Shown here: piece by piece, positions 1 through 64,000 of the stretch
How positions within the stretch are numbered: the stretch's first letter is position 1
Layout of the letters: every line of letters begins with the position of its first letter
Assembly (NCBI GenBank): GCA_003139095.1
Contig: PLHW01000075.1
Location: 1 to 64,000, forward strand
Origin: Acidobacteriaceae bacterium
Lineage (GTDB): Bacteria > Acidobacteriota > Terriglobia > Terriglobales > Acidobacteriaceae
Direction of reading: 5' to 3'
DNA: 64,000 nt
Translations under genes and position numbers: made by a program
Notes under the pieces: generated by a model
Told to the model about the DNA's origin: nothing
What the model saw: the letters and a program-made list of their open reading frames with translations, nothing else
Databases searched by the model: none

Positions 1-810
1 CCAGCGCAAGCCAGTGTGATTGCGGGCGGCGCTACGACGATGCTGCAATTCGCCGTCGCCGTGCCGGCCTTCGAGCCCGTGGAGTCCACAACCTGAGCCG
101 TGAAGTTAAACGTTCCGGCCTGCGTCGGCGTTCCCGTGATCGCGCCCGTCGAGGTGTTCAGTGACAAACCCGGAGGCAGCGAGCCGCTGATGATCGAGAA
201 CGTGTACGGTGGCACTCCGCCCGTGGCTACCAGCGCGGAGTTGTAGGGCACGCCTACCTGCGCGGTTCCACCAGCGCAAGCCAGGGTGATGGCGGGCGGC
301 GCTACGACGATCGAGCAATTCGCCGTCGCCGTGCCTGCCTTCGAGCCCGTCGAGTCCACAACCTGAGCCGTGAAGTTAAACGTTCCGGCCTGCGTCGGCG
401 TTCCGGTGATCGCGCCCGTCGAGGTGTTCAGTGACAAACCCGGAGGCAGCGAGCCGCTGATGATCGAGAACGTGTACGGTGGCACTCCGCCCGTTGCTAC
501 CAGAGCGGAGCTGTACGGCACGCCTACCTGCGCGGTTCCACCGGCGCAAGCGAGCGAGATGGGCAAGGGAGCAATTACGATGCTGCAATTTGCGGTGACC
601 GAGGTGGCTCCGGCGCCGTTGGAATCGGTGACCTGAGCCGTGAAGTTAAAGGTTCCTGGCGAAGTGGGAGTACCGGTGATCGCGCCCGTCGAGGAGTTGA
701 GCGAGAGTCCGGGAGGCAGAGAGCCAGCAATGATCGCGAAGGTGTAGGGAGGAATTCCGCCGGTGGCAACTAACGCGGAGTTGTAAGGCGTGCCGACCTG
801 GCCGGTGCTG
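1..810. repeat. 270-bp in-frame tandem repeat (Ig-like units)
   Basis: Units beginning at 1, 271 and 541 share a 270-bp period (90 codons), with a more diverged unit at 811. By eye the first two units differ at about a dozen positions, roughly 95 percent identity, including synonymous sites. This suggests recent duplication or gene conversion inside the secreted repeat protein gene. Confidence 0.9.
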
Positions 811-1445
811 GTGGCACAAGCGAGAGTAAGGGGCGGGCCGATTTTGATCTGACATTTGAGGCTGAAAGTCGCGCCGAGCGAGTCGGTGACCTGTACAACA
901 AAAATGTACGTACCAGCCTGGGTGGGAATACCACTGATGACGCCGGTATTGGGATTGAGGCTGAGTCCTGGGGGCAGTGATCCGGAGACGAGAGAAAAGG
1001 TGAAGGGAGCGACGCCTTTGAGGACGGGATAGGTTTCACTAAGGAATTCGCCAACGGCACCGATGTTCTGGCCGCCATTGGGGCAATCGATTTCGACGTG
1101 GCCGGCGATCGAGATTTTGCATTTTGTGGTGGCGGTATTGCCCTGGGAGTCAACCACTTTGGCGGTGTAATTGAAGTTGCCCGCCTTGCTGGGCGTGCCG
1201 GTGATATCGCCCGAAGAAGGATCGAGCGTTAAACCCGGCGGGAGGGCGCCCGCATTGATTGAGAAGGTATAAGGTGCGACTCCACCGCTGACAGCCAGAG
1301 CGGAGCTATAGGGGACATTGACTTCACCGATGCCACTGGCGCATGAGAGCGTAAGGGTTTGGGCCGCTACGGCCGGCGTCAGGCAAATCAGGCATAGCGT
1401 CGCAAGCAGAATGGCGACCGCATACCGGGAGACAGAAAAATTCAT
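1..1445 (-). CDS. Secreted putative-Ig (He_PIG-like) repeat protein, C-terminus beyond window
   Basis: The reading frame is open from an ATG at 1445 down to the window edge, so at least 481 residues are present and the C-terminus is missing. A strong ribosome site (GAGGAG) lies about 7 bases before the ATG. Residues 1-28 form a signal peptide with a hydrophobic core ending in AVAAQ. The rest is a chain of about 90-residue units, each with the pattern L-C-A..G..PY-S-A-L, GG..PYTFSI, G-S-LPPGL-L, G-ITGTP and F-A-V-D-S. This matches putative-Ig (He_PIG) domains found in bacterial surface proteins. The most downstream units are nearly identical at DNA level with a 270-bp period. A surface or extracellular adhesive or structural role is likely, but no enzyme domain is visible and the ligand is unknown. 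Confidence 0.85.
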   Translation of the reverse strand, partial: MNFSVSRYAVAILLATLCLICLTPAVAAQTLTLSCASGIGEVNVPYSSALAVSGGVAPYTFSINAGALPPGLTLDPSSGDITGTPSKAGNFNYTAKVVDSQGNTATTKCKISIAGHVEIDCPNGGQNIGAVGEFLSETYPVLKGVAPFTFSLVSGSLPPGLSLNPNTGVISGIPTQAGTYIFVVQVTDSLGATFSLKCQIKIGPPLTLACATSTGQVGTPYNSALVATGGIPPYTFAIIAGSLPPGLSLNSSTGAITGTPTSPGTFNFTAQVTDSNGAGATSVTANCSIVIAPLPISLACAGGTAQVGVPYSSALVATGGVPPYTFSIISGSLPPGLSLNTSTGAITGTPTQAGTFNFTAQVVDSTGSKAGTATANCSIVVAPPAITLACAGGTAQVGVPYNSALVATGGVPPYTFSIISGSLPPGLSLNTSTGAITGTPTQAGTFNFTAQVVDSTGSKAGTATANCSIVVAPPAITLACA

Positions 1446-2008
1446 ATCTTGCTCCTCGAACTTATAGTTTTTTGGGGAGATGATGAAAAAACCCACTTCA
1501 ACATCGCAAGTTAAAGGCAGCCGCGAAAGAAGTCAAGTTAAAGTTATGTTGTATTTAGCGCAGACACCTAAAGAGGAACTTAAGTCGCAATCATTTGCAA
1601 CAATAGATAAAGACAGTTCTCTTTAGGCGGAAAGCGGTTTCATAGACGATCCGAATTGGAGTCGAGGACGATTATGGGAAGTGATGCTGAAGGGGCGAAA
1701 TCTTGAGATGGGAATGAGTAGAGGTGCATGAGTAGGGACGCGGATTTGCCGGGAGGTTTGGCATGGAATCGCGATCGAAGATCGCGGTCGGGACGCGGGC
1801 GCAACCGCGGGCGGGACGCCGGTTGCTACGGTTGGGACGATTGCCGCATCACGCCACGTCTTGACCTCGCGACGGGCAAGATGCAACACTAAGGAGCAGT
1901 CAACGACCCGCAGCGGCAAGGATTTTCAAAGCTCAAGCAGAGATTTTCAAAGACTCAATTGAGGCGGGAATAAAATAAGGGCCAAGGCTCTGGCGGAGTT
2001 TTATTGTC
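1446..2008. other. Intergenic region between divergent genes, no gene seen
   Basis: This 563-bp stretch holds the divergent upstream regions of the Ig-repeat gene and secG. The part next to the Ig gene is AT-rich (about 1455-1620), unlike its surroundings, and may hold its promoter. A short direct repeat (agattttcaaag) occurs twice near 1920-1953. An antisense-style ORF at 1623-1919 has arginine/proline-rich composition and no ribosome site, and was not accepted. Confidence 0.6.
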
Positions 2009-2344
2009 ATGATGACGATTCTGTTCACCATCGTTCACATTATTGTGTGCTTTTTTCTGATTGCCGTGGTGTTGCTGCAAAGCGGAAAGAGCGGGGATTT
2101 GGCGGCGGCATTCGGAGGACAAGGGAGCCAGACGGCATTTGGCCCGCGGGGCGCGGCGTCGGCGCTTTCGAGAGCGACTACGTGGTCGGCCATCATGTTC
2201 ATGGTTACGTCGATCACGCTGTCGATTTATGCGTCGCGGAGAGCGGGGCCGACGTCGGTATTTTCAGGGGTGAAAACGCAGACGACGAAATCGGCGCCAG
2301 TGGCTCCGGCGACGACGCCGACGGTTCCGCAGAATCAGAAGTAG
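2009..2344 (+). CDS. secG: Preprotein translocase subunit SecG
   Basis: A 111-residue protein with the SecG plan: a first membrane helix at about residues 3-23, the conserved loop [16 protein letters not shown] followed by SQTAFG, and a second helix at about 54-73. The tail is Thr/Pro/Ala-rich and low-complexity. SecG sits beside SecYE in the inner membrane and aids SecA-driven export. Two ATG codons are adjacent at 2009 and 2012; a GGAG about 10 bases upstream fits either. The gene is monocistronic here, with a convergent hydrolase downstream. Confidence 0.95.
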
Positions 2345-2459
2345 GTTCTCAGCCGTCAGCTATCAGTAAAATCTTCTTTTGGGTACGGGATCTCGTGCCC
2401 AGCGCCTTCCGCATTCGTTCGAACTTGCGGGCAATTCCGGTTCAACTGACAACTGAGAA

Positions 2460-3086
2460 CTATCTCAGGAAGGGATTCTCTTCTTTCTCTTCGCCAATCG
2501 TAGTGAGCTCGCCGTGGCCGGGAATCACTCTGGTGTCTTCTGGCAGAGTGAGGACACGGTCGTGGAGGGAGCGCATGATCTTGTCGAAGGAGCCGCCGGG
2601 GAGATCGGTGCGTCCGATGCTGCGGGCGAAAAGGGTGTCGCCGGCAAGAAGCAATTTCTCCGCGGGAAAATAGAGGCAGACGCTGCCCTCGGTGTGCCCG
2701 GGAGTGTGGAGGACGCTCGCCTCGACCGCACCGGTGCGGAGCTTTTGATCGTCGGCGAGGCCGCCTTCGACCTCCACTTTGCCCGGCGGCTTCATGCCGA
2801 GCCAACCGGCCTGCACATCGAGCATCTTCAGCAATGCATAATCATTTTGATTGAGGAGAATGGGCGCGCCGGTGAGTGCGCGCAGCTTCATCGCTCCACC
2901 GACGTGGTCGATGTGGGCATGGGTGATGACGATCTGCTGCACTTTGAGATGGTGCTCGTCGAGAATGGCGACGATGTCATCGATGTCATCGCCGGGATCG
3001 ATGACCATGGCTTCGCGGGTGGTTTCATCACCGATGATGGAGCAGTTGCACTGGAGCGGGCCGACGGGGAGTATTTTGTGGATCAT
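2460..3086 (-). CDS. Metallo-beta-lactamase-fold hydrolase (glyoxalase II-like)
   Basis: A 208-residue single-domain MBL-fold protein. Metal ligands are visible: H56-x-H58-x-D60-H61 in THAHIDHVGG, H131 in HTPGHT, D150 in LLLAGDTLF and H191 in VIPGHGELT. It starts at MIHKILPVGPLQCN, typical of the small cytoplasmic YcbL/GloB-like group, which hydrolyse thioesters such as S-lactoylglutathione or related substrates. It lacks the C-terminal helical domain of classical glyoxalase II, so the true substrate is uncertain. A receiver-like gene lies 46 bases upstream on the same strand and may be co-transcribed. Confidence 0.88.
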   Translation of the reverse strand: MIHKILPVGPLQCNCSIIGDETTREAMVIDPGDDIDDIVAILDEHHLKVQQIVITHAHIDHVGGAMKLRALTGAPILLNQNDYALLKMLDVQAGWLGMKPPGKVEVEGGLADDQKLRTGAVEASVLHTPGHTEGSVCLYFPAEKLLLAGDTLFARSIGRTDLPGGSFDKIMRSLHDRVLTLPEDTRVIPGHGELTTIGEEKEENPFLR

Positions 3087-3132
3087 GCAGGCTATTTTCG
3101 CTCAAACACCCTGGGCGGCGCGACCGAAGCCG

Positions 3133-3540
3133 CTAGTTTATGAGCGCCGATCCGATGGCGTCTGGGTTCCCGGAAGGTGACAAGAGCCGGGCGAGCGATT
3201 GGACGAGAGCGGGCGGGTTTTCTCTGGGCACGATTGCGTCAGCTAATTCATGGATGCCGTCGATGTGTGCTGACGCTTCTGTAAGTACAATTGTGGGGAG
3301 GCGGGGATGAAGTTGTTTGATCTCGCGGGCAATGACTTCGACCTCGGCGCGATTGTGATCGAGATCGAGAACGACGGCATCGACGGGCTCGCGGGTACAC
3401 AATTCGATGGTTTCGAATCCGTTGCTTGAGCTGAGGACGCGGTATCCGGAGGCGGCCAGGAGTTCGGCGCGCAGCGTGAGATCTCGGTCATCGCAGCAAA
3501 AATGCAGGATGGTATGGGTCGTACTCTGGTGTCTCGGCAT
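3133..3540 (-). CDS. Stand-alone receiver-like protein (degenerate CheY fold)
   Basis: A 135-residue protein resembling one response-regulator receiver domain: acidic pair D17-D18, candidate phospho-acceptor D59 in AVVLDLDHN, and the T86-equivalent position in TIVLTEAS. The usual lysine of the K-P motif near the end is replaced: the region reads DAIVPRENPP, so phosphorylation chemistry may be altered. There is no output domain and no histidine kinase next to it. A protein-protein signalling role is likely; partner unknown. Confidence 0.75.
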   Translation of the reverse strand: MPRHQSTTHTILHFCCDDRDLTLRAELLAASGYRVLSSSNGFETIELCTREPVDAVVLDLDHNRAEVEVIAREIKQLHPRLPTIVLTEASAHIDGIHELADAIVPRENPPALVQSLARLLSPSGNPDAIGSALIN

Positions 3541-3666
3541 GGCGACAACACCTTTCGGCGGCCGCCGGGCTAACGGACAGCCCGTGACAGACCTCTATCA
3601 ATCCTTATTCTGGCATGAGGCGGAAAGGTTCGTTGGTGCAATACTGCACAATCGCAAAAATAAAGA

Positions 3667-4314
3667 CTATTCGTGGAGTACCACATCGAGAAGGGTCTCG
3701 TTGATGCGCAATCCGCCGTTGTACTCGAGGAAACCGAGGTAGCGGAATTTGTTCATGAAGAAACTGATGCGGGCGCGGGTTGTGCCGACCATTTCCGCGA
3801 GGATCTCGTGAGTGATTTGCGGCGCTACAAACGATGCCCGTCTCCCCTTAGTGCCGAAGCGGGCGAGCAATAAGAGCGTGCGGGCAAGACGCTTCTCGGA
3901 GGAATTGAACAACTGGTCGATGAGGTCTTCCTGCACGCGGACGATGTGAGCGAGCAGATAGGCCATGAACATCTCGGAGAAGTCATGTTCCTGGCGAAGG
4001 AGGCGGGTGACGAGGGAGCGGTCGATGCGGGTGATGGTGCAGTCGTTCATAGCGACGGCGGTGGCAAGGCGGCCCTTGTGGCCGGTCAGGCTTTCATGAC
4101 CAAAAAAGTCGCCGGGGCCGAGTATGGCGACGACGGCTTCCTTGCCCCGAGGCGAGGTGACAACCAGTTTGACGCGGCCAGACGCGAGATAGAAAAGAGC
4201 GGAGCCGGGATCTCCCTGGGAATAAATTACGCGCTTACTCTCGCAGCGCGAAATCTTCTTTCCGGTTCCGGGCTGAGATAGGAAGAGTTGAGGATTGAAC
4301 GCAGCGCGCGCCAC
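3667..4314 (-). CDS. Crp/Fnr-family transcriptional regulator
   Basis: A 215-residue regulator. The N-terminal cyclic-nucleotide-binding-type beta roll spans about residues 20-120 (YSQGDPGSALFYLASGRVKL, then GPGDFFGHESL). A dimer helix follows, then a winged helix-turn-helix at about 165-210 (ITHEILAEMVGTTRARIS). It begins with GTG at 4314. Only scattered cysteines are present, so an FNR-type iron-sulfur sensor is unlikely, and the cAMP-contact Arg of E. coli Crp is not clearly present. Effector and targets are unknown. It is transcribed toward the receiver gene and separated from it by about 126 bases. Confidence 0.9.
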   Translation of the reverse strand: MARAAFNPQLFLSQPGTGKKISRCESKRVIYSQGDPGSALFYLASGRVKLVVTSPRGKEAVVAILGPGDFFGHESLTGHKGRLATAVAMNDCTITRIDRSLVTRLLRQEHDFSEMFMAYLLAHIVRVQEDLIDQLFNSSEKRLARTLLLLARFGTKGRRASFVAPQITHEILAEMVGTTRARISFFMNKFRYLGFLEYNGGLRINETLLDVVLHE

Positions 4315-4636
4315 TGATACTGCCTCCAGTTCGGAGTTGTCCGCCCGTCGGAAAACGCGCTTCGATTTACTTCTGAAGCAGAGCAGGCATTCCTAGCAGG
4401 GACCTGAGAATGGCCTGGGAAGGCATGCCGAGCGGGCTCTCCCGCTATGAGCGGCAGCGAACAAATGAAACAGCCGCCACACGACATTATAAGGCAGCGC
4501 GGGCGGCGTAGTGAGAAAGATGCGACGAAGAAAGGTGCGCCGAGGGGGAGAGCGACAGTCCCCTCATCTCGACGCTCGATTATTTCTCTCGCTTACCTTC
4601 TTGCATTACCTCCTTGCCTTAGCTCCGATTCGTTTT
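4315..4636. other. Intergenic region, no gene seen
   Basis: This 322-bp stretch lies upstream of the Crp/Fnr gene and downstream of the baeRF gene, both on the minus strand. It contains one compact hairpin, AGCGGG-CTCT-CCCGCT, at 4431-4446, possibly regulatory for the Crp/Fnr gene. The short ORFs present have no ribosome site or recognisable motif. Confidence 0.5.
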
Positions 4637-5815
4637 CTACGAGGCGACCGCGACCTTTCCGGTGCGGCTTTGGTCGGAACGGAAGCGGAGTAATGCTGCG
4701 ATGTTGCCGGCACGATCTAACTCGGAATGGTCTTTGAGACAGAAGAGCTCGATGTCGCGGCGGATGGCGATGGGGATAATCGCGTCGCAAACGTTTTCGA
4801 GTTCGTGCGTGGCGTGGCCGCACGCGACGCAGGTGGGGACGAGGTGGGCGTTGATGAGGCCGCAGTGGGGACACTCGACGGCGTGGGCGGAATAATTTTC
4901 GGCGAGGAAGATGCTTTGGACCTCACCGGCTTCGAGGGCTTGCAGCACCCGTTTTAGTCCGGTAACGCCGCGACCATTGGCCTTGGCGAAGCCGATAGCT
5001 TCGCTGACCTTTGTTGTGCCGCGATCGCCAAGCCATTTTTTGAGGACGGAGTTGGCGCGATCGCGAATCTCTTCGTTGGAAACGCTGGCGACGTCGGCGG
5101 AGAAGCGACCGATGAGGCGCTGTTTGACGTAGGGGTGGAGGTGAGGCTCGAAGTCAGCCCAATTGACGTCGTGGCAGCCGATGATGAGGCGCTCCCAGGC
5201 GCCGCGCTCGAAGTCGACGCGGAGGCGCTCGGCGACTGCTTTGTAGTGGTGCAAGGCTTCTTCGGCGACGCGGCGCTCGGCGTGCCCGGCGTCGTAGCCG
5301 TTGAATCCGTAATTGGCGCCGCTGCGGGAGAGGAGATGAACGAGGGAGGATTCTTCGCGCAGCTCATCGAGGCGGAGGTCGAAGAAGCGGGCGCGCTGAC
5401 GATCGACGACGGCGACGGCGAGCGTGGGTTGAGCGCCGAGCAAGGCGGCCAACGGTTGGAGTTGAAAACGAGATTGGAGATAGATGCGGGTGGAGCCGAG
5501 GTCGGGAGGAAGCTCGTATTCTTTCCAGAAATTTTGCGCCGAGCAGGCGAACACTGCCCTGCCCCGCGACTGCCCGCGCAGGTTGGAGGCGACATCGAGC
5601 ACACGATCGAGGTCGGCGTGCAGCGATCCGTTCTTGCCTTGTGCGGCGGCGCTTTTGAGCGCCTGCTTTACGACTTCTTTGGCAATGATCGCCTCGCTGC
5701 GGTGCGACCGATCCTGGGGAGGCTCGGGCTGAAAGTAAAAGCTGAGGGCGCATGCGCCTTTGGTTTCATCGGCCTGAAATGCGGCTAATTCACGGATTTC
5801 TTCCCGTGTCATCAT
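4637..5815 (-). CDS. Bacterial archaeo-eukaryotic release-factor-like protein (baeRF) with zinc ribbon
   Basis: A 392-residue protein with the layout of the bacterial eRF1/Pelota-related (baeRF) families. The central domain (about 125-245) has the LAVAVVDRQRARFFDL strand and the GHAERRVAEEALHHYK helix, then RLIIGCHDVNW and RLIGRF. The C-terminal L7Ae/eRF1-domain-3-like part (about 281-392) carries a zinc ribbon, C315-P-H-C318 and C329-V-A-C332. No GGQ peptide-release motif is visible, so classical peptide hydrolysis is not supported; a ribosome-associated or rescue role is an inference. An AAGGAG site precedes the tandem ATG codons at 5815. It lies 15 bases after the HPF-sigma fusion gene, so the two almost certainly form one operon. 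Confidence 0.85.
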   Translation of the reverse strand: MMTREEIRELAAFQADETKGACALSFYFQPEPPQDRSHRSEAIIAKEVVKQALKSAAAQGKNGSLHADLDRVLDVASNLRGQSRGRAVFACSAQNFWKEYELPPDLGSTRIYLQSRFQLQPLAALLGAQPTLAVAVVDRQRARFFDLRLDELREESSLVHLLSRSGANYGFNGYDAGHAERRVAEEALHHYKAVAERLRVDFERGAWERLIIGCHDVNWADFEPHLHPYVKQRLIGRFSADVASVSNEEIRDRANSVLKKWLGDRGTTKVSEAIGFAKANGRGVTGLKRVLQALEAGEVQSIFLAENYSAHAVECPHCGLINAHLVPTCVACGHATHELENVCDAIIPIAIRRDIELFCLKDHSELDRAGNIAALLRFRSDQSRTGKVAVAS

Positions 5816-5830
5816 CTCGGATTCTCCTTA

Positions 5831-6883
5831 TTATTTGGATGCGGAAACGCGAGTCTTGAGGTGGAGATCGTGCTGAAACTCCCGGGCGACGGAAGGCGCT
5901 TTGCGCACACAGTCACGCGCGCGCTCTACCGACTCCCGAACGGCTTCGGGATGGCGGCCGGTGATGGAAGCAATCTCGTTGAGCGAGAAGCCCTCGATGC
6001 CATAGAGAAGAAAGGCCTCGCGGTCGGTGCGGTCGACGCCGCCGAGAGCGGCCTCGATGAGGCGAACCATCTCATCGGAATATGCAGTTTGTTCAGGACT
6101 CTGAACGCGGCGATCGGGGATGACACTTTCGCGCGTCCAGGTCTCATCGGCCTGGTGGAACTGGAGGGTGGATTCGTCGGAGGCTTCGACGTTTTGGCGG
6201 CGACCGCTGTCTTCGAGGTGCACGGGGGATTCGAGCTCATGGAGACGCGCGGTCATTTCATTGATCGATTCGAGGGCGAGGCGGTAAAGCCAAGGCTCGA
6301 GGGCAAGCTTTTCCGGACGATCCTGATCGCCAAGAGCGCGGGCGATGACTTCGTTGACGACCTCGGGTGGGGAGAGACGATCGTCGGGTTGTTCTTCTTC
6401 GGACTGGCGGAAATAAAGTTCGCGATCGACGAAGCGCTCGAGGCGGGCGAGATTGGCGTCAACATAGGTGCCGATGTCATCGGCGGAGATGGTGGGCGCC
6501 TGCACGGAGGCGAGGGTTTGCTCGAAGGGGACGCCGGGCTCGGGAGCGCCCTGGGACTGGCCACGCCAGCGACGCCAGCGATGGCCGGAGCGCAGGACTT
6601 CCTTGTGGCGGGTGATCTGCTGGAGGAGGTCGTCGAAGGCGGCCTTGATGGCGGAGGTTGGGCTGGAGGCCTTTTTTTGCGCCGCGAGCTGACCGGAGGG
6701 AAGGCGCAGATTAAGCGAGACCTCGATGCCTTCGCGCGGCGAATTCTGCTCAAGAAGGACTTTGAGGTGAACCAGTTCTGGCCGGAAGACCTGAAGACGC
6801 TTCCGGATTTTTTCAGACTGGTGGGTGATTTCTTTTTCGATGTCGGGAGTTTTCTGGACCTTGTAACTAACGTGAACGTTCAT
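5831..6883 (-). CDS. HPF/RaiA-like domain fused to sigma-70-like domains
   Basis: A 350-residue protein of unusual design. Residues 1-105 (MNVHVSYKVQKTPDIE, then PREGIEVSLNLRLPSGQL and AIKAAFDDLLQQI) match the S30AE/HPF fold that binds the ribosomal decoding site during hibernation. A linker follows. Residues about 136-215 resemble a diverged sigma region 2 (PPEVVNEVIARAL, then LEPWLYRLALESI). Residues about 265-330 look like sigma region 4 with a helix-turn-helix (SLNEIASITGRHPEAV). The C-terminal dimerisation domain of long HPF is absent. It could report ribosome state to transcription, or use the sigma fold only as a protein-binding module; the sequence cannot decide. It is the first gene of the pair with baeRF. 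Confidence 0.85.
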   Translation of the reverse strand: MNVHVSYKVQKTPDIEKEITHQSEKIRKRLQVFRPELVHLKVLLEQNSPREGIEVSLNLRLPSGQLAAQKKASSPTSAIKAAFDDLLQQITRHKEVLRSGHRWRRWRGQSQGAPEPGVPFEQTLASVQAPTISADDIGTYVDANLARLERFVDRELYFRQSEEEQPDDRLSPPEVVNEVIARALGDQDRPEKLALEPWLYRLALESINEMTARLHELESPVHLEDSGRRQNVEASDESTLQFHQADETWTRESVIPDRRVQSPEQTAYSDEMVRLIEAALGGVDRTDREAFLLYGIEGFSLNEIASITGRHPEAVRESVERARDCVRKAPSVAREFQHDLHLKTRVSASK

Positions 6884-7057
6884 TATCGAGCCTCGAACGC
6901 GGGAGGAGATTCCCGTGAAGCTGCGGTCCTAATGGAGTAATTGTACACCCGGGGGGAAGTGGGGGAATACTGCTAATGAGTCGAGAGCACGGACGGGCGT
7001 GAAAAGGTTATGCCAGGAGCTGACCATCCCCAGTCGGATTGATCGGCTGATCGCGTC

Positions 7058-7076
7058 AACAGTTGGGATAACTGTT
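7058..7076. repeat. Inverted repeat AACAGTT-GGGAT-AACTGTT
   Basis: A perfect 7-bp stem with a 5-base loop lies between the eqolisin gene end and the HPF-sigma gene start. No T-tract follows on either strand. It could be an operator or a weak terminator; function unknown. Confidence 0.35.
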
Positions 7077-7171
7077 TCTAAGCTTTGCGGAACGCAGATC
7101 TCACCCCGAAAAGTCCGCGCTCTCCCACACGAAGGCGAGTGCGCACGCCCTTTATGAGGAAGCTGGGGCGG

Positions 7172-9565
7172 TCACTTCTCTACCACCTGTTTCACCGCTT
7201 TCGAGGTGCTACCGAGGAAGTTCGAGTCACCGGCATAGACCGCTTTTACCGATGTTGTACCCACCTTGAGAGTCGATGTTGTAAAGGTTGCGAAGCCACC
7301 GCTCAGCGTCCCGGCTCCGAGAACCGTTTTACCTTTCATAAACGAGATGGTTTCTCCGTCAGGCGGCGAACCAACGCTGGAAGTGACCACCACGGTAAAG
7401 GTCACCGCCTGTCCATAAGTAGAAGGGTTCGGTGCAGACACGAGCGTGGTCGTGGTCTTGGTCTTTGTCACCCCCACACCTACAACCCCGGCAAGCTTGA
7501 ACACCGTGCCACAACCGGCTCCATAGTCACAGCCAACGTTAGCGCCGCCGAAACTTGTTGTGCCGTACAGGTTGCCCGCGGAGTCTTGGATCAGGCCAGC
7601 ATAGGGGTACGCTCCGTCTGTGCAGTTCGGAGCAGAACAGAAACTGTAGAGCACCGCCTCCCCACCCGTGCTGTTCACCCTGAACACCGTACCTTCACCG
7701 TTAGCACCCCCTTGATATGTAGTACCGTACAGGTTACCCGCAGCGTCCTGGATCAAACCAGCCTCGGGCTTGGCCCCGTCTGTGCAGTTCGGAGCAGAGC
7801 AGAAGCTGTAAAGCACGGTTTCGCGGCCTGTGTCGTCCAACTTGAACACTGTTCCGCATCCATATGCACCAAAGGGGCAATCAGAATTAGGATTGCCACC
7901 GTTAATTGTTGTGCCGTATAAGTTGCCTGCGGCGTCTTGGATTAGACCAGCGGACGGGTAAGTCCCGTCCGTGCAGTTCGGAGCGGAACAGAAGCTGTAG
8001 AGCGCCGTCTCGTGACCCGTGCCGTCCACCTTGAACACTGTGCCACCGCCGCAATTACCGCAACCATCACCAGAGTTTCCGCCGTAGAAGGTAGTGCCGT
8101 ACAGATTGCCCGCACCGTCCTGGATCAGACCAGCCTCGGGGCTGTTCCCATCTAAGCAAGGATTGCCCCCAGAGCAGAAGCTGTGGAGCACTGTCTCGTG
8201 ACCCGTGTTGTCCAGCTTGAACACCGTCCCGCAACAGCCAACGCCCCCGAATGCCGTTGTACCATACAGATTGCCCGCAGCGTCCTGGATCAAACCAGCC
8301 TGTGGGTTCGCCCCGTCTGTGCACTGGCCAACCGAACAGAAGCTATAAAGCACCGTCTCATGGCCCGTGCCGTCCAACTTAAACACTGTGCCACTCTGGA
8401 CGGCTTCACCCTGAAGGCCCCCAAAGTCTGTTGTGCCGTACATGTTGCCCGCATCGTCCTGGATCAGACCAGCCACGGGGTTGTTCCCATCTCCGCAAGG
8501 GTAGCCCCCAGGGCAGAAGCTGTAGAGCACAGTCTCGTGGCCTTTGGTGTCCAACGTGAACACGGTGCCGCAACCATAACCATTAGCGCAACCCGAGTAT
8601 CCCCCCAAATAGGTGGTGCTGTACAGATTACCTGCATCGTCCTGGATCAGGCCAGCGTCGGCGTACCACCCGTCTGTGCAGTTTGGAGCAGAGCAAAAGC
8701 TGTAGAGGGTCGTCAAGTCGGCATAGTCAACCGAGAAGCTCGACTCATCCGCCATTGAAAGCGCAGAGGGAATCGCCTCAGCGGTGCCAGCTTGCGTGCC
8801 GTTCGTGCCGCTACTTATCATCGTGATTGCAACGTTGCTCGCAAACGACCCAATCGGCCCGGTAGCGCCCGCTACGGTCGCGTAATCTTGAGCGAAATTG
8901 ACCTCTCCGAAATTAGCGAAGGGAACAACTTGGCCGGATTTACTCACCGGGTCTTCGGCAATCCATTCGGCAGTTGACCGTTGGGCACCGTTCACTATGG
9001 TGGGCAGGCTACTCCATGTCTGCCCCGCGGCGTCCGTGATAGTTACAGTGAACGTCTCGGTAGCCAAATCAAAGGATACCTCCGCTGAAATATGATCCCC
9101 AGGTGCGACCCCGAACTTCGGTATTTTTTTTTCTACCTTGTCGTGAGGCAGGAACTCGTACCAGGCGTAATAGACGGGTTCTGGCTTACCGCTTTTGCCA
9201 ATCCGACAATCGGACTCGGTTCCAATCTGCTCGAGGGCACCGTTGTTACCGTTTCCATCATCAATACCCACCCAAAAGTTAGAGTACGTGTTATCCGACG
9301 GTGCGCACCTGACAGCCGGGACTATCCAAGAACCCCTAACATCCGTGACGGAGCCGGTCGCGCCAGTGACTTCGTAGCCGCTCCAGTTCCCACTCGTTCC
9401 CGTGCCGTTCGGACGCAGTTGGAAATTCCTGATCGGGCCGTGGCGGTGGCGATGTGTCTCCGCGCTAACCCGGGACGAGGTCGGCGCATTCTGAACCTGC
9501 GCGCCCGCTTGTCCAACGAAGGCGAACAACGACAACAGCGGAATCAGTGTGAAGGTACACTTCAT
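7172..9565 (-). CDS. Secreted G1 (eqolisin-type) glutamic peptidase with GloVer-type repeats and Ig-like domain
   Basis: The ATG at 9565 is preferred: it has a GGGGGAG site just upstream and begins a signal peptide (MKCTFTLIPLLSLFAFVGQA). An in-frame extension to 9649 lacks both. The 797-residue product has three parts. First, a glutamic peptidase domain (about 45-280): NWSGYEV, candidate catalytic Gln in ALEQIGTESDC and Glu in TAEWIAEDP, the Q/E pair of the eqolisin family. Second, about eight repeats of 50-65 residues with YSFCSAPNCTDG, AGLIQDAAGNLYGTT and GTVFKLD, as in GloVer-type repeats. Third, a C-terminal Ig-like domain (TTTTLVSAPNPSTYGQAVTF, ending AVYAGDSNFLGS). An extracellular acid protease with a repeat stalk is the likely form. 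Confidence 0.88.
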   Translation of the reverse strand: MKCTFTLIPLLSLFAFVGQAGAQVQNAPTSSRVSAETHRHRHGPIRNFQLRPNGTGTSGNWSGYEVTGATGSVTDVRGSWIVPAVRCAPSDNTYSNFWVGIDDGNGNNGALEQIGTESDCRIGKSGKPEPVYYAWYEFLPHDKVEKKIPKFGVAPGDHISAEVSFDLATETFTVTITDAAGQTWSSLPTIVNGAQRSTAEWIAEDPVSKSGQVVPFANFGEVNFAQDYATVAGATGPIGSFASNVAITMISSGTNGTQAGTAEAIPSALSMADESSFSVDYADLTTLYSFCSAPNCTDGWYADAGLIQDDAGNLYSTTYLGGYSGCANGYGCGTVFTLDTKGHETVLYSFCPGGYPCGDGNNPVAGLIQDDAGNMYGTTDFGGLQGEAVQSGTVFKLDGTGHETVLYSFCSVGQCTDGANPQAGLIQDAAGNLYGTTAFGGVGCCGTVFKLDNTGHETVLHSFCSGGNPCLDGNSPEAGLIQDGAGNLYGTTFYGGNSGDGCGNCGGGTVFKVDGTGHETALYSFCSAPNCTDGTYPSAGLIQDAAGNLYGTTINGGNPNSDCPFGAYGCGTVFKLDDTGRETVLYSFCSAPNCTDGAKPEAGLIQDAAGNLYGTTYQGGANGEGTVFRVNSTGGEAVLYSFCSAPNCTDGAYPYAGLIQDSAGNLYGTTSFGGANVGCDYGAGCGTVFKLAGVVGVGVTKTKTTTTLVSAPNPSTYGQAVTFTVVVTSSVGSPPDGETISFMKGKTVLGAGTLSGGFATFTTSTLKVGTTSVKAVYAGDSNFLGSTSKAVKQVVEK

Positions 9566-9696
9566 GACGCTCCCCCAGTTTGAGACTTCAACCTTCTTGA
9601 GCGGCTCTTCGCCGACTGTGTTAAGCCGGAATTTCCTTGGCGGCCTCAAGACCCGGCAATTGTCCTCCTCGCTCCCCGGCGCGTCAATGTGGCCTC

Positions 9697-10941
9697 TTAC
9701 TTTAGGTACACGGAGTCCTTGGCGAGGTCTGGGGGGACGTCGGGAACTCGGGGGAATTCTTCGCTGTAGCCCTGGAATAGCGGGGTGGTGACTTCGGCAC
9801 GGCGGGTGCCATCGTGCACTGCGATTTTGTGGGGAGTGTCCTTGGTGTAGCCCTGCCAGAGGGAGACGCCGGCGTAGGCTCCGTCTTTGCGGAGGATGTA
9901 ATAGGTCATGTCGACGAACTTGAGGCGGGTCATGTCGCCGTTGTAATTGCGGACGATGCGCTTGAGGGCGTCGATGCCGGCTTCATGGGGAGACATCCCG
10001 CGGCGCATGTTTTCGACGATGGTGTGGGCGCCGGCGACTTTGATATTTTCTTCGCCGCTGCCGGTGGCGCCGGCGGAGCCTATGTCCTGGTCGGTGTAGC
10101 AACCGGCGCCGATGATGGGCGAGTCGCCGCAGCGGCCGGGTAGTTTGAAGGCGAGGCCGCTGGTGGTGGTGACGCCGGAGATTTCACCTTTGTCGTTGAG
10201 CGCGGAACAGTGGATGGTTCCGGTGGGCGGGAAAAGAACGCGGCGGACGGCGGCCATGCGGAATTCGGGCTCGATGCCGAGCGCGGCGGCGCGGGCATGG
10301 AGTTGCAGAATGCGGTCTTGCCAGAGGTCGGCTTGGGGCTTGGCTTCGGGCGAGGTGCGGGGCGGCTTCCAGTTGGGATCGGCGATGCCGGGGCCCCACC
10401 AATCTTCGTTGGAGTGATTTTCCTTCCAGAGCAGCCAGATTTTGCGGGAGCGGTCGGTGAGGAGATTCTCGCGGGGGAAGCCGACGGCGACGGCGAAACG
10501 CTCTGCGCCCTCGCCGACGAGCATGACGTGGCCGGTGTGCTGCATGACGGCTTGGGCGACCATGGAAACATTCTTGATGTTGCGAACGGCGCCGACCGAA
10601 CCGGCGCGGCGCGTGGGACCGTGCATGCAGCAGGCATCGAGTTCGACGACACCTTCCTCGTTGGGCAGGCCACCGAGGCCGACGCTGGTGTCGTTGGGAT
10701 CATTCTCGGGACCTTTGACGACGCGGATGGCAGAGTCGAGCGTGTCGCCGCCGGACTTGAGGTAGGCGAAGGCATCGTCGAGATAGTTGAAGCCGTTGTG
10801 GGCGGAGATGAGGATGGGACGCTTGGCGGGCCGTGAGTCGGACTTGGGTGTGTCTTGCGCGTTGGAGTCGGCGGCGTTGAGGGAGGTGGCGAGCGAGGCG
10901 ACGACGGCGGACTCGATGAATCCTCGGCGGGTGATGGACAT
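9697..10941 (-). CDS. N4-(beta-N-acetylglucosaminyl)-L-asparaginase-like Ntn hydrolase
   Basis: A 414-residue Ntn-hydrolase of the isoaspartyl peptidase/asparaginase 2 family. A twin-arginine signal (SITRRGFIESAVVASLA) points to folded export to the periplasm. Landmarks: SAHNGFNYLDDAFAYLKSGG, VGLGGLPNEEG, and GTIHCSALN followed by SGVTTTSGLAFKLPGR and DSPIIGAG. Autocleavage is expected before T242 to expose the catalytic Thr. The residue before it is Gly, where the human glycosylasparaginase has Asp. It could release aspartate from glycoasparagines or act on other asparagine amides. The next gene (aminotransferase) lies about 100 bases upstream on the same strand. Confidence 0.87.
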   Translation of the reverse strand: MSITRRGFIESAVVASLATSLNAADSNAQDTPKSDSRPAKRPILISAHNGFNYLDDAFAYLKSGGDTLDSAIRVVKGPENDPNDTSVGLGGLPNEEGVVELDACCMHGPTRRAGSVGAVRNIKNVSMVAQAVMQHTGHVMLVGEGAERFAVAVGFPRENLLTDRSRKIWLLWKENHSNEDWWGPGIADPNWKPPRTSPEAKPQADLWQDRILQLHARAAALGIEPEFRMAAVRRVLFPPTGTIHCSALNDKGEISGVTTTSGLAFKLPGRCGDSPIIGAGCYTDQDIGSAGATGSGEENIKVAGAHTIVENMRRGMSPHEAGIDALKRIVRNYNGDMTRLKFVDMTYYILRKDGAYAGVSLWQGYTKDTPHKIAVHDGTRRAEVTTPLFQGYSEEFPRVPDVPPDLAKDSVYLK

Positions 10942-11042
10942 GGAGGCTCCGTGCAGTGAAGGGGAAGAATATCACGTCGGACAAAAAGCATTTAACCGCC
11001 GAGTTCGGGGAGAAAACCAGCGGAGAACGCAGAGAAAACACT

Positions 11043-12218
11043 TTACGTCTGCGTGCGCATGAAGTCGAGGAGGCGGGCGATGCCTTGGCGGAAGATTTCT
11101 GGCTCGGTGATCAGGCTTAGGACTAGATGGCCTTCGGTGGGGAAATCGTAGAAGTGACCGGGATGAACACTGACATGGGCGTGGCGAAGGAGGCGAATGG
11201 CGAGGTCTTCGTCGCTTTCGAGGGCGGGCACGCGGAGGATGACGTACCATCCGCCTTCGACCTGCAAGCGGGCACAGGCGGGATGGGGCTTGAGCTGCGC
11301 ATCGAGCTCGGCGAGGTTGGCGCGGAGGCGGTCGAGCAGGATGGGCTGGATTTGGCGGCGCAGATCGAGGAACGCGGGCGCGGCGAGCTGAATGGGGGCG
11401 TTCATGGAGAGGAAGGTGTCGGCGATGACTTCGAGGCGGGCGCAGGCTTCGTGGACGATTTCGCCGGGACCGCTGGTTGCGACCCAGGCGAATTTCATCT
11501 GCGGGAGGGCGGAGATTTTGGAGATGCCGCTGAGGGTGAAGGTGAGAGCGTCGGTGTTGGCGGCGAAGCTGGGGCGCGGCTCGCCGTCGTGGGCGTAGTC
11601 GAGGAAGACCTCGTCGACGATGAGGGCGGTGTTGTAGTCGCGGCAAAAGGCGTTGAGGGCCGCGGTTTCAGGGGCGGAGGCGAAGTTGCCGGTGGGATTA
11701 TTGGGATGGACAACGATGACGGCGCGGGCGCGCGGAGACGCGGATTTGTAAAGAGAGTCGAAGTCGATGAGCCAGCCGTGATCGTAGATGAGGGGATAGG
11801 GAACGAGTTTGACGTCGGCGAGATCGGCGAGAAATTCGAAGAGGGGATAGCTGGGCTTGGGAACCAGGATTTCGTCTCCGGGATTCGAGAGGAGGCGGAA
11901 GACGTAGGAGTAGGCTTCGCTGGTGCTGGTGGTGAGGATGAGGCGATTGGGGTCGAGGTTGAAGACGCGGTGGGCGTCGTGATAGTAGCGGCAGACGGCT
12001 TGGCGAGCGCTGAGGAGACCGCGAGGCTGAGGATCGTAGCGCGTGGAGTCGGGGTTGACGAGGGCTGAGAGGACGAGTTCGGGGTCGGGAGAGATTCCGG
12101 CTTCGGTGGGATTGGAGATGGTGAGGTCGAGGATCTCGTGGCCGGATGAGCGGACGTCTTTGAGGACGCGGGTGAGGGCGTTTGGGGCGAGATGCCAGTT
12201 GGTGCGGGAGGAGAACAT
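11043..12218 (-). CDS. PLP-dependent aminotransferase, class I/II
   Basis: A 391-residue fold-type I aminotransferase. Visible motifs: substrate side SNPTEAG, Y-rich YDPQPRGLLSAR, the loop HPNNPTGN, IVDEVFLDY for the cofactor-ring Asp/Tyr, the Schiff-base lysine in LSGISKISALPQMKF, and VHPGHFYDF near the end for substrate arginine region. It probably transfers amino groups between amino acids and 2-oxo acids in the cytosol; the specific substrate cannot be read from sequence. The start at 12218 has no clear ribosome site but matches the common MFSSRTNW beginning. Confidence 0.87.
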   Translation of the reverse strand: MFSSRTNWHLAPNALTRVLKDVRSSGHEILDLTISNPTEAGISPDPELVLSALVNPDSTRYDPQPRGLLSARQAVCRYYHDAHRVFNLDPNRLILTTSTSEAYSYVFRLLSNPGDEILVPKPSYPLFEFLADLADVKLVPYPLIYDHGWLIDFDSLYKSASPRARAVIVVHPNNPTGNFASAPETAALNAFCRDYNTALIVDEVFLDYAHDGEPRPSFAANTDALTFTLSGISKISALPQMKFAWVATSGPGEIVHEACARLEVIADTFLSMNAPIQLAAPAFLDLRRQIQPILLDRLRANLAELDAQLKPHPACARLQVEGGWYVILRVPALESDEDLAIRLLRHAHVSVHPGHFYDFPTEGHLVLSLITEPEIFRQGIARLLDFMRTQT

Positions 12219-12553
12219 AAGTATTTATTAAAGAGGACAGTTTACGCCACTTAGGGGTGGATGTTTACCAGTTAGTATAGGAATCCCCCCTGGAGGGATC
12301 TTTGAGAATCAAAGACTTAGCGGGGCATTTTGGCCAGGTCTTTGAGGAATAAGGAGTTACTTGTAAAGTATTTAAGAATCAATGGTTTGGAGGGAGGCTG
12401 GTGGCAATTTTTGGGTGACTCCTTCCAGGTCTTTGAATAATAAAGGGTTAGGCCGCAATTCGGACCAGTCAAGAAGCGGGCCCTGCTGCCTATTAGTCGA
12501 ATTTCAGACAGGAGAGGGAGGGCATCCGGGGCCCTGCGTGGAGGGCTTGATGC
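12219..12553. repeat. Intergenic region with four degenerate TTTGA..AATAA repeats
   Basis: This 335-bp gap contains related words at 12301 (tttgagaatcaaagac), 12341 (tttgaggaataaggag), 12371 (tttaagaatcaatgg) and 12432 (tttgaataataaaggg); two are preceded by ccaggtc. Spacing is irregular, 30-60 bases. No coding frame with a start and ribosome site covers them. They may be a degraded short intergenic repeat family. Confidence 0.6.
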
Positions 12554-12730
12554 ATGCCGAATGTCGAGAAATTGAGCGCTGCGCAGCTTGGGATTCGTCC
12601 ACCGGGGATGGACGAGCTGCGACAGGTTTGGCGGGAGGCGATGGAAGACAAAGGCCCCGGCGTTCCGGTCAAAGAGGTATTGAATCGGCTGGAACGGAAG
12701 TACCGGGCTTTGGCGAAGTCGGGAAAATAA
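12554..12730 (+). CDS. Small protein of unknown function, possible orphan antitoxin
   Basis: A 58-residue frame, ATGCCGAAT at 12554 to TAA at 12730, with a good GGAGGG site 8 bases before the ATG. The product is charged and helical: PGMDELRQVWREAMEDKG, then VKEVLNRLERKYRALAKSGK. No family was recognised. Its size, charge and position 74 bases before a toxin-antitoxin pair suggest a small addiction-module or orphan antitoxin protein, but this is inference. A longer overlapping frame at 12382-12771 in another phase is less convincing because it lacks a ribosome site. Confidence 0.55.
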   Translation: MPNVEKLSAAQLGIRPPGMDELRQVWREAMEDKGPGVPVKEVLNRLERKYRALAKSGK

Positions 12731-12767
12731 TGCGGGTTGAACCCGTATTCCAATCGGCGCAAACGCT

Positions 12768-12797
12768 TTGACAGTGCCTAACGCGCCTCTCTACACT
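12768..12797 (+). promoter_or_regulatory. Sigma70-type promoter for toxin-antitoxin pair
   Basis: TTGACA at 12768-12773 and TACACT at 12792-12797, spacer 18 bases. The expected transcription start (about 12804) is at or next to the ATG at 12805, so the antitoxin mRNA may be leaderless; no ribosome site is seen before that ATG. Confidence 0.65.
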
Positions 12798-12804
12798 CGA
12801 TTGG

Positions 12805-13059
12805 ATGGAATTACACTTTAAACCGGAAACGGAATCGCGACTTTCCGAGTTGGCCTCGAAGAGCGGGCGGGCTGCAAACGATCTTGTAGAAGATGCTCTG
12901 GCCGCATATCTGGCCGAGGTGGGCGAGGTACGCGAGATGCTGGACGGACGCTACGATGAGATTACGAGCGGCCGGGTTAAGCCGATTGACGGTGAGGTTT
13001 TCTTTGAGAGCTTGCGGCGGCGGGAGAACGAACTACTCGGCAAGCGAAAAATAGAATGA
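12805..13059 (+). CDS. RHH-type antitoxin (ParD-like)
   Basis: An 84-residue protein starting MELHFKPETESRLSELASKSGRAA. The N-terminal 45 residues fit a ribbon-helix-helix: a beta strand (ELHFKPE) and two helices around GRAANDLVEDALAAYL. The C-terminal half (VREMLDGRYDEITSGRVKPI) is the toxin-binding type tail of many small antitoxins. Its stop overlaps the toxin start in ATGA (13056-13059), giving translational coupling. Autoregulation of the promoter just upstream is expected for the family. Confidence 0.83.
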   Translation: MELHFKPETESRLSELASKSGRAANDLVEDALAAYLAEVGEVREMLDGRYDEITSGRVKPIDGEVFFESLRRRENELLGKRKIE

Positions 13060-13376
13060 CCTATAACCAGGGCTTTGAGCTCCATCCTGGCGCCGCATCG
13101 GATATAACCAGCATCTGGGAGTTCATCGCTGACGAGAGTCTTCAAGCCGCGGGACGCGTTCGCGGGGACATTATGGAGGCGATTCGCAAGCTTGTCCCCT
13201 TTCCGCATCAAGGCCACCACCGGACAGAACTGACGTCACGACCGCTTCTCTTTCAAACGGTGCGCAGTTACCTCATCGCGTATGCACCCGATGCGAAGCC
13301 TCTTCTGGTAGTTGCAGTGCTCCACGGGCGGCGAAGCCCGCGAGTCATCGCGGTCATTCTGCAAGGCAGAGAATAG
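13056..13376 (+). CDS. ParE/RelE-family toxin
   Basis: A 106-residue protein with the ParE/RelE fold signature: FELHPGAASDITSIWEFIAD, HQGHHRTELTSRPLLF, then VRSYLIAYAPD and VVAVLHGRRSP. Conserved features are the C-terminal H-G-R-R segment and the Y-L-I-A-Y strand. ParE toxins poison DNA gyrase while RelE toxins cut mRNA; the sequence looks closer to ParE, but the target is not certain. It follows the antitoxin with a 4-bp overlap. Confidence 0.86.
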   Translation: MTYNQGFELHPGAASDITSIWEFIADESLQAAGRVRGDIMEAIRKLVPFPHQGHHRTELTSRPLLFQTVRSYLIAYAPDAKPLLVVAVLHGRRSPRVIAVILQGRE

Positions 13377-13418
13377 TCGGCCGCATTCAACAGACCCACG
13401 ATCAAAAAAGCCTCACGA

Positions 13419-14534
13419 TCACGACTTGGCGAAGGCTTCTTTGTTTACTACGTAGGGCATTTTGGTGATGTCGCCGCTGTAGTTGCCTTCCAGCACATCT
13501 AGCAGGCCCTGGATGCAGCGGCCGGCCATGCCTTTTTCGGGATCCGACGATAAGCGGGTGATGCGGGCGGCGCTGGCAAAGTGCGGCAGCAGGCGGCAGC
13601 GATCGGCGATGGTGGGATCGCGGAGGGGGGAGTTGGCGGGGAGCGGCTCGGTTTCATAGACATCCAGGGCGGCGCCGGCGATCCAGTTTTCGCGGAGGGC
13701 TTTGGCTAGCGCATTTTCATCGACGATGGGGCCGCGGGCGGTGTTGACGATCATGGCGTTGGGCTTCATCATGCGCAGCGTGGTTTCGTTGATTAGATGA
13801 TAAGTGGGGGTGGAGCTTTCGCCTTCGCGCAGCAGCGGCACGTGCAGGCTGATAAAGTCGGCGGAGCTAAGGGCCTCATGCAGGCTGGTGTAGCGGATGG
13901 TGGTGCGCTCGCGGCTGATGCCGCGCTGGAAACGGAGGTCTTTCATCTCCTGAATGGCGTGAATGTAGTCGCGGTTTTCGTAGGCGGGATCGAAGCACAG
14001 GATGTTCATGTCGAAGCCGGTACATTTTTTGATCATGGCGAGACCGATGCGGCCGGTGCCGATGACGGCGACGGTTTTGCCGGTGACTTCGTCTCCGAGG
14101 AAGGGCAGATAGGGATGCCAGTAGCCCCAGCGATTTTCGCGCGTGAGGCGCTCGGCGGACCAGAGTTTGCGGGCGAGGGCGCCGAGCAGGAAGAAAGCAA
14201 ATTCGGCGGTGGCTTCGGTGAGGACATCGGCGGTATTGGTGAAGGGGATTTTGAAACGATTGGCGTCGGCGCGATTGATGTTATCGAAACCGACGGCATA
14301 TTGGGCGACGACCTTGAGCGCGCCGGGACTGGCGGCGAAGACTTCGGCGTCGATGGGATCGCGGAGGGTGGTGATGAGACCGTCGATACCGGATTTCACT
14401 TTTTCGACGATGAGGCTCTTGGGCGGAGCTTCGGGGCTGGGATAGACCTCGAGATCGTAACCTTTGCCGCGAAGAATGTTGAGGGCGTCGCCGATGTCGC
14501 AGGTGGCGAAGACGCGGGGTTTGGTGTGGGTCAT
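13419..14534 (-). CDS. D-isomer 2-hydroxyacid dehydrogenase
   Basis: A 371-residue NAD(P)-dependent enzyme. The split catalytic domain begins with RVFATCDIGDALNIL. The Rossmann motif is VAVIGTGRIGLAMIKK. The catalytic Arg lies in NTARGPIVDENAL, Glu in DVYETEPLP, and the histidine position in LLPHFASAA. Closest families are glyoxylate/hydroxypyruvate reductase and phosphoglycerate dehydrogenase-like enzymes, without an ACT domain. It is longer than usual by an insertion around residues 195-235. It is single, flanked by repeats upstream. Confidence 0.87.
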   Translation of the reverse strand: MTHTKPRVFATCDIGDALNILRGKGYDLEVYPSPEAPPKSLIVEKVKSGIDGLITTLRDPIDAEVFAASPGALKVVAQYAVGFDNINRADANRFKIPFTNTADVLTEATAEFAFFLLGALARKLWSAERLTRENRWGYWHPYLPFLGDEVTGKTVAVIGTGRIGLAMIKKCTGFDMNILCFDPAYENRDYIHAIQEMKDLRFQRGISRERTTIRYTSLHEALSSADFISLHVPLLREGESSTPTYHLINETTLRMMKPNAMIVNTARGPIVDENALAKALRENWIAGAALDVYETEPLPANSPLRDPTIADRCRLLPHFASAARITRLSSDPEKGMAGRCIQGLLDVLEGNYSGDITKMPYVVNKEAFAKS

Positions 14535-14606
14535 GGTTGGTCGTTGGTCGTTGGTCGTTCGCTATTCGTCGTTCGTTGTTCGGGCGTTCGGGCGTTCGGG
14601 CGTGGG
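14535..14606. repeat. Simple word repeats (ggtcgtt / gggcgttc)
   Basis: Directly before the dehydrogenase start, ttggtcg occurs three times, then cgttcg/ggcgttc words repeat several times. A related ttggtcgt tract is at 54893-54930 before the 117-residue orphan gene. Likely slippage-prone intergenic repeats. Confidence 0.7.
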
Positions 14607-14718
14607 ATTTTCGCAGCGCAATGTTTGGCGAGCGGAAAGACCCCACGCCTTTGGCGAACAGTGTATCGCAGTCGGCGGGGCGCAATAAGATCTCGACAAC
14701 GGCGAGTTCACGGGTGAG

Positions 14719-14783
14719 GTAGGGGTCCTTCGACTGCGTGACGGCTGCGCTTTGCGCATCCGTCACTTCGCTCAGGATGACAC
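14719..14783. repeat. Palindromic intergenic element, copy A
   Basis: Left flank GTAGGGGTCCTTCGACTGCG, a 30-base core, and right flank CGCTCAGGATGACAC. The core forms a hairpin at 14738-14766 (GTGACGG..TGCGC-TTT-GCGCA..CCGTCAC). A second copy with the same flanks and same 30-base gap but different stem sequence is at 31969-32033. Confidence 0.8.
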
Positions 14784-14821
14784 GGAGTTGAGCCGTCCGT
14801 TCTGGGCTACGCTTCTGTTGA

Positions 14822-15514
14822 CTAGGTGCCGGTGGATTCGGGGCGGGCGATTACGGCGGTTTGGGCGTGATGGCGGACGTCGGCGCCGAGGACCCAGAAG
14901 ATTACGTCTTCGGAAATATTGGTGGCGTGGTCGGCGACGCGCTCGAGGTTGCGGGCGACGAGCAGCGCATCGAGGGCTTGCTGCGTGCTTTGCGGCTGCT
15001 CGTTCATGGTGCGGACGAGGACGATGAAAGCTTCGTCGCGCATGCGGTCGACTACGTGATCCATCTCGAGGACGGCCTGAGCGAGTTCGGCTTTGCCTTC
15101 GACGAAGGACTCGAGGGAGCGGCGAACCATGGCGCTGACGGCGGTGGCCATGCGGGCGATATCGACGGGCAGTTCGACGGCGGGGAGCTCGATCATGTCC
15201 ATGACGCGCTCGGCGATGTTGACGGCCTGGTCGCCGACGCGCTCGAGATCGGCGTTGATTTTGGTGACGGCGAGGATGAAGCGGAGATCGACGGCCGCGG
15301 GCTGCTGGGTGGCGAGGATGTCGAAGGCGAGTTCATCGATCTCGCGCTCGGCCGCGTTGATGAGACTTTCGTTTTCGAGGACGAGCTGGCAGGAGTGCAG
15401 GTCGCGGTTGGTGTAGGCCTGGCAGGCGCGATCGACCGCCAGTTCGGCGAGACCGCCCATGCGCAGCAGTTTCTCGCGAAGTTCCTCCATCTGTTGTTGA
15501 AAGCGCGTGCGCAT
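14822..15514 (-). CDS. phoU: Phosphate-signalling protein PhoU
   Basis: A 230-residue, almost all-helical protein with two PhoU repeats. Metal-site motifs are visible: INADLERVGDQAVNIAER in the first half and VARNLERVADHATNISED in the second, the classic E-R-x-x-D pattern. PhoU links Pst transporter status to the PhoR/PhoB two-component system and restrains uptake. It is the last gene of the pstC-pstA-pstB-phoU run, 14 bases after pstB. No phoR or phoB is in the window. Confidence 0.95.
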   Translation of the reverse strand: MRTRFQQQMEELREKLLRMGGLAELAVDRACQAYTNRDLHSCQLVLENESLINAAEREIDELAFDILATQQPAAVDLRFILAVTKINADLERVGDQAVNIAERVMDMIELPAVELPVDIARMATAVSAMVRRSLESFVEGKAELAQAVLEMDHVVDRMRDEAFIVLVRTMNEQPQSTQQALDALLVARNLERVADHATNISEDVIFWVLGADVRHHAQTAVIARPESTGT

Positions 15515-15528
15515 TGATCAGAACCTCT

Positions 15529-16287
15529 TTATCCGAATCTGCCGGTGACGTAATCCTCGGTCCGCTTGTCGGAAGGATTGGTGAAGACTTTTTCGGTTTT
15601 ATCGAATTCGATCATCTTGCCGAGAAGAAAGAATCCGGTGAACTCGGCGACGCGGGCCGCCTGTTGCATATTATGCGTCACAATCACGATTGTGTACTGC
15701 TCTTTCAACTGAAAAATTAATTCCTCGATCTTGCCGGTGGAGATGGGATCGAGGGCGGAGCAAGGCTCGTCCATGAGCAGGACCTGGGGTTGCACGGCGA
15801 GAGCGCGGGCGATGCAGAGGCGTTGCTGCTGGCCGCCGGAAAGACTGGCACCGGATTTTTTGTGGAGCGAATCCTTGACCTCATCCCAGAGAGCCGAGTT
15901 GTTCAGGGATTTTTCGACGATCTCATCGAGCTTTTTGCGATTGGTAAAACCATTGAGCTTGAGGCCGGCGGCCACATTGTCATAGATAGACATGGTGGGA
16001 AACGGGTTGGGCTTTTGAAAGACCATGCCGACGCGGCGGCGAAGCTGGGTGGCGGAGGTTCCGTTGTAGACGCTGAAATCGCCGATGCGAACGATCCCGT
16101 TGACGCTGGTGTCAGGGATGGTTTCGTGCATGCGGTTGAGGCAGCGGATGAAAGTGGATTTGCCGCAGCCCGAGGGGCCGATCAGCGCGGTGGCGTGATT
16201 GGCCTCGACCTTGATATTGATGTCGAACAAAGCCTGCGTTTTGCCGTAGAAGGCGTTGAGGCGCTCGACTGTGATTCCGACTCCCAT
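15529..16287 (-). CDS. pstB: Phosphate ABC transporter ATPase PstB
   Basis: A 252-residue ABC ATPase. Walker [10 protein letters not shown] at residues 37-45, signature LSGGQQQR at 149-156, Walker B VLLMDEP at 169-175, and the switch histidine in [11 protein letters not shown]. The N-terminal half has the PstB hallmark [15 protein letters not shown]. It energises PstCA-mediated phosphate import at the inner membrane. It is 6 bases downstream of pstA. Confidence 0.97.
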
Positions 16288-16293
16288 GACTGG

Positions 16294-17187
16294 TTAAGCT
16301 CCTGCCAAAGTTCCGTGGCGGACCGCGATGCGCACGGCTGCAACCGCACTGACGATGAGGACAATCAATACTAACGCGCCGGCCCAGGCTTGCCGATGCC
16401 ATTCGTCGAAGGGAGAGATGGCATAGGTGAAAATTTGCAGCGAGAGGGCGGCGGTGGGCTGATTGACTTTTAAATTCCAGAATTGATTTCCGAAGGCGGT
16501 GAATAATAGGGGCGCGGTCTCGCCGGCCACGCGGGCAAAGGCGAGCATGATGCCGGTGATGACGCCGGAGGTCGCGGTGCGCAAGGTGATGGAGAGCGTG
16601 GTGCGCCAACGCGAGACACCGAGGCCGTAGGCGGCCTCGCGAATGGACTGAGGAACGAGAAGCAGCATCTGCTCGGTGGTGCGGGCGATGGTGGGGACCA
16701 TCATAATGGCGAGCGCAACGCCACCGGCGAGCGCGGAGAAATGCTTTTGCCGGAGCACAACGAGACCGTAGGCGACGATGCCGATGACGATGGAGGGGAC
16801 GCCATTCAGGACATCGGAGACGAAGCGCACGGCGTCGCCGTAGCGATTGCGACCATACTCGGAGAGAAAGATGCCAGCGCCGACGCCGAGGGGGACACCG
16901 AGCAGACTGGCAATGCCGAGGATGACGCCGGAACCGACGATGGCGTTGGCCATGCCGCCGCCGGGCTCGCCGACGGGCTTGGGGGTTTGCGTGAGGAACG
17001 CGATGTTGATGGAGCCGATGCCCTTGATTACCAGGTAAGCGAAGATGGCAAAGAGCGGCAAGAGCACGAGAAGGACCGTGAGAATGGAGAGGCCGGTCAT
17101 GAGGCGATCCGTGGCGCGCCGACGCCAACTGATCTGCGGAAGGATCATCTCCGAATTCATAGCCGAGTTGGAATTGTTATCAGGCAA
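16294..17187 (-). CDS. pstA: Phosphate ABC transporter permease PstA
   Basis: A 297-residue inner-membrane permease with about six hydrophobic segments, the first near residues 33-55. The EAA-like loop lies around EAAYGLGVSRWRTTLSIT, and the region ARVAGETAPLLFTAFG is characteristic of PstA. It starts 8 bases inside the end of pstC (overlap 17180-17187), so the two are translationally coupled. Confidence 0.95.
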   Translation of the reverse strand: MPDNNSNSAMNSEMILPQISWRRRATDRLMTGLSILTVLLVLLPLFAIFAYLVIKGIGSINIAFLTQTPKPVGEPGGGMANAIVGSGVILGIASLLGVPLGVGAGIFLSEYGRNRYGDAVRFVSDVLNGVPSIVIGIVAYGLVVLRQKHFSALAGGVALAIMMVPTIARTTEQMLLLVPQSIREAAYGLGVSRWRTTLSITLRTATSGVITGIMLAFARVAGETAPLLFTAFGNQFWNLKVNQPTAALSLQIFTYAISPFDEWHRQAWAGALVLIVLIVSAVAAVRIAVRHGTLAGA

Positions 17188-18214
17188 CGGTTTTCGACGG
17201 TTGTCCTCGAGTTACGCTCCACACCATGAGACGCGCGAGAGCGTTTACAACAATGGTGACCAGGAACAGGGCCAGTCCGATTTCAATGAGAGCGGAAAGA
17301 TATAAATCGCCGGTGGCCTCGGTGAATTCGTTGGCGAGGACGCTGGCCATGGTGTAACCGGGCGCGAACAGGGATTTGGCGATCTCGGGGCGGTTGCCGA
17401 TGACCATGGTGACGGCCATGGTTTCGCCGAGGGCGCGGCCGAGGCCAAGGATGACAGCGCCGACGATGCCGGCGCGCGCATTGCGGAGGACGCCCATGCG
17501 AATCATTTCCCAACGCGTGGCGCCGAGGGCGAGCACGCCTTCGCGCTGATGCTGGGGGACGACGGTCAGCACTTCGCGGGTGATGGAGGAGATGATCGGG
17601 ATGATCATGATGGCGAGAATGATGCCGGCGGCTAACATGCCGATGCCGTAGGGCGGGCCGGTGAAGAGGCCGGTCCAGCCGAGGGTTTTGCCGAGGAAGG
17701 GCTGGACATACAGACGCAGAATTGGCACGAGAACGAAGATGGCCCAGAGTCCGTAGACAACGCTGGGAATGGCGGCCAGCAACTCGGTGGTGAAGGAGAG
17801 AATGCCGCGCAGACTGACTGGGGACATTTCCGTGATAAAAACCGCGACGCCCACCGATAGCGGAACTGCGATCACCAGGGAGAGGAGCGACGAGACGAGA
17901 GTGCCGTAGATGAACGGCAATGCGCCGTACTGATCTTCGACGGGATTCCAGTCCGACGTGCCGAAGAACTTCCAGCCAAAGGCGTGCCAGGAGAGGTTTG
18001 AGCCGATGACGAGCTGGTAGACGATGAGGGCGAGAAGGCCGACGACGGCAAAGCCGCAAAAGCGCATGGCTCCGGCAAAGAGAGCGTCGGGGACTTCGCT
18101 GACTTTCCCGTCCAACAGCGGCGCAGTAGTGTCTTCGATTTTCAGGGCAGCCTTAGTTCCGTGCTCCGGATCGGGAGCCTCAAAACGCGGCCGGGGCACG
18201 GCATGATTCGACAT
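17180..18214 (-). CDS. pstC: Phosphate ABC transporter permease PstC
   Basis: A 344-residue permease with an N-terminal cytosolic extension of about 45 residues and roughly six membrane segments. PstC hallmarks: FFGTSDWNPVEDQYGALPFI, AAIPSVVYGLWAIFVLVP and the EAA-like EGVLALGATRWEMIR, then GRALGETMAV. It is first in the pst operon. A PHO-box-like pair of 11-bp repeats lies 22-43 bases upstream, so PhoB control is likely. Confidence 0.95.
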   Translation of the reverse strand: MSNHAVPRPRFEAPDPEHGTKAALKIEDTTAPLLDGKVSEVPDALFAGAMRFCGFAVVGLLALIVYQLVIGSNLSWHAFGWKFFGTSDWNPVEDQYGALPFIYGTLVSSLLSLVIAVPLSVGVAVFITEMSPVSLRGILSFTTELLAAIPSVVYGLWAIFVLVPILRLYVQPFLGKTLGWTGLFTGPPYGIGMLAAGIILAIMIIPIISSITREVLTVVPQHQREGVLALGATRWEMIRMGVLRNARAGIVGAVILGLGRALGETMAVTMVIGNRPEIAKSLFAPGYTMASVLANEFTEATGDLYLSALIEIGLALFLVTIVVNALARLMVWSVTRGQPSKTVA

Positions 18215-18235
18215 TCCGCCTGAGGCTATCAGAGG

Positions 18236-18257
18236 CTTGTTACAAAAGCGTTAAAAA
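18236..18257 (-). promoter_or_regulatory. PHO-box-like direct repeat before pstC
   Basis: Read on the minus strand, two 11-bp halves, TTTTTAACGCT and TTTGTAACAAG, share TTT-TAAC. PhoB binds 11-bp direct repeats of this kind. The same spacing and TAAC core occur before pstS. It lies between pstC and the divergent ppx and could affect both. Confidence 0.65.
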
Positions 18258-18342
18258 GTCAGCCGCGCTGGAATGAGGGGCTTCCCTGCCCTTGCATCGC
18301 GCCGCGCGATTGTGAGATGACTGATCGTATCTTAAATCCTTT

Positions 18343-19875
18343 ATGCCGACCTTTGCCGCCATCGATATTGGATCGAACTCGGTCCGGCTGAAGATCGCCC
18401 GTTTGCAGCACGGGCGGTTGAAGGAGATCCATGAAGACCGGGAAGTAACACGGCTGGGCGAAGGCGTGTTTGACGGCGGGCTTCTTTTGCCGGAATCAAT
18501 GTCAGAGACGGTGCGGGTGTTGCGGCGCTTCAACCGGGCGATTCAGGAGTGCGGAACAGATTCGGTGCGGGTGGTGGCGACGGCCGCGTTGCGCGACGCG
18601 CGCAATGCGCATGCGTTTCTGGAGTGGGTGCGGGCGACGACGGGATGGACAATCGAAATTATTTCCGGCATTGAAGAGGCGCGCCTGATTCACCTGGGGA
18701 TCGTCTCAAATGCGCGGCTGGGCGCGTCGAGCGTGCTGCTGGTGGATTTGGGGGGAGGCAGTTGCGAGCTGACGCTTTCGCGAGATGGGCAGATTCGCGA
18801 CACGGTCAGCATGCCGCTCGGAGCGGTGCGGCTGACGGGGACATTCCTGAAGCACGATCCTCCGCGCAAGGACGAATTGAAACAACTGCAAGGATTCGTG
18901 ACGCGAGAGGTGGGACGGATCCAGAACCGAATTCGGGGAGCGCGAGTGGGGAGGGTGATTGCCACGTCGGGGACGGCGGCGGCGCTCTCGGGCATGGCGG
19001 GATATTTGGCGCGCCCGCGAAGGCGAGGGACAGCGACTCCGGTGACGCGGGAGACGATGCGGCTGATCGTCAAGCTCATCACGCGCATGACACTGGAGCA
19101 GAGACAGAAGGTGCCGGGGATTGGACCGCGGCGCGCGGAGATTATTTGCGCGGGCGCGATTGTGTATGCGGATTTGCTGGAGCGCTGCCATCTGACGGCA
19201 TTTCGCTATTCGCCGCTGGGATTGCGCGACGGCATTCTGGCGCAAATGGCCGCCGAGCACGATCGCAGCACGCGGTCGGGGCGGGCGATTGAATCGGAAC
19301 GGTGGGAGTCGATTAAGCGGGCGGTGGAGCATTACGGGGTCGATCTGCATCATGCGTTGCATGTGCGCGAGGCGGCGCTGCTGCTGTTTTCCTCGCTCAA
19401 GTCGGTACACCAGTTGACGCCGGAATACCGGGAGTTGCTGTCGGCGGCGGCGATGCTGTATGAAGTGGGCGATTATGTGAACCGCAACGGACATCACCGG
19501 CATACGTATTACATCATCGCGAATTCCGAGCTACTAGGGTACACGCCGCAGGAGCGGCGAATTATTGGATCGATCGCGCGCTACCTGGGGAAGTCGCGGC
19601 CGACGCCGGGCGATGGGCCGATGAGCGCGTTGAGCCCGGAAGAGCAGGAGTCGGTGAAAAAGGCATCGATGCTGCTGCGGATTGCGCGCGCGTTGAATAT
19701 TGGGAGGAGCCAGTCGGTGGCGCGGTTTGGCGTGTCGGCGCGGAACGGGCGAGTGGCGATGAAACTGATTGCCGGGCACAACGCCAGCGTGGATCTGGAG
19801 GCGTGGGCGATTGAGAAAGACCGCGCTTATTTCCGCGAGGTTTTTGGGCGCGAGCTTTCGGTGGCGGCGGTGTGA
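18343..19875 (+). CDS. ppx: Exopolyphosphatase / Ppx-GppA family with HD-type C-terminus
   Basis: A 510-residue protein. The N-terminal ASKHA phosphatase part (about 1-300) has AAIDIGSNSVRLKIA, VATAALRDARNA, ISGIEEARL and the phosphate loop VDLGGGSCELTL. The C-terminal part (about 310-480) is HD-like and helical: HALHVREAALLLFSSL, LSAAAMLYEVGDYVN, HHRHTYYII. It degrades polyphosphate from the end or cleaves pppGpp; context with ppk favours polyphosphate. Divergent from pstC across the shared PHO-box region. Its 3-prime end overlaps the convergent sixA gene by 49 bp. Confidence 0.92.
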   Translation: MPTFAAIDIGSNSVRLKIARLQHGRLKEIHEDREVTRLGEGVFDGGLLLPESMSETVRVLRRFNRAIQECGTDSVRVVATAALRDARNAHAFLEWVRATTGWTIEIISGIEEARLIHLGIVSNARLGASSVLLVDLGGGSCELTLSRDGQIRDTVSMPLGAVRLTGTFLKHDPPRKDELKQLQGFVTREVGRIQNRIRGARVGRVIATSGTAAALSGMAGYLARPRRRGTATPVTRETMRLIVKLITRMTLEQRQKVPGIGPRRAEIICAGAIVYADLLERCHLTAFRYSPLGLRDGILAQMAAEHDRSTRSGRAIESERWESIKRAVEHYGVDLHHALHVREAALLLFSSLKSVHQLTPEYRELLSAAAMLYEVGDYVNRNGHHRHTYYIIANSELLGYTPQERRIIGSIARYLGKSRPTPGDGPMSALSPEEQESVKKASMLLRIARALNIGRSQSVARFGVSARNGRVAMKLIAGHNASVDLEAWAIEKDRAYFREVFGRELSVAAV

Positions 19876-20360
19876 AGCGTGCGCAAGATGCGGGGCGTGA
19901 CGCACCAACTGAGCGAGCCGACATTGCGGCGCATTTCGACCTTGGCGATGGCGCCTTTTTTTAGTTCGACGATGGCCTCGCTGCCGTTGTCGCCGATGGC
20001 GCGACCCAGGAATTCACGCAGATTGGGATTGTGGCCGACCAGCAGAATGGCTTCCTGGCGGGCGAATTTCTCAAGCAGTTTTTGAAATTCGGCGAAGCCG
20101 GACTCGGGGCGGAGAGCGTTATCGGTGACCAGCCTGCCTTCGTGACCCATTTCATTGCCGACGAGAGCGGCGGTTTGGGTGGCGCGCTTGAGCGGGCTGG
20201 AAACGATGACATCGACCTGCACACCGAGGGCGGCAAGGGCGCGGCCAATGTAGCCGCATTGCTCGATGCCATCTTGATCGAGCGGGCGCTTTTCGTCTTT
20301 CTTGGCGCTGACCAGCTTGCGTTGGCCAGCGCTGGCGTGGCGCAGGAAATAAACGAACAT
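19827..20360 (-). CDS. sixA: SixA-type phosphohistidine phosphatase
   Basis: A 177-residue single-domain histidine phosphatase. The RHG-type motif is FLRHASAGQ near the start; a second catalytic His lies in LLVGHNPNLRE, and SSPLKRATQTA is the family middle motif. SixA removes phosphate from histidine phosphotransfer proteins. It is just downstream of ppk on the same strand (9 bases apart), and its last 49 bp overlap convergent ppx, so it may be part of the polyphosphate group rather than a two-component partner. Confidence 0.88.
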   Translation of the reverse strand: MFVYFLRHASAGQRKLVSAKKDEKRPLDQDGIEQCGYIGRALAALGVQVDVIVSSPLKRATQTAALVGNEMGHEGRLVTDNALRPESGFAEFQKLLEKFARQEAILLVGHNPNLREFLGRAIGDNGSEAIVELKKGAIAKVEMRRNVGSLSWCVTPRILRTLHTAATESSRPKTSRK

Positions 20361-20369
20361 GGTGAGATT

Positions 20370-22541
20370 TTATTCCCTTCCGAGCAAAACCTTTGCATTC
20401 GAAATGGTCGAGGCGCCGCGGGGAACGGCGGCGGGTATATTGTCGGGGGACTCGCGGCCTTCGGCAAGAGAAATCAGGAAGTCCTGCGCGCTGAAGGCGG
20501 CGCGGCCGCGGGGGGGGCGTTTGCCGCGTCCGGCGGGCGATTGCCAGGAGCGGAGGTAGCGGCCATCCTTTTGCAGAAAGCGCGCTTTGACGTTGTCGGC
20601 GAGATAGGCGGCGAGAATCTCGTGGATGACGCGCTCCCGTAGAAGGCGGTCTTTGAGGGGGAACAGGACCTCGACGCGCTCATGGAGATTGCGCGGCATC
20701 CAATCGGCGCTGCCGAGGAAAACTTCCGGCTCGCCACCATTTTCAAAACAGAAGATGCGGCTGTGTTCGAGGAAGCGGCCGACAATGCTGCGCACACGAA
20801 TGCGGCGGCTGACGCCGCGAATGCCGGGGCGCAGCGAGCAGATGCCGCGCACGAGGAGATCGATTTCGACTCCGGCCTGCGAAGCGCGATAGAGAGACTG
20901 AATCATGTCTTTATCGAGGAGCGAATTCATCTTGGCGACAATGCGCGCGGCACGGCCCTGGCGGGCGTGTTCGGCCTCGCGATCGATGAGCGACATGCAG
21001 CGCCCGGCGAGATCGAGCGGGGCGACCATCAGCGGGCCGTAGCTGGAGTGCTCGGCGTAAGCGGTCAGGAAGCTGAAAACATCCTGTACGGCGCCGGTAA
21101 TTTCTGGATCGGCGGTCAGGAGGCTGAGGTCGGTGTAGAAGCGAGCGGTGGTGGCGTTGTAGTTGCCGGTGCCGAGATGGGCGTAGCGGCGCGCGACGCC
21201 GTCGGGATCGCGGCGGACGAGCAGGGAGAGTTTGCAGTGGGTTTTGAGGCCGACGAGGCCGTGAAAGACCTGGACGCCGGCGTCTTCGAGATCGCGCGCC
21301 CAGCGGATGTTAGAGGCTTCGTCGAAGCGAGCTTTGAGCTCGACGACGGCGGTGACTTCTTTTCGCGGAGCGGCGGAGATGAGGGCAGGCACGATGAGCG
21401 AGTGCTCGCTGGTGCGGTAGAGGGTCTGCTTGATAGAGAGAACATTGTCGTCTTCGGCGGCGGATTGAATAAAGGAGATCACCGCATCGTAGGAATCGAA
21501 GGGATGGTGGAGAAGGACATCGTGACGGCGGAGCTCTTCGAATAGATCGCGAGACTTGGCGGTGAGGCGCAACTCGCGCGGCAGGAAGGGCTGAAACTTT
21601 AATTCGGGGCGGGCCACGCCCTCGTAGACATTGAAGAGGCGGGAAAGATTGACGGGACCTTCGACGGGGAAAACCTGCCAGGGATCGAGTTCGAAAACGG
21701 TGCGGAGGCGCTCGATGATTTCGGGATCGGCGGCGGATTCGATCTCCATGCGGACGGCATCGCCCTTGCGGCGGTTGTGCAACTCGGCGCGAACGGATTC
21801 GAGCAGATTGCGCGACTCCTCTTCCTGGAGGTAGAGGTTGCTGTTGCGGGTGACGCGAAAGGCGGCGGAAGAAACGATGTCGTAGCCTTTGTACATGCGG
21901 GCGGCGTGGTAGACGACGAGATCGGCGAGGAAAATGAAATCGATGGTGCCTTGCGACGGCAAACGGACGAGACGGGGCAGCGCGCGCGGGACGGTGACGA
22001 CGCCGGTATAGGTGAGCGAGGAGCGGCGGCGGCGGCGCAAGAGGAGCGCGACGCAGAGGGCTTTGTTGATGACGCGCGGGAACGGGTGCGCGGGATCGAC
22101 GGTGACGGGGGTAAGCAGCGGATCGAGTTCACGCTCGCAATAGTCGTCGACAAACTGCTGGCTCTCGGCGTCGAGTTCATCGATGCCGAGGACGCGAATT
22201 CCCTGCTCCGCGAGTTCGGGACGAAGGAGTTCATTCCAGCAGGCGTACTGCTCGTGGGTAAATTTGCGGGTGGCGCGGTTGATGAGGTCGCGCTCTTCGG
22301 CCATGGTGAGGCCGGCGGAGGTCATGGAGTTCTGACCGTCTTCGAGTTGCTGCAAGAGGCCGCCGACGCGGATTTCGAAGAATTCGTCGAGATTGCTGGC
22401 GGTGATGGCGAGGAACTTGACGCGCTCAAGGAGAGGATTGGAGGCGTCTTCGGCCTCTTCGAGCACGCGCCAGTTGAATTTGAGCCAGGATTCTTCGCGA
22501 TCAAAAAACAGGGCGCGGGGATTGTGCGTCTCACGAGCCAT
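20370..22541 (-). CDS. ppk: Polyphosphate kinase 1
   Basis: A 723-residue Ppk1 when started at ATG 22541, where the N-terminal domain begins (RALFFDREESWLKFNWRVLEEAED). An in-frame upstream extension to 22649 adds a non-homologous stretch and is disfavoured; neither start has a strong ribosome site. Motifs: LDEFFEIRVGGLLQQ, DVLLHHPFDSYDAV for the central domain, and catalytic region VELKARFDEASNIRWA, VFHGLVGLKTHCKLSL and HLGTGNYNATTARFY. It makes polyphosphate from ATP, with a phospho-histidine intermediate. Confidence 0.94.
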   Translation of the reverse strand: MARETHNPRALFFDREESWLKFNWRVLEEAEDASNPLLERVKFLAITASNLDEFFEIRVGGLLQQLEDGQNSMTSAGLTMAEERDLINRATRKFTHEQYACWNELLRPELAEQGIRVLGIDELDAESQQFVDDYCERELDPLLTPVTVDPAHPFPRVINKALCVALLLRRRRRSSLTYTGVVTVPRALPRLVRLPSQGTIDFIFLADLVVYHAARMYKGYDIVSSAAFRVTRNSNLYLQEEESRNLLESVRAELHNRRKGDAVRMEIESAADPEIIERLRTVFELDPWQVFPVEGPVNLSRLFNVYEGVARPELKFQPFLPRELRLTAKSRDLFEELRRHDVLLHHPFDSYDAVISFIQSAAEDDNVLSIKQTLYRTSEHSLIVPALISAAPRKEVTAVVELKARFDEASNIRWARDLEDAGVQVFHGLVGLKTHCKLSLLVRRDPDGVARRYAHLGTGNYNATTARFYTDLSLLTADPEITGAVQDVFSFLTAYAEHSSYGPLMVAPLDLAGRCMSLIDREAEHARQGRAARIVAKMNSLLDKDMIQSLYRASQAGVEIDLLVRGICSLRPGIRGVSRRIRVRSIVGRFLEHSRIFCFENGGEPEVFLGSADWMPRNLHERVEVLFPLKDRLLRERVIHEILAAYLADNVKARFLQKDGRYLRSWQSPAGRGKRPPRGRAAFSAQDFLISLAEGRESPDNIPAAVPRGASTISNAKVLLGRE

Positions 22542-22674
22542 AGGATCGGATGATGGGTCTTCAGTTCCCTTTCGGCAGGTTGGCTGGCGCGGCTGATGGA
22601 CGCCGACTGAATTGGGCGTTTGGGCCCCAGCTGGAATTCCCACCCTCAAAAGCTTTCAGCAGTATATCAAGACG

Positions 22675-22702
22675 AAAAAGGCGCCGGTTGGGAGCCGGCG
22701 CC
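22675..22702 (-). terminator. Rho-independent terminator of the porin gene
   Basis: Minus-strand hairpin from GGCGCCGG paired with CCGGCGCC (22680-22702) followed by TTTTT (22675-22679). It lies about 75 bases after the porin stop and just before the ppk upstream region. Confidence 0.8.
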
Positions 22703-22777
22703 GCGAGTGGTAGTGCGAATTTGCAGGTGGCCTTGCGCTCAGACTTGCGCAAGGCCACTGTCGAGAGACTGCCCAGA

Positions 22778-24709
22778 CTATGGCAGGTAATAGCGGAAGG
22801 AGGTGAAAATCATGTTGTCCAGCCCTTCCGGCGTGGCATAGGTGACCGGCTTGACACCGGAGGCGGAACCGATCCCGGCCCAGGTCTGACGAGTCACGTA
22901 GGAGTACTGCGTTCCGAACTGGAAGGTGCCCCGGGGCCCCTTGTAGAAGCGATACCAGAAGCCGAGCGTTCCCTCGATGAGGGCACGAGTGTCGCCGGTG
23001 CAACTGGAGAGCGAACTGGGATTGAAACCGGCAGTACCCGTCGAACTCGGCGAGACCTCGGTATAGCAGCCGCTATTGTTGAAGGTGGGAGCGCCATAGC
23101 CAACATTGGCGCCCTTGCCGCTCTTGGCTAACGGATCGAAGTCGTAGGAACGGCCGGCATATTCCGCGCCGCCGTACCCATAGATGGTGAGCTTATTGTG
23201 AGTCACTTCGAGGCTGGCCAAGCCGTGAAGGTTCTTGATGAGGTGAAGCGTGCCGTCGGCATTGATGGAAGCATCGGAAAGTCCGCCGGGAGCGTAGCGA
23301 CCAACTCCGCTGCCGCCAAAGCCCTTCAGGCCAAAGCTGAGATGCTTATCAAAAAATCCCCAACGCGCGCTTGCGCCCACGCCGCCGCCTTCTTTGGAGG
23401 TGTTGTAGGCGCCAGTCGCGGAGGTCGCGGTCGAGGCCGAGCACAGCGCGTTGCTGGCTGCGAACTCGACGCACGGGAATACGCGATCGGTGAACCGGGA
23501 GGCTAGGCCATAAATCTCATAGTGGCCAAAACCGGGATCGAAGGCAATCTTCGCGACGATATCGGGCGCGGGGTTGAAGCCGTAATTGGCAGTGGAGTTA
23601 TAGCTGTTGCTGGCGCCGGGTTGCCCTAACAGGAAATTCAGGGCGTTACCGTGGCTGGTGACGGTGGCCTGGGGATTTTCCAGCGAGAAGGCGACCGCGA
23701 CTTTATTGCCCAGGGTCTGGGTGGCGCGGATGCCCCACTGGCGGGCGAAATCGAAGCCGACGTTATATGACGGATCGATGGTCTTCGGACGGACGTCGTT
23801 GGTCTTGCCCATATCGTCATCCGGGGCAATTCCCTTCGCGTCCTCGGTTACAAGGCTCCAGGTCTGGCCGCCGAGGAAGCTGAAGCCGTTGGAGAATTTG
23901 GCCTGCGCCCACGCCTGCCGAATGCGCAAGGTGTAGCTGTCGGTTTGGGTGGAAGTGGAGGTGACGCCGGCGGAAAGAAAGTCGGCGGAGATGTAGCTGG
24001 AAAGATCGACGTTGCCGAGGCGGCCGTCAACAAAGACGGTGGTTTTGGACTGGCGACCCGATCCGAAGAACTCGGAGACCTGGCTCTGGGAAGCGCCCGG
24101 CATGGTGAGCGAACTGAACGGCGTGGGCAGGTCGGCGGTCAAGGCCCGCGAGCGATGCACGAATTCGGCGGCGGCGTATCCGCCGGGAGTGATATTGATA
24201 CCGCGGAAACGGATGGTGATGGGACTCTCCAATTGCTTGTTGAAGACTTCGCCGGTGGCAGGCTGGGCTGAAGCCGGAGGCGGTTCCTCGAGCGTCATGA
24301 CCGCGTTTTCTAACACGGGGGCGCTGGAGGATGTAGCGCTGACCGATTTCAGGCCGGCAACGTCGCTTTGCAGTTCGCCGACGGTTTGCTGTTGTTGAGC
24401 GGCAGCGCGCTGGGCGGCATCGGCCTTGGCTGAGGCATCGGCGGCGGTGGTTTGGGCCTGCTGAACGGCCTGATCGCGGCGTTGCAGTTCCTGCTGAAGG
24501 GCCTGAATCTGCTGCTGGGCGGCGGCCAGACCGTCTTTGAGCGCCTGAATATCGGCGGCGCTAGAAGACTGTGTTGCGGCGGGGGCCACCGCATGAGTTT
24601 TGTCTTGAGCCGGACTCGAAGCCGTCTCGGTTTGTGCCCACGCACCCGCCGCGAAGACGGCGAGCGCAAGGACGGAAACGAAGGCAATTTTGATTGATTT
24701 CATATTCAT
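22778..24709 (-). CDS. Outer-membrane porin-like protein with N-terminal coiled coil
   Basis: A 643-residue exported protein. Signal peptide at 1-25 ending AGAWA-Q, a heptad-like Gln/Ala coiled coil at about 50-120 (AAAQQQIQALQQELQRRDQA), then a long beta-rich region with alternating aromatic strands, ending FTSFRYYLP as expected for an outer-membrane barrel. This resembles DcaP-type trimeric porins. Its place between ppk and pstS suggests a phosphate- or polyphosphate-related channel, but no binding residues can be assigned. ATG 24709 has a GAGAGGA site upstream; ATG 24703 is an alternative. Confidence 0.75.
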   Translation of the reverse strand: MNMKSIKIAFVSVLALAVFAAGAWAQTETASSPAQDKTHAVAPAATQSSSAADIQALKDGLAAAQQQIQALQQELQRRDQAVQQAQTTAADASAKADAAQRAAAQQQQTVGELQSDVAGLKSVSATSSSAPVLENAVMTLEEPPPASAQPATGEVFNKQLESPITIRFRGINITPGGYAAAEFVHRSRALTADLPTPFSSLTMPGASQSQVSEFFGSGRQSKTTVFVDGRLGNVDLSSYISADFLSAGVTSTSTQTDSYTLRIRQAWAQAKFSNGFSFLGGQTWSLVTEDAKGIAPDDDMGKTNDVRPKTIDPSYNVGFDFARQWGIRATQTLGNKVAVAFSLENPQATVTSHGNALNFLLGQPGASNSYNSTANYGFNPAPDIVAKIAFDPGFGHYEIYGLASRFTDRVFPCVEFAASNALCSASTATSATGAYNTSKEGGGVGASARWGFFDKHLSFGLKGFGGSGVGRYAPGGLSDASINADGTLHLIKNLHGLASLEVTHNKLTIYGYGGAEYAGRSYDFDPLAKSGKGANVGYGAPTFNNSGCYTEVSPSSTGTAGFNPSSLSSCTGDTRALIEGTLGFWYRFYKGPRGTFQFGTQYSYVTRQTWAGIGSASGVKPVTYATPEGLDNMIFTSFRYYLP

Positions 24710-25151
24710 GGAAACGGAATCCTCTCCTTTGACCTGGTGTTCTTTTTATCGATGTGACTCAACCTACGTGACTCAGGGGGACTATTGCATGCATCGCGCT
24801 AGCTGACGCGACGTGAACTTCTTTCTCCCGTCTCTCCCGAAACTGGCGCCTGGCTTTTGCAGCTCTAACGGCTTTTGAGGGGATCTCTTTGTTGTTTCCG
24901 AGAGCGAGCGTGTCATTCTACAATCACGATTATAATACTAGACATCATCGACAAACTCAGCATTTTTCGTTCCTCGAACCGCGTCCCACGCCTAGTGATG
25001 TAAGCCTATGACTTTTCTAGTGTTTACGAGAGTGGGCGAAAAGCCCTCGAAGGGGGAGAGTGTGCAAGTTTTTTTCCATCTTGAGAAGCGACTTCCTAAA
25101 ACAACCCGGTGCCGCGCTCCCTGAGAAGTGCGGCAAGCCGTCTTGACCTTG
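24710..25151. other. Intergenic region upstream of porin
   Basis: No gene is seen. A TATAAT-like box is near 24930 on the minus strand and could belong to a porin promoter about 220 bases upstream of the start. Short ORFs here lack ribosome sites. The element at 25152-25287 fills the remaining part of the gap to pstS. Confidence 0.45.
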
Positions 25152-25287
25152 CTAGAACCGGTTTCATAAATGGTTTCCGAAGCAGGTTGCGGGGCCATCA
25201 GGGGCTAAAGCCCGTATTTTTGTTGGCGCTAAACGGCACGGCTGAAGCGGTGCCCTACCCAAAGCCATTTTATGAAACCAGTTCTAG
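25152..25287. mobile_element. MITE-like element with terminal inverted repeats
   Basis: Left end CTAGAACCGGTTTCATAAAT and right end (inverted) CTAGAACTGGTTTCATAAAA pair with two substitutions and one indel over about 24 bases. The interior carries two small palindromes: GGGCT-aa-AGCCC near 25202 and GGCACGGCT-ga-AGCGGTGCC near 25235, typical REP-style sequences. There is no coding capacity. It sits 13 bases past the pstS stop codon and may also act as a terminator. Confidence 0.65.
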
Positions 25288-25300
25288 TACCGAACCGGTT

Positions 25301-26308
25301 CTAATGGACCTGCTTGATCGCGTCTTTGACCTTCGCTGCCACATTACTTGGCAGGGGCGCATAACTCAGAGAAGAGGTCATCTTCTGTCCGTCGGTCACC
25401 ATCCAACTGAGGAAGTCGGCCATAATCTTCCCCCGTTTGGGGTCCTTCGCCGGAACCGGAATGAGCAGCCAGGTAAAGCTGGAGATGGGGTAGGCTTCCT
25501 TGCCCGGAGGGTTGGTGATGGAGACGCGAAAGTCGGCAGGCATATTCTTCACCGACGCGGCCGCGTCGGTGACGCCGTCGAGGGAGGCTTTCACAAAATT
25601 TCCCGAGGCATTCTTCACCGAGCCGTAGGAAATTTTATTTTGCAAGGCGTAAATCAGCTCGATGTAGCCGATGGAGCCTTCGAGCTGGCGAATCTGACCG
25701 GCGACGCCCTCGTTGCCTTTGCCGCCCAGACCGACCGGCCATTTGACCGACGTATTCTTGCCCACGGTCGATTCCCAGTCCTTGCTGACCTTGGAGAGAT
25801 AATCTGTCCAAATGTAGGTGGTTCCGCTGCCGTCGGAGCGGTGGACAACGATGATGCTCTGATTGGGGAATTTCACGCCCGGATTGGCCTTGGCAAACTC
25901 GGGATCGTTCCAGTTCTGGATCTTGCCCAAAAAGATTCCGGCCAGCGCCTCAGGAGTGAATTTGATTTCCGCGCTGACGCCGGGGACATTGTAGGCGGGA
26001 ACGACCGCTCCCAATACGGTGGGGATGTGGAGGATCTTCACCTTGGATTCTTTGAGCTGATCGTCGGTCATGGGGCCGTCGCTGGCGCCGAAGTCAACCG
26101 TGCCGTTCAGGACCTGGCGGATGCCGCCGCCGCTGCCGATCGACTGGTAGTTGATCTGCACATCCGAATGCAGCTTGTTGTATTCGTTGAACCACTTGGA
26201 ATACATGGGATACGGGAAGGTAGCGCCCGCTCCGTTTAACGTGGTCTGGGCGAGAATCGGCAAAGAGAGCGCGAGACCGGCGACGAGCAAGACGAGGCGT
26301 CGGATCAC
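25301..26308 (-). CDS. pstS: Phosphate-binding periplasmic protein PstS
   Basis: A 335-residue protein with signal peptide at 1-21 (ends ILAQ). Phosphate-binding segments: LNGAGATFPYPMY, SIGSGGGIRQV, FGASDGPMTDD and HRSDGSGTTYIW. It captures phosphate for PstCAB. GTG start at 26308 has AGGAGG at a good distance. The gene lies 7 kb away from pstCAB, next to the porin. PHO-box-like repeats are about 65 bases upstream. Confidence 0.95.
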   Translation of the reverse strand: MIRRLVLLVAGLALSLPILAQTTLNGAGATFPYPMYSKWFNEYNKLHSDVQINYQSIGSGGGIRQVLNGTVDFGASDGPMTDDQLKESKVKILHIPTVLGAVVPAYNVPGVSAEIKFTPEALAGIFLGKIQNWNDPEFAKANPGVKFPNQSIIVVHRSDGSGTTYIWTDYLSKVSKDWESTVGKNTSVKWPVGLGGKGNEGVAGQIRQLEGSIGYIELIYALQNKISYGSVKNASGNFVKASLDGVTDAAASVKNMPADFRVSITNPPGKEAYPISSFTWLLIPVPAKDPKRGKIMADFLSWMVTDGQKMTSSLSYAPLPSNVAAKVKDAIKQVH

Positions 26309-26371
26309 TGGATAATTCCTCCTGGAAGTATTTTTGCGATTGAGGGGATACAGATTGGTTCTAGCGGCGAA

Positions 26372-26393
26372 TTGTTAAAGAACTGTTACAGAA
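26372..26393 (-). promoter_or_regulatory. PHO-box-like direct repeat before pstS
   Basis: On the minus strand the halves TTCTGTAACAG and TTCTTTAACAA are contiguous 11-bp direct repeats with two differences, matching the PhoB-type layout and the TAAC core before pstC. Confidence 0.72.
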
Positions 26394-26432
26394 CGATGAA
26401 TTTCTGATAAACCGCCTTCAGTTTCCAACCAC

Positions 26433-27347
26433 TTAGCGAATGGTGTCGTGATCGAGGCGGGCCAGTTCTTTGCCGAAAAGAGAATTGTCGGGAAATTCGC
26501 GCTGGAGGGAGATTAGCGTCTGGCGGGCACGCTGCGTATCTTTGTCTCGGACATAGGCGATGGAAAGCAGGATGCGGGCGAAGGGCGCGAGCAGATAACC
26601 GCGCTCGGCCGTGGTCTGCAATTCGGCGATGCCTCCGGCCTTGTCGCCTTGGACGCCGCCGACGCGGAGAATCCAGCGGACCGGAGCGGCCATCGAACCG
26701 ACGATGTAGCGGCTGACGCCGCTGGCCAGGTGCGCGTCGTAGCAAGTGGGATCGACGGCAAGCAACTGGTTCGACCAGTTGGTGGCTTCCTTGGTGTAGT
26801 GGAGGGCAGCGAGATTTCGTTTTTCGATGAGGGCGCAAAAATCGGAGCGCAAGCCGGAGGCCATGGTCATGGCGAGGAGAGCGTCACGGTCGTGGGGATC
26901 GCGGCTGAGGCGCGCGCGGGCGAGAGTTTCGGCGCGGCTTAGCTCGTCCTCGAAACGCTTTTGTTGCGCGGGATCGGCGTCGTATTTTTTGCGGGCGGCG
27001 AAGATCGAATCGTTCTCGTAGAATTGCGCCTCGAGGACGCCGAGCCGATTGAACTCGGAAAAGAGAATGCCGGCGGCCTCGCTGACCGGGCCCATGGGAT
27101 TCTCGGGATTGAGCTTTTCCCAGGCCTGGAAATCCTTTTGGGCGCCGCCGAAATCGAGGTCGTAGAGGCGGCGATAGCCGTCGTTGAGGGCGGGGGCGGG
27201 AACATCGGCCCGGGACGAGTACGGGATCAACGACGCGATGATTAACGACGCGAAAACGACAACCCATGCCACGGGTAGGCCGCGCATGATTGACGCCGAT
27301 GGTGTTGGGCTTTTGCGGCGGGTCGACATGTATGCCGTTAGATGCAT
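26433..27347 (-). CDS. Exported TPR-like repeat protein
   Basis: A 304-residue protein. A membrane/signal segment lies at about 24-47 (VAWVVVFASLIIASLI) before a Ser-Ser-Arg-Ala-Asp junction. The remainder is helical with TPR-like spacing: YRRLYDLDFGGAQKDF, LARARLSRDPHDRDALLAM, LAVDPTCYDAHLASGV and TLISLQREFPDNSLFGKEL. Such proteins act as scaffolds. ATG at 27347 or 27329 is possible; neither has a clear ribosome site. It is divergent from the glucoamylase-like gene. Confidence 0.7.
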   Translation of the reverse strand: MHLTAYMSTRRKSPTPSASIMRGLPVAWVVVFASLIIASLIPYSSRADVPAPALNDGYRRLYDLDFGGAQKDFQAWEKLNPENPMGPVSEAAGILFSEFNRLGVLEAQFYENDSIFAARKKYDADPAQQKRFEDELSRAETLARARLSRDPHDRDALLAMTMASGLRSDFCALIEKRNLAALHYTKEATNWSNQLLAVDPTCYDAHLASGVSRYIVGSMAAPVRWILRVGGVQGDKAGGIAELQTTAERGYLLAPFARILLSIAYVRDKDTQRARQTLISLQREFPDNSLFGKELARLDHDTIR

Positions 27348-27424
27348 CGAATAAAAGTTGTCACTTATCGCCAGCAGGGAAATCTATCTTCTGGCACACT
27401 GCGAACCGGCAAGGGGGACCACTG

Positions 27425-29824
27425 GTGAATGAAATTCGATACGCTCCGGGTTGGCCGGGGATTGAACCGCGCTGGACGTCGAGCGCCAAGACCGGCGCGG
27501 GCACAGCGCTGAATCTTCAGAGCCGCGTCTGGTTCACAGTCAGTCATGGCATTCTGAACGAAGTGTACTTTCCGCGCGTAGACCAGGCCTGCACGCGCGA
27601 TATTGGGCTGATCGTCACCGACGGCCATGCGTGGTTCTCCGAGGAAAAACGCCATTGTACATTTGAAAACCTGCCCTACGAACCGGGAGTACCCGCCTAT
27701 CAACTGAAGAACATGTCCGTCGACGGGCGGTACCGGATCGAAAAAGAAGTGTTGACCGATCCCTGGCGGAACGTGGTGCTGCAAAGGATTCGGTTTATCC
27801 CGCTCCAGGGAAGTTTGCGCGATTACCGCCTGTACGCGCTTCTCTCCCCTCATCTTGCCAACTCGGGATACGGTAACACAGGCTGGGTGGGCGACTATAA
27901 AGGCACGGGAATGCTGTTTGCGGAGCGCGATTCGGCGGCGCTCGCGCTGGCGTCTTCGGCGGGATGGCTCAACCGGTCGGTGGGATTTGTGGGCTCGTCG
28001 GACGGTTGGCAGGATCTTTCCCGGCACTTTCAGATGACGTGGCAGTACGATCGGGCGGAGAATGGGAATCTTGCGCTCACGGGCGAGATCGACCTCCCGG
28101 CGTGCAATGGCGAGTTCATCCTGGCGCTCGGCTTTGGCGGCATTTGGGCGGAAGCGGGCCAGCAGGCGCGGTCGTCGCTGCTGACGCCTTACGAGCAAAC
28201 TCGGGAGGATTACATCTCGCAGTGGCACGCCTGGCAGATGACCCTGAAGAAACTGGACGCGCACCCGCGGCAAAAAGATCTCTATCGGGCCAGCGTGGCC
28301 GTACTGCGCACGCACGAGTCGAAGGACTTCCTGGGCGGAATTATTGCCAGCCTGTCGGTGCCCTGGGGATTCAACAAGGGCGACGAGGACCTGGGCGGTT
28401 ATCACCTGATATGGCCGCGCGATCTGGTGGAGAACGCGGGCGGCTTGCTGGCGGCGGGAGCGCACGACGATGCCCTGCGGGTTCTGCACTACCTGGAGGT
28501 TACGCAGGAGGCCGATGGCCATTGGTCGCAGAACATGTGGCTGGATGGTCGCCCTTACTGGAACGGCCTTCAGATGGACGAAACGGCGTTTCCGATTCTG
28601 CTGGTGGATCTGTTCCGGCGGGAGTCTCCGCGATGCTATGAGAGTTGCGAGCGATGGTGGCCGATGGTGCGGAAAGCGGCATCGTTCATCGTGATGAATG
28701 GACCGGTCACGCAGCAGGATCGGTGGGAGGAAGATGGAGGCTATTCGCCATTCACCATGGCCGCGGAGATTGCGGCATTACTGATAGCGGCGGATATGGC
28801 GGAGAGGCTGGGACACGCGAAGCCGGCGGAGTTTCTGCGGGCGATGGCGGACACGTGGAACTTCAACATCGAACGCAGGACGTATGCGGCGGATACGGAT
28901 CTGGCGCGGCAAGTTGGAGTGGAAGGCTATTACGTGCGCATCACGCCGCCGCCGAGCGGAGATGGAGCCGCGTCGCCGTTGCAGGGATATGTTCCGATCA
29001 AGAACCGCGCGGCGGGCAGTTCGCAGGCCGCGGCAGTGGAGATCGTGAGTCCGGATGCGCTGGCACTGGTGCGCTTCGGAGTTCGGAGTCCGGACGATCC
29101 GCGCATTCTGAACACGATCAAGGTGGTGGATGCGTTGTTGCGGGTGAAACTGCCGCAAGGGCCCGCGTGGTATCGCTACAACGGAGATGGATATGGCGAA
29201 CACGAAGATGGATCGCCGTTCGATGGGACGGGAGTTGGGCGTCCGTGGCCGCTTTTGACGGGCGAGCGGGCGCACTACGAATTGGGTGCGGGGCGCGCCG
29301 ACGCAGCTGAGGCGCTGCTGGGCGTAATGGAGAATGCGACGAGCGATTCGCGGCTGATTCCGGAGCAGGTTTGGGATAAGCAGGACATTGCGGAGCGGGA
29401 GCTGTTTGCGGGGAAAGGGTCGGGGTCGGCTTGTCCGCTGGTGTGGGCGCATTCGGAATATATCAAGCTGCGGCGGTCGCTGATCGATGGGAAGGTATTC
29501 GATCAGCCTCCGCAAACGGTGGAGCGGTATTTGGTGCAGCGGAAGTCGGCGGAGTATTTCAACTGGCGGTTCAACAACAAGCCGCGCACGATGCCGTGCG
29601 GGAAGAAGCTGCGCATCCTGATGGCGCATCCGGCGATGGTGCATTGGAGCTTCGATAACTGGCAGACGAGCGCGGACGGCGATTCCGAGGAGAGCGGGTG
29701 GAACCTTCAGCATCTGGACCTTGCGACCGAGAAGCTGGCGAGCGGGCGGCAAATCGCGTTCACCTTCTACTGGAAAGACAGCGGCCAGTGGGAAGGGCGG
29801 GATTTCACGGTGACGATCGAATGA
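27425..29824 (+). CDS. GH15-type glucoamylase-like enzyme
   Basis: A 799-residue protein from a GTG at 27425 preceded by AAGGGGG at 7 bases. A longer frame to 27290 would cross the divergent gene and is rejected. The N-terminal beta domain (about 1-270) is followed by an (alpha/alpha)6 part: GGYHLIWPRDLVENAGG, then catalytic candidates E435 in RWEEDGGYSP and E647 in PEQVWD. These are the acid and base of the glucan 1,4-alpha-glucosidase family. No signal peptide is visible, so it may work in the cytosol on glycogen, trehalose or related glucosides. Confidence 0.87.
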   Translation: MNEIRYAPGWPGIEPRWTSSAKTGAGTALNLQSRVWFTVSHGILNEVYFPRVDQACTRDIGLIVTDGHAWFSEEKRHCTFENLPYEPGVPAYQLKNMSVDGRYRIEKEVLTDPWRNVVLQRIRFIPLQGSLRDYRLYALLSPHLANSGYGNTGWVGDYKGTGMLFAERDSAALALASSAGWLNRSVGFVGSSDGWQDLSRHFQMTWQYDRAENGNLALTGEIDLPACNGEFILALGFGGIWAEAGQQARSSLLTPYEQTREDYISQWHAWQMTLKKLDAHPRQKDLYRASVAVLRTHESKDFLGGIIASLSVPWGFNKGDEDLGGYHLIWPRDLVENAGGLLAAGAHDDALRVLHYLEVTQEADGHWSQNMWLDGRPYWNGLQMDETAFPILLVDLFRRESPRCYESCERWWPMVRKAASFIVMNGPVTQQDRWEEDGGYSPFTMAAEIAALLIAADMAERLGHAKPAEFLRAMADTWNFNIERRTYAADTDLARQVGVEGYYVRITPPPSGDGAASPLQGYVPIKNRAAGSSQAAAVEIVSPDALALVRFGVRSPDDPRILNTIKVVDALLRVKLPQGPAWYRYNGDGYGEHEDGSPFDGTGVGRPWPLLTGERAHYELGAGRADAAEALLGVMENATSDSRLIPEQVWDKQDIAERELFAGKGSGSACPLVWAHSEYIKLRRSLIDGKVFDQPPQTVERYLVQRKSAEYFNWRFNNKPRTMPCGKKLRILMAHPAMVHWSFDNWQTSADGDSEESGWNLQHLDLATEKLASGRQIAFTFYWKDSGQWEGRDFTVTIE

Positions 29825-29875
29825 CACGCGTTTGTTAGACTCTGTGAAACTCCATTCCATGCATCTGAGGACTTC

Positions 29876-31861
29876 ATGCGCATTGCTTCTATGTTTGTTA
29901 AGGTCGTTGCCATGGTCGTTGTAATGAGTGCCGTTGCGTTATGCGAGAGCTTGCCTGCTCCGCCAGCTGTCACCGATCCCAAGCAGATAACTTCCAAGCC
30001 CGACGCGCGGGTGGAGAAGAGCCTCAGCATCGAGAAGCTGTATATGACGCGGCAGATTGGGGGTGCAACGTGGTCTCCGGATGGAAAGACGGTCGCGTTC
30101 ATCAGCAATCTGAGCGGGCGCAACAACATCTGGCTTGTAGCGGCGGAAGGCGGATGGCCGACACAGTTGACGGTAAGCGAGCAGAGGCAGATGAGTCCTG
30201 CTTGGTCTCCGGATGGAAAGTGGATTGCTTACATGTCGGATTACGACGGCGACGAGCAGTGGGATATTTTCCTGGTGTCGCCGAAGACTGGGCAGGTGGT
30301 GAACATCACGAACACGCGAGAGACTGCGGAGGAAAGTCCGACGTGGTCTCCGGATGGGCGATATCTGGCTTATGCGGTGAAGCCGAAAACATCGTCGGTG
30401 TTCGAGATCGACGTGTATGACACGGTGCTGCGCGACGTGAAACACATTACGACTGGCACTCGGAAAGATAGGATGAACGTCGATCCGATCTGGTCGGAGG
30501 ATGGGAAGTACATCTTCTATAACCAGGAGCAAGCGAAGGGAACGGACTCGAACATATATGTTGCCGATGTGGCGAGCGCGGAAAGCACCTTGCTGACGCC
30601 GCACGATGGCGAGCGGTTGTATATGGCAGACGATGTGTCGCCGGATGGAAAGTATCTGCTGATTACGTCGGATGCGGGGAACGGATACGAGAACGCCGCG
30701 CTGCTGGAGCTGGCGACTAAGAAGGTACAGTGGATTACGCAAGATAAGTGGGCGATTACGGGGCATAACTTTACTCCGGACGGCAAGGCGCTGACTTATA
30801 CCGCGAACGTGGACGGGAATACTGCCATTTACTGGTATGACATTGCAGCGGGCAACGCGCGTGAGATGCCGTTGCCGAACGGCCTGAACCGGCCAGTGGG
30901 CCGCAAGTCGCCGTTTACGCGCGATGGAGGGCGAATGCTGTACAGTCACTCGGGGGCGACAGCTCCGGGCGACCTGTGGGTTTACACGATTGCAGACGGG
31001 AAGTCGCAGCAGTTGACGCATTCGCTGGTGGGAGGCGTGCGCGCGAGCGACATGGTGGAACCTTATCTTGCGCACTTCCCGAGCAAGGATGGTAAGTGGA
31101 CGATCTCGGCGTTTGTGTATGTGCCTTATAACTTACTGCGCAATGCGGAGAGTCCGGCGATTGTGTTCGTTCACGGCGGACCAACTTCGCAGACGATGAA
31201 TGGATTCCACCGGTTTGTGCAGTACATGGTGAATCAGGGCTATCTGGTGATTGCGCCCAACTACCGCGGCTCGACTGGATATGGGAAGGAATTCCAGCAG
31301 GCGAACCTGTTCGACATGGGAGGAGGAGATTTGGAGGATGTGCTGGCGGCCGCGGAATGGATCAAACAGAGCGGATATGTGGATGGGAAGAAAGTGATTC
31401 TGATGGGCGCCAGTTATGGCGGTTACTTGACGATGATGGGAGTTACAAAGGCTCCGGAGATGTGGGCTGCTGGAATTCCGATTGTGCCGTTTGCAAACTG
31501 GTTTACGGAAATTCAAAAGGAAGATCCGGTGCTGCGAGAGTCAGACCTGGCGACGATGGGCGATCCGGTGGCGAACAAGGCGCGGTATGAAGAGCGCTCG
31601 CCAATTAACTTTGTGGACCGGATCAAAGCGCCATTGTATCTGCTGGCGGGCGGAAACGATCCGCGATGCCCGAAGACGGAGGCGCAGCAGGTGGTGGATG
31701 CGGTGAAGAAGCGCGGTGGAGTGGTGGAGTACAAAGTTTACGAAAACGAAGGGCACGGATTTTCGCGGGTGGAAAATCAGATTGATGCGTACAAGCGCGT
31801 GGCTGATTTTCTGATCGCGCATGTTCCGCCGGCGGATTGCGGGTGCGTGGTGAATGAATGA
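29876..31861 (+). CDS. S9-family prolyl oligopeptidase-type peptidase
   Basis: A 661-residue exported peptidase with a signal-like N-terminus (MFVKVVAMVVVMSAVALC). The propeller region has TolB/WD40-like blades marked by repeated WSPDGK and SPDGKY motifs between residues 60 and 380. The alpha/beta-hydrolase part carries S513 in GASYGGYL, D595 in AGGNDPRCP and H627 in EGHGFS, a complete Ser-Asp-His triad. It likely trims peptides in the periplasm. It is 51 bases downstream of the glucoamylase-like gene. Confidence 0.92.
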   Translation: MRIASMFVKVVAMVVVMSAVALCESLPAPPAVTDPKQITSKPDARVEKSLSIEKLYMTRQIGGATWSPDGKTVAFISNLSGRNNIWLVAAEGGWPTQLTVSEQRQMSPAWSPDGKWIAYMSDYDGDEQWDIFLVSPKTGQVVNITNTRETAEESPTWSPDGRYLAYAVKPKTSSVFEIDVYDTVLRDVKHITTGTRKDRMNVDPIWSEDGKYIFYNQEQAKGTDSNIYVADVASAESTLLTPHDGERLYMADDVSPDGKYLLITSDAGNGYENAALLELATKKVQWITQDKWAITGHNFTPDGKALTYTANVDGNTAIYWYDIAAGNAREMPLPNGLNRPVGRKSPFTRDGGRMLYSHSGATAPGDLWVYTIADGKSQQLTHSLVGGVRASDMVEPYLAHFPSKDGKWTISAFVYVPYNLLRNAESPAIVFVHGGPTSQTMNGFHRFVQYMVNQGYLVIAPNYRGSTGYGKEFQQANLFDMGGGDLEDVLAAAEWIKQSGYVDGKKVILMGASYGGYLTMMGVTKAPEMWAAGIPIVPFANWFTEIQKEDPVLRESDLATMGDPVANKARYEERSPINFVDRIKAPLYLLAGGNDPRCPKTEAQQVVDAVKKRGGVVEYKVYENEGHGFSRVENQIDAYKRVADFLIAHVPPADCGCVVNE

Positions 31862-32158
31862 GCCGACCCGGTTGCTTCGGGAACGAGTTTTCCGGGTTCT
31901 TTGAAAATACGCCGCGTTGAGAGGACACGGAGAGAATGCCTTGCGTTTTCGTTGGTGGCGTTTACAGGGTAGGGGTCCTTCGACTGCGCGCGATCATCGC
32001 TTCGCGATGATCGTGCTGCGCTCAGGATGACACCTAAAAAAGTCACAGGCGCTCAGGATGACACGGAGAAACAATCACACACTCTCAGAATGACACCTGG
32101 AAAAATCACACATTCTCAGAATGACTCCTAGAAAAGTCAACCACTCTCAGAATGACAG
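31862..32158. repeat. Intergenic repeat cluster with palindromic element copy B and 31-bp tandem array
   Basis: Element copy B (31969-32033) has flanks equal to copy A at 14719 and a perfect 10-bp stem hairpin at 31991-32013 (CGATCATCGC-TTC-GCGATGATCG). After it, five units beginning CTCAG(G/A)ATGAC occur at 32021, 32052, 32084, 32115 and 32146, a 31-32 bp period, with AAA-TCACA spacer-like segments between. No gene is seen. Confidence 0.8.
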
Positions 32159-32188
32159 CGTGGGAGGGGTTGAATCTACCCTCCCACG
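32159..32188 (-). terminator. Hairpin after the first phosphoesterase gene
   Basis: CGTGGGAGGG and CCCTCCCACG form a 10-bp stem with a 10-base loop, about 20 bases after the phosphoesterase stop on the minus strand. No clear T-tract follows, so termination is probable but not sure. Confidence 0.55.
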
Positions 32189-32207
32189 CCTATTGCAACG
32201 AGGCATG

Positions 32208-33848
32208 TTAGTCGGTGTCGGGGGGCTCGGGGGGGTGTTTTTGGGCTTGACCCAGGAAGTAACTGGCCGGCTCTACCGCGGGGACGAAATTGTAGGAGCG
32301 GAAGGAGCCGGTGAAGAAGTTACTTAGATCGGTAGTGGAGCGGGCGTCGGCGAAACCCAGGGCACCCTGGTCGATTCCGTAGATGCCTTCGATGGTGCGG
32401 AGGACGCTGCCGAAATCGTAGGTGCCGTTATCGATGTAGCCTTGCGGCGTGTAGGCCGAGACTACGACGAGCGGGACGCGGAAGCCGAACTGATAGTCGC
32501 CCTGGCAATTCGTGGAAGTGCAAGGCAATGCGGACTGCTGAGGGGGAACCTGATTATCGGACCAGCCACCCCAGTCATCCCAGGTGAGGATGATGGCGGT
32601 GTTGTTCCAGAAGGTCTGGCCGGCGTCTGCAGTGCCGGCGGGGCAGACGGGATTTTGGCCGATGGCGTTGATGATAGCCGCAACCCAGGAGGGTCCGTAC
32701 TTATTGGTCTTACTGGGATGGTCGGACCAAGGGCCATCGGGAATGATCCAACTAACGCTGGAGAGGTTGCAGTTAGTAATGTCATTGAGTACGTCGGCGC
32801 CCATGAGGTTGAGGTCGACGTTGGCGTTCCACTCGCCGCCGGTGCATTCGAGCTGCGTGTTCTTGGGAGGGTTGGAGAACTGAGGCACGCAGATGTTCTG
32901 GATCGAGTTGGGAGCGGTCCAGATGGAGCCGGCCGAGGGCGCGTAATACTTCCAGGTAATGCTGTTGCTGTCGAGTAAGGCGGCCATGTTGGGCTTGGTG
33001 TAACAGAAGCTGCCTACAGGATTTTTCTTCGTAAGGGCATTTTTGATTGGGCACTCCTGAACGGAGTTGTTGTCATAGGCGGTGCCGCCGGTGCAGAGAG
33101 TGTCGCCGGGGAGGAGCGGGGAGACGGTGGAGGTGGCCAGGTTCGCGGCGGCGAGGCAGCCGACGTTTTTGACGTTGCCGAAGTTCTCGGAGATGAAAGT
33201 GGAGGCTTCGTCGTCGGCGGCGGAGCGGGCGGAAGTGCCGCTGAAGATGAACTGATGGGCGGGATAGCTCGGACCCTGATTGGTCTGAAACATGAAGTTA
33301 GCCCAGCCGTATTGGGTAGCGTAAGTGGTGTAGGGATCGAGGAGAAGACCGTGCGAACCGTCGTAATTGGTGACTTTGATGTTGTTGACGTAGCCGTAGG
33401 AGGTGGGTTTGGCGACACCGGCGGTTTGCTTGATCTGCCACGCGCCATCGTTGCGGCAATTGAGATTGTTGGCGGGATCGGGGTCGCACATCTGCTCGAA
33501 GGCGAGATGGGCGTGGCTGGGATCGGTGCTGTTGGTAAAGGGGACGGTTTCGAGCGGAACGGCGACGACGGAGCCGGACTGGTTGGAGAGGCCGCAGGGA
33601 GAGATGTCATAACAACTGCTGGTGACGGTGGGAGAGCAGGCTTGGAGGCCGGTGGCTCCCTGTGGGATTTGGCAATGCGAAGGGAGGGATTGGAAGAGAT
33701 TGTCGGGAGTGCGGTTCTCCTGGAAGATGACGACCACGTGTGTGATCTGGGATGGGAAACCGTTGGGCTTGGCCTGCGAATTTTTGGACTGGGCGAAGAG
33801 CGTTACGGACAGCATTAAAAGAAGTAGCGATCTGGCGGCGAGCTTCAT
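32208..33848 (-). CDS. Secreted phosphoesterase (acid phosphatase/phospholipase C family), copy 1
   Basis: A 546-residue exported protein, signal peptide at 1-19 (ends LFAQ). The phosphoesterase signature HVVVIFQENRTPDNLF is near residue 38; other family marks are HLAFEQMCDPDP, NDGAWQIKQ and later WDDWGGWSDN with RVPLVVVSAY. It is likely to release phosphate from extracellular esters. It is a tandem duplicate of the next gene, sharing long identical protein segments. Confidence 0.87.
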   Translation of the reverse strand: MKLAARSLLLLMLSVTLFAQSKNSQAKPNGFPSQITHVVVIFQENRTPDNLFQSLPSHCQIPQGATGLQACSPTVTSSCYDISPCGLSNQSGSVVAVPLETVPFTNSTDPSHAHLAFEQMCDPDPANNLNCRNDGAWQIKQTAGVAKPTSYGYVNNIKVTNYDGSHGLLLDPYTTYATQYGWANFMFQTNQGPSYPAHQFIFSGTSARSAADDEASTFISENFGNVKNVGCLAAANLATSTVSPLLPGDTLCTGGTAYDNNSVQECPIKNALTKKNPVGSFCYTKPNMAALLDSNSITWKYYAPSAGSIWTAPNSIQNICVPQFSNPPKNTQLECTGGEWNANVDLNLMGADVLNDITNCNLSSVSWIIPDGPWSDHPSKTNKYGPSWVAAIINAIGQNPVCPAGTADAGQTFWNNTAIILTWDDWGGWSDNQVPPQQSALPCTSTNCQGDYQFGFRVPLVVVSAYTPQGYIDNGTYDFGSVLRTIEGIYGIDQGALGFADARSTTDLSNFFTGSFRSYNFVPAVEPASYFLGQAQKHPPEPPDTD

Positions 33849-33900
33849 AGAGATCCTCCTTGGTGAGTTTGGGCAGGGCGCGCGGATGAGGCGCGGGGTG

Positions 33901-33940
33901 AAAAAGAGCGGGAGCCTCGGGGAGGCTCCCGTTGATTTTT
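33901..33940 (-). terminator. Terminator between the two phosphoesterase genes
   Basis: Hairpin GGGAGCC..GGCTCCC at 33910-33930, flanked by AAAAAG on the left and TTTTTT on the right, so it can work in either direction. On the minus strand it follows the copy 2 stop. Confidence 0.78.
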
Positions 33941-33952
33941 TGCGGTCAAAGG

Positions 33953-35611
33953 TTAGTCGTCGTCGCCATCGTTGTCTGGGGGTACGGGGGCGCGTTTTTG
34001 CACGGCTTGGCCGAGGAAGAAGCTGGCAGGTTCGACGGCGGGAACCGTCATGTAAGGACGAAATGAGCCGCCGAAGAAGTTGGAGAGATCGGTGGTGGAG
34101 CGGGCATCGGCCACACCCATGGTGCCTTCGGTGACGCCGTAGATTCCCTCGATGGTGCGCAGGATGGAGCCGAAGTCGTAGTTATCGTTGTCGATGTAGC
34201 CGACGGGGGTGTAGGCGGAGACGACGACGAGGGGGACACGGAAACCGATCTGATAATCGGCCTGACAATTGTAGGAGGTGCAAGGCAGGCCGGGCTGAGT
34301 GAGAGCGGGCTGATTGTCAGACCAGCCGCCCCAGTCATCCCAGGTGATGATGATGGCGGTGTTGTTCCAGAAAGTCTGGCCGACATCGGAGCCGGAGGTG
34401 CAGGTGGGGTTAGTGCCGATGGCGTTGATGACGGCGGTGACCCAGGAGGGACCGTATTGGTCGTTGGGGCCGGCGTGATCGGACCAGGAGCCGTCGGGAA
34501 TGACCCAACTGACGCTGGGGAGATTGCAGTTGGTGATGTCGTTGAGGACGTCGGCGCCTTTGAGGGTGAGGTCGACTTTCTGGGTCCATTCGGAGCCGGA
34601 GCATTCGAGCGTGGAATTTTTCTTGCTTTTGAATTTGGGGACGCAGATATCGGCGATAGAGTTGGGAGCGGTCCAGATGGAGCCGGCCGAGGGCGCGTAA
34701 TACTTCCAACTGACGTTGATGCCATCGAGGACGGCACCCATGTTGTTTTTGGTGTCGCAGAAGCTGCCGACGGGGTTGGTGGGGAAGACGAGGGCGGTGT
34801 TGGTGAGCTGGCACTCCTGGACGGAATTGCTGTCAAAGGCATTGCCACCGGAGCAGAGAGTGCCGCCCGAGAGCAGCGGTGAGAGCAGCGTGGTGGTGGC
34901 GTTGGCGGGGGCGAGACATCCGACAGCGGTGCCTTTGGGCTGGTAATTTTCAGAGATGAAAGTGGAGTTCATGTCCTCAGTGAAGGAGCGGGCGGAGGTG
35001 CCGCTGAAGAGGAATTGGTGGGCGGGATAGCTGGGGCCCTGGTTGGTCTGATACATGAAGTTTGCCCAGCCATATTGGGTGGCGTAGGTGAGATAGGGGT
35101 CGAGGAGGTGGCCGGAGGAGCCGTCATAGTTGGTGACGGCGGGGTTCTGAACGTAGCCGTAGGAGTTGCCGCTGACGCCGCCGCCCTGCTTGATCTGCCA
35201 TGCGCCGTCGTTGCGGCAAGCGTAGCCATTGGCGGGATCGGGGTCGCACATCTGCTCAAAGGCGGTGTGGGCATGGCTGGGATCGGAACTTCCGAAGAGA
35301 GGGACGCCGGTCAAGGTAACGGCCTTGACGGTGCCAGATTTATTGGAGAGACCGCAGGGCGAGACGTCATAGCAGCTCGTGGTGACCGGGCTGGGGGTGC
35401 ATGCCTGAAGACCCTTGGCTCCGATAGGGATGGGACAGGCGGGGGTGATGAAGTGGAAGAGATTGTCGGGAGTGCGATTCTCCTGGAAGATGACGACCAC
35501 GTGGGTGATCTGGGATGGGAAGCCGGTGGGCTTGAGTTGAGAATTTTTCAATTGGGCAGTCAGGCTGGTGGAGAGCAGAAGCAGAGAGAGAGAACTAGCG
35601 ATGAGCCTCAT
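33953..35611 (-). CDS. Secreted phosphoesterase (acid phosphatase/phospholipase C family), copy 2
   Basis: A 552-residue exported paralogue of copy 1. The ATG at 35611 has a perfect AAGGAGG site and starts a signal peptide (MRLIASSLSLLLLSTSLTAQ); the longer frame to 35695 has no such signal. Shared marks: HVVVIFQENRTPDNLF, FEQMCDPDPAN, NDGAWQIKQ, GPSYPAHQF and WDDWGGWSDN. The C-terminus is acidic (PPDNDGDDD). It is separated from copy 1 by a hairpin terminator and a short gap. Confidence 0.87.
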   Translation of the reverse strand: MRLIASSLSLLLLSTSLTAQLKNSQLKPTGFPSQITHVVVIFQENRTPDNLFHFITPACPIPIGAKGLQACTPSPVTTSCYDVSPCGLSNKSGTVKAVTLTGVPLFGSSDPSHAHTAFEQMCDPDPANGYACRNDGAWQIKQGGGVSGNSYGYVQNPAVTNYDGSSGHLLDPYLTYATQYGWANFMYQTNQGPSYPAHQFLFSGTSARSFTEDMNSTFISENYQPKGTAVGCLAPANATTTLLSPLLSGGTLCSGGNAFDSNSVQECQLTNTALVFPTNPVGSFCDTKNNMGAVLDGINVSWKYYAPSAGSIWTAPNSIADICVPKFKSKKNSTLECSGSEWTQKVDLTLKGADVLNDITNCNLPSVSWVIPDGSWSDHAGPNDQYGPSWVTAVINAIGTNPTCTSGSDVGQTFWNNTAIIITWDDWGGWSDNQPALTQPGLPCTSYNCQADYQIGFRVPLVVVSAYTPVGYIDNDNYDFGSILRTIEGIYGVTEGTMGVADARSTTDLSNFFGGSFRPYMTVPAVEPASFFLGQAVQKRAPVPPDNDGDDD

Positions 35612-35855
35612 GGATTCCTCCTTGGAAAGATCAGAGCGGAGGGCGATGGGGGAATCGCGGTCCGCAGGCCATTTGAGCCGATGGGTGCGAGCCAACCGGC
35701 CGGCCGGTGAAGTGGTGGGCGAAAGTATGCGTCAACTGTTGTGCATAGTCAAATGAATGTTGGGGGAATTTTTGCGGTGGGGGATTGGCGCGCGATTCGT
35801 GGTTACGTCGGGAGGCGGGTGCGGGGAATCAGTTTATGTGAAGCATACACGCGGG

Positions 35856-36377
35856 TTAATGCTGGGTGGCGGGCTTGCGGGGGGCATGGCGGAGCTTTTG
35901 CGCTACCACGCGCAGGTAAAGCATATAGAGCACAATGAGCAAGTTGATGACGATGACCAACAGCCGGAACCAGGTGGCGCGATGAAGGAAGTCGGCAACT
36001 TCGAAGGGGATATAGATGCCGCCGGTGATGGCGGCCATCCACTCGGCCCAGGGCAAGGCAAACCAGAGGCCGTAGGCTTCGACGAAACGGAGAATCACGT
36101 AGACGGTGACGATGAGAGCGATTTTCCAGAGGCGCACGTCGCTGATGCGGGAGACGAGGTCGATGAACACGCCGACGAAATGATGGTTGGGACTGATGTG
36201 GAGGAATTCGAGCAGGCTTTCGGCGACTCCCCAGACACTTTTGTGGCGCATGGAGAGCAAGCCGAGCCCGGCGAGAACAACGATCACACCTTTGGCGAAC
36301 TCGACGGTGGCGACGGTGCGCAGGCCACGGATGTGCTCGGGATCCCGGACGACGGGATGCACTTTGAAGGGATGCAT
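35856..36377 (-). CDS. DUF2127-type membrane protein
   Basis: A 173-residue protein from ATG 36377 with about four hydrophobic helices: VEFAKGVIVVLAGLGLLS, IALIVTVYVILRFVEAYGLW, then GGIYIPFEVADF and FRLLVIVINLLIVLYML. The segment RFVEAYGLWFALPWAEW is typical of DUF2127. Function is unknown. An in-frame extension to 36530 is Arg-rich and overlaps the upstream DHH gene, so it is rejected. It follows that gene after 17 bases, probably in one operon. Confidence 0.75.
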   Translation of the reverse strand: MHPFKVHPVVRDPEHIRGLRTVATVEFAKGVIVVLAGLGLLSMRHKSVWGVAESLLEFLHISPNHHFVGVFIDLVSRISDVRLWKIALIVTVYVILRFVEAYGLWFALPWAEWMAAITGGIYIPFEVADFLHRATWFRLLVIVINLLIVLYMLYLRVVAQKLRHAPRKPATQH

Positions 36378-36394
36378 GGCGACCGGGTGTGGCT

Positions 36395-37366
36395 TCACGG
36401 CTGAAGGCGCACGGCGGCGCGCAACTCCTCGACAATTTCCTGGGCGGCGCGGTGGGCCGCATCGCCCTGGGTGACTTCGAAAGAAATGGCGCCGACGCGG
36501 GCATGGCCGCCGCCGCCGTAGCGTTCGCACACTTTGGCAAGGTTGACGGTGGGCTCGCGCCGGGACCAGGGATTGGAGCCGACGGAAACCTTGACGCGAA
36601 AAGCGCTTTTACTGACGCCGACGCTGTAGACGGAATCGGGATGGAGGTAATAGGGAATGAACTTGTTGTAGCCCTCGAGTTCGAGATCGGTGATGTTGAA
36701 GAAGATGGTGCCGTCGGTCTCCTGGGTGCGGTCGCGAAGAATATCGATGGAACGGCGATGACGTTCGAGGAGGGGCGGGAGGATGGCGGCGACGAAAGGC
36801 TCCTGCAAAAGGTCGGCGAGCGGGCGATAGGCGAGCAGGGGGATGAGTTTCCTGACGAAATCGCGATCGGTCGAGGCCTCGATGGCCATGGTGAGCTTCA
36901 TGGCGGGAGCCTGCATTTCGACTGCGGATTTGGCATCGTCGTACATTGCGCCGTCAACGATATCGGTCCAGTGGACGAGTTCAGAGACAGGATGCGGGTC
37001 GAAGCCAAAGTGTTGTTCGGCGATCATGGCGATGAAGCTGGTGCAGGATTTGAAGGCAGGATCGTAGAACTTGCGGTTGCTCTGCTCCTGCTCGAAGTGA
37101 GCGGCATCGTCGGGCGAGAGGAAGGCGCTCTCGTGATGATCGAACCACCAGGTGATGCGGGGCGAACTGGAGTATTTGAAGTCGACGATGGCGTTCTCGT
37201 CGCCATCAAACTGGGATTCGTCGAAGAGCGCGCCGGCGCGATGCAGCAGGCCGGAGTAGACGAAGTCGACATCGCCGCGAATGCGTTCGCGGTAAAAGCG
37301 GCTGAACAGGGCGGCCGCGGAAGCGCCGTCGAAACACTTGTCGTGGTAGAAGACCCGGACTCGCAA
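36395..37366 (-). CDS. DHH/DHHA1-family phosphoesterase-like protein
   Basis: A 323-residue protein with the DHH plan: D9 and D13 in HDKCFDGAS, metal-binding FDHHESA at 75-81, H132-equivalent region VHWTDIVDGAMY, and a DHHA1 tail with the GGGGHARVGA motif near 283. Families include oligoribonucleases, c-di-AMP/pAp phosphodiesterases and RecJ relatives. It lacks RecJ's OB domain. The substrate cannot be set, but it is small for RecJ and likely a nano-RNase/phosphoesterase type. Confidence 0.82.
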   Translation of the reverse strand: MRVRVFYHDKCFDGASAAALFSRFYRERIRGDVDFVYSGLLHRAGALFDESQFDGDENAIVDFKYSSSPRITWWFDHHESAFLSPDDAAHFEQEQSNRKFYDPAFKSCTSFIAMIAEQHFGFDPHPVSELVHWTDIVDGAMYDDAKSAVEMQAPAMKLTMAIEASTDRDFVRKLIPLLAYRPLADLLQEPFVAAILPPLLERHRRSIDILRDRTQETDGTIFFNITDLELEGYNKFIPYYLHPDSVYSVGVSKSAFRVKVSVGSNPWSRREPTVNLAKVCERYGGGGHARVGAISFEVTQGDAAHRAAQEIVEELRAAVRLQP

Positions 37367-37701
37367 AATGCTCCCTTCGCCTCCCCCGTTGGATGAGGGG
37401 TGAAAAACAACTAGGGTTGCTGGTTTGGAGATTTATGTCAAGGCGGAAGTTGTGGAGATTGCCTCCCGATTTGGATTGTTCACCACGGAGTCACGGAGAA
37501 AAACGTGAATTTAAGAACAAGGAAGCCGGAGTCATTACAGGCAGATTAATTTCGCAATGTGAGTCGGTGAGGCTGCGAGGGGAAATTGAATTAGGACGCA
37601 CGTGCGCACCGTGGAAAAATCCCCAGCATAACGTCGCAACGGAGAGCGGATTCCTCGCCCACTTGCTGCGCTCGGGCTCGGAATGACAAATCCAACGGAG
37701 A
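37367..37701. other. Intergenic region, no gene seen
   Basis: A 335-bp stretch between the DHH gene (start) and the TamB-like gene (stop). It includes a CACCACGGAGTCACGGAG word (about 37480) and a CTGCGCTCGGGCTCGGAATGAC tail (37666-37687), both related to dispersed words elsewhere in the window. Confidence 0.5.
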
Positions 37702-40700
37702 TCATTTTTTGCGGCGGCGGATTTTCAGGTCGAAACTTACTACGCCGTTCTGGTCACGCAAGGCGATGATCGAGATGTTGCGGGTGAGGTTGTACTCGGC
37801 CTGGATAATCTGCTGGTTGGAGACCGAAACATTGGTGCTGTAGGTGACGGTGAGATTGTGGACAACTTGCTGTTCGACTGTGACCTGCGGGCCCTGGGTG
37901 CCGTGAATGACGCTGGTTTGGCTGGCTAGGCCCTGGGGATCGATTTTGATGCGGCTGACGCCGAAGAGGCGCTGCACGCGGCTGCTGACGCTGCTGTTGA
38001 GGGCTTGATTGATTAAGAGGTTGGAAGCATCGCCGCCAAAACCCAGCGATCCGGCGGACTGGGCGTAGTTGGATTCCTCCTGGGTGCGGCCGAGAGCGAG
38101 AAGCGCGATGACGTCGGCTTCGGGAAGCTGGGGCTCGGATTGCCAGGAGATTTTGAGGCCATTGGGGACGCTGGCGTCGCCGCGAAAACGAACGGTGATG
38201 TCGTAATCGCGGACGCGGGTGGTGGCCTGAAGGTCGACGATGGGCTGAGTTTTTGCGGGATTGGCAAAAGTAACGTCACCGCGCTCGAGGGAATATTTAT
38301 TTCCGTTGAAGGAAATCTCGCCTTCGAGGACTTCGGCGCGGCCAAGAATGACGGGGCGATCGGCGGTGCCGCGGAGGCGGAGGTCGGCATCGCCGGAAAG
38401 GCGGGCGATGGCGGTTTGCATTTGAAGTTCGGGGGTGGTGGAGACGTGTACGTCGAGGCGGAGGCGGCTGGCAAGACTGTCAGCCTGCGTGAACACGACC
38501 GTGTGCGAACTTTGTTCGATGTAGGCGCCGAAGTCAAAGCCGGGAGTGACGGCCAGTTTGGTGACGACGATGTCGCCGCTGAGGACGGCGAAGGCGGTGC
38601 TGCCGGTGAGGCGAAGATCGGCGTCGGCGGTGGAGCTGACGCCGGGGGGATAGCGCAAACGAACATCGCGGGCGCTGGCGCCGAGATCGAGACGGAGGTT
38701 CGCGTTTTCATAATCGGCCGAACCGGTGAGCGTGATGACGCCGCCGCCGGTGGTGCCGCTGAGGTTTTGAATCTGAATGTGGTTGCGGTCGAAGGAGAGA
38801 ATGCCGTTGAGATTGCTGAGGCCGCTCGGGAAATCGCTGTGACTGACGAAAGTGTTTTGGACGTCGAGGCGGCCCTGGAGGATGGGCTGGTGAAGATTGC
38901 CGGTGGCGGTGAGATTCACGCCAAGGTTGCCGCGCGCGAGGATTTTGGGATTGAGCAACTGGAGAAGCGTCATGTTGACGGAGCCGTCGAGGCCGAGATC
39001 CATTTCCTGCGCGCTGGAGAGGTGGATGCGGCCGTGGGCGGTGAAGTCGGTGCCGCTGCCGGCGAGGTGAAGGCTTTCAATGCGCAGGGATTCGTCGGCG
39101 ATTTCGAGGCGGATGGGCTCGGTGTTTTGGATCTGAATGCGCTCGACCTCGGCGCTGAAGGCTGCGATGTCAGCCTGCGCTTTTAGCTCGCGGGGACGGC
39201 GGAGGGGTCCGCGCAATTGCATGATGCCACCGGCGGGGGCGCGACCGGTAAGTTTGCCGGGGAGATAGATATTGAGGAGAGAAACGAGGTCGAGGTCGTG
39301 GAAATCGAGCTTGAGATCGGCGGGGAAATCGCGATCGAGGGCAACGCTGCCGTCAATGGTGAGGGCGGATTTTTCGAAGGCGGAGTGGGCATGGACGTTG
39401 AGCTGGCGGTTGAGGGTGGTTGCGTCGATATAGAAGTCGCCGGAGCGGCGGTTGTCGAGGGCAAGGTCTTTGAGTTGGACGTGGGCGTCAAGGGAAGGCT
39501 GTTGCGGCGTGCCGGCGATGCGCGCGGTGAAACTGGCGGAGCCATCCATGCGAAAGCGACTGGAGTGAAGCTGGGGAACATGGGCGAGATTGAGGTTGCG
39601 GCCGGTGAGGTTGAGGAGGAAGTCATCGGCCGTTGTGCTGAGGCTGCCGCTGCCGGATAAGGACGCGTCGAGGATTCTGGCTTGCAAGTTGGTGAAGCTG
39701 AGTTCGCCGGGGACGAGCTTGAGGGTACCGCTGGCGGAGGGAACGGGGACGCCAGACAGAGTTGCGTCGCGAATTTCGAAATGGCCGTCGCCGCGAGGGC
39801 TGCCGGTGACGCCAGAAAGATTCAGGGTGAGCCCCAGCCTGCCGGAGACCGGCGCCTTGAGGTTGACGAAGCGGGCGAGTTCGGCGAGGTCGCCGTTGAG
39901 TATGTCGAGATGAGCGGTAAAGGGACCGTTCGCGAGGAGAGAGCCGTCGGCGAGCGCGGCGGTGAGATCGAAATGCGTGACGGTGTGACCGTGAACGAGC
40001 GCGCCGTTGCGGGCGGAAAAATTGTTGGACGAATATTGGAAGGCGGTGGAGAGGACATCCCAGTGGACGACTTCGGCGGAAGTGCGGGCGGTTGCGGGAA
40101 TGCCGGTTTCGAAATCGTAGGCTTCAAGATTGCCGGCGAAGGAAAGCGCGGAGAGCGAACCGCTGGTGTCGCCCGTGAGATTGGCCCAGCCACGGAGGAC
40201 GAAGGGCAGTTGGGACGAACCGTAAATAGCCTGGAGCAGCGGCATCCATTCGCGAATATTGTGAGTGTTGATGGAAGCGTGGAGGGCGGAGCCGGGGGCG
40301 ATTGTTCCGGCAGCTTCGATTTCGGATGAGGCCGTCTTCAGGTGGAGTGCGGATAATTCGAGCTCATCGCGAGAGGCGCGAAAGGCCCCGTCGACATGGC
40401 CGCTGACGCTGGTGAGATTCGGGGAGGATGAATCGGGGGACAGGTCGAGTTTCCAGCGCGATTCGGCGTCGTAAATGGAGCCGATCCAGAGGAGTTCGAC
40501 GGAGCCAGTTGCGCCGGCGGCGAAGTCGAGACGATCGAGAGGAAAGCGCGAGGAGCTGATCGCATCGAGGATGGGCGTCAACGGGAAGCGCGAGAGTTGG
40601 AGGTGGGCTGCGCCGCGCTGCATGCTGCCCGCGGTCGCGCGTGCGGGTGAGCGGCGGGCGGCGCTGGATTTGGAAGCTCGCTTGGAGTTGATGTTGGAAT

Positions 40701-41817
40701 TGGAATTGAACTCGGACCAGGTGGGCAGCGAGTTCTGCCAGTTGATGACGTTGACATCGCCGGCGACGCTGCCGCCGAGAAGATTTGCCTTCAGCGAGGA
40801 GACGAAAAAGCGCGCGGGGTCGACGGTGAAATCCGCCTGAAGGTGCGCGTTGCGGAGGGCGAAATGTTTTCCGTTTGCCCAGTCGACGCCTTTGGCGTCG
40901 AGTTTTCCCTGGGCAGAGAAGTCACTCAAACTCCAGGAACCTTTGCCGGAAAATTCCACTGTGCCCTGGCGCAACTGGGGCTGAAGGGCGATGCGCGCGA
41001 GTTCGCCGAGATCGGCGACGCCGCGATAGTCGCCCGTGAGGTGGGGATCGTGAAAATCCTGCAACGCACCGGCGAAATGAAACTCGGACTGGCCGGACTT
41101 GAGGGTGAGGCTTTTGATGTCGGCGTGACTGCGGCCGAGCAGGAGGGAGGCGTCGGCGCTCCAGGTGAACTCGGGATACTGCTGCCATTTTGTAGAGACG
41201 CTGCCGGCGGTGGCGCGTGTTTCGTAGCGCTGATGGAGCAGCGAATAATTGAGCAGGAGGGAGAGATCGCGGGCGTCAAAGTCGAAGGGAACTTTGCGGT
41301 CGTCCCACAAAAGACTGCCGTCGTGGGCTTCAATATGGGCGACGGACAGTGAAATCAAATTTTCGATGGGACCGCGATCGGAGGAGTACTGGCGCATGGG
41401 CGCGGGAACGTTGGTGGTGCCATCGGGATAATTCACGATGTGAACGGCGGGATGCTCGAGCGTGAGGGAGTGCAGTCCGATGGAGGTTTCAAAGAGCGCG
41501 ATGATTTTGAGTTCGGCCTGAAGGCGCTCGACCTGGATGAAAGGGGCTTGATCGGCGGGCTCGTTGCCGTGGATGGTCAAGTTGCGCGCGTCGATGCGAA
41601 GGCGGAAGGGGATAGTGTGGAGTTCGCCGAGTTCGACGCGGCCGCCGGTGGCCCGCTCCAACTTGGCGATGACGCGATGGCGCACGCGCTGCTGAAAGGC
41701 GTCGGTGGTCACCCACCAGCCGAGGAGGGCGAAGCTGAGCAGGGTGAAGGCGAAAAACAGGAGCAGAAGGTTGCGGAGAATGCGACGGCGCGCGGGCGGG
41801 GGCGGCGGCTCGCTCAA
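37702..41817 (-). CDS. tamB: TamB-like translocation and assembly protein
   Basis: A 1371-residue protein with an N-terminal membrane anchor (NLLLLFFAFTLLSFALLGWW), then a very long run of short beta strands rich in L-x-G-x-V patterns, as expected for the TamB/AsmA-like groove. The C-terminal TamB domain is recognisable by YSLERGDVTFANPAKTQPIV and by VIALLALGRTQEESN, ending with RRLFGVSRIKIDP-type segments. TamB moves lipids or outer-membrane proteins between membranes. The start overlaps the SurA-N-like gene end by 4 bp. Confidence 0.87.
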   Translation of the reverse strand: MSEPPPPPARRRILRNLLLLFFAFTLLSFALLGWWVTTDAFQQRVRHRVIAKLERATGGRVELGELHTIPFRLRIDARNLTIHGNEPADQAPFIQVERLQAELKIIALFETSIGLHSLTLEHPAVHIVNYPDGTTNVPAPMRQYSSDRGPIENLISLSVAHIEAHDGSLLWDDRKVPFDFDARDLSLLLNYSLLHQRYETRATAGSVSTKWQQYPEFTWSADASLLLGRSHADIKSLTLKSGQSEFHFAGALQDFHDPHLTGDYRGVADLGELARIALQPQLRQGTVEFSGKGSWSLSDFSAQGKLDAKGVDWANGKHFALRNAHLQADFTVDPARFFVSSLKANLLGGSVAGDVNVINWQNSLPTWSEFNSNSNINSKRASKSSAARRSPARATAGSMQRGAAHLQLSRFPLTPILDAISSSRFPLDRLDFAAGATGSVELLWIGSIYDAESRWKLDLSPDSSSPNLTSVSGHVDGAFRASRDELELSALHLKTASSEIEAAGTIAPGSALHASINTHNIREWMPLLQAIYGSSQLPFVLRGWANLTGDTSGSLSALSFAGNLEAYDFETGIPATARTSAEVVHWDVLSTAFQYSSNNFSARNGALVHGHTVTHFDLTAALADGSLLANGPFTAHLDILNGDLAELARFVNLKAPVSGRLGLTLNLSGVTGSPRGDGHFEIRDATLSGVPVPSASGTLKLVPGELSFTNLQARILDASLSGSGSLSTTADDFLLNLTGRNLNLAHVPQLHSSRFRMDGSASFTARIAGTPQQPSLDAHVQLKDLALDNRRSGDFYIDATTLNRQLNVHAHSAFEKSALTIDGSVALDRDFPADLKLDFHDLDLVSLLNIYLPGKLTGRAPAGGIMQLRGPLRRPRELKAQADIAAFSAEVERIQIQNTEPIRLEIADESLRIESLHLAGSGTDFTAHGRIHLSSAQEMDLGLDGSVNMTLLQLLNPKILARGNLGVNLTATGNLHQPILQGRLDVQNTFVSHSDFPSGLSNLNGILSFDRNHIQIQNLSGTTGGGVITLTGSADYENANLRLDLGASARDVRLRYPPGVSSTADADLRLTGSTAFAVLSGDIVVTKLAVTPGFDFGAYIEQSSHTVVFTQADSLASRLRLDVHVSTTPELQMQTAIARLSGDADLRLRGTADRPVILGRAEVLEGEISFNGNKYSLERGDVTFANPAKTQPIVDLQATTRVRDYDITVRFRGDASVPNGLKISWQSEPQLPEADVIALLALGRTQEESNYAQSAGSLGFGGDASNLLINQALNSSVSSRVQRLFGVSRIKIDPQGLASQTSVIHGTQGPQVTVEQQVVHNLTVTYSTNVSVSNQQIIQAEYNLTRNISIIALRDQNGVVSFDLKIRRRKK

Positions 41818-42530
41818 CGGTTTTGTTCTCCGCTGGGGGAGTTGGGAGTCATGATGTGGCCTTCGGAGCGCAGACGGGCGAGCCAGCCGGATAAAAGTTC
41901 GTTGATTTTGCGCTCGGCGAGGAGAGTGCGAATCTGGCCGTAGACTTCGGTGAGAGGTTCGGCTTTGGAGCCCTGGCGTTTGAGGGTGGGCAATAACTGG
42001 TCGTGATAATAATTTTCCACGGCCTGCTGATCGATCTGGATGGAGGGACGCAGGCGGTCTTCGACGAGCTTCATGAGCTGAATTTCATTGCCAAGGCGGG
42101 CTTCGAGGGCGGATTGCGTCAGGCCGTAGCTTTGGAGAACGGCGCGCCAGCCCTGATCGGTGGAGGCGCCCGGCTGGAGCTTGCGGACTTCGGCAAGGCG
42201 GGCGGCGACCTGATCGGGTGGGGCGGACTGGGTGGGGCGGACCTGCTCGCGCAGGAGTTCCTGATCGATCATGCGGTCGAGAGCGGCTTTGCGTTCAACG
42301 TCGGTAAAGGAAGCCGGATCGCGGGCATCCTCGATGGCCTCGAAAGCAATTTCTTCCTCCCAATCGCTTTGCAGGACGACGTGGCCGTTAACGTTGGCGA
42401 CGACGCGGTCGACGATGGGTCCGGCTGAGCATGGGGCGCCCAGGGCGAGACAAATGGCGAGCGCGAGGCAACCGGCGACGGAGCTATGTTGGAAAAACTC
42501 CGTTTTGCGGATTGTTGAGGTTCGTTTCAT
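41814..42530 (-). CDS. SurA N-terminal domain-like exported chaperone without PPIase domain
   Basis: A 238-residue protein from ATG 42530, 14 bases after the BamA-like stop. Signal peptide to about residue 36 (CLALAICLALGAPCSAGP). The body has the SurA-N/PpiC-type start: IVDRVVANVNGHVVLQSDWEEE, RKAALDRMIDQELLREQV, then a helical region and VYGQIRTLLAERKINELL. No parvulin (PPIase) domain is present, so it should be a holdase-type chaperone. It is coupled to tamB (4-bp overlap) and BamA. In-frame ATGs further up to 42620 overlap the BamA-like stop and are disfavoured. Confidence 0.8.
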   Translation of the reverse strand: MKRTSTIRKTEFFQHSSVAGCLALAICLALGAPCSAGPIVDRVVANVNGHVVLQSDWEEEIAFEAIEDARDPASFTDVERKAALDRMIDQELLREQVRPTQSAPPDQVAARLAEVRKLQPGASTDQGWRAVLQSYGLTQSALEARLGNEIQLMKLVEDRLRPSIQIDQQAVENYYHDQLLPTLKRQGSKAEPLTEVYGQIRTLLAERKINELLSGWLARLRSEGHIMTPNSPSGEQNR

Positions 42531-42543
42531 CAAATACGTTTCA

Positions 42544-45500
42544 TCAGAAAGATTGTCCGACATTAAAGGAAAAATTAAAATGTCCGGCGCGTTCAGCGCC
42601 AAACACGCCCGTCGTAGCACCGTTAACCTTGTTGGTCGTGATGTTCGTATAACTGGGAAAAGCGGGCGGATTCAGATTGTATCCGAAGTCGAAGGTTAGT
42701 GGGCCGATGGGGGTTTGATAGCGTACCCCCATGCCGATGGCGTGGGAGAGATAGTTGTAGTTGCATTGGAGATGAGTCTGTTCAGTAAAGCAGAGGCTGG
42801 GATTGGGCTGGTGCCATCGACCGAGGCTGGAAAGCATTTCCTGGGGGCGGGCGAAGACGTTGCCCATATCGTGAAAGACTGCGAAGCCGATGTTGTCATG
42901 CAGATAGGGGACGGCGACGTTGGGAAAGCGCAGTTCGAGATTATTGAGGAAGACGGCGCTGCCCCCGACGGGATATCCGGTAAAGGGATCGCGCGGCCCC
43001 GCCTGATTTAAGCCAAAACCGCGATGAGAGTTGCCGCCCCCGCTATAAAAACGTTCGGGCAGCGGAATGAGAGTCTGGTCGGCAGAAGCGGTCTGGGCGG
43101 GATCGAGGACGACGGTGTTGCCGAAGCGGTTTTCGATTCCGACGGTGGTGGAGCGAGCGAAGACATAGCGGCGACCGGTGACGGAATTGCGCGCGAAGGA
43201 GTAATAGGTTGAGTTCTTCATGAGGAGGCGGCTAAAGTCGGCCTCCGAACCGAAGTAGCCGGCGGCGACTCCTCCTTCGACGGTGGTATAGCTGCCGCGC
43301 GTTGTCTCGAGATCGTTATCGCGGCGGTTGCGGATATAGAGAAAGTTGGGCGTGCCGACGCGCGTCGGCTTGGAGAGCAAGGGAATGAGATTGCTGGTCA
43401 CCTGAATATTAGATGCCTCGATACGGCGATAGCTGAAGCCATAAGAAATGGTGGTGAGGTCGCGATCGCCGACGCGGTAGAGAATCTGGAGGTTACGCAA
43501 GCTGCCCTCCAGCCGGCGCGAGGTAAAGGTGGAGACGTCGACCGTGTTGTCGTAGAAGGCGGTGAACGAGAGGTGAAGATCCTCGCGGTTGAGAAGCTTG
43601 GGAATGTCGTAGTTGAGCAAGGCCCTTTGCTGAAGGCGGCCGATGTTGCCTTTGAAGGTAAGGGTTTGGTCGCGGCCACCGAAGTTGATGCGATTGACGG
43701 CGAATAAAGCGCGCGGGCTGACGCCGGTTTGGCCGAGCGGCTGGCTGGCGCCGAATGCGGGCTGTCCGGTTTGAAATTCGAGGCCACCACCGTAATCGAA
43801 GGTGTAGCGCTGGGCCTCGCGGGCGGTGATGACGACATTCTTGCGGGACTCGGTGCCTTCGGGATTCTGGATGGCGGTATCGACTTCGCTGAAGAGGCCG
43901 AGATCGTAGAGGCGGCGCTGGGACTCGAGCATATCGCGCTGACTGAGCGGGTCTGCGGCGTGGACTCGGAGTTCGCGGCGGGCGACACCGGCGCGGGTGT
44001 AATGGAGGCCATCCAAGAAAACCTGACTGACGAAGAACTGCTCGCCTTCGTGGATGCTGAAGGTGACGCCGACGCGAGGGAGGTTGTCGGCCTGGGAGGG
44101 AGCGTTGGTGTAAGCGACGTCCACGGAGGCGTTGGGAAAGCCGTTGTCAAAATATTTTCCGAGAATCAGATCGCGATCGGCAGCGAGAGTGCCCTCGTCG
44201 AATCCCTGGCCCTCGGCGGTTGAAATTTCGGGAAGCTGGTCTTCGGGGAGGGTGTAGTTGCCGTCGATGCGAACCCATGCGACGCGAGTCTGCGGGCCTT
44301 CGTGAATGGTGATGTCGATGGCAAGCCGGGACGGATCATTCTGATAATTGTCGAGAAGCTTGGCGTTGACCTCAGCCTGGCGAAAACCGCTGGAGCGATA
44401 GAGATTCTGGATGCTGGCGACGTCGTCGGCAAGGAGAACTTCGCTATAGCGGCCGTGGCTGAAGAGACGGCCGGCGGTCTCATCCTTCAGGCGCTGGCGA
44501 ATCAACTCTTCGGGAAAATAGCGGTTGCCAACAAGGCGAATGGCGGCGAGTTTATGGCGCTCTTTTGGATCGATGGTGTAGACCACGTGCAGGGTCTTGC
44601 CGTCGTCGGTGGCGTGCTGGCTGACGGAGACGTGGGCCTCAAAATATCCCAGGGTCTGCATGTGGTTTTGAATATTGCGGGAGCCTTCGTTGAGCAAATC
44701 TTCGTCCACCGCGCCCTCTTCGTAGATGGGCACGAGACGGCGGAGTGTGCGCTGGCTGAGAGTGAAGCCCTCGGCGGAGATCTCGATCACGGGACCGCGA
44801 TCGATCTGGAAGGTGTAATCGACGGCATTGCGCTCGGGGCGGTAGTGAGTGCCGGCGAGGGAAACCTGGGCGAGCAGGCGATCCTGCTTTTGATAGCGGG
44901 CGCGGATGCGCTGCAAGGCGCGGGTGACGCGGCTGGCGATGACGGGATCGCCGGAGTGGAACTTGGCGATATCCTTGATTTCGCTTTTCGAATAACTGGC
45001 ATCGCCCTCGACGATGACCTCGCCAACTGAGGCGCGCGGGCCGGGGGCAATGGAGAATGTGAGACTGATCTGGTGCTGGGTTTCGTCGCGCCGCTCGGCG
45101 CTGGTTATTTTCGATTGATGGAAGCCGTTTTCCTCGAGCATGCGGCGGAGGCCCGCCATGGCCTGCTCGAGGCGCTCGGCGGTATAAAGTTCGCCGAGTT
45201 GCAGGCGAGTCGCGCTGACGAGTTGATTGGGCGAGGGATTGGTAGAAACGCCGGCGACGGTAACAATGCCGACAAAATAATTGGCGACGGTCAGGAACTG
45301 GAGCCGGATTCCGGCGGTTGCGGTGCGATTGACCTCGGCCTGAATGTCGGCGAAGCGGCCGGTGGCGAAGAGGACCTTGATGGCGTCGCGGAGCGTGCCG
45401 CGCGTCAAGGGCTCGCCGATTTTGAGGGGCGTGGAGGCGAGGAGCGAGGCGGCATCTTCGGTGGAGAGACCGGGGATTTCGATCTCATCGATGGTGAGGC

Positions 45501-45741
45501 CGAGATAGGGATTGATGGATCCGAATTGCGGCGTGGATTCGTCGGGGCGCTGGGAGGCTGGCGCGGCAATGGCCTGAGCGGCGGCGAGGGTGGACGACGC
45601 CAGCAGGGAGAAGGCGAGCAGGGGCGGGAATACCCATGCAAGCCGTCTCAAAACATGGCCCTTCCATCGTGGCAAACTCTGTCCACCTGCTCCGCGATCG
45701 TTGATGAGACCTTTCCAGTTCGATGAACCGCTGACCGGCAC
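42544..45741 (-). CDS. bamA: BamA/Omp85-family outer-membrane assembly protein
   Basis: A protein of up to 1065 residues. A signal-like segment (WVFPPLLAFSLLASSTLAAA) begins near residue 35; a TTG codon (LRRLAW) with a GGAAGG site nearby is a likely real start, about 30 residues inside the annotated frame. Multiple POTRA-like units fill residues 80-650. The barrel follows, with the SHRGFGLNQAGPRD loop motif (RGF) and a C-terminal aromatic end (NFSFNVGQSF). It inserts outer-membrane proteins, or acts as TamA with TamB; the operon contains tamB directly. Confidence 0.87.
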   Translation of the reverse strand: MPVSGSSNWKGLINDRGAGGQSLPRWKGHVLRRLAWVFPPLLAFSLLASSTLAAAQAIAAPASQRPDESTPQFGSINPYLGLTIDEIEIPGLSTEDAASLLASTPLKIGEPLTRGTLRDAIKVLFATGRFADIQAEVNRTATAGIRLQFLTVANYFVGIVTVAGVSTNPSPNQLVSATRLQLGELYTAERLEQAMAGLRRMLEENGFHQSKITSAERRDETQHQISLTFSIAPGPRASVGEVIVEGDASYSKSEIKDIAKFHSGDPVIASRVTRALQRIRARYQKQDRLLAQVSLAGTHYRPERNAVDYTFQIDRGPVIEISAEGFTLSQRTLRRLVPIYEEGAVDEDLLNEGSRNIQNHMQTLGYFEAHVSVSQHATDDGKTLHVVYTIDPKERHKLAAIRLVGNRYFPEELIRQRLKDETAGRLFSHGRYSEVLLADDVASIQNLYRSSGFRQAEVNAKLLDNYQNDPSRLAIDITIHEGPQTRVAWVRIDGNYTLPEDQLPEISTAEGQGFDEGTLAADRDLILGKYFDNGFPNASVDVAYTNAPSQADNLPRVGVTFSIHEGEQFFVSQVFLDGLHYTRAGVARRELRVHAADPLSQRDMLESQRRLYDLGLFSEVDTAIQNPEGTESRKNVVITAREAQRYTFDYGGGLEFQTGQPAFGASQPLGQTGVSPRALFAVNRINFGGRDQTLTFKGNIGRLQQRALLNYDIPKLLNREDLHLSFTAFYDNTVDVSTFTSRRLEGSLRNLQILYRVGDRDLTTISYGFSYRRIEASNIQVTSNLIPLLSKPTRVGTPNFLYIRNRRDNDLETTRGSYTTVEGGVAAGYFGSEADFSRLLMKNSTYYSFARNSVTGRRYVFARSTTVGIENRFGNTVVLDPAQTASADQTLIPLPERFYSGGGNSHRGFGLNQAGPRDPFTGYPVGGSAVFLNNLELRFPNVAVPYLHDNIGFAVFHDMGNVFARPQEMLSSLGRWHQPNPSLCFTEQTHLQCNYNYLSHAIGMGVRYQTPIGPLTFDFGYNLNPPAFPSYTNITTNKVNGATTGVFGAERAGHFNFSFNVGQSF

Positions 45742-45841
45742 ACGTTGCTCGACTGGAACCTATAATACTGTTTACAAAGCAGGTTGAAGGTAATCGCCGG
45801 GGAACCAAGGCGGGAAGCGGCGGGGCACGGGAAAGGACCAT

Positions 45842-46867
45842 TTGACGACGGGGCCGATGGAAGATCGCTACTCGCGACAGATATTGTTTAAGGAGATCGG
45901 GGCGGAGGGGCAGAAAAAGCTCTCGGGGGCGAGCGTTGCGATTGTGGGATGCGGCGCAACGGGATCGATTCTGGCGGCGCTCGTGGCGCGGTCGGGGGTG
46001 GGGACGATTCGAATTATTGACCGCGATTACGTCGAAGCGAGCAACTTACAGCGGCAATCGCTGTTTGACGAAAGCGACGCCAACGAGTCGGTGCCGAAGG
46101 CGATTGCGGCGGCGCGCCAGATTGCGCGGTTTAATTCGCAGATTGTGGTCGAGCCGCAGGTGGCGGACCTGATTCCGCAGAATGTGGATTCCCTGCTCTC
46201 TTCGGCAGAGGTCATTCTGGATGGAACGGATAATTTTGAGACGCGGTATCTGATCAACGATTATGCGGTGAAGAATTCGAAGCCGTGGATTTATGCGGCG
46301 GCGGTGGGCAGCTATGCGGCGACGATGAATGTGCTGCCGGGCGAAACGGCCTGCCTGGCGTGCATTTTTCCGGACTCGCCGAGGGGCGCGATTGAGACCT
46401 GCGAGACGGCAGGGATTCTGAATTCGGCGGTGAACCTGGTGGCATCGATTGCGGCGACGGAGGCGCTGAAGCTACTGGTGGGCGCGCGGGAGAAGATGCG
46501 CGGCAGTTTGTTGTCATGGGATGTGTGGACGAATGAGCATGCCGAGGTGAGGGCAGACGCGGCGCGCCCGGGATGCCGCTGCTGCGGGCAGCGCGAGTTT
46601 GTGCATCTGGAGGGTCGAGGGCGGGCGCACATCACGCTGTGTGGGCGGAATTCGGTGCAGATTCATGAGCGGGAACGGCCGGTGGATTTTGCGGAGATCA
46701 GCGCGAGGCTGGAGCCGCTGGGCACGGTGCGGCACAATAGTTTTGTTTTGAAGTTTGCGCGGGAGGCGTACGAGATTACGCTCTTTCCGGATGGGCGGGC
46801 GATTATCAAAGGGACTACGGATACGGCGATCGCGCGCAGTCTTTATGCGCGGTACATCGGGAACTGA
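45842..46867 (+). CDS. ThiF/MoeB-family adenylyltransferase
   Basis: A 341-residue E1-like protein (TTG start at 45842; ATG at 45857 is an equal alternative). ATP-binding GCGATGS at about 37-42, IIDRDYVEASNLQRQ, catalytic Cys region IETCETAGI (C187), and zinc cysteines C171/C174 and C245/C248. The tail (about 255-341) is a small extra domain with CGRNSVQIHERERPV and no rhodanese domain. It should adenylate the C-terminus of a ubiquitin-like sulfur carrier (ThiS/MoaD type). No carrier gene is adjacent. Confidence 0.87.
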   Translation: MTTGPMEDRYSRQILFKEIGAEGQKKLSGASVAIVGCGATGSILAALVARSGVGTIRIIDRDYVEASNLQRQSLFDESDANESVPKAIAAARQIARFNSQIVVEPQVADLIPQNVDSLLSSAEVILDGTDNFETRYLINDYAVKNSKPWIYAAAVGSYAATMNVLPGETACLACIFPDSPRGAIETCETAGILNSAVNLVASIAATEALKLLVGAREKMRGSLLSWDVWTNEHAEVRADAARPGCRCCGQREFVHLEGRGRAHITLCGRNSVQIHERERPVDFAEISARLEPLGTVRHNSFVLKFAREAYEITLFPDGRAIIKGTTDTAIARSLYARYIGN

Positions 46868-46908
46868 TCCCAAACCAAACTATTGTTATGAGGCAAAGTC
46901 GTTGGGCC

Positions 46909-47334
46909 TTAGAGGACGAGCACGTCGTCGTGGCTCGCTGCCAGGGATCGGTCGAATGTAACCAGCTTAAGACCGGCAGCAGCGGCGAATGCGAGAAGAT
47001 AAGCGTCGGCCCAGACCTTCGGCGATCGGGTTGACAGCCGCGAACGCGATCTGAATTCCCTCTCAAGCCCTTCGGGTTCGGCAAGAAGAACGATATGACT
47101 ATCCCCCCGGACGCGATCCCAGAGGTTCCACGCTTCTGCCATCGTTGCCGTATCCGGTCCCATAATCTGCTGCGTCGCGAGCAACCGTAATACGGTGATT
47201 TGAGTGAAGCGGCAAAGGAAGAACTGCTCGTCAACGATATCTTCAAACCACCGGCGGGCTTGTTCGGAGTGCGCATGTCGGCTCCAGATGAGCGCGAGCC
47301 AGACATTCGCGTCAAGGAAATTCAACGTGTTCAT
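46909..47334 (-). CDS. PIN-domain toxin (VapC-like)
   Basis: A 141-residue PIN protein. Acidic residues: D8 in NFLDANVWLAL, D110 in WADAYLLAFA and D128 in TFDRSL, with FTQITVLRLL in between. VapC toxins cut specific RNAs. Starts inside the end of the antitoxin gene (23-bp overlap), which supports a type II pair. Confidence 0.85.
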   Translation of the reverse strand: MNTLNFLDANVWLALIWSRHAHSEQARRWFEDIVDEQFFLCRFTQITVLRLLATQQIMGPDTATMAEAWNLWDRVRGDSHIVLLAEPEGLEREFRSRSRLSTRSPKVWADAYLLAFAAAAGLKLVTFDRSLAASHDDVLVL

Positions 47335-47554
47335 ATATCTGTTCGTTCGTCAGATTTACTTTGGGACCATCGGAAACAATCAGAGGGAATTTCACTGTTT
47401 TCCGCTTTGGCCGCTGCCCCTGGAGCAGGACAGTCCGGACACCGGAGAGAACCAACTCGCGGATGGAACAACCACCCGCCGCAGCCTGCTCCTTCAATTT
47501 CCGGTAGAGGGTCGCTGGAATATCGACAGTTGTGCGAACACTCTCGCGCTTCAT
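47312..47554 (-). CDS. RHH-type antitoxin (VapB-like)
   Basis: An 80-residue protein from ATG 47554: VRTTVDIPATLYRKLKEQA, then GCSIRELVLSGVR, a ribbon-helix-helix pattern, and a tail VKFPLIVSDGPKVNL for toxin binding. An alternative ATG at 47578 adds eight residues. It precedes and overlaps the PIN toxin gene. Confidence 0.8.
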   Translation of the reverse strand: MKRESVRTTVDIPATLYRKLKEQAAAGGCSIRELVLSGVRTVLLQGQRPKRKTVKFPLIVSDGPKVNLTNEQIYEHVEFP

Positions 47555-47853
47555 GCAATTATTGTCCCACATCGCCATAAATATGGCATCAGTTCTTCCC
47601 GGCTAAGAAAAGGGAGCGGGTTCAATTTTCATTCGCCTTCGGGTAGGGTGAGCACGGCGCAAGGGAGTTGCGTGATTTGCGCATTCCGTTGCATCTCCAC
47701 AGCAACTGGCGGGTGAGAGCGGGGCGCCGCGTCTCCGTGGTTTGGCCGACATCGCAGATAAATGAAGGGTGAAAGCGGGCGACTGGCGGGGCATCTGACG
47801 ATGGCAGGCAAACTGCACGCCCCTCGGTAAGCAGTCGTTTTTGTGGAGGAAGT

Positions 47854-48426
47854 ATGCGACCCTATTTTGTTCTGACCCTGGTGGTTTTTCTCTCCTTTGC
47901 AGCCTTTGCTCAGCAGCCCATTCCCCACCCGCGTGACGGCGGCTGGTACGGGTATGGTCCCTACGTCCCGCTGGTGAGCACGCCCAGCATTTCGTTTGAG
48001 ACCGTTTCGCCGGATCCTGTCGGGGCGAGCAATGCGACGGCGGGCCTGATCGCGGGCGCAACCAACTCGACGTTGTCGGAACTTCAGGGGCCGACGAGCG
48101 CGAGCTTCACGGTGCCGGTGTGGTACCAGGGCGGAGCGCCGCTGTTTAGCCCTCAGGTGAATCTGTTGCCGGAGCCGCTGGCGCGGAAAGCGCGGCGGTT
48201 GGCAGGACGGGGAGCGATGGAAGAAAGGGGCGCCGAGCGCGAGCCTCGTCAGGAGGCGCGGGCCGGGTGGTTATATTTCAGCGGCCCGGAATACACCGCG
48301 GATGTGGCCAGCGCGGCGAAGGGACCGGGAGCGGGCCGTCACACCTACGGCAATCAGGATGTGATGCGGCAAAACGAGAAAAATGGCGCGGTGCACTACG
48401 ACGGGAAAACTGAAAAAATACAGTAG
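47854..48426 (+). CDS. Secreted protein of unknown function
   Basis: A 190-residue protein with a signal peptide (MRPYFVLTLVVFLSFAAFA-Q) and a GGAGGA site before the ATG. The body is Gly/Pro/Ser-rich (GGWYGYGPYVPLVSTPS) then charged (RRLAGRGAMEERGAERE). No family was recognised. A strong terminator follows. Confidence 0.7.
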   Translation: MRPYFVLTLVVFLSFAAFAQQPIPHPRDGGWYGYGPYVPLVSTPSISFETVSPDPVGASNATAGLIAGATNSTLSELQGPTSASFTVPVWYQGGAPLFSPQVNLLPEPLARKARRLAGRGAMEERGAEREPRQEARAGWLYFSGPEYTADVASAAKGPGAGRHTYGNQDVMRQNEKNGAVHYDGKTEKIQ

Positions 48427-48452
48427 ATAGATTTCGCCAGTGCGCGAAACGC

Positions 48453-48489
48453 GGCTCCCGGTCGAGGATTGCAACTGGGAGCCTTTTTT
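48453..48489 (+). terminator. Rho-independent terminator
   Basis: GGCTCCC (48453-48459) pairs with GGGAGCC (48477-48483), 17-base loop, followed by TTTTTT. It follows the secreted protein gene by about 27 bases. Confidence 0.88.
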
Positions 48490-48600
48490 GTTCTGCGGGA
48501 TGGGGGAGGCGACGACATGTGCACTTGCCCGCGGCGGGAGTTGCACTTTGGGATAACCGGCTGACAGGACTCCGTCGCGAGAGACTGCTAAACTCTCGGA

Positions 48601-49515
48601 ATGCGGCAATTGATCGTGAACGCCGACGATTTCGGCCTGACTGGCGGAGTGAACCGGGCGATCGTCGAGGCGCATCGAGACGGAGTGGTGACGTCGGCGA
48701 CGCTGATGGCGAACGCCGGCGAGCCGGCATTCGGCGAGGCGGTGGAAGCGGCGCGTGCGTTGCCGAATCTTTCGGTGGGTTGCCATGTGGTGCTGGTGGA
48801 CGGCGCGCCGGTTTCGGCTCCGGGCGCGGTGGACACGCTGCTCGACATCCGGTCGAAGGAGCCGGAGAGATTTTATTCGAGCCTTTCCTCGTTTGCCGCG
48901 CGGGCGACGCTCGGCGGGTTCGATCGCGAGCAACTGGTCGCGGAGATCACGGCGCAAATCAGAAAAATTCAGGCGGCGGGGATCGAGGTCAGTCATCTCG
49001 ACTCGCACAAGCATACGCATATTTTCCCGGAGATTTTGCAGGCACTGCTGCGGGCGGCGAGAATTTGCGGCGTGCGCGCCATCCGCAGCCCGTTCGTGCC
49101 GATGAAGGCGATCATGGCGCAGCAGTTTGCGGGCAAGCGCGTTTTGCTGAAGCGCTATGGCCAGGTGCGCGTGCTGAATGCTTTTGCCGGGAATTTTCGG
49201 CGGCAGGCGGCGCGTGCGGGCATGCACACGCCGGACGGGATCGTCGGAGTGATTGAGACCGGCGAGATGGACGCGATGTTGCTGCGCCAGGCACTGAAAG
49301 GCCTGCCCGAGGGAACATGGGAACTGGTGTGCCATCCGGGATACGCGGATGCCGATCTGCGCGCGGCGCGCACGCGTTTGGTGGAGTCGCGCGAACGAGA
49401 ACGCAAGCTGCTGGTTTCTTCGGAGCTGAGGCAATTTCTGGAAGAGCAGGAAATCCGGTTATTCAGCTATCGAGGGCTGAGGAACGGGATGAAGACGGCG
49501 GCAGTACTGAAGTGA
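48601..49515 (+). CDS. YdjC/HpnK-family carbohydrate deacetylase-like protein
   Basis: A 304-residue protein with the ChbG/YdjC/HpnK motifs: DD at 9-10 in IVNADDFGLT, H62 in VGCHVVLVDG, and SHLDSHKHTH (131-140) with metal-binding histidines. The family deacetylates chitooligosaccharides or hopanoid intermediates. No other hopanoid genes are near, so the assignment within the family is open. Confidence 0.85.
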   Translation: MRQLIVNADDFGLTGGVNRAIVEAHRDGVVTSATLMANAGEPAFGEAVEAARALPNLSVGCHVVLVDGAPVSAPGAVDTLLDIRSKEPERFYSSLSSFAARATLGGFDREQLVAEITAQIRKIQAAGIEVSHLDSHKHTHIFPEILQALLRAARICGVRAIRSPFVPMKAIMAQQFAGKRVLLKRYGQVRVLNAFAGNFRRQAARAGMHTPDGIVGVIETGEMDAMLLRQALKGLPEGTWELVCHPGYADADLRAARTRLVESRERERKLLVSSELRQFLEEQEIRLFSYRGLRNGMKTAAVLK

Positions 49516-49619
49516 TACTCCCAACGTGTGGGGACAAACTCCGCAGGTAATGTGGCGGGGGTAACGGAAGGCGGTATCATCATGGTGTTCCGTGTCCGCA
49601 TGGGGCGCGGGGAGAAAGA

Positions 49620-50306
49620 ATGTCTGACCATCAAGTCGAACCACGCCTGACCGTCGATCTGCCGGTGCGCATTTGGGGACTGAATGCCCAGGGCCGGCCC
49701 TTCTCGCTCCGTGTGCGCGCCCAGAACATAAGCTCGGAGGGCGCACTGCTGAGTGAAGTGGAGAGCGAACTGAAGGTGGGCGACGTGATCGGCGTGCAGT
49801 GCGACGAGAGAAAAGCGCGGTGCACGGTGGTTTGGGCAGTGAACACGGGCAGCCTCAAGAAAAACCAGGTGGGAATCAAGTTACTGGCGGACCAGGAATG
49901 TCCGTGGGAGAGCCATATTCCTACGGATGGGAAGCCGGCGATGGTTTCGCCCTCGAATCGGCGGCGCTATCATCGGCACAAAATCACGCTGCCGGTTGAG
50001 ATTCGCGACGAGCGCGTGCAGACGCCGATCCGCATCAACGCCACCGATGTAAGCGGCAATGGCTGTTATATCGAAACCATGATGCCGATGCGAGTTGGCA
50101 CCGTGCTGCGAGTGGACATGCACCTGGATACCGAGCGCATCAACGTGACGGGAATCGTGCGGACGTGCGACCCGGGCGTAGGAAACGGGATTGAGTTTAC
50201 GGGACTGGCGCCCGAGGGAAAGAAGAAGCTCCAGGGCTACCTGGATGCGATCGATCCGCAGTTGGGATTGGCGGAATCAGAACACAAGAACGCGGCGGGC
50301 AGCTAG
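49620..50306 (+). CDS. Tandem PilZ-domain protein
   Basis: A 228-residue protein with two PilZ-type units. The first (about 8-92) has NISSEGALLSEVE but lacks a clear RxxxR. The second (about 110-215) keeps RRRYHRHKITLPVEIR and ATDVSGNGCYIE (D-x-S-x-x-G), so it should bind c-di-GMP. No membrane segment or other output domain is seen. It is 105 bases after the deacetylase gene. Confidence 0.85.
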   Translation: MSDHQVEPRLTVDLPVRIWGLNAQGRPFSLRVRAQNISSEGALLSEVESELKVGDVIGVQCDERKARCTVVWAVNTGSLKKNQVGIKLLADQECPWESHIPTDGKPAMVSPSNRRRYHRHKITLPVEIRDERVQTPIRINATDVSGNGCYIETMMPMRVGTVLRVDMHLDTERINVTGIVRTCDPGVGNGIEFTGLAPEGKKKLQGYLDAIDPQLGLAESEHKNAAGS

Positions 50307-50313
50307 GCCGGAG

Positions 50314-51162
50314 CTAGACCGACGGTTCGGCGTAGCGGGCGAGCACGATCGCGCGAATTAATCCACCCATCGTAAATTCACGCGCTTCAATGGAAGCGGG
50401 CAGCCCCAGTTCGCGCAGAGTGGACGAGGTTACAGGACCAATCGACGCGAGCTGGACATTTTCGAGCGCGGACGGCAGGGTGGGCGCGGCGTTCGGCGGC
50501 GCGGCGCCGGCATTGGAATTGGACAAGCCGAGCAGGTCGGCGAAATTGCGGACAGTGGAAGAACTGGTAAACGTTATGACGTGCGGACGGCGCTGCTTGT
50601 TTTTGAAGAGTGCGCGCAAACGCGTTTTTGATTTTTCGGGCACGACGGTTTCGTAGGCTTCGATGACATCGATGTGCGCGCCCGCATCGCGCAGCGAATC
50701 GGGAATGACGTCGCGGGCGACCTTGGCGCGGACGAGCAGAACGCGCTTGCCGTTCACTTTGTCGCGCAGCCCCTTGACCACCGATTCGGCGACGTACTCT
50801 TCGGGAACCATCTTGACCTTGAGGCCGTGCTTGACGATGGCTTTCTTGGTGGCCGGGCCGATGGCGGCGATTTGCAGATGCTTGAGTTTTGTGCGCGGGA
50901 TGCGGAGCTTGCGCAGGCGCTGCCACATGGCTTCAACGCCATTGGCGCTGGTGAGGATGAGCCAGTCGTAAGTTTTGAGATTCTTGAGAGCTTCGTCGAG
51001 AGGCGCGAAGGATTGCGGCTTGCGAATCTCGATGAAGGGAATTTCGATGACGCTGGCGCCCAGGCTGCGTAGGTCGGAGGACAGGCTGCCGGCTTGATGA
51101 CGGGCGCGGCCGACGAGAATGCGAGTTCCGGTCAGGGGGCGGCTTGCGGTGGGTTTGCGCAT
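50314..51162 (-). CDS. hemD: Uroporphyrinogen-III synthase HemD
   Basis: A 282-residue protein of the HemD fold. Features: GTRILVGRARHQAG, LGASVIEIPFIEI, DWLILTSANGVEAMW, AAIGPATKKAIVKHG and VITFTSSSTVRNF, with VQLASIGPVTSSTLRELGL near the end. It closes the tetrapyrrole ring from hydroxymethylbilane. It is separated from hemC by about 164 bases of repeat-rich DNA, so it may have its own signals. Confidence 0.88.
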   Translation of the reverse strand: MRKPTASRPLTGTRILVGRARHQAGSLSSDLRSLGASVIEIPFIEIRKPQSFAPLDEALKNLKTYDWLILTSANGVEAMWQRLRKLRIPRTKLKHLQIAAIGPATKKAIVKHGLKVKMVPEEYVAESVVKGLRDKVNGKRVLLVRAKVARDVIPDSLRDAGAHIDVIEAYETVVPEKSKTRLRALFKNKQRRPHVITFTSSSTVRNFADLLGLSNSNAGAAPPNAAPTLPSALENVQLASIGPVTSSTLRELGLPASIEAREFTMGGLIRAIVLARYAEPSV

Positions 51163-51326
51163 GAAAGAAGTTCTCGGTTGTCAGTTCTCAGTTGTCAGTT
51201 AAATCTCTAGCTCTCAGCTCTCAGCTAAAAGCAAAATCATATAAGACAGGGCTAGAAAAGGAACGGGGCGAGGATGCATCTCCGTCCTCGGTTACTGAAA
51301 GCTGAGAGCTGACAGCTGAGAGCTTT
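51163..51326. repeat. Word-repeat region with long inverted repeat between hemC and hemD
   Basis: CAGTTCTCAGTTGTCAGTT words at 51170-51200, then AGCTCTCAGCTCTCAGCT (51209-51226), which pairs with AGCTGACAGCTGAGAGCT (51307-51324), 17 of 18 bases matching, across 80 bases. It could fold as a large hairpin. Confidence 0.75.
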
Positions 51327-52262
51327 TCACGGTTGTTGCGGCAGGGCGAAACCTTCGCCGTATACCTCTTCGAGGATAGCATCGCCGCCGCGGCTTAAGA
51401 GTATGTCGCCGACTTCTTCGCCCAGGCGGACGGGATCGGCGCCGTCGCGCTGCTCGCGCAATACCGTCTTGCCGTCGGGATGGGCGACGAGGCCGTTCAG
51501 ATGGATGGTTTGGCCCCGCATCTCCGCGAAGGCGCCGATTGGAACCTGGCATCCACCGCCGAGTTTGTTGAGCAGAGCGCGCTCGCAAGTGGTGGTGGCG
51601 CGGGCGGCAGCGTCGTCGAGGAATGCGAGCAGTTGGCGCGTCGCGGCATCGCCGCGGCGAATTTCGATGCCCAGCGCGCCCTGGCCGGCGGCGGGCGTCA
51701 TAACTTCAGCGGGGATCACCTGCTTGACGAGCTGCGTCTTGCCGAGGCGATTGAGTCCGGCGGCGGCGAGGATGATGGCGTCGTAGTCTCCGGCTTCGAG
51801 TTTGCGCAGGCGCGTATCAACATTGCCGCGTAACGGGTGAATCTTAAGATCGGGGCGAATTGCCATGAGCTGCGCCTGGCGGCGCAAACTGCTGGTGCCC
51901 ACGTTGGCGCGCTGCGGAAGCGCATCGATGCCAGCGAATTTGACCGAGCAGAAAACGTCGCGCGGATTTTCACGCGTGGTGATGGCGGCGATTTCGAAAT
52001 CGGAGGCGAGCTCGGTGGGCAGGTCCTTGAGGCTGTGCACGGCCAGGTCAACGCGATTTTCGACGAGGGCTTCTTCAATTTCTTTAGTGAACATGCCCTT
52101 GGTGCCGACTTTGGCAAGAGCCACGTCGGTGATTTTGTCGCCGGTGGTCTTGATAATCTCGAGCTCGACGGTGTGGCCTTGGGCGCGGAGCAGATCGGAA
52201 ATGTGGTGAGCCTGCCAAAGAGCAAGCTGGGAGCCGCGGGAGCCGATGCGGAGGAGAGCCAT
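51327..52262 (-). CDS. hemC: Porphobilinogen deaminase HemC
   Basis: A 311-residue enzyme: [38 protein letters not shown], and the dipyrromethane cofactor Cys238 in [11 protein letters not shown]. It polymerises four porphobilinogen units. Its ATG overlaps the hemA stop by one base, showing tight coupling in the heme operon. Confidence 0.97.
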
Positions 52263-53587
52263 TAGTTTTGATCTCCTCGGCCGGCAGGACGCCCGGCGGT
52301 CGTTTGGGCCTTGTCGCTATCTTTATTTTTGTCGTCCTGAAGATTGAAGAGTCGCCGGACGAGATCGACGACGGTGGTCGATTCGGGATCGCGGGCGGCG
52401 GTTTTCAGAGTGCTGATTGGGGTGTGCATGATTTTGTTAACGATGCCGCGCGTGAGCGCTTCGACGGCCATCTCCTGATCGGTGGACAAGGGACCGAGAC
52501 GGCCGCGGACGCGATCGATCTCGGCCTGGCGGATGGTTTCGAGATGATCCTGAAGGCTGACGATAGTGGGCACGACGTCGAGCGTCTGGAGGCGGAGGTG
52601 GAATTTCTGAACCTCGCCATTGACGATGGCCTCGGCCTTCTCGGCCTCTTTTCTGCGATCGGCGACGTGGGAACTGACGGCCTGTTGAAGATCGTCGATG
52701 TCGTAGACGAAGATGCCGTCGATCTTGTTCATCTGCGGATCGACGTCGCGGGGGACGGCGATATCGATGAAGAACATGGGACGATTGCGGCGCTTGGCGA
52801 GAAATTTTTCGGCGTGCTCGGGGCGGAAGATAAAGTGCGGCGCGCCGGTGGAGGTGATGACGATATCAGCGCTGTCGCAGGTGTCATAGAGGCGGCTGAA
52901 CTCAACTGCCTGGCCGTCGAATTTTTGCGCGAGGCGGATGGCGCGATCGTAGGTGCGATTGGCTACGAAGATCGACGACGCGCCGTGAGCGAGCAGATGG
53001 CGCGCGGCCAGTTCGCTCATCTTCCCCGCGCCGACGAGGTAAACGCATTTGCCTTGCAGGTTGCCGAAGATTTTTTCGGCGAGTTCGACGGCGACCGAGG
53101 CGATGGAAACGGACGAGGAACCAACCGCGGTTTCGGTGCGAACGCGTTTGGCGACCGCGAAGGCGCGCGTGAGCAACTGGTCAAGCTGGGCGCGCACCGC
53201 GCCCACCGCGCGGGCGGTGGCGTAGGCTTCCTTGACCTGGCCAAGAATCTGCGGCTCGCCAACGACCATGGAGTCAAGACTGGCGGCGACGCGGAAAATG
53301 TGGCGAACGGCTTCATCTTCGCGGAATTCGTAGAGATGGGTTTCGAACTGGCTGGGATCGACCTGGAAATAATCGCGCATGAAATCGCGCAGATCGCCGG
53401 CGCCATTTTTCATGTTGGCGATAAATTCGACGCGGTTGCAGGTGGAGACGATCATGCCCTCGGCGACGGCGGGATGCTCGGAGAGCTTCTTGCAGGCGTC
53501 GGGCAGGCGAGACTCGGGGATGGCGAAGCGCTCGCGGACCTCGACCGGGGCCGTTTTGTGGTTCACGCCGATGAGTTGGAATCTCAT
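52262..53587 (-). CDS. hemA: Glutamyl-tRNA reductase HemA
   Basis: A 441-residue protein when started at ATG 53587 ([20 protein letters not shown]); a longer frame to 53692 crosses the hemX-like gene. Catalytic C50 in [10 protein letters not shown], the Rossmann region [18 protein letters not shown] and the dimer helix near the end. It makes glutamate-1-semialdehyde from Glu-tRNA, the first step of heme synthesis by the C5 route. The start overlaps the hemX-like stop in ATGA. Confidence 0.96.
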
Positions 53588-54399
53588 GAGGAGATGAACC
53601 TGTGCATTCCGCTGAAGTAGTTCGCGATCCAGGCGACGATCGCGGTGACAAAGGCAAGGCTGGCGAGCACGGCGGCACGACGTCCGCGCCAACCGGCCTC
53701 AAGGCGCGTGTAGACCATCAGCAGGTAAACGGCCCACATCAAAACGGAAAGCAGAATTTTGGGATCGAGAAAATCGACGTGACCGTAGGCGGATTCGGCG
53801 ACGACCGATCCGGCGATGAGGCCGAGCGTCATGAACGGGAAACCCAGCATCAGCGAGCGATAGCCGATGTCATCGATGACCTGGAGCGCGGGCAGGCGCG
53901 AGAACATCCAGGTGGAGGTCTTTAGTTTGAGAGCGCGCTCCTGAAGCAGGTAGAGAATGCTGGCGCCAAAACTCAAGAAGAGAGCGGCGTAGCCGGTGAA
54001 GATCATCAGGATGTGGACGGCGAGCCATCCGCGCCTGACGGCAATGGAAGCAAATACAAGAGGCTGTTGGCCGGTGGCGGCCACAAAAGTTAAAAGGAAA
54101 ACGAGAGGGAAAATTACGATGCCGGGCGTGGTCGTCTTATAGATCATGTACGCGAGCATGAAGACGACCATGATCAGAAAGGCGAGCAGGGATTCCGAGT
54201 TGTGCACGGAGGCGGAGACGAATTGGCCGCGCTGGACGATCGCCTCGGTGAGCGAGACGAGATGAAAGACCATGCCGAGATAGGCGGAGTGGAGAGCGAG
54301 TTTGCTGAGAAGTTCAGTCGTGCGAGTGAGCGCGACCAGGGCATAGAGCAAACCCACGGCATAAAAAGCGAGCGCCACACGCAGCCACATCAGACTCAT
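53584..54399 (-). CDS. HemX/CcsA-like cytochrome c assembly membrane protein
   Basis: A 271-residue protein from ATG 54399 (MSLMWLRVALAFYAVGLLYA) with about eight hydrophobic helices. Histidines and the LAVHILMIFTGYAAL and AYGHVDFLDPKILLSVLMWA segments fit the CcsA/HemX group. HemX limits HemA or handles heme in several bacteria; its position directly before hemA supports that. A longer frame to 54453 is possible but adds a hydrophilic stretch. Stop overlaps hemA by 4 bp. Confidence 0.85.
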   Translation of the reverse strand: MSLMWLRVALAFYAVGLLYALVALTRTTELLSKLALHSAYLGMVFHLVSLTEAIVQRGQFVSASVHNSESLLAFLIMVVFMLAYMIYKTTTPGIVIFPLVFLLTFVAATGQQPLVFASIAVRRGWLAVHILMIFTGYAALFLSFGASILYLLQERALKLKTSTWMFSRLPALQVIDDIGYRSLMLGFPFMTLGLIAGSVVAESAYGHVDFLDPKILLSVLMWAVYLLMVYTRLEAGWRGRRAAVLASLAFVTAIVAWIANYFSGMHRFISS

Positions 54400-54529
54400 A
54401 AAGTTGAATGCTTGCCTGTCCGGCGGATCGAACTCCCCACCCCGCCCTGGCAATTATAGTTTGCCGCTGGGATTGAAAACGGGAAAACGGGCGCGGTCAC
54501 AGGCGGTTGTGACGCGGATCACAATGCAG

Positions 54530-54883
54530 CTAGTCAACGCCGAGCGCGACGAGCGCTTCTTCGAGAAAGGCGATGTCAATCTGGAGGGAGCGGCCGTGGG
54601 TCTGCATGTCTTCGGCCTCATCGAAGGCGCGAAACAGGCGCAACTTGACGGCGGCGTACTGCTCGGAATCGCCGAGGGGACGAGTGCGCGACTCGACCCA
54701 TTGCAGGACCGCCGAACGCGGCAAGAGGATGCTTACAGAGTAGGTAAGCTTGCGATCGGACGTGACATCAAAAATGTACTCGGTCGCTTCGAGCGGACTG
54801 GCCGCCGGGCGCTGGCCGACGAAGTAATACTGATACACGTACCCTTGCGATCCGGCATAGGTTTTCAGGCGACGGATAGTCAT
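54530..54883 (-). CDS. Conserved small protein of unknown function
   Basis: A 117-residue protein: MTIRRLKTYAGSQGYVYQYY, EATEYIFDVTSDRKLTYSV, LPRSAVLQWVESRTRPLGD and a helical end (LQIDIAFLEEALVALGVD). No family was recognised and no motif is clear. It looks globular and has no signal peptide. Nearby DNA contains word repeats (54893-54930). Confidence 0.65.
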   Translation of the reverse strand: MTIRRLKTYAGSQGYVYQYYFVGQRPAASPLEATEYIFDVTSDRKLTYSVSILLPRSAVLQWVESRTRPLGDSEQYAAVKLRLFRAFDEAEDMQTHGRSLQIDIAFLEEALVALGVD

Positions 54884-54950
54884 GGCGAGGCCGGTCGTTG
54901 GTCGTCAGTCGTTGATCGTTGGTCGTAAGACTGAGTCGTCAACCCTCCAT

Positions 54951-55937
54951 TTACAACTTCACATCGCGCAGCCGCTTCACCGCGGTCTCGGAGGTCAACG
55001 GCGAATAATACGTCTCCTTGAAGGTGTAGGACTTCGCCTTGGCCTCGAGGACGGGCAGAATCTCGATGTGCCAGTGGTAGTCATCGTCGAGTGTCTTCCA
55101 ATAACCGAGCGCCTCGGAAGGATGCTGACTGTTGGGCGAGGTGTGAAGCACGAGGTGAAAGGCCTGCGCAACCGTGAGGACGCGTTGCAGGGTGCGGCGC
55201 AGAAGACTGGCGAGATCGGCCAGGTTGCTGACGCGGGACGCGGCGGTGCTCTCGAAGGCGGCTTCATGGGTGCGCGGCAGGATCCAGATCTCGTAGGGAA
55301 CGCGCGGGGCGTAGGGAGCGAGCGCGATGTAGTCTCCGCGCATTTCGACGACGCGCACGTCCTGGCGTTCTTCCTGCGCCATGATGTCGCAGAAGACGCA
55401 GCGCTCCTTGCTTTGGTAGTAGTCGCGTCCGGCGCGCAGTTCGTAGAGGACGCGGCGCGGCACAAACGTGGTCGCGGTCAGTTCCGAGCAGGGATGGCTG
55501 AATTCCTGGCCGGCGCCTTCGCCGTGATTCTTGAAGATGCTGACGTACTTGAGGCGGCTGTCGCGCTTCAAGTCCTGAATGCGCATGGCGCATAGGCGGA
55601 GGAATTGCTCGACTTCGAGATCGCTGGCGTTCCAGATGTGACCGTCGTGGCGCGGGTTTTCGACGAGGATCTCATGCGCTCCGACCGCGCGCATGCGGTC
55701 GTAGAGGCCCTCACCGCGGCGCGACGCCTCGCCTTCGACGTGATAAAGCGCCTGGGGATGAACCACTGAGCGCGCCGACCAGGGATTGCCGTTCAAACCG
55801 GGCAAGGTTGCGATGATCTGCGCGTTCTCGGCAGCCGGGCCGCAAAAGGGGCAGGCAGCGGAGGGAGCGGCGGCCTCGACCACATCGTCGCCCACAATAA
55901 CCCAGGAGCGAGTGATCGGATCTTTGCGAAGTTCCAT
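54951..55937 (-). CDS. galT: GalT-like uridylyltransferase with HPC in place of HPH
   Basis: A 328-residue HIT-superfamily protein from ATG 55937. Zinc-type cysteines C29 and C32 in AACPFCGPA and a second CVFC pair, and the YHWHIEILP segment of the GalT family. The catalytic loop reads GAGQEFSHPCSEL: H148-P-C150, whereas galactose-1-phosphate uridylyltransferases use H-P-H with the second His as nucleophile. It may be a related nucleotidyltransferase, or the Cys may take the role. Function is therefore uncertain. Confidence 0.82.
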   Translation of the reverse strand: MELRKDPITRSWVIVGDDVVEAAAPSAACPFCGPAAENAQIIATLPGLNGNPWSARSVVHPQALYHVEGEASRRGEGLYDRMRAVGAHEILVENPRHDGHIWNASDLEVEQFLRLCAMRIQDLKRDSRLKYVSIFKNHGEGAGQEFSHPCSELTATTFVPRRVLYELRAGRDYYQSKERCVFCDIMAQEERQDVRVVEMRGDYIALAPYAPRVPYEIWILPRTHEAAFESTAASRVSNLADLASLLRRTLQRVLTVAQAFHLVLHTSPNSQHPSEALGYWKTLDDDYHWHIEILPVLEAKAKSYTFKETYYSPLTSETAVKRLRDVKL

Positions 55938-56040
55938 GGAAGTAAGAAGAACAAAAGTACTGGTAATTTGCAATTGGTGATTTGGAATTTGGCTGAACTG
56001 GCCGACCCGCGGACACAATCCAGAATAGAATTGCGGTTTA

Positions 56041-56085
56041 TCCAATTACAAATTACAAATTACAAATTACCAATCGCCAATTCCT
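56041..56085. repeat. aattac-word microsatellite before mutS
   Basis: Copies of aattacaa repeat four times (56044-56070), followed by caatcgccaattcctt up to the mutS ATG. No ribosome site can be found for mutS; the repeat abuts its start. Confidence 0.7.
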
Positions 56086-56086
56086 T

Positions 56087-58798
56087 ATGTCAGAACCTTC
56101 CACGCCTTTGATGCGGCAATATACCGCCATCAAGAAAGAGCATCCCAATGCTCTGCTGTTTTTTCGGCTGGGCGACTTTTACGAACTGTTTTTTGACGAC
56201 GCGGTGCTGGCCGCGCGCGAGTTGCAGATCACGCTTACGTCGCGGAATAAGGAAAAAGGCGTGGATATTCCCATGTGCGGCGTGCCGTACCATGCCGCCG
56301 AGGGATACATTGCCAAGCTGATTCGGCGCGGGTTTAAGGTGGCCGTCTGCGAACAGGTGGAGGATCCGCGTTTGGCGAAGAAGCTGGTGCGGCGCGAGGT
56401 GACGCGTGTCGTCACGCCGGGGACGGCAGCCGATTCGTCGCTAAATGCGGAAGAAAACAATTTTCTGGCGGCGGTGGCCACGACGGGTGATCGCGTGGGT
56501 TTTGCTGCGCTCGATCTCTCGACGGGCGAGTTTCGGGCGACGGAATTTGCGGGCGAGCAGGCCGCGCGCCGCATTCAAGAAGAGCTGGAGCAACTGCGTC
56601 CGAAAGAGGTGCTGTATGGATCGTCGGCGCCGCTGTTTGAGCTGGCGGCGGGGCGGCGCACGCCGCGGCCGGTCGCGCCGGCTAAGACTGGTCCAACGGC
56701 TACGAAGAACGACGCGGGTTGGGCGGAGACTCCGTTAGACGACTGGATCTTCGCGCCCGACCATGCAATTCCGCTGCTCGAAAATCATTTTGGCGTGCTG
56801 TCGCTGGAGGGATTTGGACTGGCTGGGAAACCGGCGGCGGCCTCGGCGGCGGGCGCGATCCTCTATTACATTCGCTCGACGCAACGGGGCACGCTCGATC
56901 ACATCGACCGCATCGGCTTTTACGAGCGACAAAATTGCCTGGTGCTGGATGCGGTAACGGTGCGCAACCTTGAGTTGGTTGAGCCGCTGTTCGCCGGGAC
57001 GGCGGAAGGAGTGACGCTGTTTCGCTCGCTGGACGCGACCGTCACGCCGATGGGCAAACGGTTGTTGCGGGCATGGATGCTGCGGCCGTCGGTGGATGCC
57101 GCCGAGATTGAGGCGCGGCTTGAATCGGTCGAGGCGCTGGTGAAGGACATTGTGCGGCGCGAAGAGTTGCGACGCACGCTGGACGGCATTCTGGATCTGG
57201 AGCGACTACTGAGCCGGGTGACGCTGGAGACGGCGAATCCGCGCGACGTGATCGCGCTCGGAGCTTCGCTGGCGAGAATTCCCAAACTGCGTGCGACGCT
57301 TGGCGGGACGGCGGCCGCGCGTCTGGAGGCGCTGCATGCGGCACACGATGAGTTGGGAGATTTGCGGGCGAAGATTGAGCGGACGATTGTCGGAGAGCCG
57401 CCGCTCACCTTGAGCGATGGCGGCGTGATTGCCGCCGGCGTCGATAAGGACCTCGATGACCTGCGCGACCTGAGCCACAATTCGAAGCAATACCTGGCGC
57501 AAGTGGAGCAGCGCGAGCGCGAGCGCACGGGCATTGGCTCGCTCAAAGTGAAGTTCAATTCGATTTTTGGCTACTACATCGAGATTTCGAAGGCGAACCT
57601 GGCGCACGCGCCGACCGATTACGAGCGCAAGCAAACGTTGGTGAATGCGGAGCGCTTTACGACGCCGGAGCTGAAGGAATACGAATCCAAGATTCTGGAC
57701 GCTCAGGAAAAGATTGTCGAGATTGAGCGGCGGCTGTTTGCGGAGCTGCGGTCGGCGATTGCGGCGGAGGCGAAGCGCATTCGGCAAACGGCGCTGGCGC
57801 TGGCTGAGGTCGATGTGCTGACGTGCCTGGCGCACATTGCGGCGCTGCGAAATTATTGTCGGCCGAAATTTGAGGCAAGACCGAAACCGGATTCACGCGA
57901 TCGCCCACAGACGGGCGGTCATGACTCCGGCGATCTCGAAATTGTCGAGGGCCGGCATCCGGTGATCGAGCAGCAGGAACTCGCGGCAGGCACGGAGCGG
58001 TTTGTGCCGAACGATTTATTTCTGAATTCGTCGACGCATAACATCATCGTGCTAACCGGGCCGAACATGGGCGGCAAGAGCACGTACCTGCGGCAGGCGG
58101 CAATGATCGTGATCATGGCGCAGATGGGGTCGTTCGTTCCGGCTCGCTCGGCGCGGCTGGGCATTGTGGATCGCGTGTTTACGAGGATTGGCGCGAGCGA
58201 CAACCTGGCGCGCGGACGATCGACGTTTATGGTCGAAATGACGGAGACGGCGGCGATCCTGCACACGGCGACGGAGCGCTCGCTGATTTTGCTGGACGAG
58301 GTTGGGCGCGGTACATCGACCTATGACGGCCTGGCGATTGCGTGGGCGGCGGTGGAATATCTGCACGTGCACGTGCATGCGAAAACTCTTTTTGCGACGC
58401 ACTATTTCGAACTGACGGAACTCGCCGAGCAGTTGAGCGGCGTGAAGAACTATCACGTCTCGGTGAAGGAAGCGGGCGGGAATGTGGTGTTCCTGCGCAA
58501 GGTTGAGCCGGGCGCGGCCGACCGCAGCTATGGGATTGAGGTCGCAAAACTGGCTGGCCTGCCGCATGAAGTGGTGGTGCGGGCGCGCGAGGTGCTGGCC
58601 GAGCATGAGTCGTCGGAGCATCGGCTGACGGAGCGCATTACGCCGGGGGCTTCGACGGCGCCGGAGCGTCCGGCGCAGTTGACGATTTTCACTCCGCTGT
58701 CGCAGCCAGTGCTGGAGAAGCTACGCGAGGTCGATTTGAACCGCCTGACGCCGCTGGAGGCGCTAAACTTGCTGGCGGAGCTGAAGAAGGAAATCTAA
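56087..58798 (+). CDS. mutS: DNA mismatch repair protein MutS
   Basis: A 903-residue MutS. Mismatch-contact F-x-E motif in [10 protein letters not shown] near residue 30; Walker [10 protein letters not shown] around 658-666; signature and Walker B region [10 protein letters not shown], then [12 protein letters not shown]; and the helix-turn-helix EVAKLAGLP near the end. It binds mismatches and recruits MutL. It is divergent from galT, with an intergenic microsatellite. Immediately downstream gene is nagZ-like on the same strand. Confidence 0.97.
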
Positions 58799-58837
58799 CC
58801 GCCGAGACGCGGAGTGCGCCGAGGAAATTGTTCAACA

Positions 58838-59959
58838 ATGCCCCACACTGCCAGCAAAGCTTTTCCCGCGCAACTCGGCCCACTGCTTATCATCGGGTTT
58901 GACGGGGCGGAGATGTCGCCACGGCTGGCTTCGCTGCTGAAGACGGTTCAGCCGGGCGGGGTGATTTTGTTTGCGCGGAACATCAAGAGCGCGGCGCAGA
59001 CGCATCGCTTGCTGCGGGACTGTCAGAAGTGCGTATCGGCGCCGCTTTTCGCGTGTGTCGATCTTGAAGGCGGCACCGTGGACCGGTTTCGCGAACTGCT
59101 CGGGCCCGCGCCGTCTGCGGCGGAGGTTTTTTCTACTGGCGACCGCCAGCTTTTTCGCAAACACGGGCGGGTGATCGGCGAGAACTGCCGGGCGCTCGGG
59201 TTTAACGTGGATTTCGCGCCGGTGCTCGACCTGGCGTTCGAGGCTTCGCGCAGCGTGCTCAGTTCGCGCGCCGTTTCCGCGGACCCGAAAGAAGTTGTCG
59301 CATACGCACGGGAATTTCTGCGCGGCCTACGAGACGCGGGCGTGCTTGGATGCGGAAAACATTTTCCCGGACTCGGCGAGGGCGCGCTCGATAGCCATCA
59401 CGAACTGCCCGTAATCAAAAAGAGTTTTAAGAAATTGTGGGCCGAGGATCTTTTTCCTTATGCTGCGCTGCGGCGGCAGCTTCCTTTTGTCATGGTCGCG
59501 CACGCGGCGTATCCAGAGGTGACGCGGGACCGGACGCCGGCGTCGATCTCGAAAAAATGGATCACCGACATTCTGCGCAAGCGAATCGGCTACAACGGGC
59601 TGATCGTCTCCGACGACCTGGAGATGGGCGCGGTGCTGAAGGCGGCACCGGTGGAGGAGACAGCGCCGCAGCATATTCGCGTGGGCGGGGATCTCGTGCT
59701 GATTTGCCACAATGAGGAACTGGTGATGCGCGGGTACGAGGCGCTGGTGCGCGCGGCGGAAAACGATCGGCGGTTCGCAAGGCGGGTTGCCGAGATCGCG
59801 AAACGAGTTGAGAAGTTCAAGCGGAGACACCTCGGCACACCACTCAACGAAATTCCTGCGCCCACCGAGCGAAAGACGGAACGGCTGGCGCGACGGCTTT
59901 GGGAATTGAGTGAAGAGGTTCGGCTGGCTGCGCTGGCGCGCGAGGAGCGCGGCGCATGA
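58838..59959 (+). CDS. nagZ: Beta-N-acetylhexosaminidase NagZ-like (GH3)
   Basis: A 373-residue GH3 enzyme, ATG 58838 (GAGGAA upstream). Motifs: CVDLEGGTVDRFR, NVDFAPVLDLAF, the loop GCGKHFPGLGEGALDSHHELP containing the D-S-H acid/base triad, and catalytic Asp in IVSDDLEMGAV. The usual KHFPGHGD is KHFPGLGEG. NagZ cleaves GlcNAc-anhydroMurNAc in peptidoglycan recycling. Its stop overlaps anmK by 4 bp, making a recycling pair. Confidence 0.88.
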   Translation: MPHTASKAFPAQLGPLLIIGFDGAEMSPRLASLLKTVQPGGVILFARNIKSAAQTHRLLRDCQKCVSAPLFACVDLEGGTVDRFRELLGPAPSAAEVFSTGDRQLFRKHGRVIGENCRALGFNVDFAPVLDLAFEASRSVLSSRAVSADPKEVVAYAREFLRGLRDAGVLGCGKHFPGLGEGALDSHHELPVIKKSFKKLWAEDLFPYAALRRQLPFVMVAHAAYPEVTRDRTPASISKKWITDILRKRIGYNGLIVSDDLEMGAVLKAAPVEETAPQHIRVGGDLVLICHNEELVMRGYEALVRAAENDRRFARRVAEIAKRVEKFKRRHLGTPLNEIPAPTERKTERLARRLWELSEEVRLAALAREERGA

Positions 59960-61143
59960 TTGTGGCCGGCGTGATGAGCGGCACATCGGCGGACGGGATT
60001 AATGTGGCGCTGGTGCGAATTGAGGAGCCGCATTCCCCAAAGACTTTTTCTCAGCGCCAGCCTTCACGCGGGCGAGGGCGACAGCGCTACACGCTGATTG
60101 GGCATGAGGAATTTCCCTTCCCTGCGCGGGTGCGACACACGATTCTGGAAACGATGAATGCGCAGACCGCTCGCGTTGCGGATCTGGCGCGGCTGAACTT
60201 TTTGCTCGGCGAACTTTACGCGGAGGCCGTGGCAAAGACCGCGAGAAAACACCGGACGAAGCTGGACCTCGTCGGGTGCCACGGGCAGACAATTTATCAC
60301 CAGGGCGAGGCGGCGGCGTTTCTCGGGCGCAAGGTCGCGGTGACTTGGCAAACGGGAGAGGCCGCGATCATCGCGGCGCGGTTGGGCGTGCCGGTGGTTT
60401 CCGATTTTCGTCCCGCGGACATGGCAGCGGGCGGCAAAGGCGCTCCACTCGTGCCATTTGTCGATTTCCTTCTCTTTCGCGACGAGGGTGTGGGGAGGAT
60501 TGCGCAGAACATTGGCGGCATCGCGAATCTGACGGCGATTCCGGCGGGCGCAAACTCGCGGCAGGTGATGGCATTCGATACCGGGCCGGGAAACATGGTG
60601 ATGGACGCGCTGATGCAGGAACTTTATGGGCGGAGCTACGATCGCGATGGCAAAGTGGCGGCGTCGGGAAAAGTGATCGAACGCGTGATAGCGCAGTTCA
60701 TGCGGGCACGATTTTTCCGTCAGCGTCCTCCGCGAACGGCGGGCCGCGAGGAGTTTGGGCGCGAGTATGCCGCCAGTTTTTTGCAGCTTTGCGGTGGAGC
60801 GCGAAAGCAGGACATCATCGCGACCGCGACGGCGCTGACCGCGTGGTCGATTGCGGATGCGATTCGGCGGTTCGTCCTGCCTCAGCATAAAAGTTATCGC
60901 GAGCTGATTGTTTCGGGCGGGGGCACAAAAAATCGCACGCTCATGGAAATGCTGCGGGCCGAACTTGCGCCGCTCAACATTCAACTTCGGTTTTCCGATG
61001 AGTTTGGAATTCCGTCAGAGGCGAAGGAAGCGGTGGCATTCGCCGTCCTCGCCTACGAGACGTGGCATCGCGGGCCATCGAATCTTCCGTCCGCAACCGG
61101 CGCACGGCGCGCGGCGATTCTGGGGAAGATTTCGTATGCGTGA
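59956..61143 (+). CDS. anmK: Anhydro-N-acetylmuramic acid kinase AnmK
   Basis: A 395-residue ASKHA-type kinase: GVMSGTSADGINVALV at the start, LVGCHGQTIYH, PVVSDFRPADMA, FDTGPGNMVMDALM and VSGGGTKNRTLM. It phosphorylates and opens anhMurNAc to MurNAc-6-phosphate in cell-wall recycling. Translationally coupled to nagZ. Confidence 0.94.
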   Translation: MIVAGVMSGTSADGINVALVRIEEPHSPKTFSQRQPSRGRGRQRYTLIGHEEFPFPARVRHTILETMNAQTARVADLARLNFLLGELYAEAVAKTARKHRTKLDLVGCHGQTIYHQGEAAAFLGRKVAVTWQTGEAAIIAARLGVPVVSDFRPADMAAGGKGAPLVPFVDFLLFRDEGVGRIAQNIGGIANLTAIPAGANSRQVMAFDTGPGNMVMDALMQELYGRSYDRDGKVAASGKVIERVIAQFMRARFFRQRPPRTAGREEFGREYAASFLQLCGGARKQDIIATATALTAWSIADAIRRFVLPQHKSYRELIVSGGGTKNRTLMEMLRAELAPLNIQLRFSDEFGIPSEAKEAVAFAVLAYETWHRGPSNLPSATGARRAAILGKISYA

Positions 61144-61200
61144 GAGGGCAAGGGTTGTTCCGGCGCGCTGCGAAGGCCGTTCTGGCGTCCGTGCAAGTTT

Positions 61201-61286
61201 CAGTCGTCCCTCCGGGACTGCGCGCGGCCCCGGAGTTTTCCCGGCGCTGAAGCGCCGGGCTATTTTCAGCCGCCGCTCCGCGGCTG
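61201..61286. repeat. Cluster of three hairpins between anmK and the lipoprotein gene
   Basis: GTCCC-TCC-GGGAC (about 61206), CCCGGCGCT-GA-AGCGCCGGG (61240-61259) and CAGCCGC..GCGGCTG (61267-61286). They resemble REP-style intergenic elements. The downstream start codon is at 61316. Confidence 0.7.
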
Positions 61287-61315
61287 ACGTTCGGTCAGCT
61301 ACGAGCCTGACTGCG

Positions 61316-62848
61316 ATGCAGGGGTCACCGCTGCTCGGGCCAGCATTGCTCGCCGTCGCGTTGCTCTTTGCTCTTCTTTCCTGTTCGCAAGCTCCCGATC
61401 CCAACACGCTGGTCATGATCATCGAGAGCAGTCCGACAAATCTCGATCCGCGGGTCGGCATCGACGCGCAGTCGGAGCGCATCGACTCGCTTATCTTCGA
61501 CGACCTGCTCAACCGGGACGAGCATTTGAATGTGACGCCCGGACTGGCGGAGAGCTGGGAGATTCCCGATCCCATCACCTATGTCTTCCACATTCGCCGT
61601 GGTGTGCGCTTTCACGACGGACGCGCCCTTACCGCGCGAGACGTGAAGTGGACTTTCGATTCTCTGTTGCAGGGAAAGATTCGCACCACCCGGGCTGCCG
61701 CGTATCGATATGTCGATCGCGTTGAAGCTCCGGACGATTCCACGGTTGTGTTTCGGCTGAAGGAACCATTTTCGACCTTGCTCTGGAACTTGTCGGATGG
61801 AGCGATGGGCATTGTGCCGTATGGGAGCCTGACCGAAATGACGGACCGGCCGATCGGCTCGGGGCCATTCCGGTTCGTCAGCGCGGAAACGGACAAAGAG
61901 GTTGTGCTCGAGCGCAACGAGGGCTATTGGGGCGAGAAGGCGCATGTCCCGCGGGTTCGCTTCACGGTGGTGCCCGATACCACCACGCGCGCGCTGGAAT
62001 TGCGCAAAGGCAGCGCCGACATCGTCAGCAATGCGCTGACCTCCGATATGGTGCTTACCCTGGAGAACGAACCGAACCTCCGCGTGGAACACGGCCCGGG
62101 CACGGTGCTGAATTACCTCGCATTCAACTTACGGGATCCCGTCCTCGGTGACGTGCGCGTGCGTCAGGCGATTGCCCATGCGGTCGATCGCGGAGTCATG
62201 ATCGAATACTTGTGGCGCAATTTTGCCCAGCCTGCCGCCAGCATCCTGCCTCCCCAAAGCTGGGCGTACAACCCGAACGTGCCGAAGTACGAGTATTCGC
62301 CGGAGGAAGCGAACAAGATTCTGGATGATGCGGGCTACCCCGCAACCGAGGGCGTGCGTTTTCACCTCACGATGAAGACGTCGACCGAAGAAACGCCGCG
62401 CCTGATCGCCGCGGTGTTGCAGCAACAGTTGCGCGCGGTTGGCATTGCGCTCGACATCCGCACCTTTGAGTTCGCCACCTTTTTTGCCGACATCACCAGC
62501 GGCGCGTACCAGATGTATTCTCTGCGCTGGATTGGCGGCAACGAAGATCCCGACATCTTCGAATACGCTTTCCACTCCGAGAAGTTTCCGCCGCACGGCG
62601 CCAACCGGAGCTTCTACGTCAATTCAAAACTTGATGCGCTGGTCAATCGAGGCCGCGCCCAAACCGACCCCGCGCTGCGCAAACCTATTTACGATGAGAT
62701 TCAGACCCTCCTGGCCACCGATCTTCCCTCCATCAACCTGTGGTTTCTCGACAATGTGCTGGTGCATTCCAGGCGTGTGCAGAATGTGCCGCTGAATCCC
62801 GAGGGGAACTACGACTTCCTCAAGACGGCCGAGATCGTGGGGCAGTAG
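61316..62848 (+). CDS. Peptide-type ABC transporter substrate-binding lipoprotein
   Basis: A 510-residue protein from ATG 61316. A lipoprotein signal ends LLFALLSC-SQAP, with Cys after LLS. Family-5 binding protein marks: LDPRVGIDAQSERI, DLLNRDEHLNVTPGLAESWE, FHDGRALTARDVKWTFDSL, and IGSGPFRFV. It likely binds peptides or related compounds outside the inner membrane. No permease or ATPase genes are adjacent, so the rest of the transporter is elsewhere. An upstream in-frame extension overlaps anmK and is not real. Confidence 0.88.
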   Translation: MQGSPLLGPALLAVALLFALLSCSQAPDPNTLVMIIESSPTNLDPRVGIDAQSERIDSLIFDDLLNRDEHLNVTPGLAESWEIPDPITYVFHIRRGVRFHDGRALTARDVKWTFDSLLQGKIRTTRAAAYRYVDRVEAPDDSTVVFRLKEPFSTLLWNLSDGAMGIVPYGSLTEMTDRPIGSGPFRFVSAETDKEVVLERNEGYWGEKAHVPRVRFTVVPDTTTRALELRKGSADIVSNALTSDMVLTLENEPNLRVEHGPGTVLNYLAFNLRDPVLGDVRVRQAIAHAVDRGVMIEYLWRNFAQPAASILPPQSWAYNPNVPKYEYSPEEANKILDDAGYPATEGVRFHLTMKTSTEETPRLIAAVLQQQLRAVGIALDIRTFEFATFFADITSGAYQMYSLRWIGGNEDPDIFEYAFHSEKFPPHGANRSFYVNSKLDALVNRGRAQTDPALRKPIYDEIQTLLATDLPSINLWFLDNVLVHSRRVQNVPLNPEGNYDFLKTAEIVGQ

Positions 62849-63029
62849 TCAGTTCTCAGAGCCATTGCAAAGGCCGGGTTAGATTGCAGCGGTTAAACCC
62901 CTTGATTTTGGCGGCGAATCCTCACTCCTCAGTTCTGCGTGATACCATCAAAATTCGATTCAGCGGCGCGACAATTCCGCACAAGTCAGCACCTGCGGAG
63001 TGCTGGGAACTGACAACCGAGAACCGGTC

Positions 63030-63821
63030 TTGAACATTCTTTTCATTGGCGACATTTTTGGGCGGCCTGGGCGCAACATCGTTCGGGAGCGGCTGCGGGA
63101 GATCGTCAAGCAGCACTCGGCCGACCTGGTCATCGCCAATTGCGAAAACGCGGCGGCGGGATTTGGGATTACGCCTCCGCTGGCGGAAGAGCTTTTTGAA
63201 CTTGGCATTGACGTGATGACGACCGGCAATCACGTCTGGGACAAGCGCGAGATCATCGAATATTTCCAGATGGCGGATGGCAATCCACACAGCCCGGCGC
63301 GACGCTTGTTGCGGCCCGCAAATTATCCGTCTCATCTGCCCGGCTGGGGAACCTACGAAGGGCAGAAAAATGGCATCGCGTATGCGGTCATCAATCTTCA
63401 GGGGCGGGTTTTCATGGGATCGAGCGACGACCCTTTTACCTATGCCGATCGGCTGCTGGAGAAGATTAAGGCCAAAATTGTTTTTGTGGATTTTCACGCC
63501 GAGGCGACATCGGAAAAAGTGGCCTTTGGTTGGTATCTGGATGGCCGAGTGACGGCGCTGGTGGGCACGCACACGCACGTCCCGACGGCGGATGAAACGA
63601 TTCTTGCCAAAGGCACAGCCTACATCACCGATGTTGGAATGACCGGGCCGTATGACGGCGTGATCGGCGTCAAGAAAGAACTGGTCATTGACCGCTTTCT
63701 GAGCGGAATGCCGGCGCGCTTTGAGCCGGCGTCGGGCGATGTTCGGCTGTGCGCGGTGGTCGTGGAATGCGACGATGAGACGGGCCGCGCCAAACGGATT
63801 GAGCGGTTAATGCTGAAGTAG
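63030..63821 (+). CDS. YmdB-like metallophosphoesterase
   Basis: A 263-residue protein from a TTG at 63030 (MNILFIGDIFGRPGRNIV). Metal/phosphate motifs: GDIFGRPG, IANCENAAAG, GNHVWDKREI, VDFHAEATSE and GTHTHVPTADE. YmdB proteins hydrolyse cyclic or nucleotide phosphates and affect stress and biofilm behaviour. The longer GTG at 63000 lies in a word-repeat and has no ribosome site, so the TTG is preferred. Confidence 0.85.
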   Translation: MNILFIGDIFGRPGRNIVRERLREIVKQHSADLVIANCENAAAGFGITPPLAEELFELGIDVMTTGNHVWDKREIIEYFQMADGNPHSPARRLLRPANYPSHLPGWGTYEGQKNGIAYAVINLQGRVFMGSSDDPFTYADRLLEKIKAKIVFVDFHAEATSEKVAFGWYLDGRVTALVGTHTHVPTADETILAKGTAYITDVGMTGPYDGVIGVKKELVIDRFLSGMPARFEPASGDVRLCAVVVECDDETGRAKRIERLMLK

Positions 63822-63966
63822 GGCCAGCTCGCCACTCGCACATCGTTACTCGTGCTTCGCTTACTCGCGATCGTTCGGAAAGTCGTTCCCCGGCGTTACG
63901 ACCGTAGTTCCCTTCCGAGTATTTCGCTTGCAAGACGGCGGCTGCCGGGCATTCTATAGTGTAAGC

Positions 63967-64000
63967 ATGCGAGGCTATTGGGCAGGAATTCGTCTGGGCA
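63967..64000 (+). CDS. Start of an unidentified gene, cut by the window end
   Basis: An ATG at 63967 opens a frame (MRGYWAGIRLG) to the last base. TATAGT at 63955-63960 lies a few bases upstream. Too little is present to assign a family. Confidence 0.4.
   Translation, partial: MRGYWAGIRLG

Follow-up and report, generated by a model that had tools for sequence, protein, structure and literature searches.

A hibernation-factor domain joined to a sigma-like half in Acidobacteriota and encoded beside a Balon-like protein

We have analysed a 64,000-nucleotide stretch of genomic DNA (the window) from a soil bacterium of the Acidobacteriaceae and describe here a protein in which a ribosome-hibernation domain of the HPF/RaiA type is joined to a sigma-like half, and whose gene is followed by one for a Balon-like protein. 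On balance we consider that this is a hibernation factor carrying a sigma mimic that does not read promoters and serves instead as a dock for a partner, and that it is made together with the Balon-type factor. The sequence-only reading of this locus had found the combined function unfamiliar. An HPF gene beside a baeRF/Balon gene has been reported before (PMC6514570, PMC10901736); the HPF-sigma fusion itself was not found in the article text covered.

The fusion gene, P0001, is a single open frame of 350 amino acids on the minus strand (5831-6883). Its HPF/RaiA (S30AE) domain comprises residues 1-106 (6566-6883, minus strand), and Pfam places S30AE at residues 9-97 with 34.9 bits, above the cut-off of 23.7. 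An acidic sigma region 4-like domain occupies residues 263-330 (5894-6097, minus strand), where Sigma70_r4_2 matches residues 275-324 with 32.1 bits, also above its cut-off (25.7). The intervening acidic region 2-like segment (residues 134-218; 6230-6484, minus strand) is weaker by sequence: the NCBIfam model sigma70-ECF covers residues 175-328 with 38.7 bits against a cut-off of 42.9, the Pfam scan of P0001 lists no match to the region-2 model, and the best Pfam region-2 score among the fusion members scanned was 19.4 bits (locus L092; cut-off 24). When nine other Acidobacteriota fusions were scanned singly, all nine passed the S30AE cut-off and three (L045, L092 and L104) that for region 4. 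Profile searches, which had been proposed as a check, thus recovered S30AE, region 4 and the neighbouring baeRF, with region 2 not listed by Pfam and sigma70-ECF below cut-off.

AlphaFold gave a model of P0001 with a mean pLDDT of 72 and a pTM of 0.44, values that leave the relative placement of its parts uncertain; it shows an HPF fold over residues 1-106, three helices over 134-218 and four over 263-328. Foldseek paired the HPF fold with the HPF/RaiA chains 2rql, 6h4n, 4hei and 8rd8_D, and aligned the protein with ECF sigma chains over about 200 columns, the target TM being 0.60-0.66 for SigW, RpoE and CnrH and about 0.25-0.36 for the remaining ECF chains among the matches listed. The fusion, and the presence of sigma-like regions 2 and 4 that had been read from the translation, are accordingly borne out. 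The HPF domain is basic, with a mean net charge of about +8 across the family, and the Pfam scan lists no long-HPF C-terminal domain for P0001. Apart from P0001 the host genome encodes two S30AE proteins (197 and 138 amino acids long), an ordinary long HPF being among those it keeps; the gene beside the long HPF is RpoN-like, a label taken, like those of the PLP aminotransferase genes, from a reading of the sequence.

The full-length fusion is conserved in many Acidobacteriota under purifying selection. One alignment runs from residue 4 or earlier to residue 319 or later in 40 of 61 genomes, the host's own included, and G049 can be added in pieces; dN/dS is below 0.2 in every segment of eight close pairs, except for two segments of one pair where dS is saturated. 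Therefore the fusion is no sequencing error, one of the circumstances under which the sequence-only reading would have given up its proposal, and a chance joining is ruled out on the same grounds. A Rosetta-stone ancestor, with HPF and sigma as adjacent genes before fusion, was not seen, and at 18 short-HPF loci (L048, L049 and L055-L070) no open frame is matched by the sigma profile. These relatives consist of HPF without a sigma half, so their function, whatever it is, can do without one. The HPF tree would fit a loss of the sigma half better than its repeated gain, in a tree of 33 of the 53 fusions and 13 of the 18 short HPFs that came from a short search, has 22 of 45 inner branches open and is rooted on a long branch. 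A gene lying upstream of the fusion in families f2, f8 and f11 gave no match above Pfam cut-offs in three members, one of which had a chance-level match, and a search of the window's genome, run with no positive control, found no match to it.

The second gene, P0002 (4637-5815, minus strand; 392 amino acids), begins 15 bases after the fusion stop, and the gap (5816-5830, minus strand) carries an AAGGAG ribosome-binding site. P0002 is a Balon-like baeRF family-10 protein: it scores 72.9 bits to baeRF_family10, has no GGQ motif in its translation or alignment, and bears a zinc ribbon whose four cysteines are invariant in all 16 baeRF sequences, which agrees with the operon-like pairing originally noted. 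Its nearest solved relative is Balon (MSMEG_1130). A full-length profile match to 8v9j covers residues 5-375 (E 6e-11), and the top Foldseek matches are 8v9j and 8v9l (TM 0.75-0.79), with an aeRF1-type three-domain fold matching that of Balon. It nevertheless lies outside the named Balon families, because its scores are far under the NCBIfam cut-offs (40.0 against 480, 39 against 320 and 25.6 against 330 bits). One solved ribosome bears Balon and RaiA together, according to the title of entry 8rd8. In the suggested neighbourhood survey, a baeRF gene adjoins the fusion at 24 of the 29 loci in the window family and at two of three f8 loci, but at none of 14 in f2 and one of 14 outside the class (counts that omit L023 and L029, at contig ends, and the duplicates L001 and L030-L032). 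Joint action of the two proteins is not obligatory, because the fusion often occurs without a baeRF. Between 4000 and 7600 the sole Rfam lead is c-di-GMP-I inside the baeRF gene, at 22.5 bits far below the cut-off of 59.

Alignment of 28 upstream regions of the window family gave GGTGTAnAAT in 27, L028 having GGAGTAAAAT; in the window this conserved -10-like element is GGTGTACAAT (6940-6949, minus strand). No conserved -35 was seen among the 28 regions, and the site is not flagged by a consensus promoter scan, which requires a -35. This conserved element of the operon promoter resembles that of a housekeeping promoter. An autoregulated ECF promoter was considered and rejected: sequences upstream of the fusion, in the genus and in the family to which the window belongs, yielded this motif and none that is ECF-like. 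The 56-base leader (6884-6939, minus strand) has a predicted hairpin in which the GAGG ribosome-binding site pairs with an upstream GCTTC; among 17 of the 28 extracted leaders two of 11 pairs had changed on both sides (covariation term -0.12), and the hairpin was dropped as a proven regulatory RNA because this covariation is too weak.

To place the sigma half we took ten ECF factors encoded in the host genome as reference (L074-L081, L083 and L088) out of 18 sigma region-2 places, leaving aside L073 (a long housekeeping-type sigma), L082 (of non-ECF type by reading), L084-L087, L089 (divergent) and L090 (a fragment). They were set against 34 fusions, that is, alignment A1 (35 sequences) minus L045 of family f8, which is counted in the family-wide tally. 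The region-2.2 glutamine is present in all ten ECF factors and in none of the 34 fusions, every one of which has Asp or Asn there, as have 53 of 53 Acidobacteriota members family-wide; the region-2.3 asparagine, likewise found in ten of ten ECF factors, is kept in two fusions and lost in 32. The net charge of the sigma2 part is +4.0 in the ECF factors, -7.7 in the window family and -1.5 in f2, and that of the sigma4 part is +2.3 against -4.0 in both fusion families. The stretch linking the two sigma parts (residues 219-262; 6098-6229, minus strand) has low model confidence, yet holds a conserved signature, (F/Y/W)(H/Y/F/W)QPD(E/D), which in P0001 takes the form FHQADE (residues 242-247; 6143-6160). 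This signature occurs in 36 of 37 fusions outside families f2 and f8 and in none of the 16 members of those two, and the strict pattern picks out 39 of 3,634 open frames, every one a fusion. Given the lost signature residues, the acidity and a promoter element that looks housekeeping-like, the sigma half probably does not function as a sigma factor. It has the appearance of a module derived from sigma for binding a partner, with a linker signature of its own.

Relatives of the fusion extend to Pseudomonadota. A direct tblastn search with P0001 reached plasmid members at E 1e-17, with at least 80% coverage in 17 of the 25 records listed; the enteric Orf11 of the tLST is absent among those 25, and its link rests on a profile match. 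The Acinetobacter copy of Orf11 matches the full-length profile at 1e-35 and the sigma half at 1e-24, the HPF half being weak at 4e-6 with no Pfam S30AE match. By these matches tLST Orf11 is a member of the fusion family, its homology extending over the full length, with HPF half, sigma half and linker. A homologue (L113) is also carried by the laboratory strain Methylorubrum extorquens AM1. In ten Pseudomonadota members the region-2.2 glutamine site holds Asp in nine and Tyr in one, and none of the ten keeps the otherwise conserved lysine K94 of HPF. Their neighbours encode FtsH, an AAA-family ATPase (ClpK where named), HdeD, Hsp20 and GroEL-DnaK, and distant relatives of the fusion are found in heat-resistance islands that pass between other bacteria. 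In the part of the E. coli MG1655 lacZ::LHR study that was covered, the deletions with reduced resistance to heat or chlorine do not include that of orf11 (PMC8407380).

How might such a protein act? The sequence-only reading offered two possibilities: either the state of the ribosome governs which promoters are chosen, or the sigma fold is used to bind a partner. The former would make the protein a genuine ECF-type sigma with HPF as its sensor, held by idle ribosomes and released by active translation, or the reverse. It could draw on the region 4 score, the ECF matches over 175-328, the ECF fold spanning both regions and the annotation of Pseudomonadota plasmid relatives as sigma-70, sigma-28 or FliA. 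It could also draw on Arg 316, kept in 16 of 21 window-family members at what we take to be the -35 contact, where nine of ten ECF factors have Lys or Arg. We nevertheless regard it as improbable: the region-2.2 and -10 melting residues and the basic character are gone in distant members too, the recognition helix differs between fusion families, the operon's own promoter has a housekeeping-like -10 and showed no ECF-like motif, and the exact 11-base GGGTGTACAAT occurs once in the 5.5-Mb genome. The partner-binding alternative is the one we adopt.

It is also conceivable, if unlikely, that the sigma half merely docks on the ribosome or dimerises, with no role in transcription. Long HPF carries a C-terminal domain of its own at the place the sigma half occupies, strong acidity could suit basic ribosomal proteins, and the same genome retains an ordinary long HPF; fusions of HPF to other modules are known, as in HibA with CBS in the part of that report covered (PMC13324472). 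However, the sigma2-sigma4 architecture and linker signature are kept in two phyla, which argues for a constraint beyond that on a helical spacer, and anti-sigma-like and STAS neighbours exist, albeit rarely (STAS at L102 and L105). A special case of our preferred explanation, which we hold to be rather doubtful, is a decoy of the PhyR kind, in which the mimic titrates an anti-sigma factor on ribosome release or binding. Here the sigma4 part scores 25.8 bits to PhyR sigma-like models in P0001 (cut-off 27) and 31.2, above it, in L045, and the A1 profile matches 2lfw, a sigma-like domain of PhyR, at 4e-7. In L092, moreover, where the FtsH label comes from a reading of the sequence, a 95-residue protein with an HxxxCxxC motif lies between fusion and baeRF and is similar to anti-sigma factors of the zinc-finger type (17.4 bits against a cut-off of 22.2). 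Set against this, the Pfam scan shows no receiver domain in P0001, true ECF factors outscore PhyR in the same search (3e-9), and L092 has the single such neighbour among the loci examined.

According to the preferred reading, a sigma mimic docking a partner, the basic HPF/RaiA domain would lie in the decoding/mRNA channel of the 30S subunit, as expected from its family, while the acidic half, of putative ECF descent and unfit for promoter reading, would bind a protein, the likeliest candidates being RNA polymerase or an anti-sigma factor. The fusion and the Balon-type factor are probably co-transcribed from the housekeeping-like promoter, and the latter would occupy the A site of the idle ribosome that also holds the fusion. 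Shutdown of the ribosome might then be tied to shutdown of transcription or to the freeing of a stress sigma. When cells fall idle, their ribosomes and their RNA polymerase are silenced jointly. In the part of the E. coli work covered, this is done by separate, co-regulated proteins, RMF and Rsd (PMC6904343); hibernation domain and sigma mimic in one protein would be a direct physical link. More tentatively, the two-phylum family as a whole may couple ribosome hibernation to the transcription machinery through the mimic and its acidic QPDE linker, turning translation and transcription off together, or freeing a stress sigma, in stress-survival operons. Such coupling would give a function to Orf11, a gene of a transmissible stress-tolerance island that the literature covered in part leaves unexplained. 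With Orf11 the family includes a gene without an assigned role from an island for heat and chlorine tolerance that is widely shared, and our comparison suggests that plasmid genes filed as sigma-70, sigma-28 or FliA may not be sigma factors.

Among known systems, P0001 resembles short and long HPF/RaiA/YfiA in its S30AE score, HPF fold and basic charge, and differs in its sigma-derived C-terminal half. P0002 is like Balon and the baeRF family-10 proteins (MSMEG_1130, Rv2629) in full-length sequence, fold, absence of GGQ and an HPF neighbour, but is far from the cut-offs of the named families. With ECF sigma factors the fusion shares the sigma2-sigma4 fold with a linker; the lost signature residues, acidity, HPF partner domain and linker signature set it apart. 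The window protein and tLST Orf11 are 17-18% identical, and where the former has baeRF as its neighbour the latter has clpK, hsp20, yfdX, hdeD, trx and kefB. PhyR has a sigma fold without promoter-reading residues, and P0001 is similar in its sigma fold and partial model matches; the sigma-like part of PhyR is N-terminal, whereas that of P0001 is C-terminal and accompanied by no receiver domain. Finally, archaeal HibA, as described in the part of the report covered, likewise joins an HPF domain to a second partner or sensor module, with CBS where the fusion has a sigma-like one (PMC13324472).

The fusion protein P0001, which joins a ribosome-hibernation (HPF) half to a sigma-derived half, is real. 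Its 350 residues are encoded in one open frame on the minus strand (6883-5831). Pfam places an S30AE (HPF/RaiA) domain at residues 9-97 and sigma-70 region 4 at residues 275-324, each above its cut-off, and residues 175-328 score just below the NCBIfam cut-off as ECF-sigma-like (38.7 against 42.9 bits). An AlphaFold model made from a 35-sequence alignment (mean pLDDT 72, pTM 0.44) has an HPF fold followed by a group of three helices (134-218) and another of four (263-328), the two groups joined by a low-confidence linker (219-262). In Foldseek searches against the PDB the N-terminal part of the model matches HPF/RaiA chains and the remainder matches ECF sigma factors across approximately 200 alignment columns, with target TM scores of 0.60-0.66 for SigW, RpoE and CnrH and approximately 0.25-0.36 for other ECF chains. 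The domain matches and the ECF-like fold thus bear out the fusion as the sequence-only reading had described and placed it. That reading had allowed for a sequencing error joining two genes, an explanation that fails because a single alignment runs from residue 4 or earlier to at least residue 319 in 40 of 61 genomes, the window's own included (counted from the search table). Some match to P0001 is found in 53 of the 61: besides the 40, one genome has two copies that both align piecewise, and the others match in the HPF part only, in sigma-4 only or as fragments. Two named relatives belong to the Acidobacteriota (Terriglobia; Acidobacteriaceae). Across eight close pairs dN/dS is below 0.2 in the HPF, hinge, sigma2, linker and sigma4 segments, except for two segments of one pair in which dS is saturated. 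The window's genome holds two further S30AE proteins, a 138-residue short HPF (C37, L051) and a 197-residue long HPF (C10, L050) beside a gene that we take to be RpoN-like.

The sequence-only reading also proposed a sigma fold with regions 2 and 4 that might couple ribosome state to promoter choice; the ECF-like fold and region 4 stand, but promoter choice is unlikely. A glutamine in region 2.2 and an asparagine in region 2.3 are important for core binding and promoter melting. When 34 fusions from the window's family and family f2 were compared with 10 ECF factors of the same genome, using 10 of 18 sigma-2 places, both residues were present in all 10 ECF factors, whereas the glutamine was replaced by aspartate or asparagine in 34/34 fusions and the asparagine was kept in two. 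Sigma2 has a mean net charge of +4.0 in the ECF factors, -7.7 in the window's family and -1.5 in f2; for sigma4 the values are +2.3 in the ECF factors against -4.0 in the fusions. The substitutions extend to 53 Acidobacteriota members (aspartate or asparagine in 53/53, the asparagine retained in two) and to 10 from Pseudomonadota (aspartate in nine, tyrosine in one, the asparagine in none). Upstream of the operon no ECF-like self-promoter was seen in 28 members of the window's family. Since these residues and the positive charge are lost and no such self-promoter was seen, P0001 is unlikely to be a promoter-reading sigma factor. The sigma half may moreover drift faster than the HPF half, because single Pfam scans of nine other fusions passed the S30AE cut-off in all nine and the sigma-4 cut-off in three. 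An element, GGTGTAnAAT, lies 52-68 bases before the fusion start codon in 27 of the 28 family members; it resembles a housekeeping -10, lacks a conserved -35 in these members and was not flagged in a consensus promoter scan. The stretch 6884-6949 (minus strand) holds this element and the 5' leader, in which a predicted hairpin with weak covariation would mask the fusion gene's ribosome-binding site.

Between the sigma parts, within an acidic stretch disordered in the model, lies the signature (F/Y/W)(H/Y/F/W)QPD(E/D). Among the 3,634 open frames in the loci examined, 39 carry its strict form, every one a fusion, and a slightly looser form occurs in 22/23 members of the window's family, 14/14 outside the class, 0/13 of f2 and 0/3 of family f8. 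It is present in nine of 10 Pseudomonadota members, the E. coli copy differing at one residue. Being conserved although disordered, the linker suggests a candidate binding motif.

The downstream gene (5815-4637, minus strand) starts 15 bases past the fusion and encodes P0002, a baeRF family-10 protein of 392 residues by Pfam. It lacks GGQ, and four cysteines are invariant in the alignment. The adjoining baeRF, its spacing and the missing GGQ of the sequence-only reading are all upheld. A 16-sequence profile matches Balon MSMEG_1130 (8v9j) over 5-375 (E 6e-11), with archaeal aRF1 a close second (E 8e-11). The top two Foldseek matches of the model (pLDDT 81) are Balon structures (TM 0.75-0.79), followed by aRF1 at 0.49. 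We call P0002 Balon-like because it scores far under the NCBIfam cut-offs of the named Balon families. HPF-baeRF adjacency has already been published (PMC6514570), and RaiA is reported to be the commonest neighbour of Balon genes, whose operon neighbours also include alternative sigma70 factors (PMC10901736). Some of those sigma70 neighbours could possibly be HPF-sigma fusions.

A survey of the class at 1e-10 gave matches in 142 of 299 genomes, with an unbroken alignment from residue 1 to at least residue 329 in only 18 (counted from the table) and the others mostly HPF-only or sigma-4-only. Phylum surveys, which are overlapping draws, gave matches in 15 of 396 genomes at 1e-45 and, at 1e-30, in 20 of 297, including one sigma-half fragment; they span eight families outside the class. 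A baeRF gene follows the fusion in 24/29 loci of the window's family, 2/3 of f8, 0/14 of f2 and 1/14 outside the class, counts limited by short flanks and by loci that are near-copies or from one genome. In f2 a LysM/SLT lipoprotein gene is downstream in 12/14 loci; outside the class what we read as an aminotransferase gene is downstream in 8/14. Short HPFs are placed, with weak branch support, among the fusions in an HPF tree, a position that would fit loss of the sigma half, and 18/18 short-HPF loci have no open frame matching the sigma profile. Other neighbours include a STAS-domain (anti-anti-sigma type) gene directly 3' of the fusion in family f73 (L102:3893-4234, L105:4096-4497) and an uncharacterised protein of approximately 290-330 residues, encoded just 5' of the gene for the HPF or the fusion at f2, f8 and f11 loci (L048:5074-6078, L033:4894-5760, L053:4410-5375), which has no Pfam match above cut-off and was not found in the window's genome. 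The operon itself is flanked upstream by an 825-residue open frame (7172-9649, minus strand) with many repeats like YSFCSAPNCTDG...GLIQDxAGNLYGTT, and downstream on the same strand by a CRP/FNR-type regulator gene (3670-4314). An OB/HD nuclease-like gene lies upstream of the fusion in 5/14 loci outside the class (L093, L095, L097, L101, L103; one copy scanned for its OB-fold and HD domain), and is presumably YhaM-like. By its title, PMC11347170 reports a hibernation-factor mRNA as a target of staphylococcal YhaM.

Pseudomonadota plasmid matches were first reached by tblastn with a distant Acidobacteriota member and then with P0001, which matched 25 of 72,556 records with a best E of 1e-17 and had 80% or more of its length covered in 17 of them; a Burkholderia member matched 295, 273 with at least 80% coverage. 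Among the matches listed, annotations are hypothetical protein, sigma-70 family, sigma-28, FliA, none or, in a few cases, another sigma-factor name. The profile built from the 53 Acidobacteriota fusions recognises six of these Pseudomonadota proteins at 1e-35 to 6e-66, and its halves match them separately (HPF 4e-6 to 5e-21, sigma 1e-24 to 3e-40). Of five scanned with Pfam, one passed both the S30AE and the sigma-4 cut-offs and a second the S30AE cut-off alone; the Acinetobacter copy had no S30AE match. Encoded beside them are Hsp20, FtsH, an AAA-family ATPase (which Acinetobacter and E. coli records name ClpK), HdeD, thioredoxin or GroES-GroEL-DnaK; two more records carried next to no neighbour annotation. 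In a distant Acidobacteriota locus, L092, the order FtsH (by our reading), fusion, a 95-residue zinc-finger (HxxxCxxC) protein and baeRF joins the stress-island and baeRF settings.

In Acinetobacter and E. coli the fusion gene sits between hdeD-GI and trx-GI, which in the gene order of PMC8290217 is the position of orf11 of the locus of heat resistance; of the 5,426 complete genomes of E. coli, 152 have it. The same source notes a sigma-24-like factor in a Methylobacillus island that may be the fusion gene. In PMC8407380, seven of 13 deletions lowered heat or chlorine resistance and that of orf11 is not one of them, which argues against a direct role in acute heat survival; ribosome preservation or regrowth lies outside the reach of that result.

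We propose that the basic HPF half would dock on an idle 30S subunit, as drawn from its family, while the acidic sigma-derived half and linker would offer a docking surface to a partner protein, for which RNA polymerase, an anti-sigma factor and the ribosome itself are candidates. In lineages having a Balon-like gene, its product would occupy the A site of that ribosome. HPF and Balon are already known, as is the pairing of their genes. The HPF-sigma mimic family and its identity with Orf11 were not found in the published main-text passages searched. HibA (PMC13324472) is likewise an HPF joined to another module.
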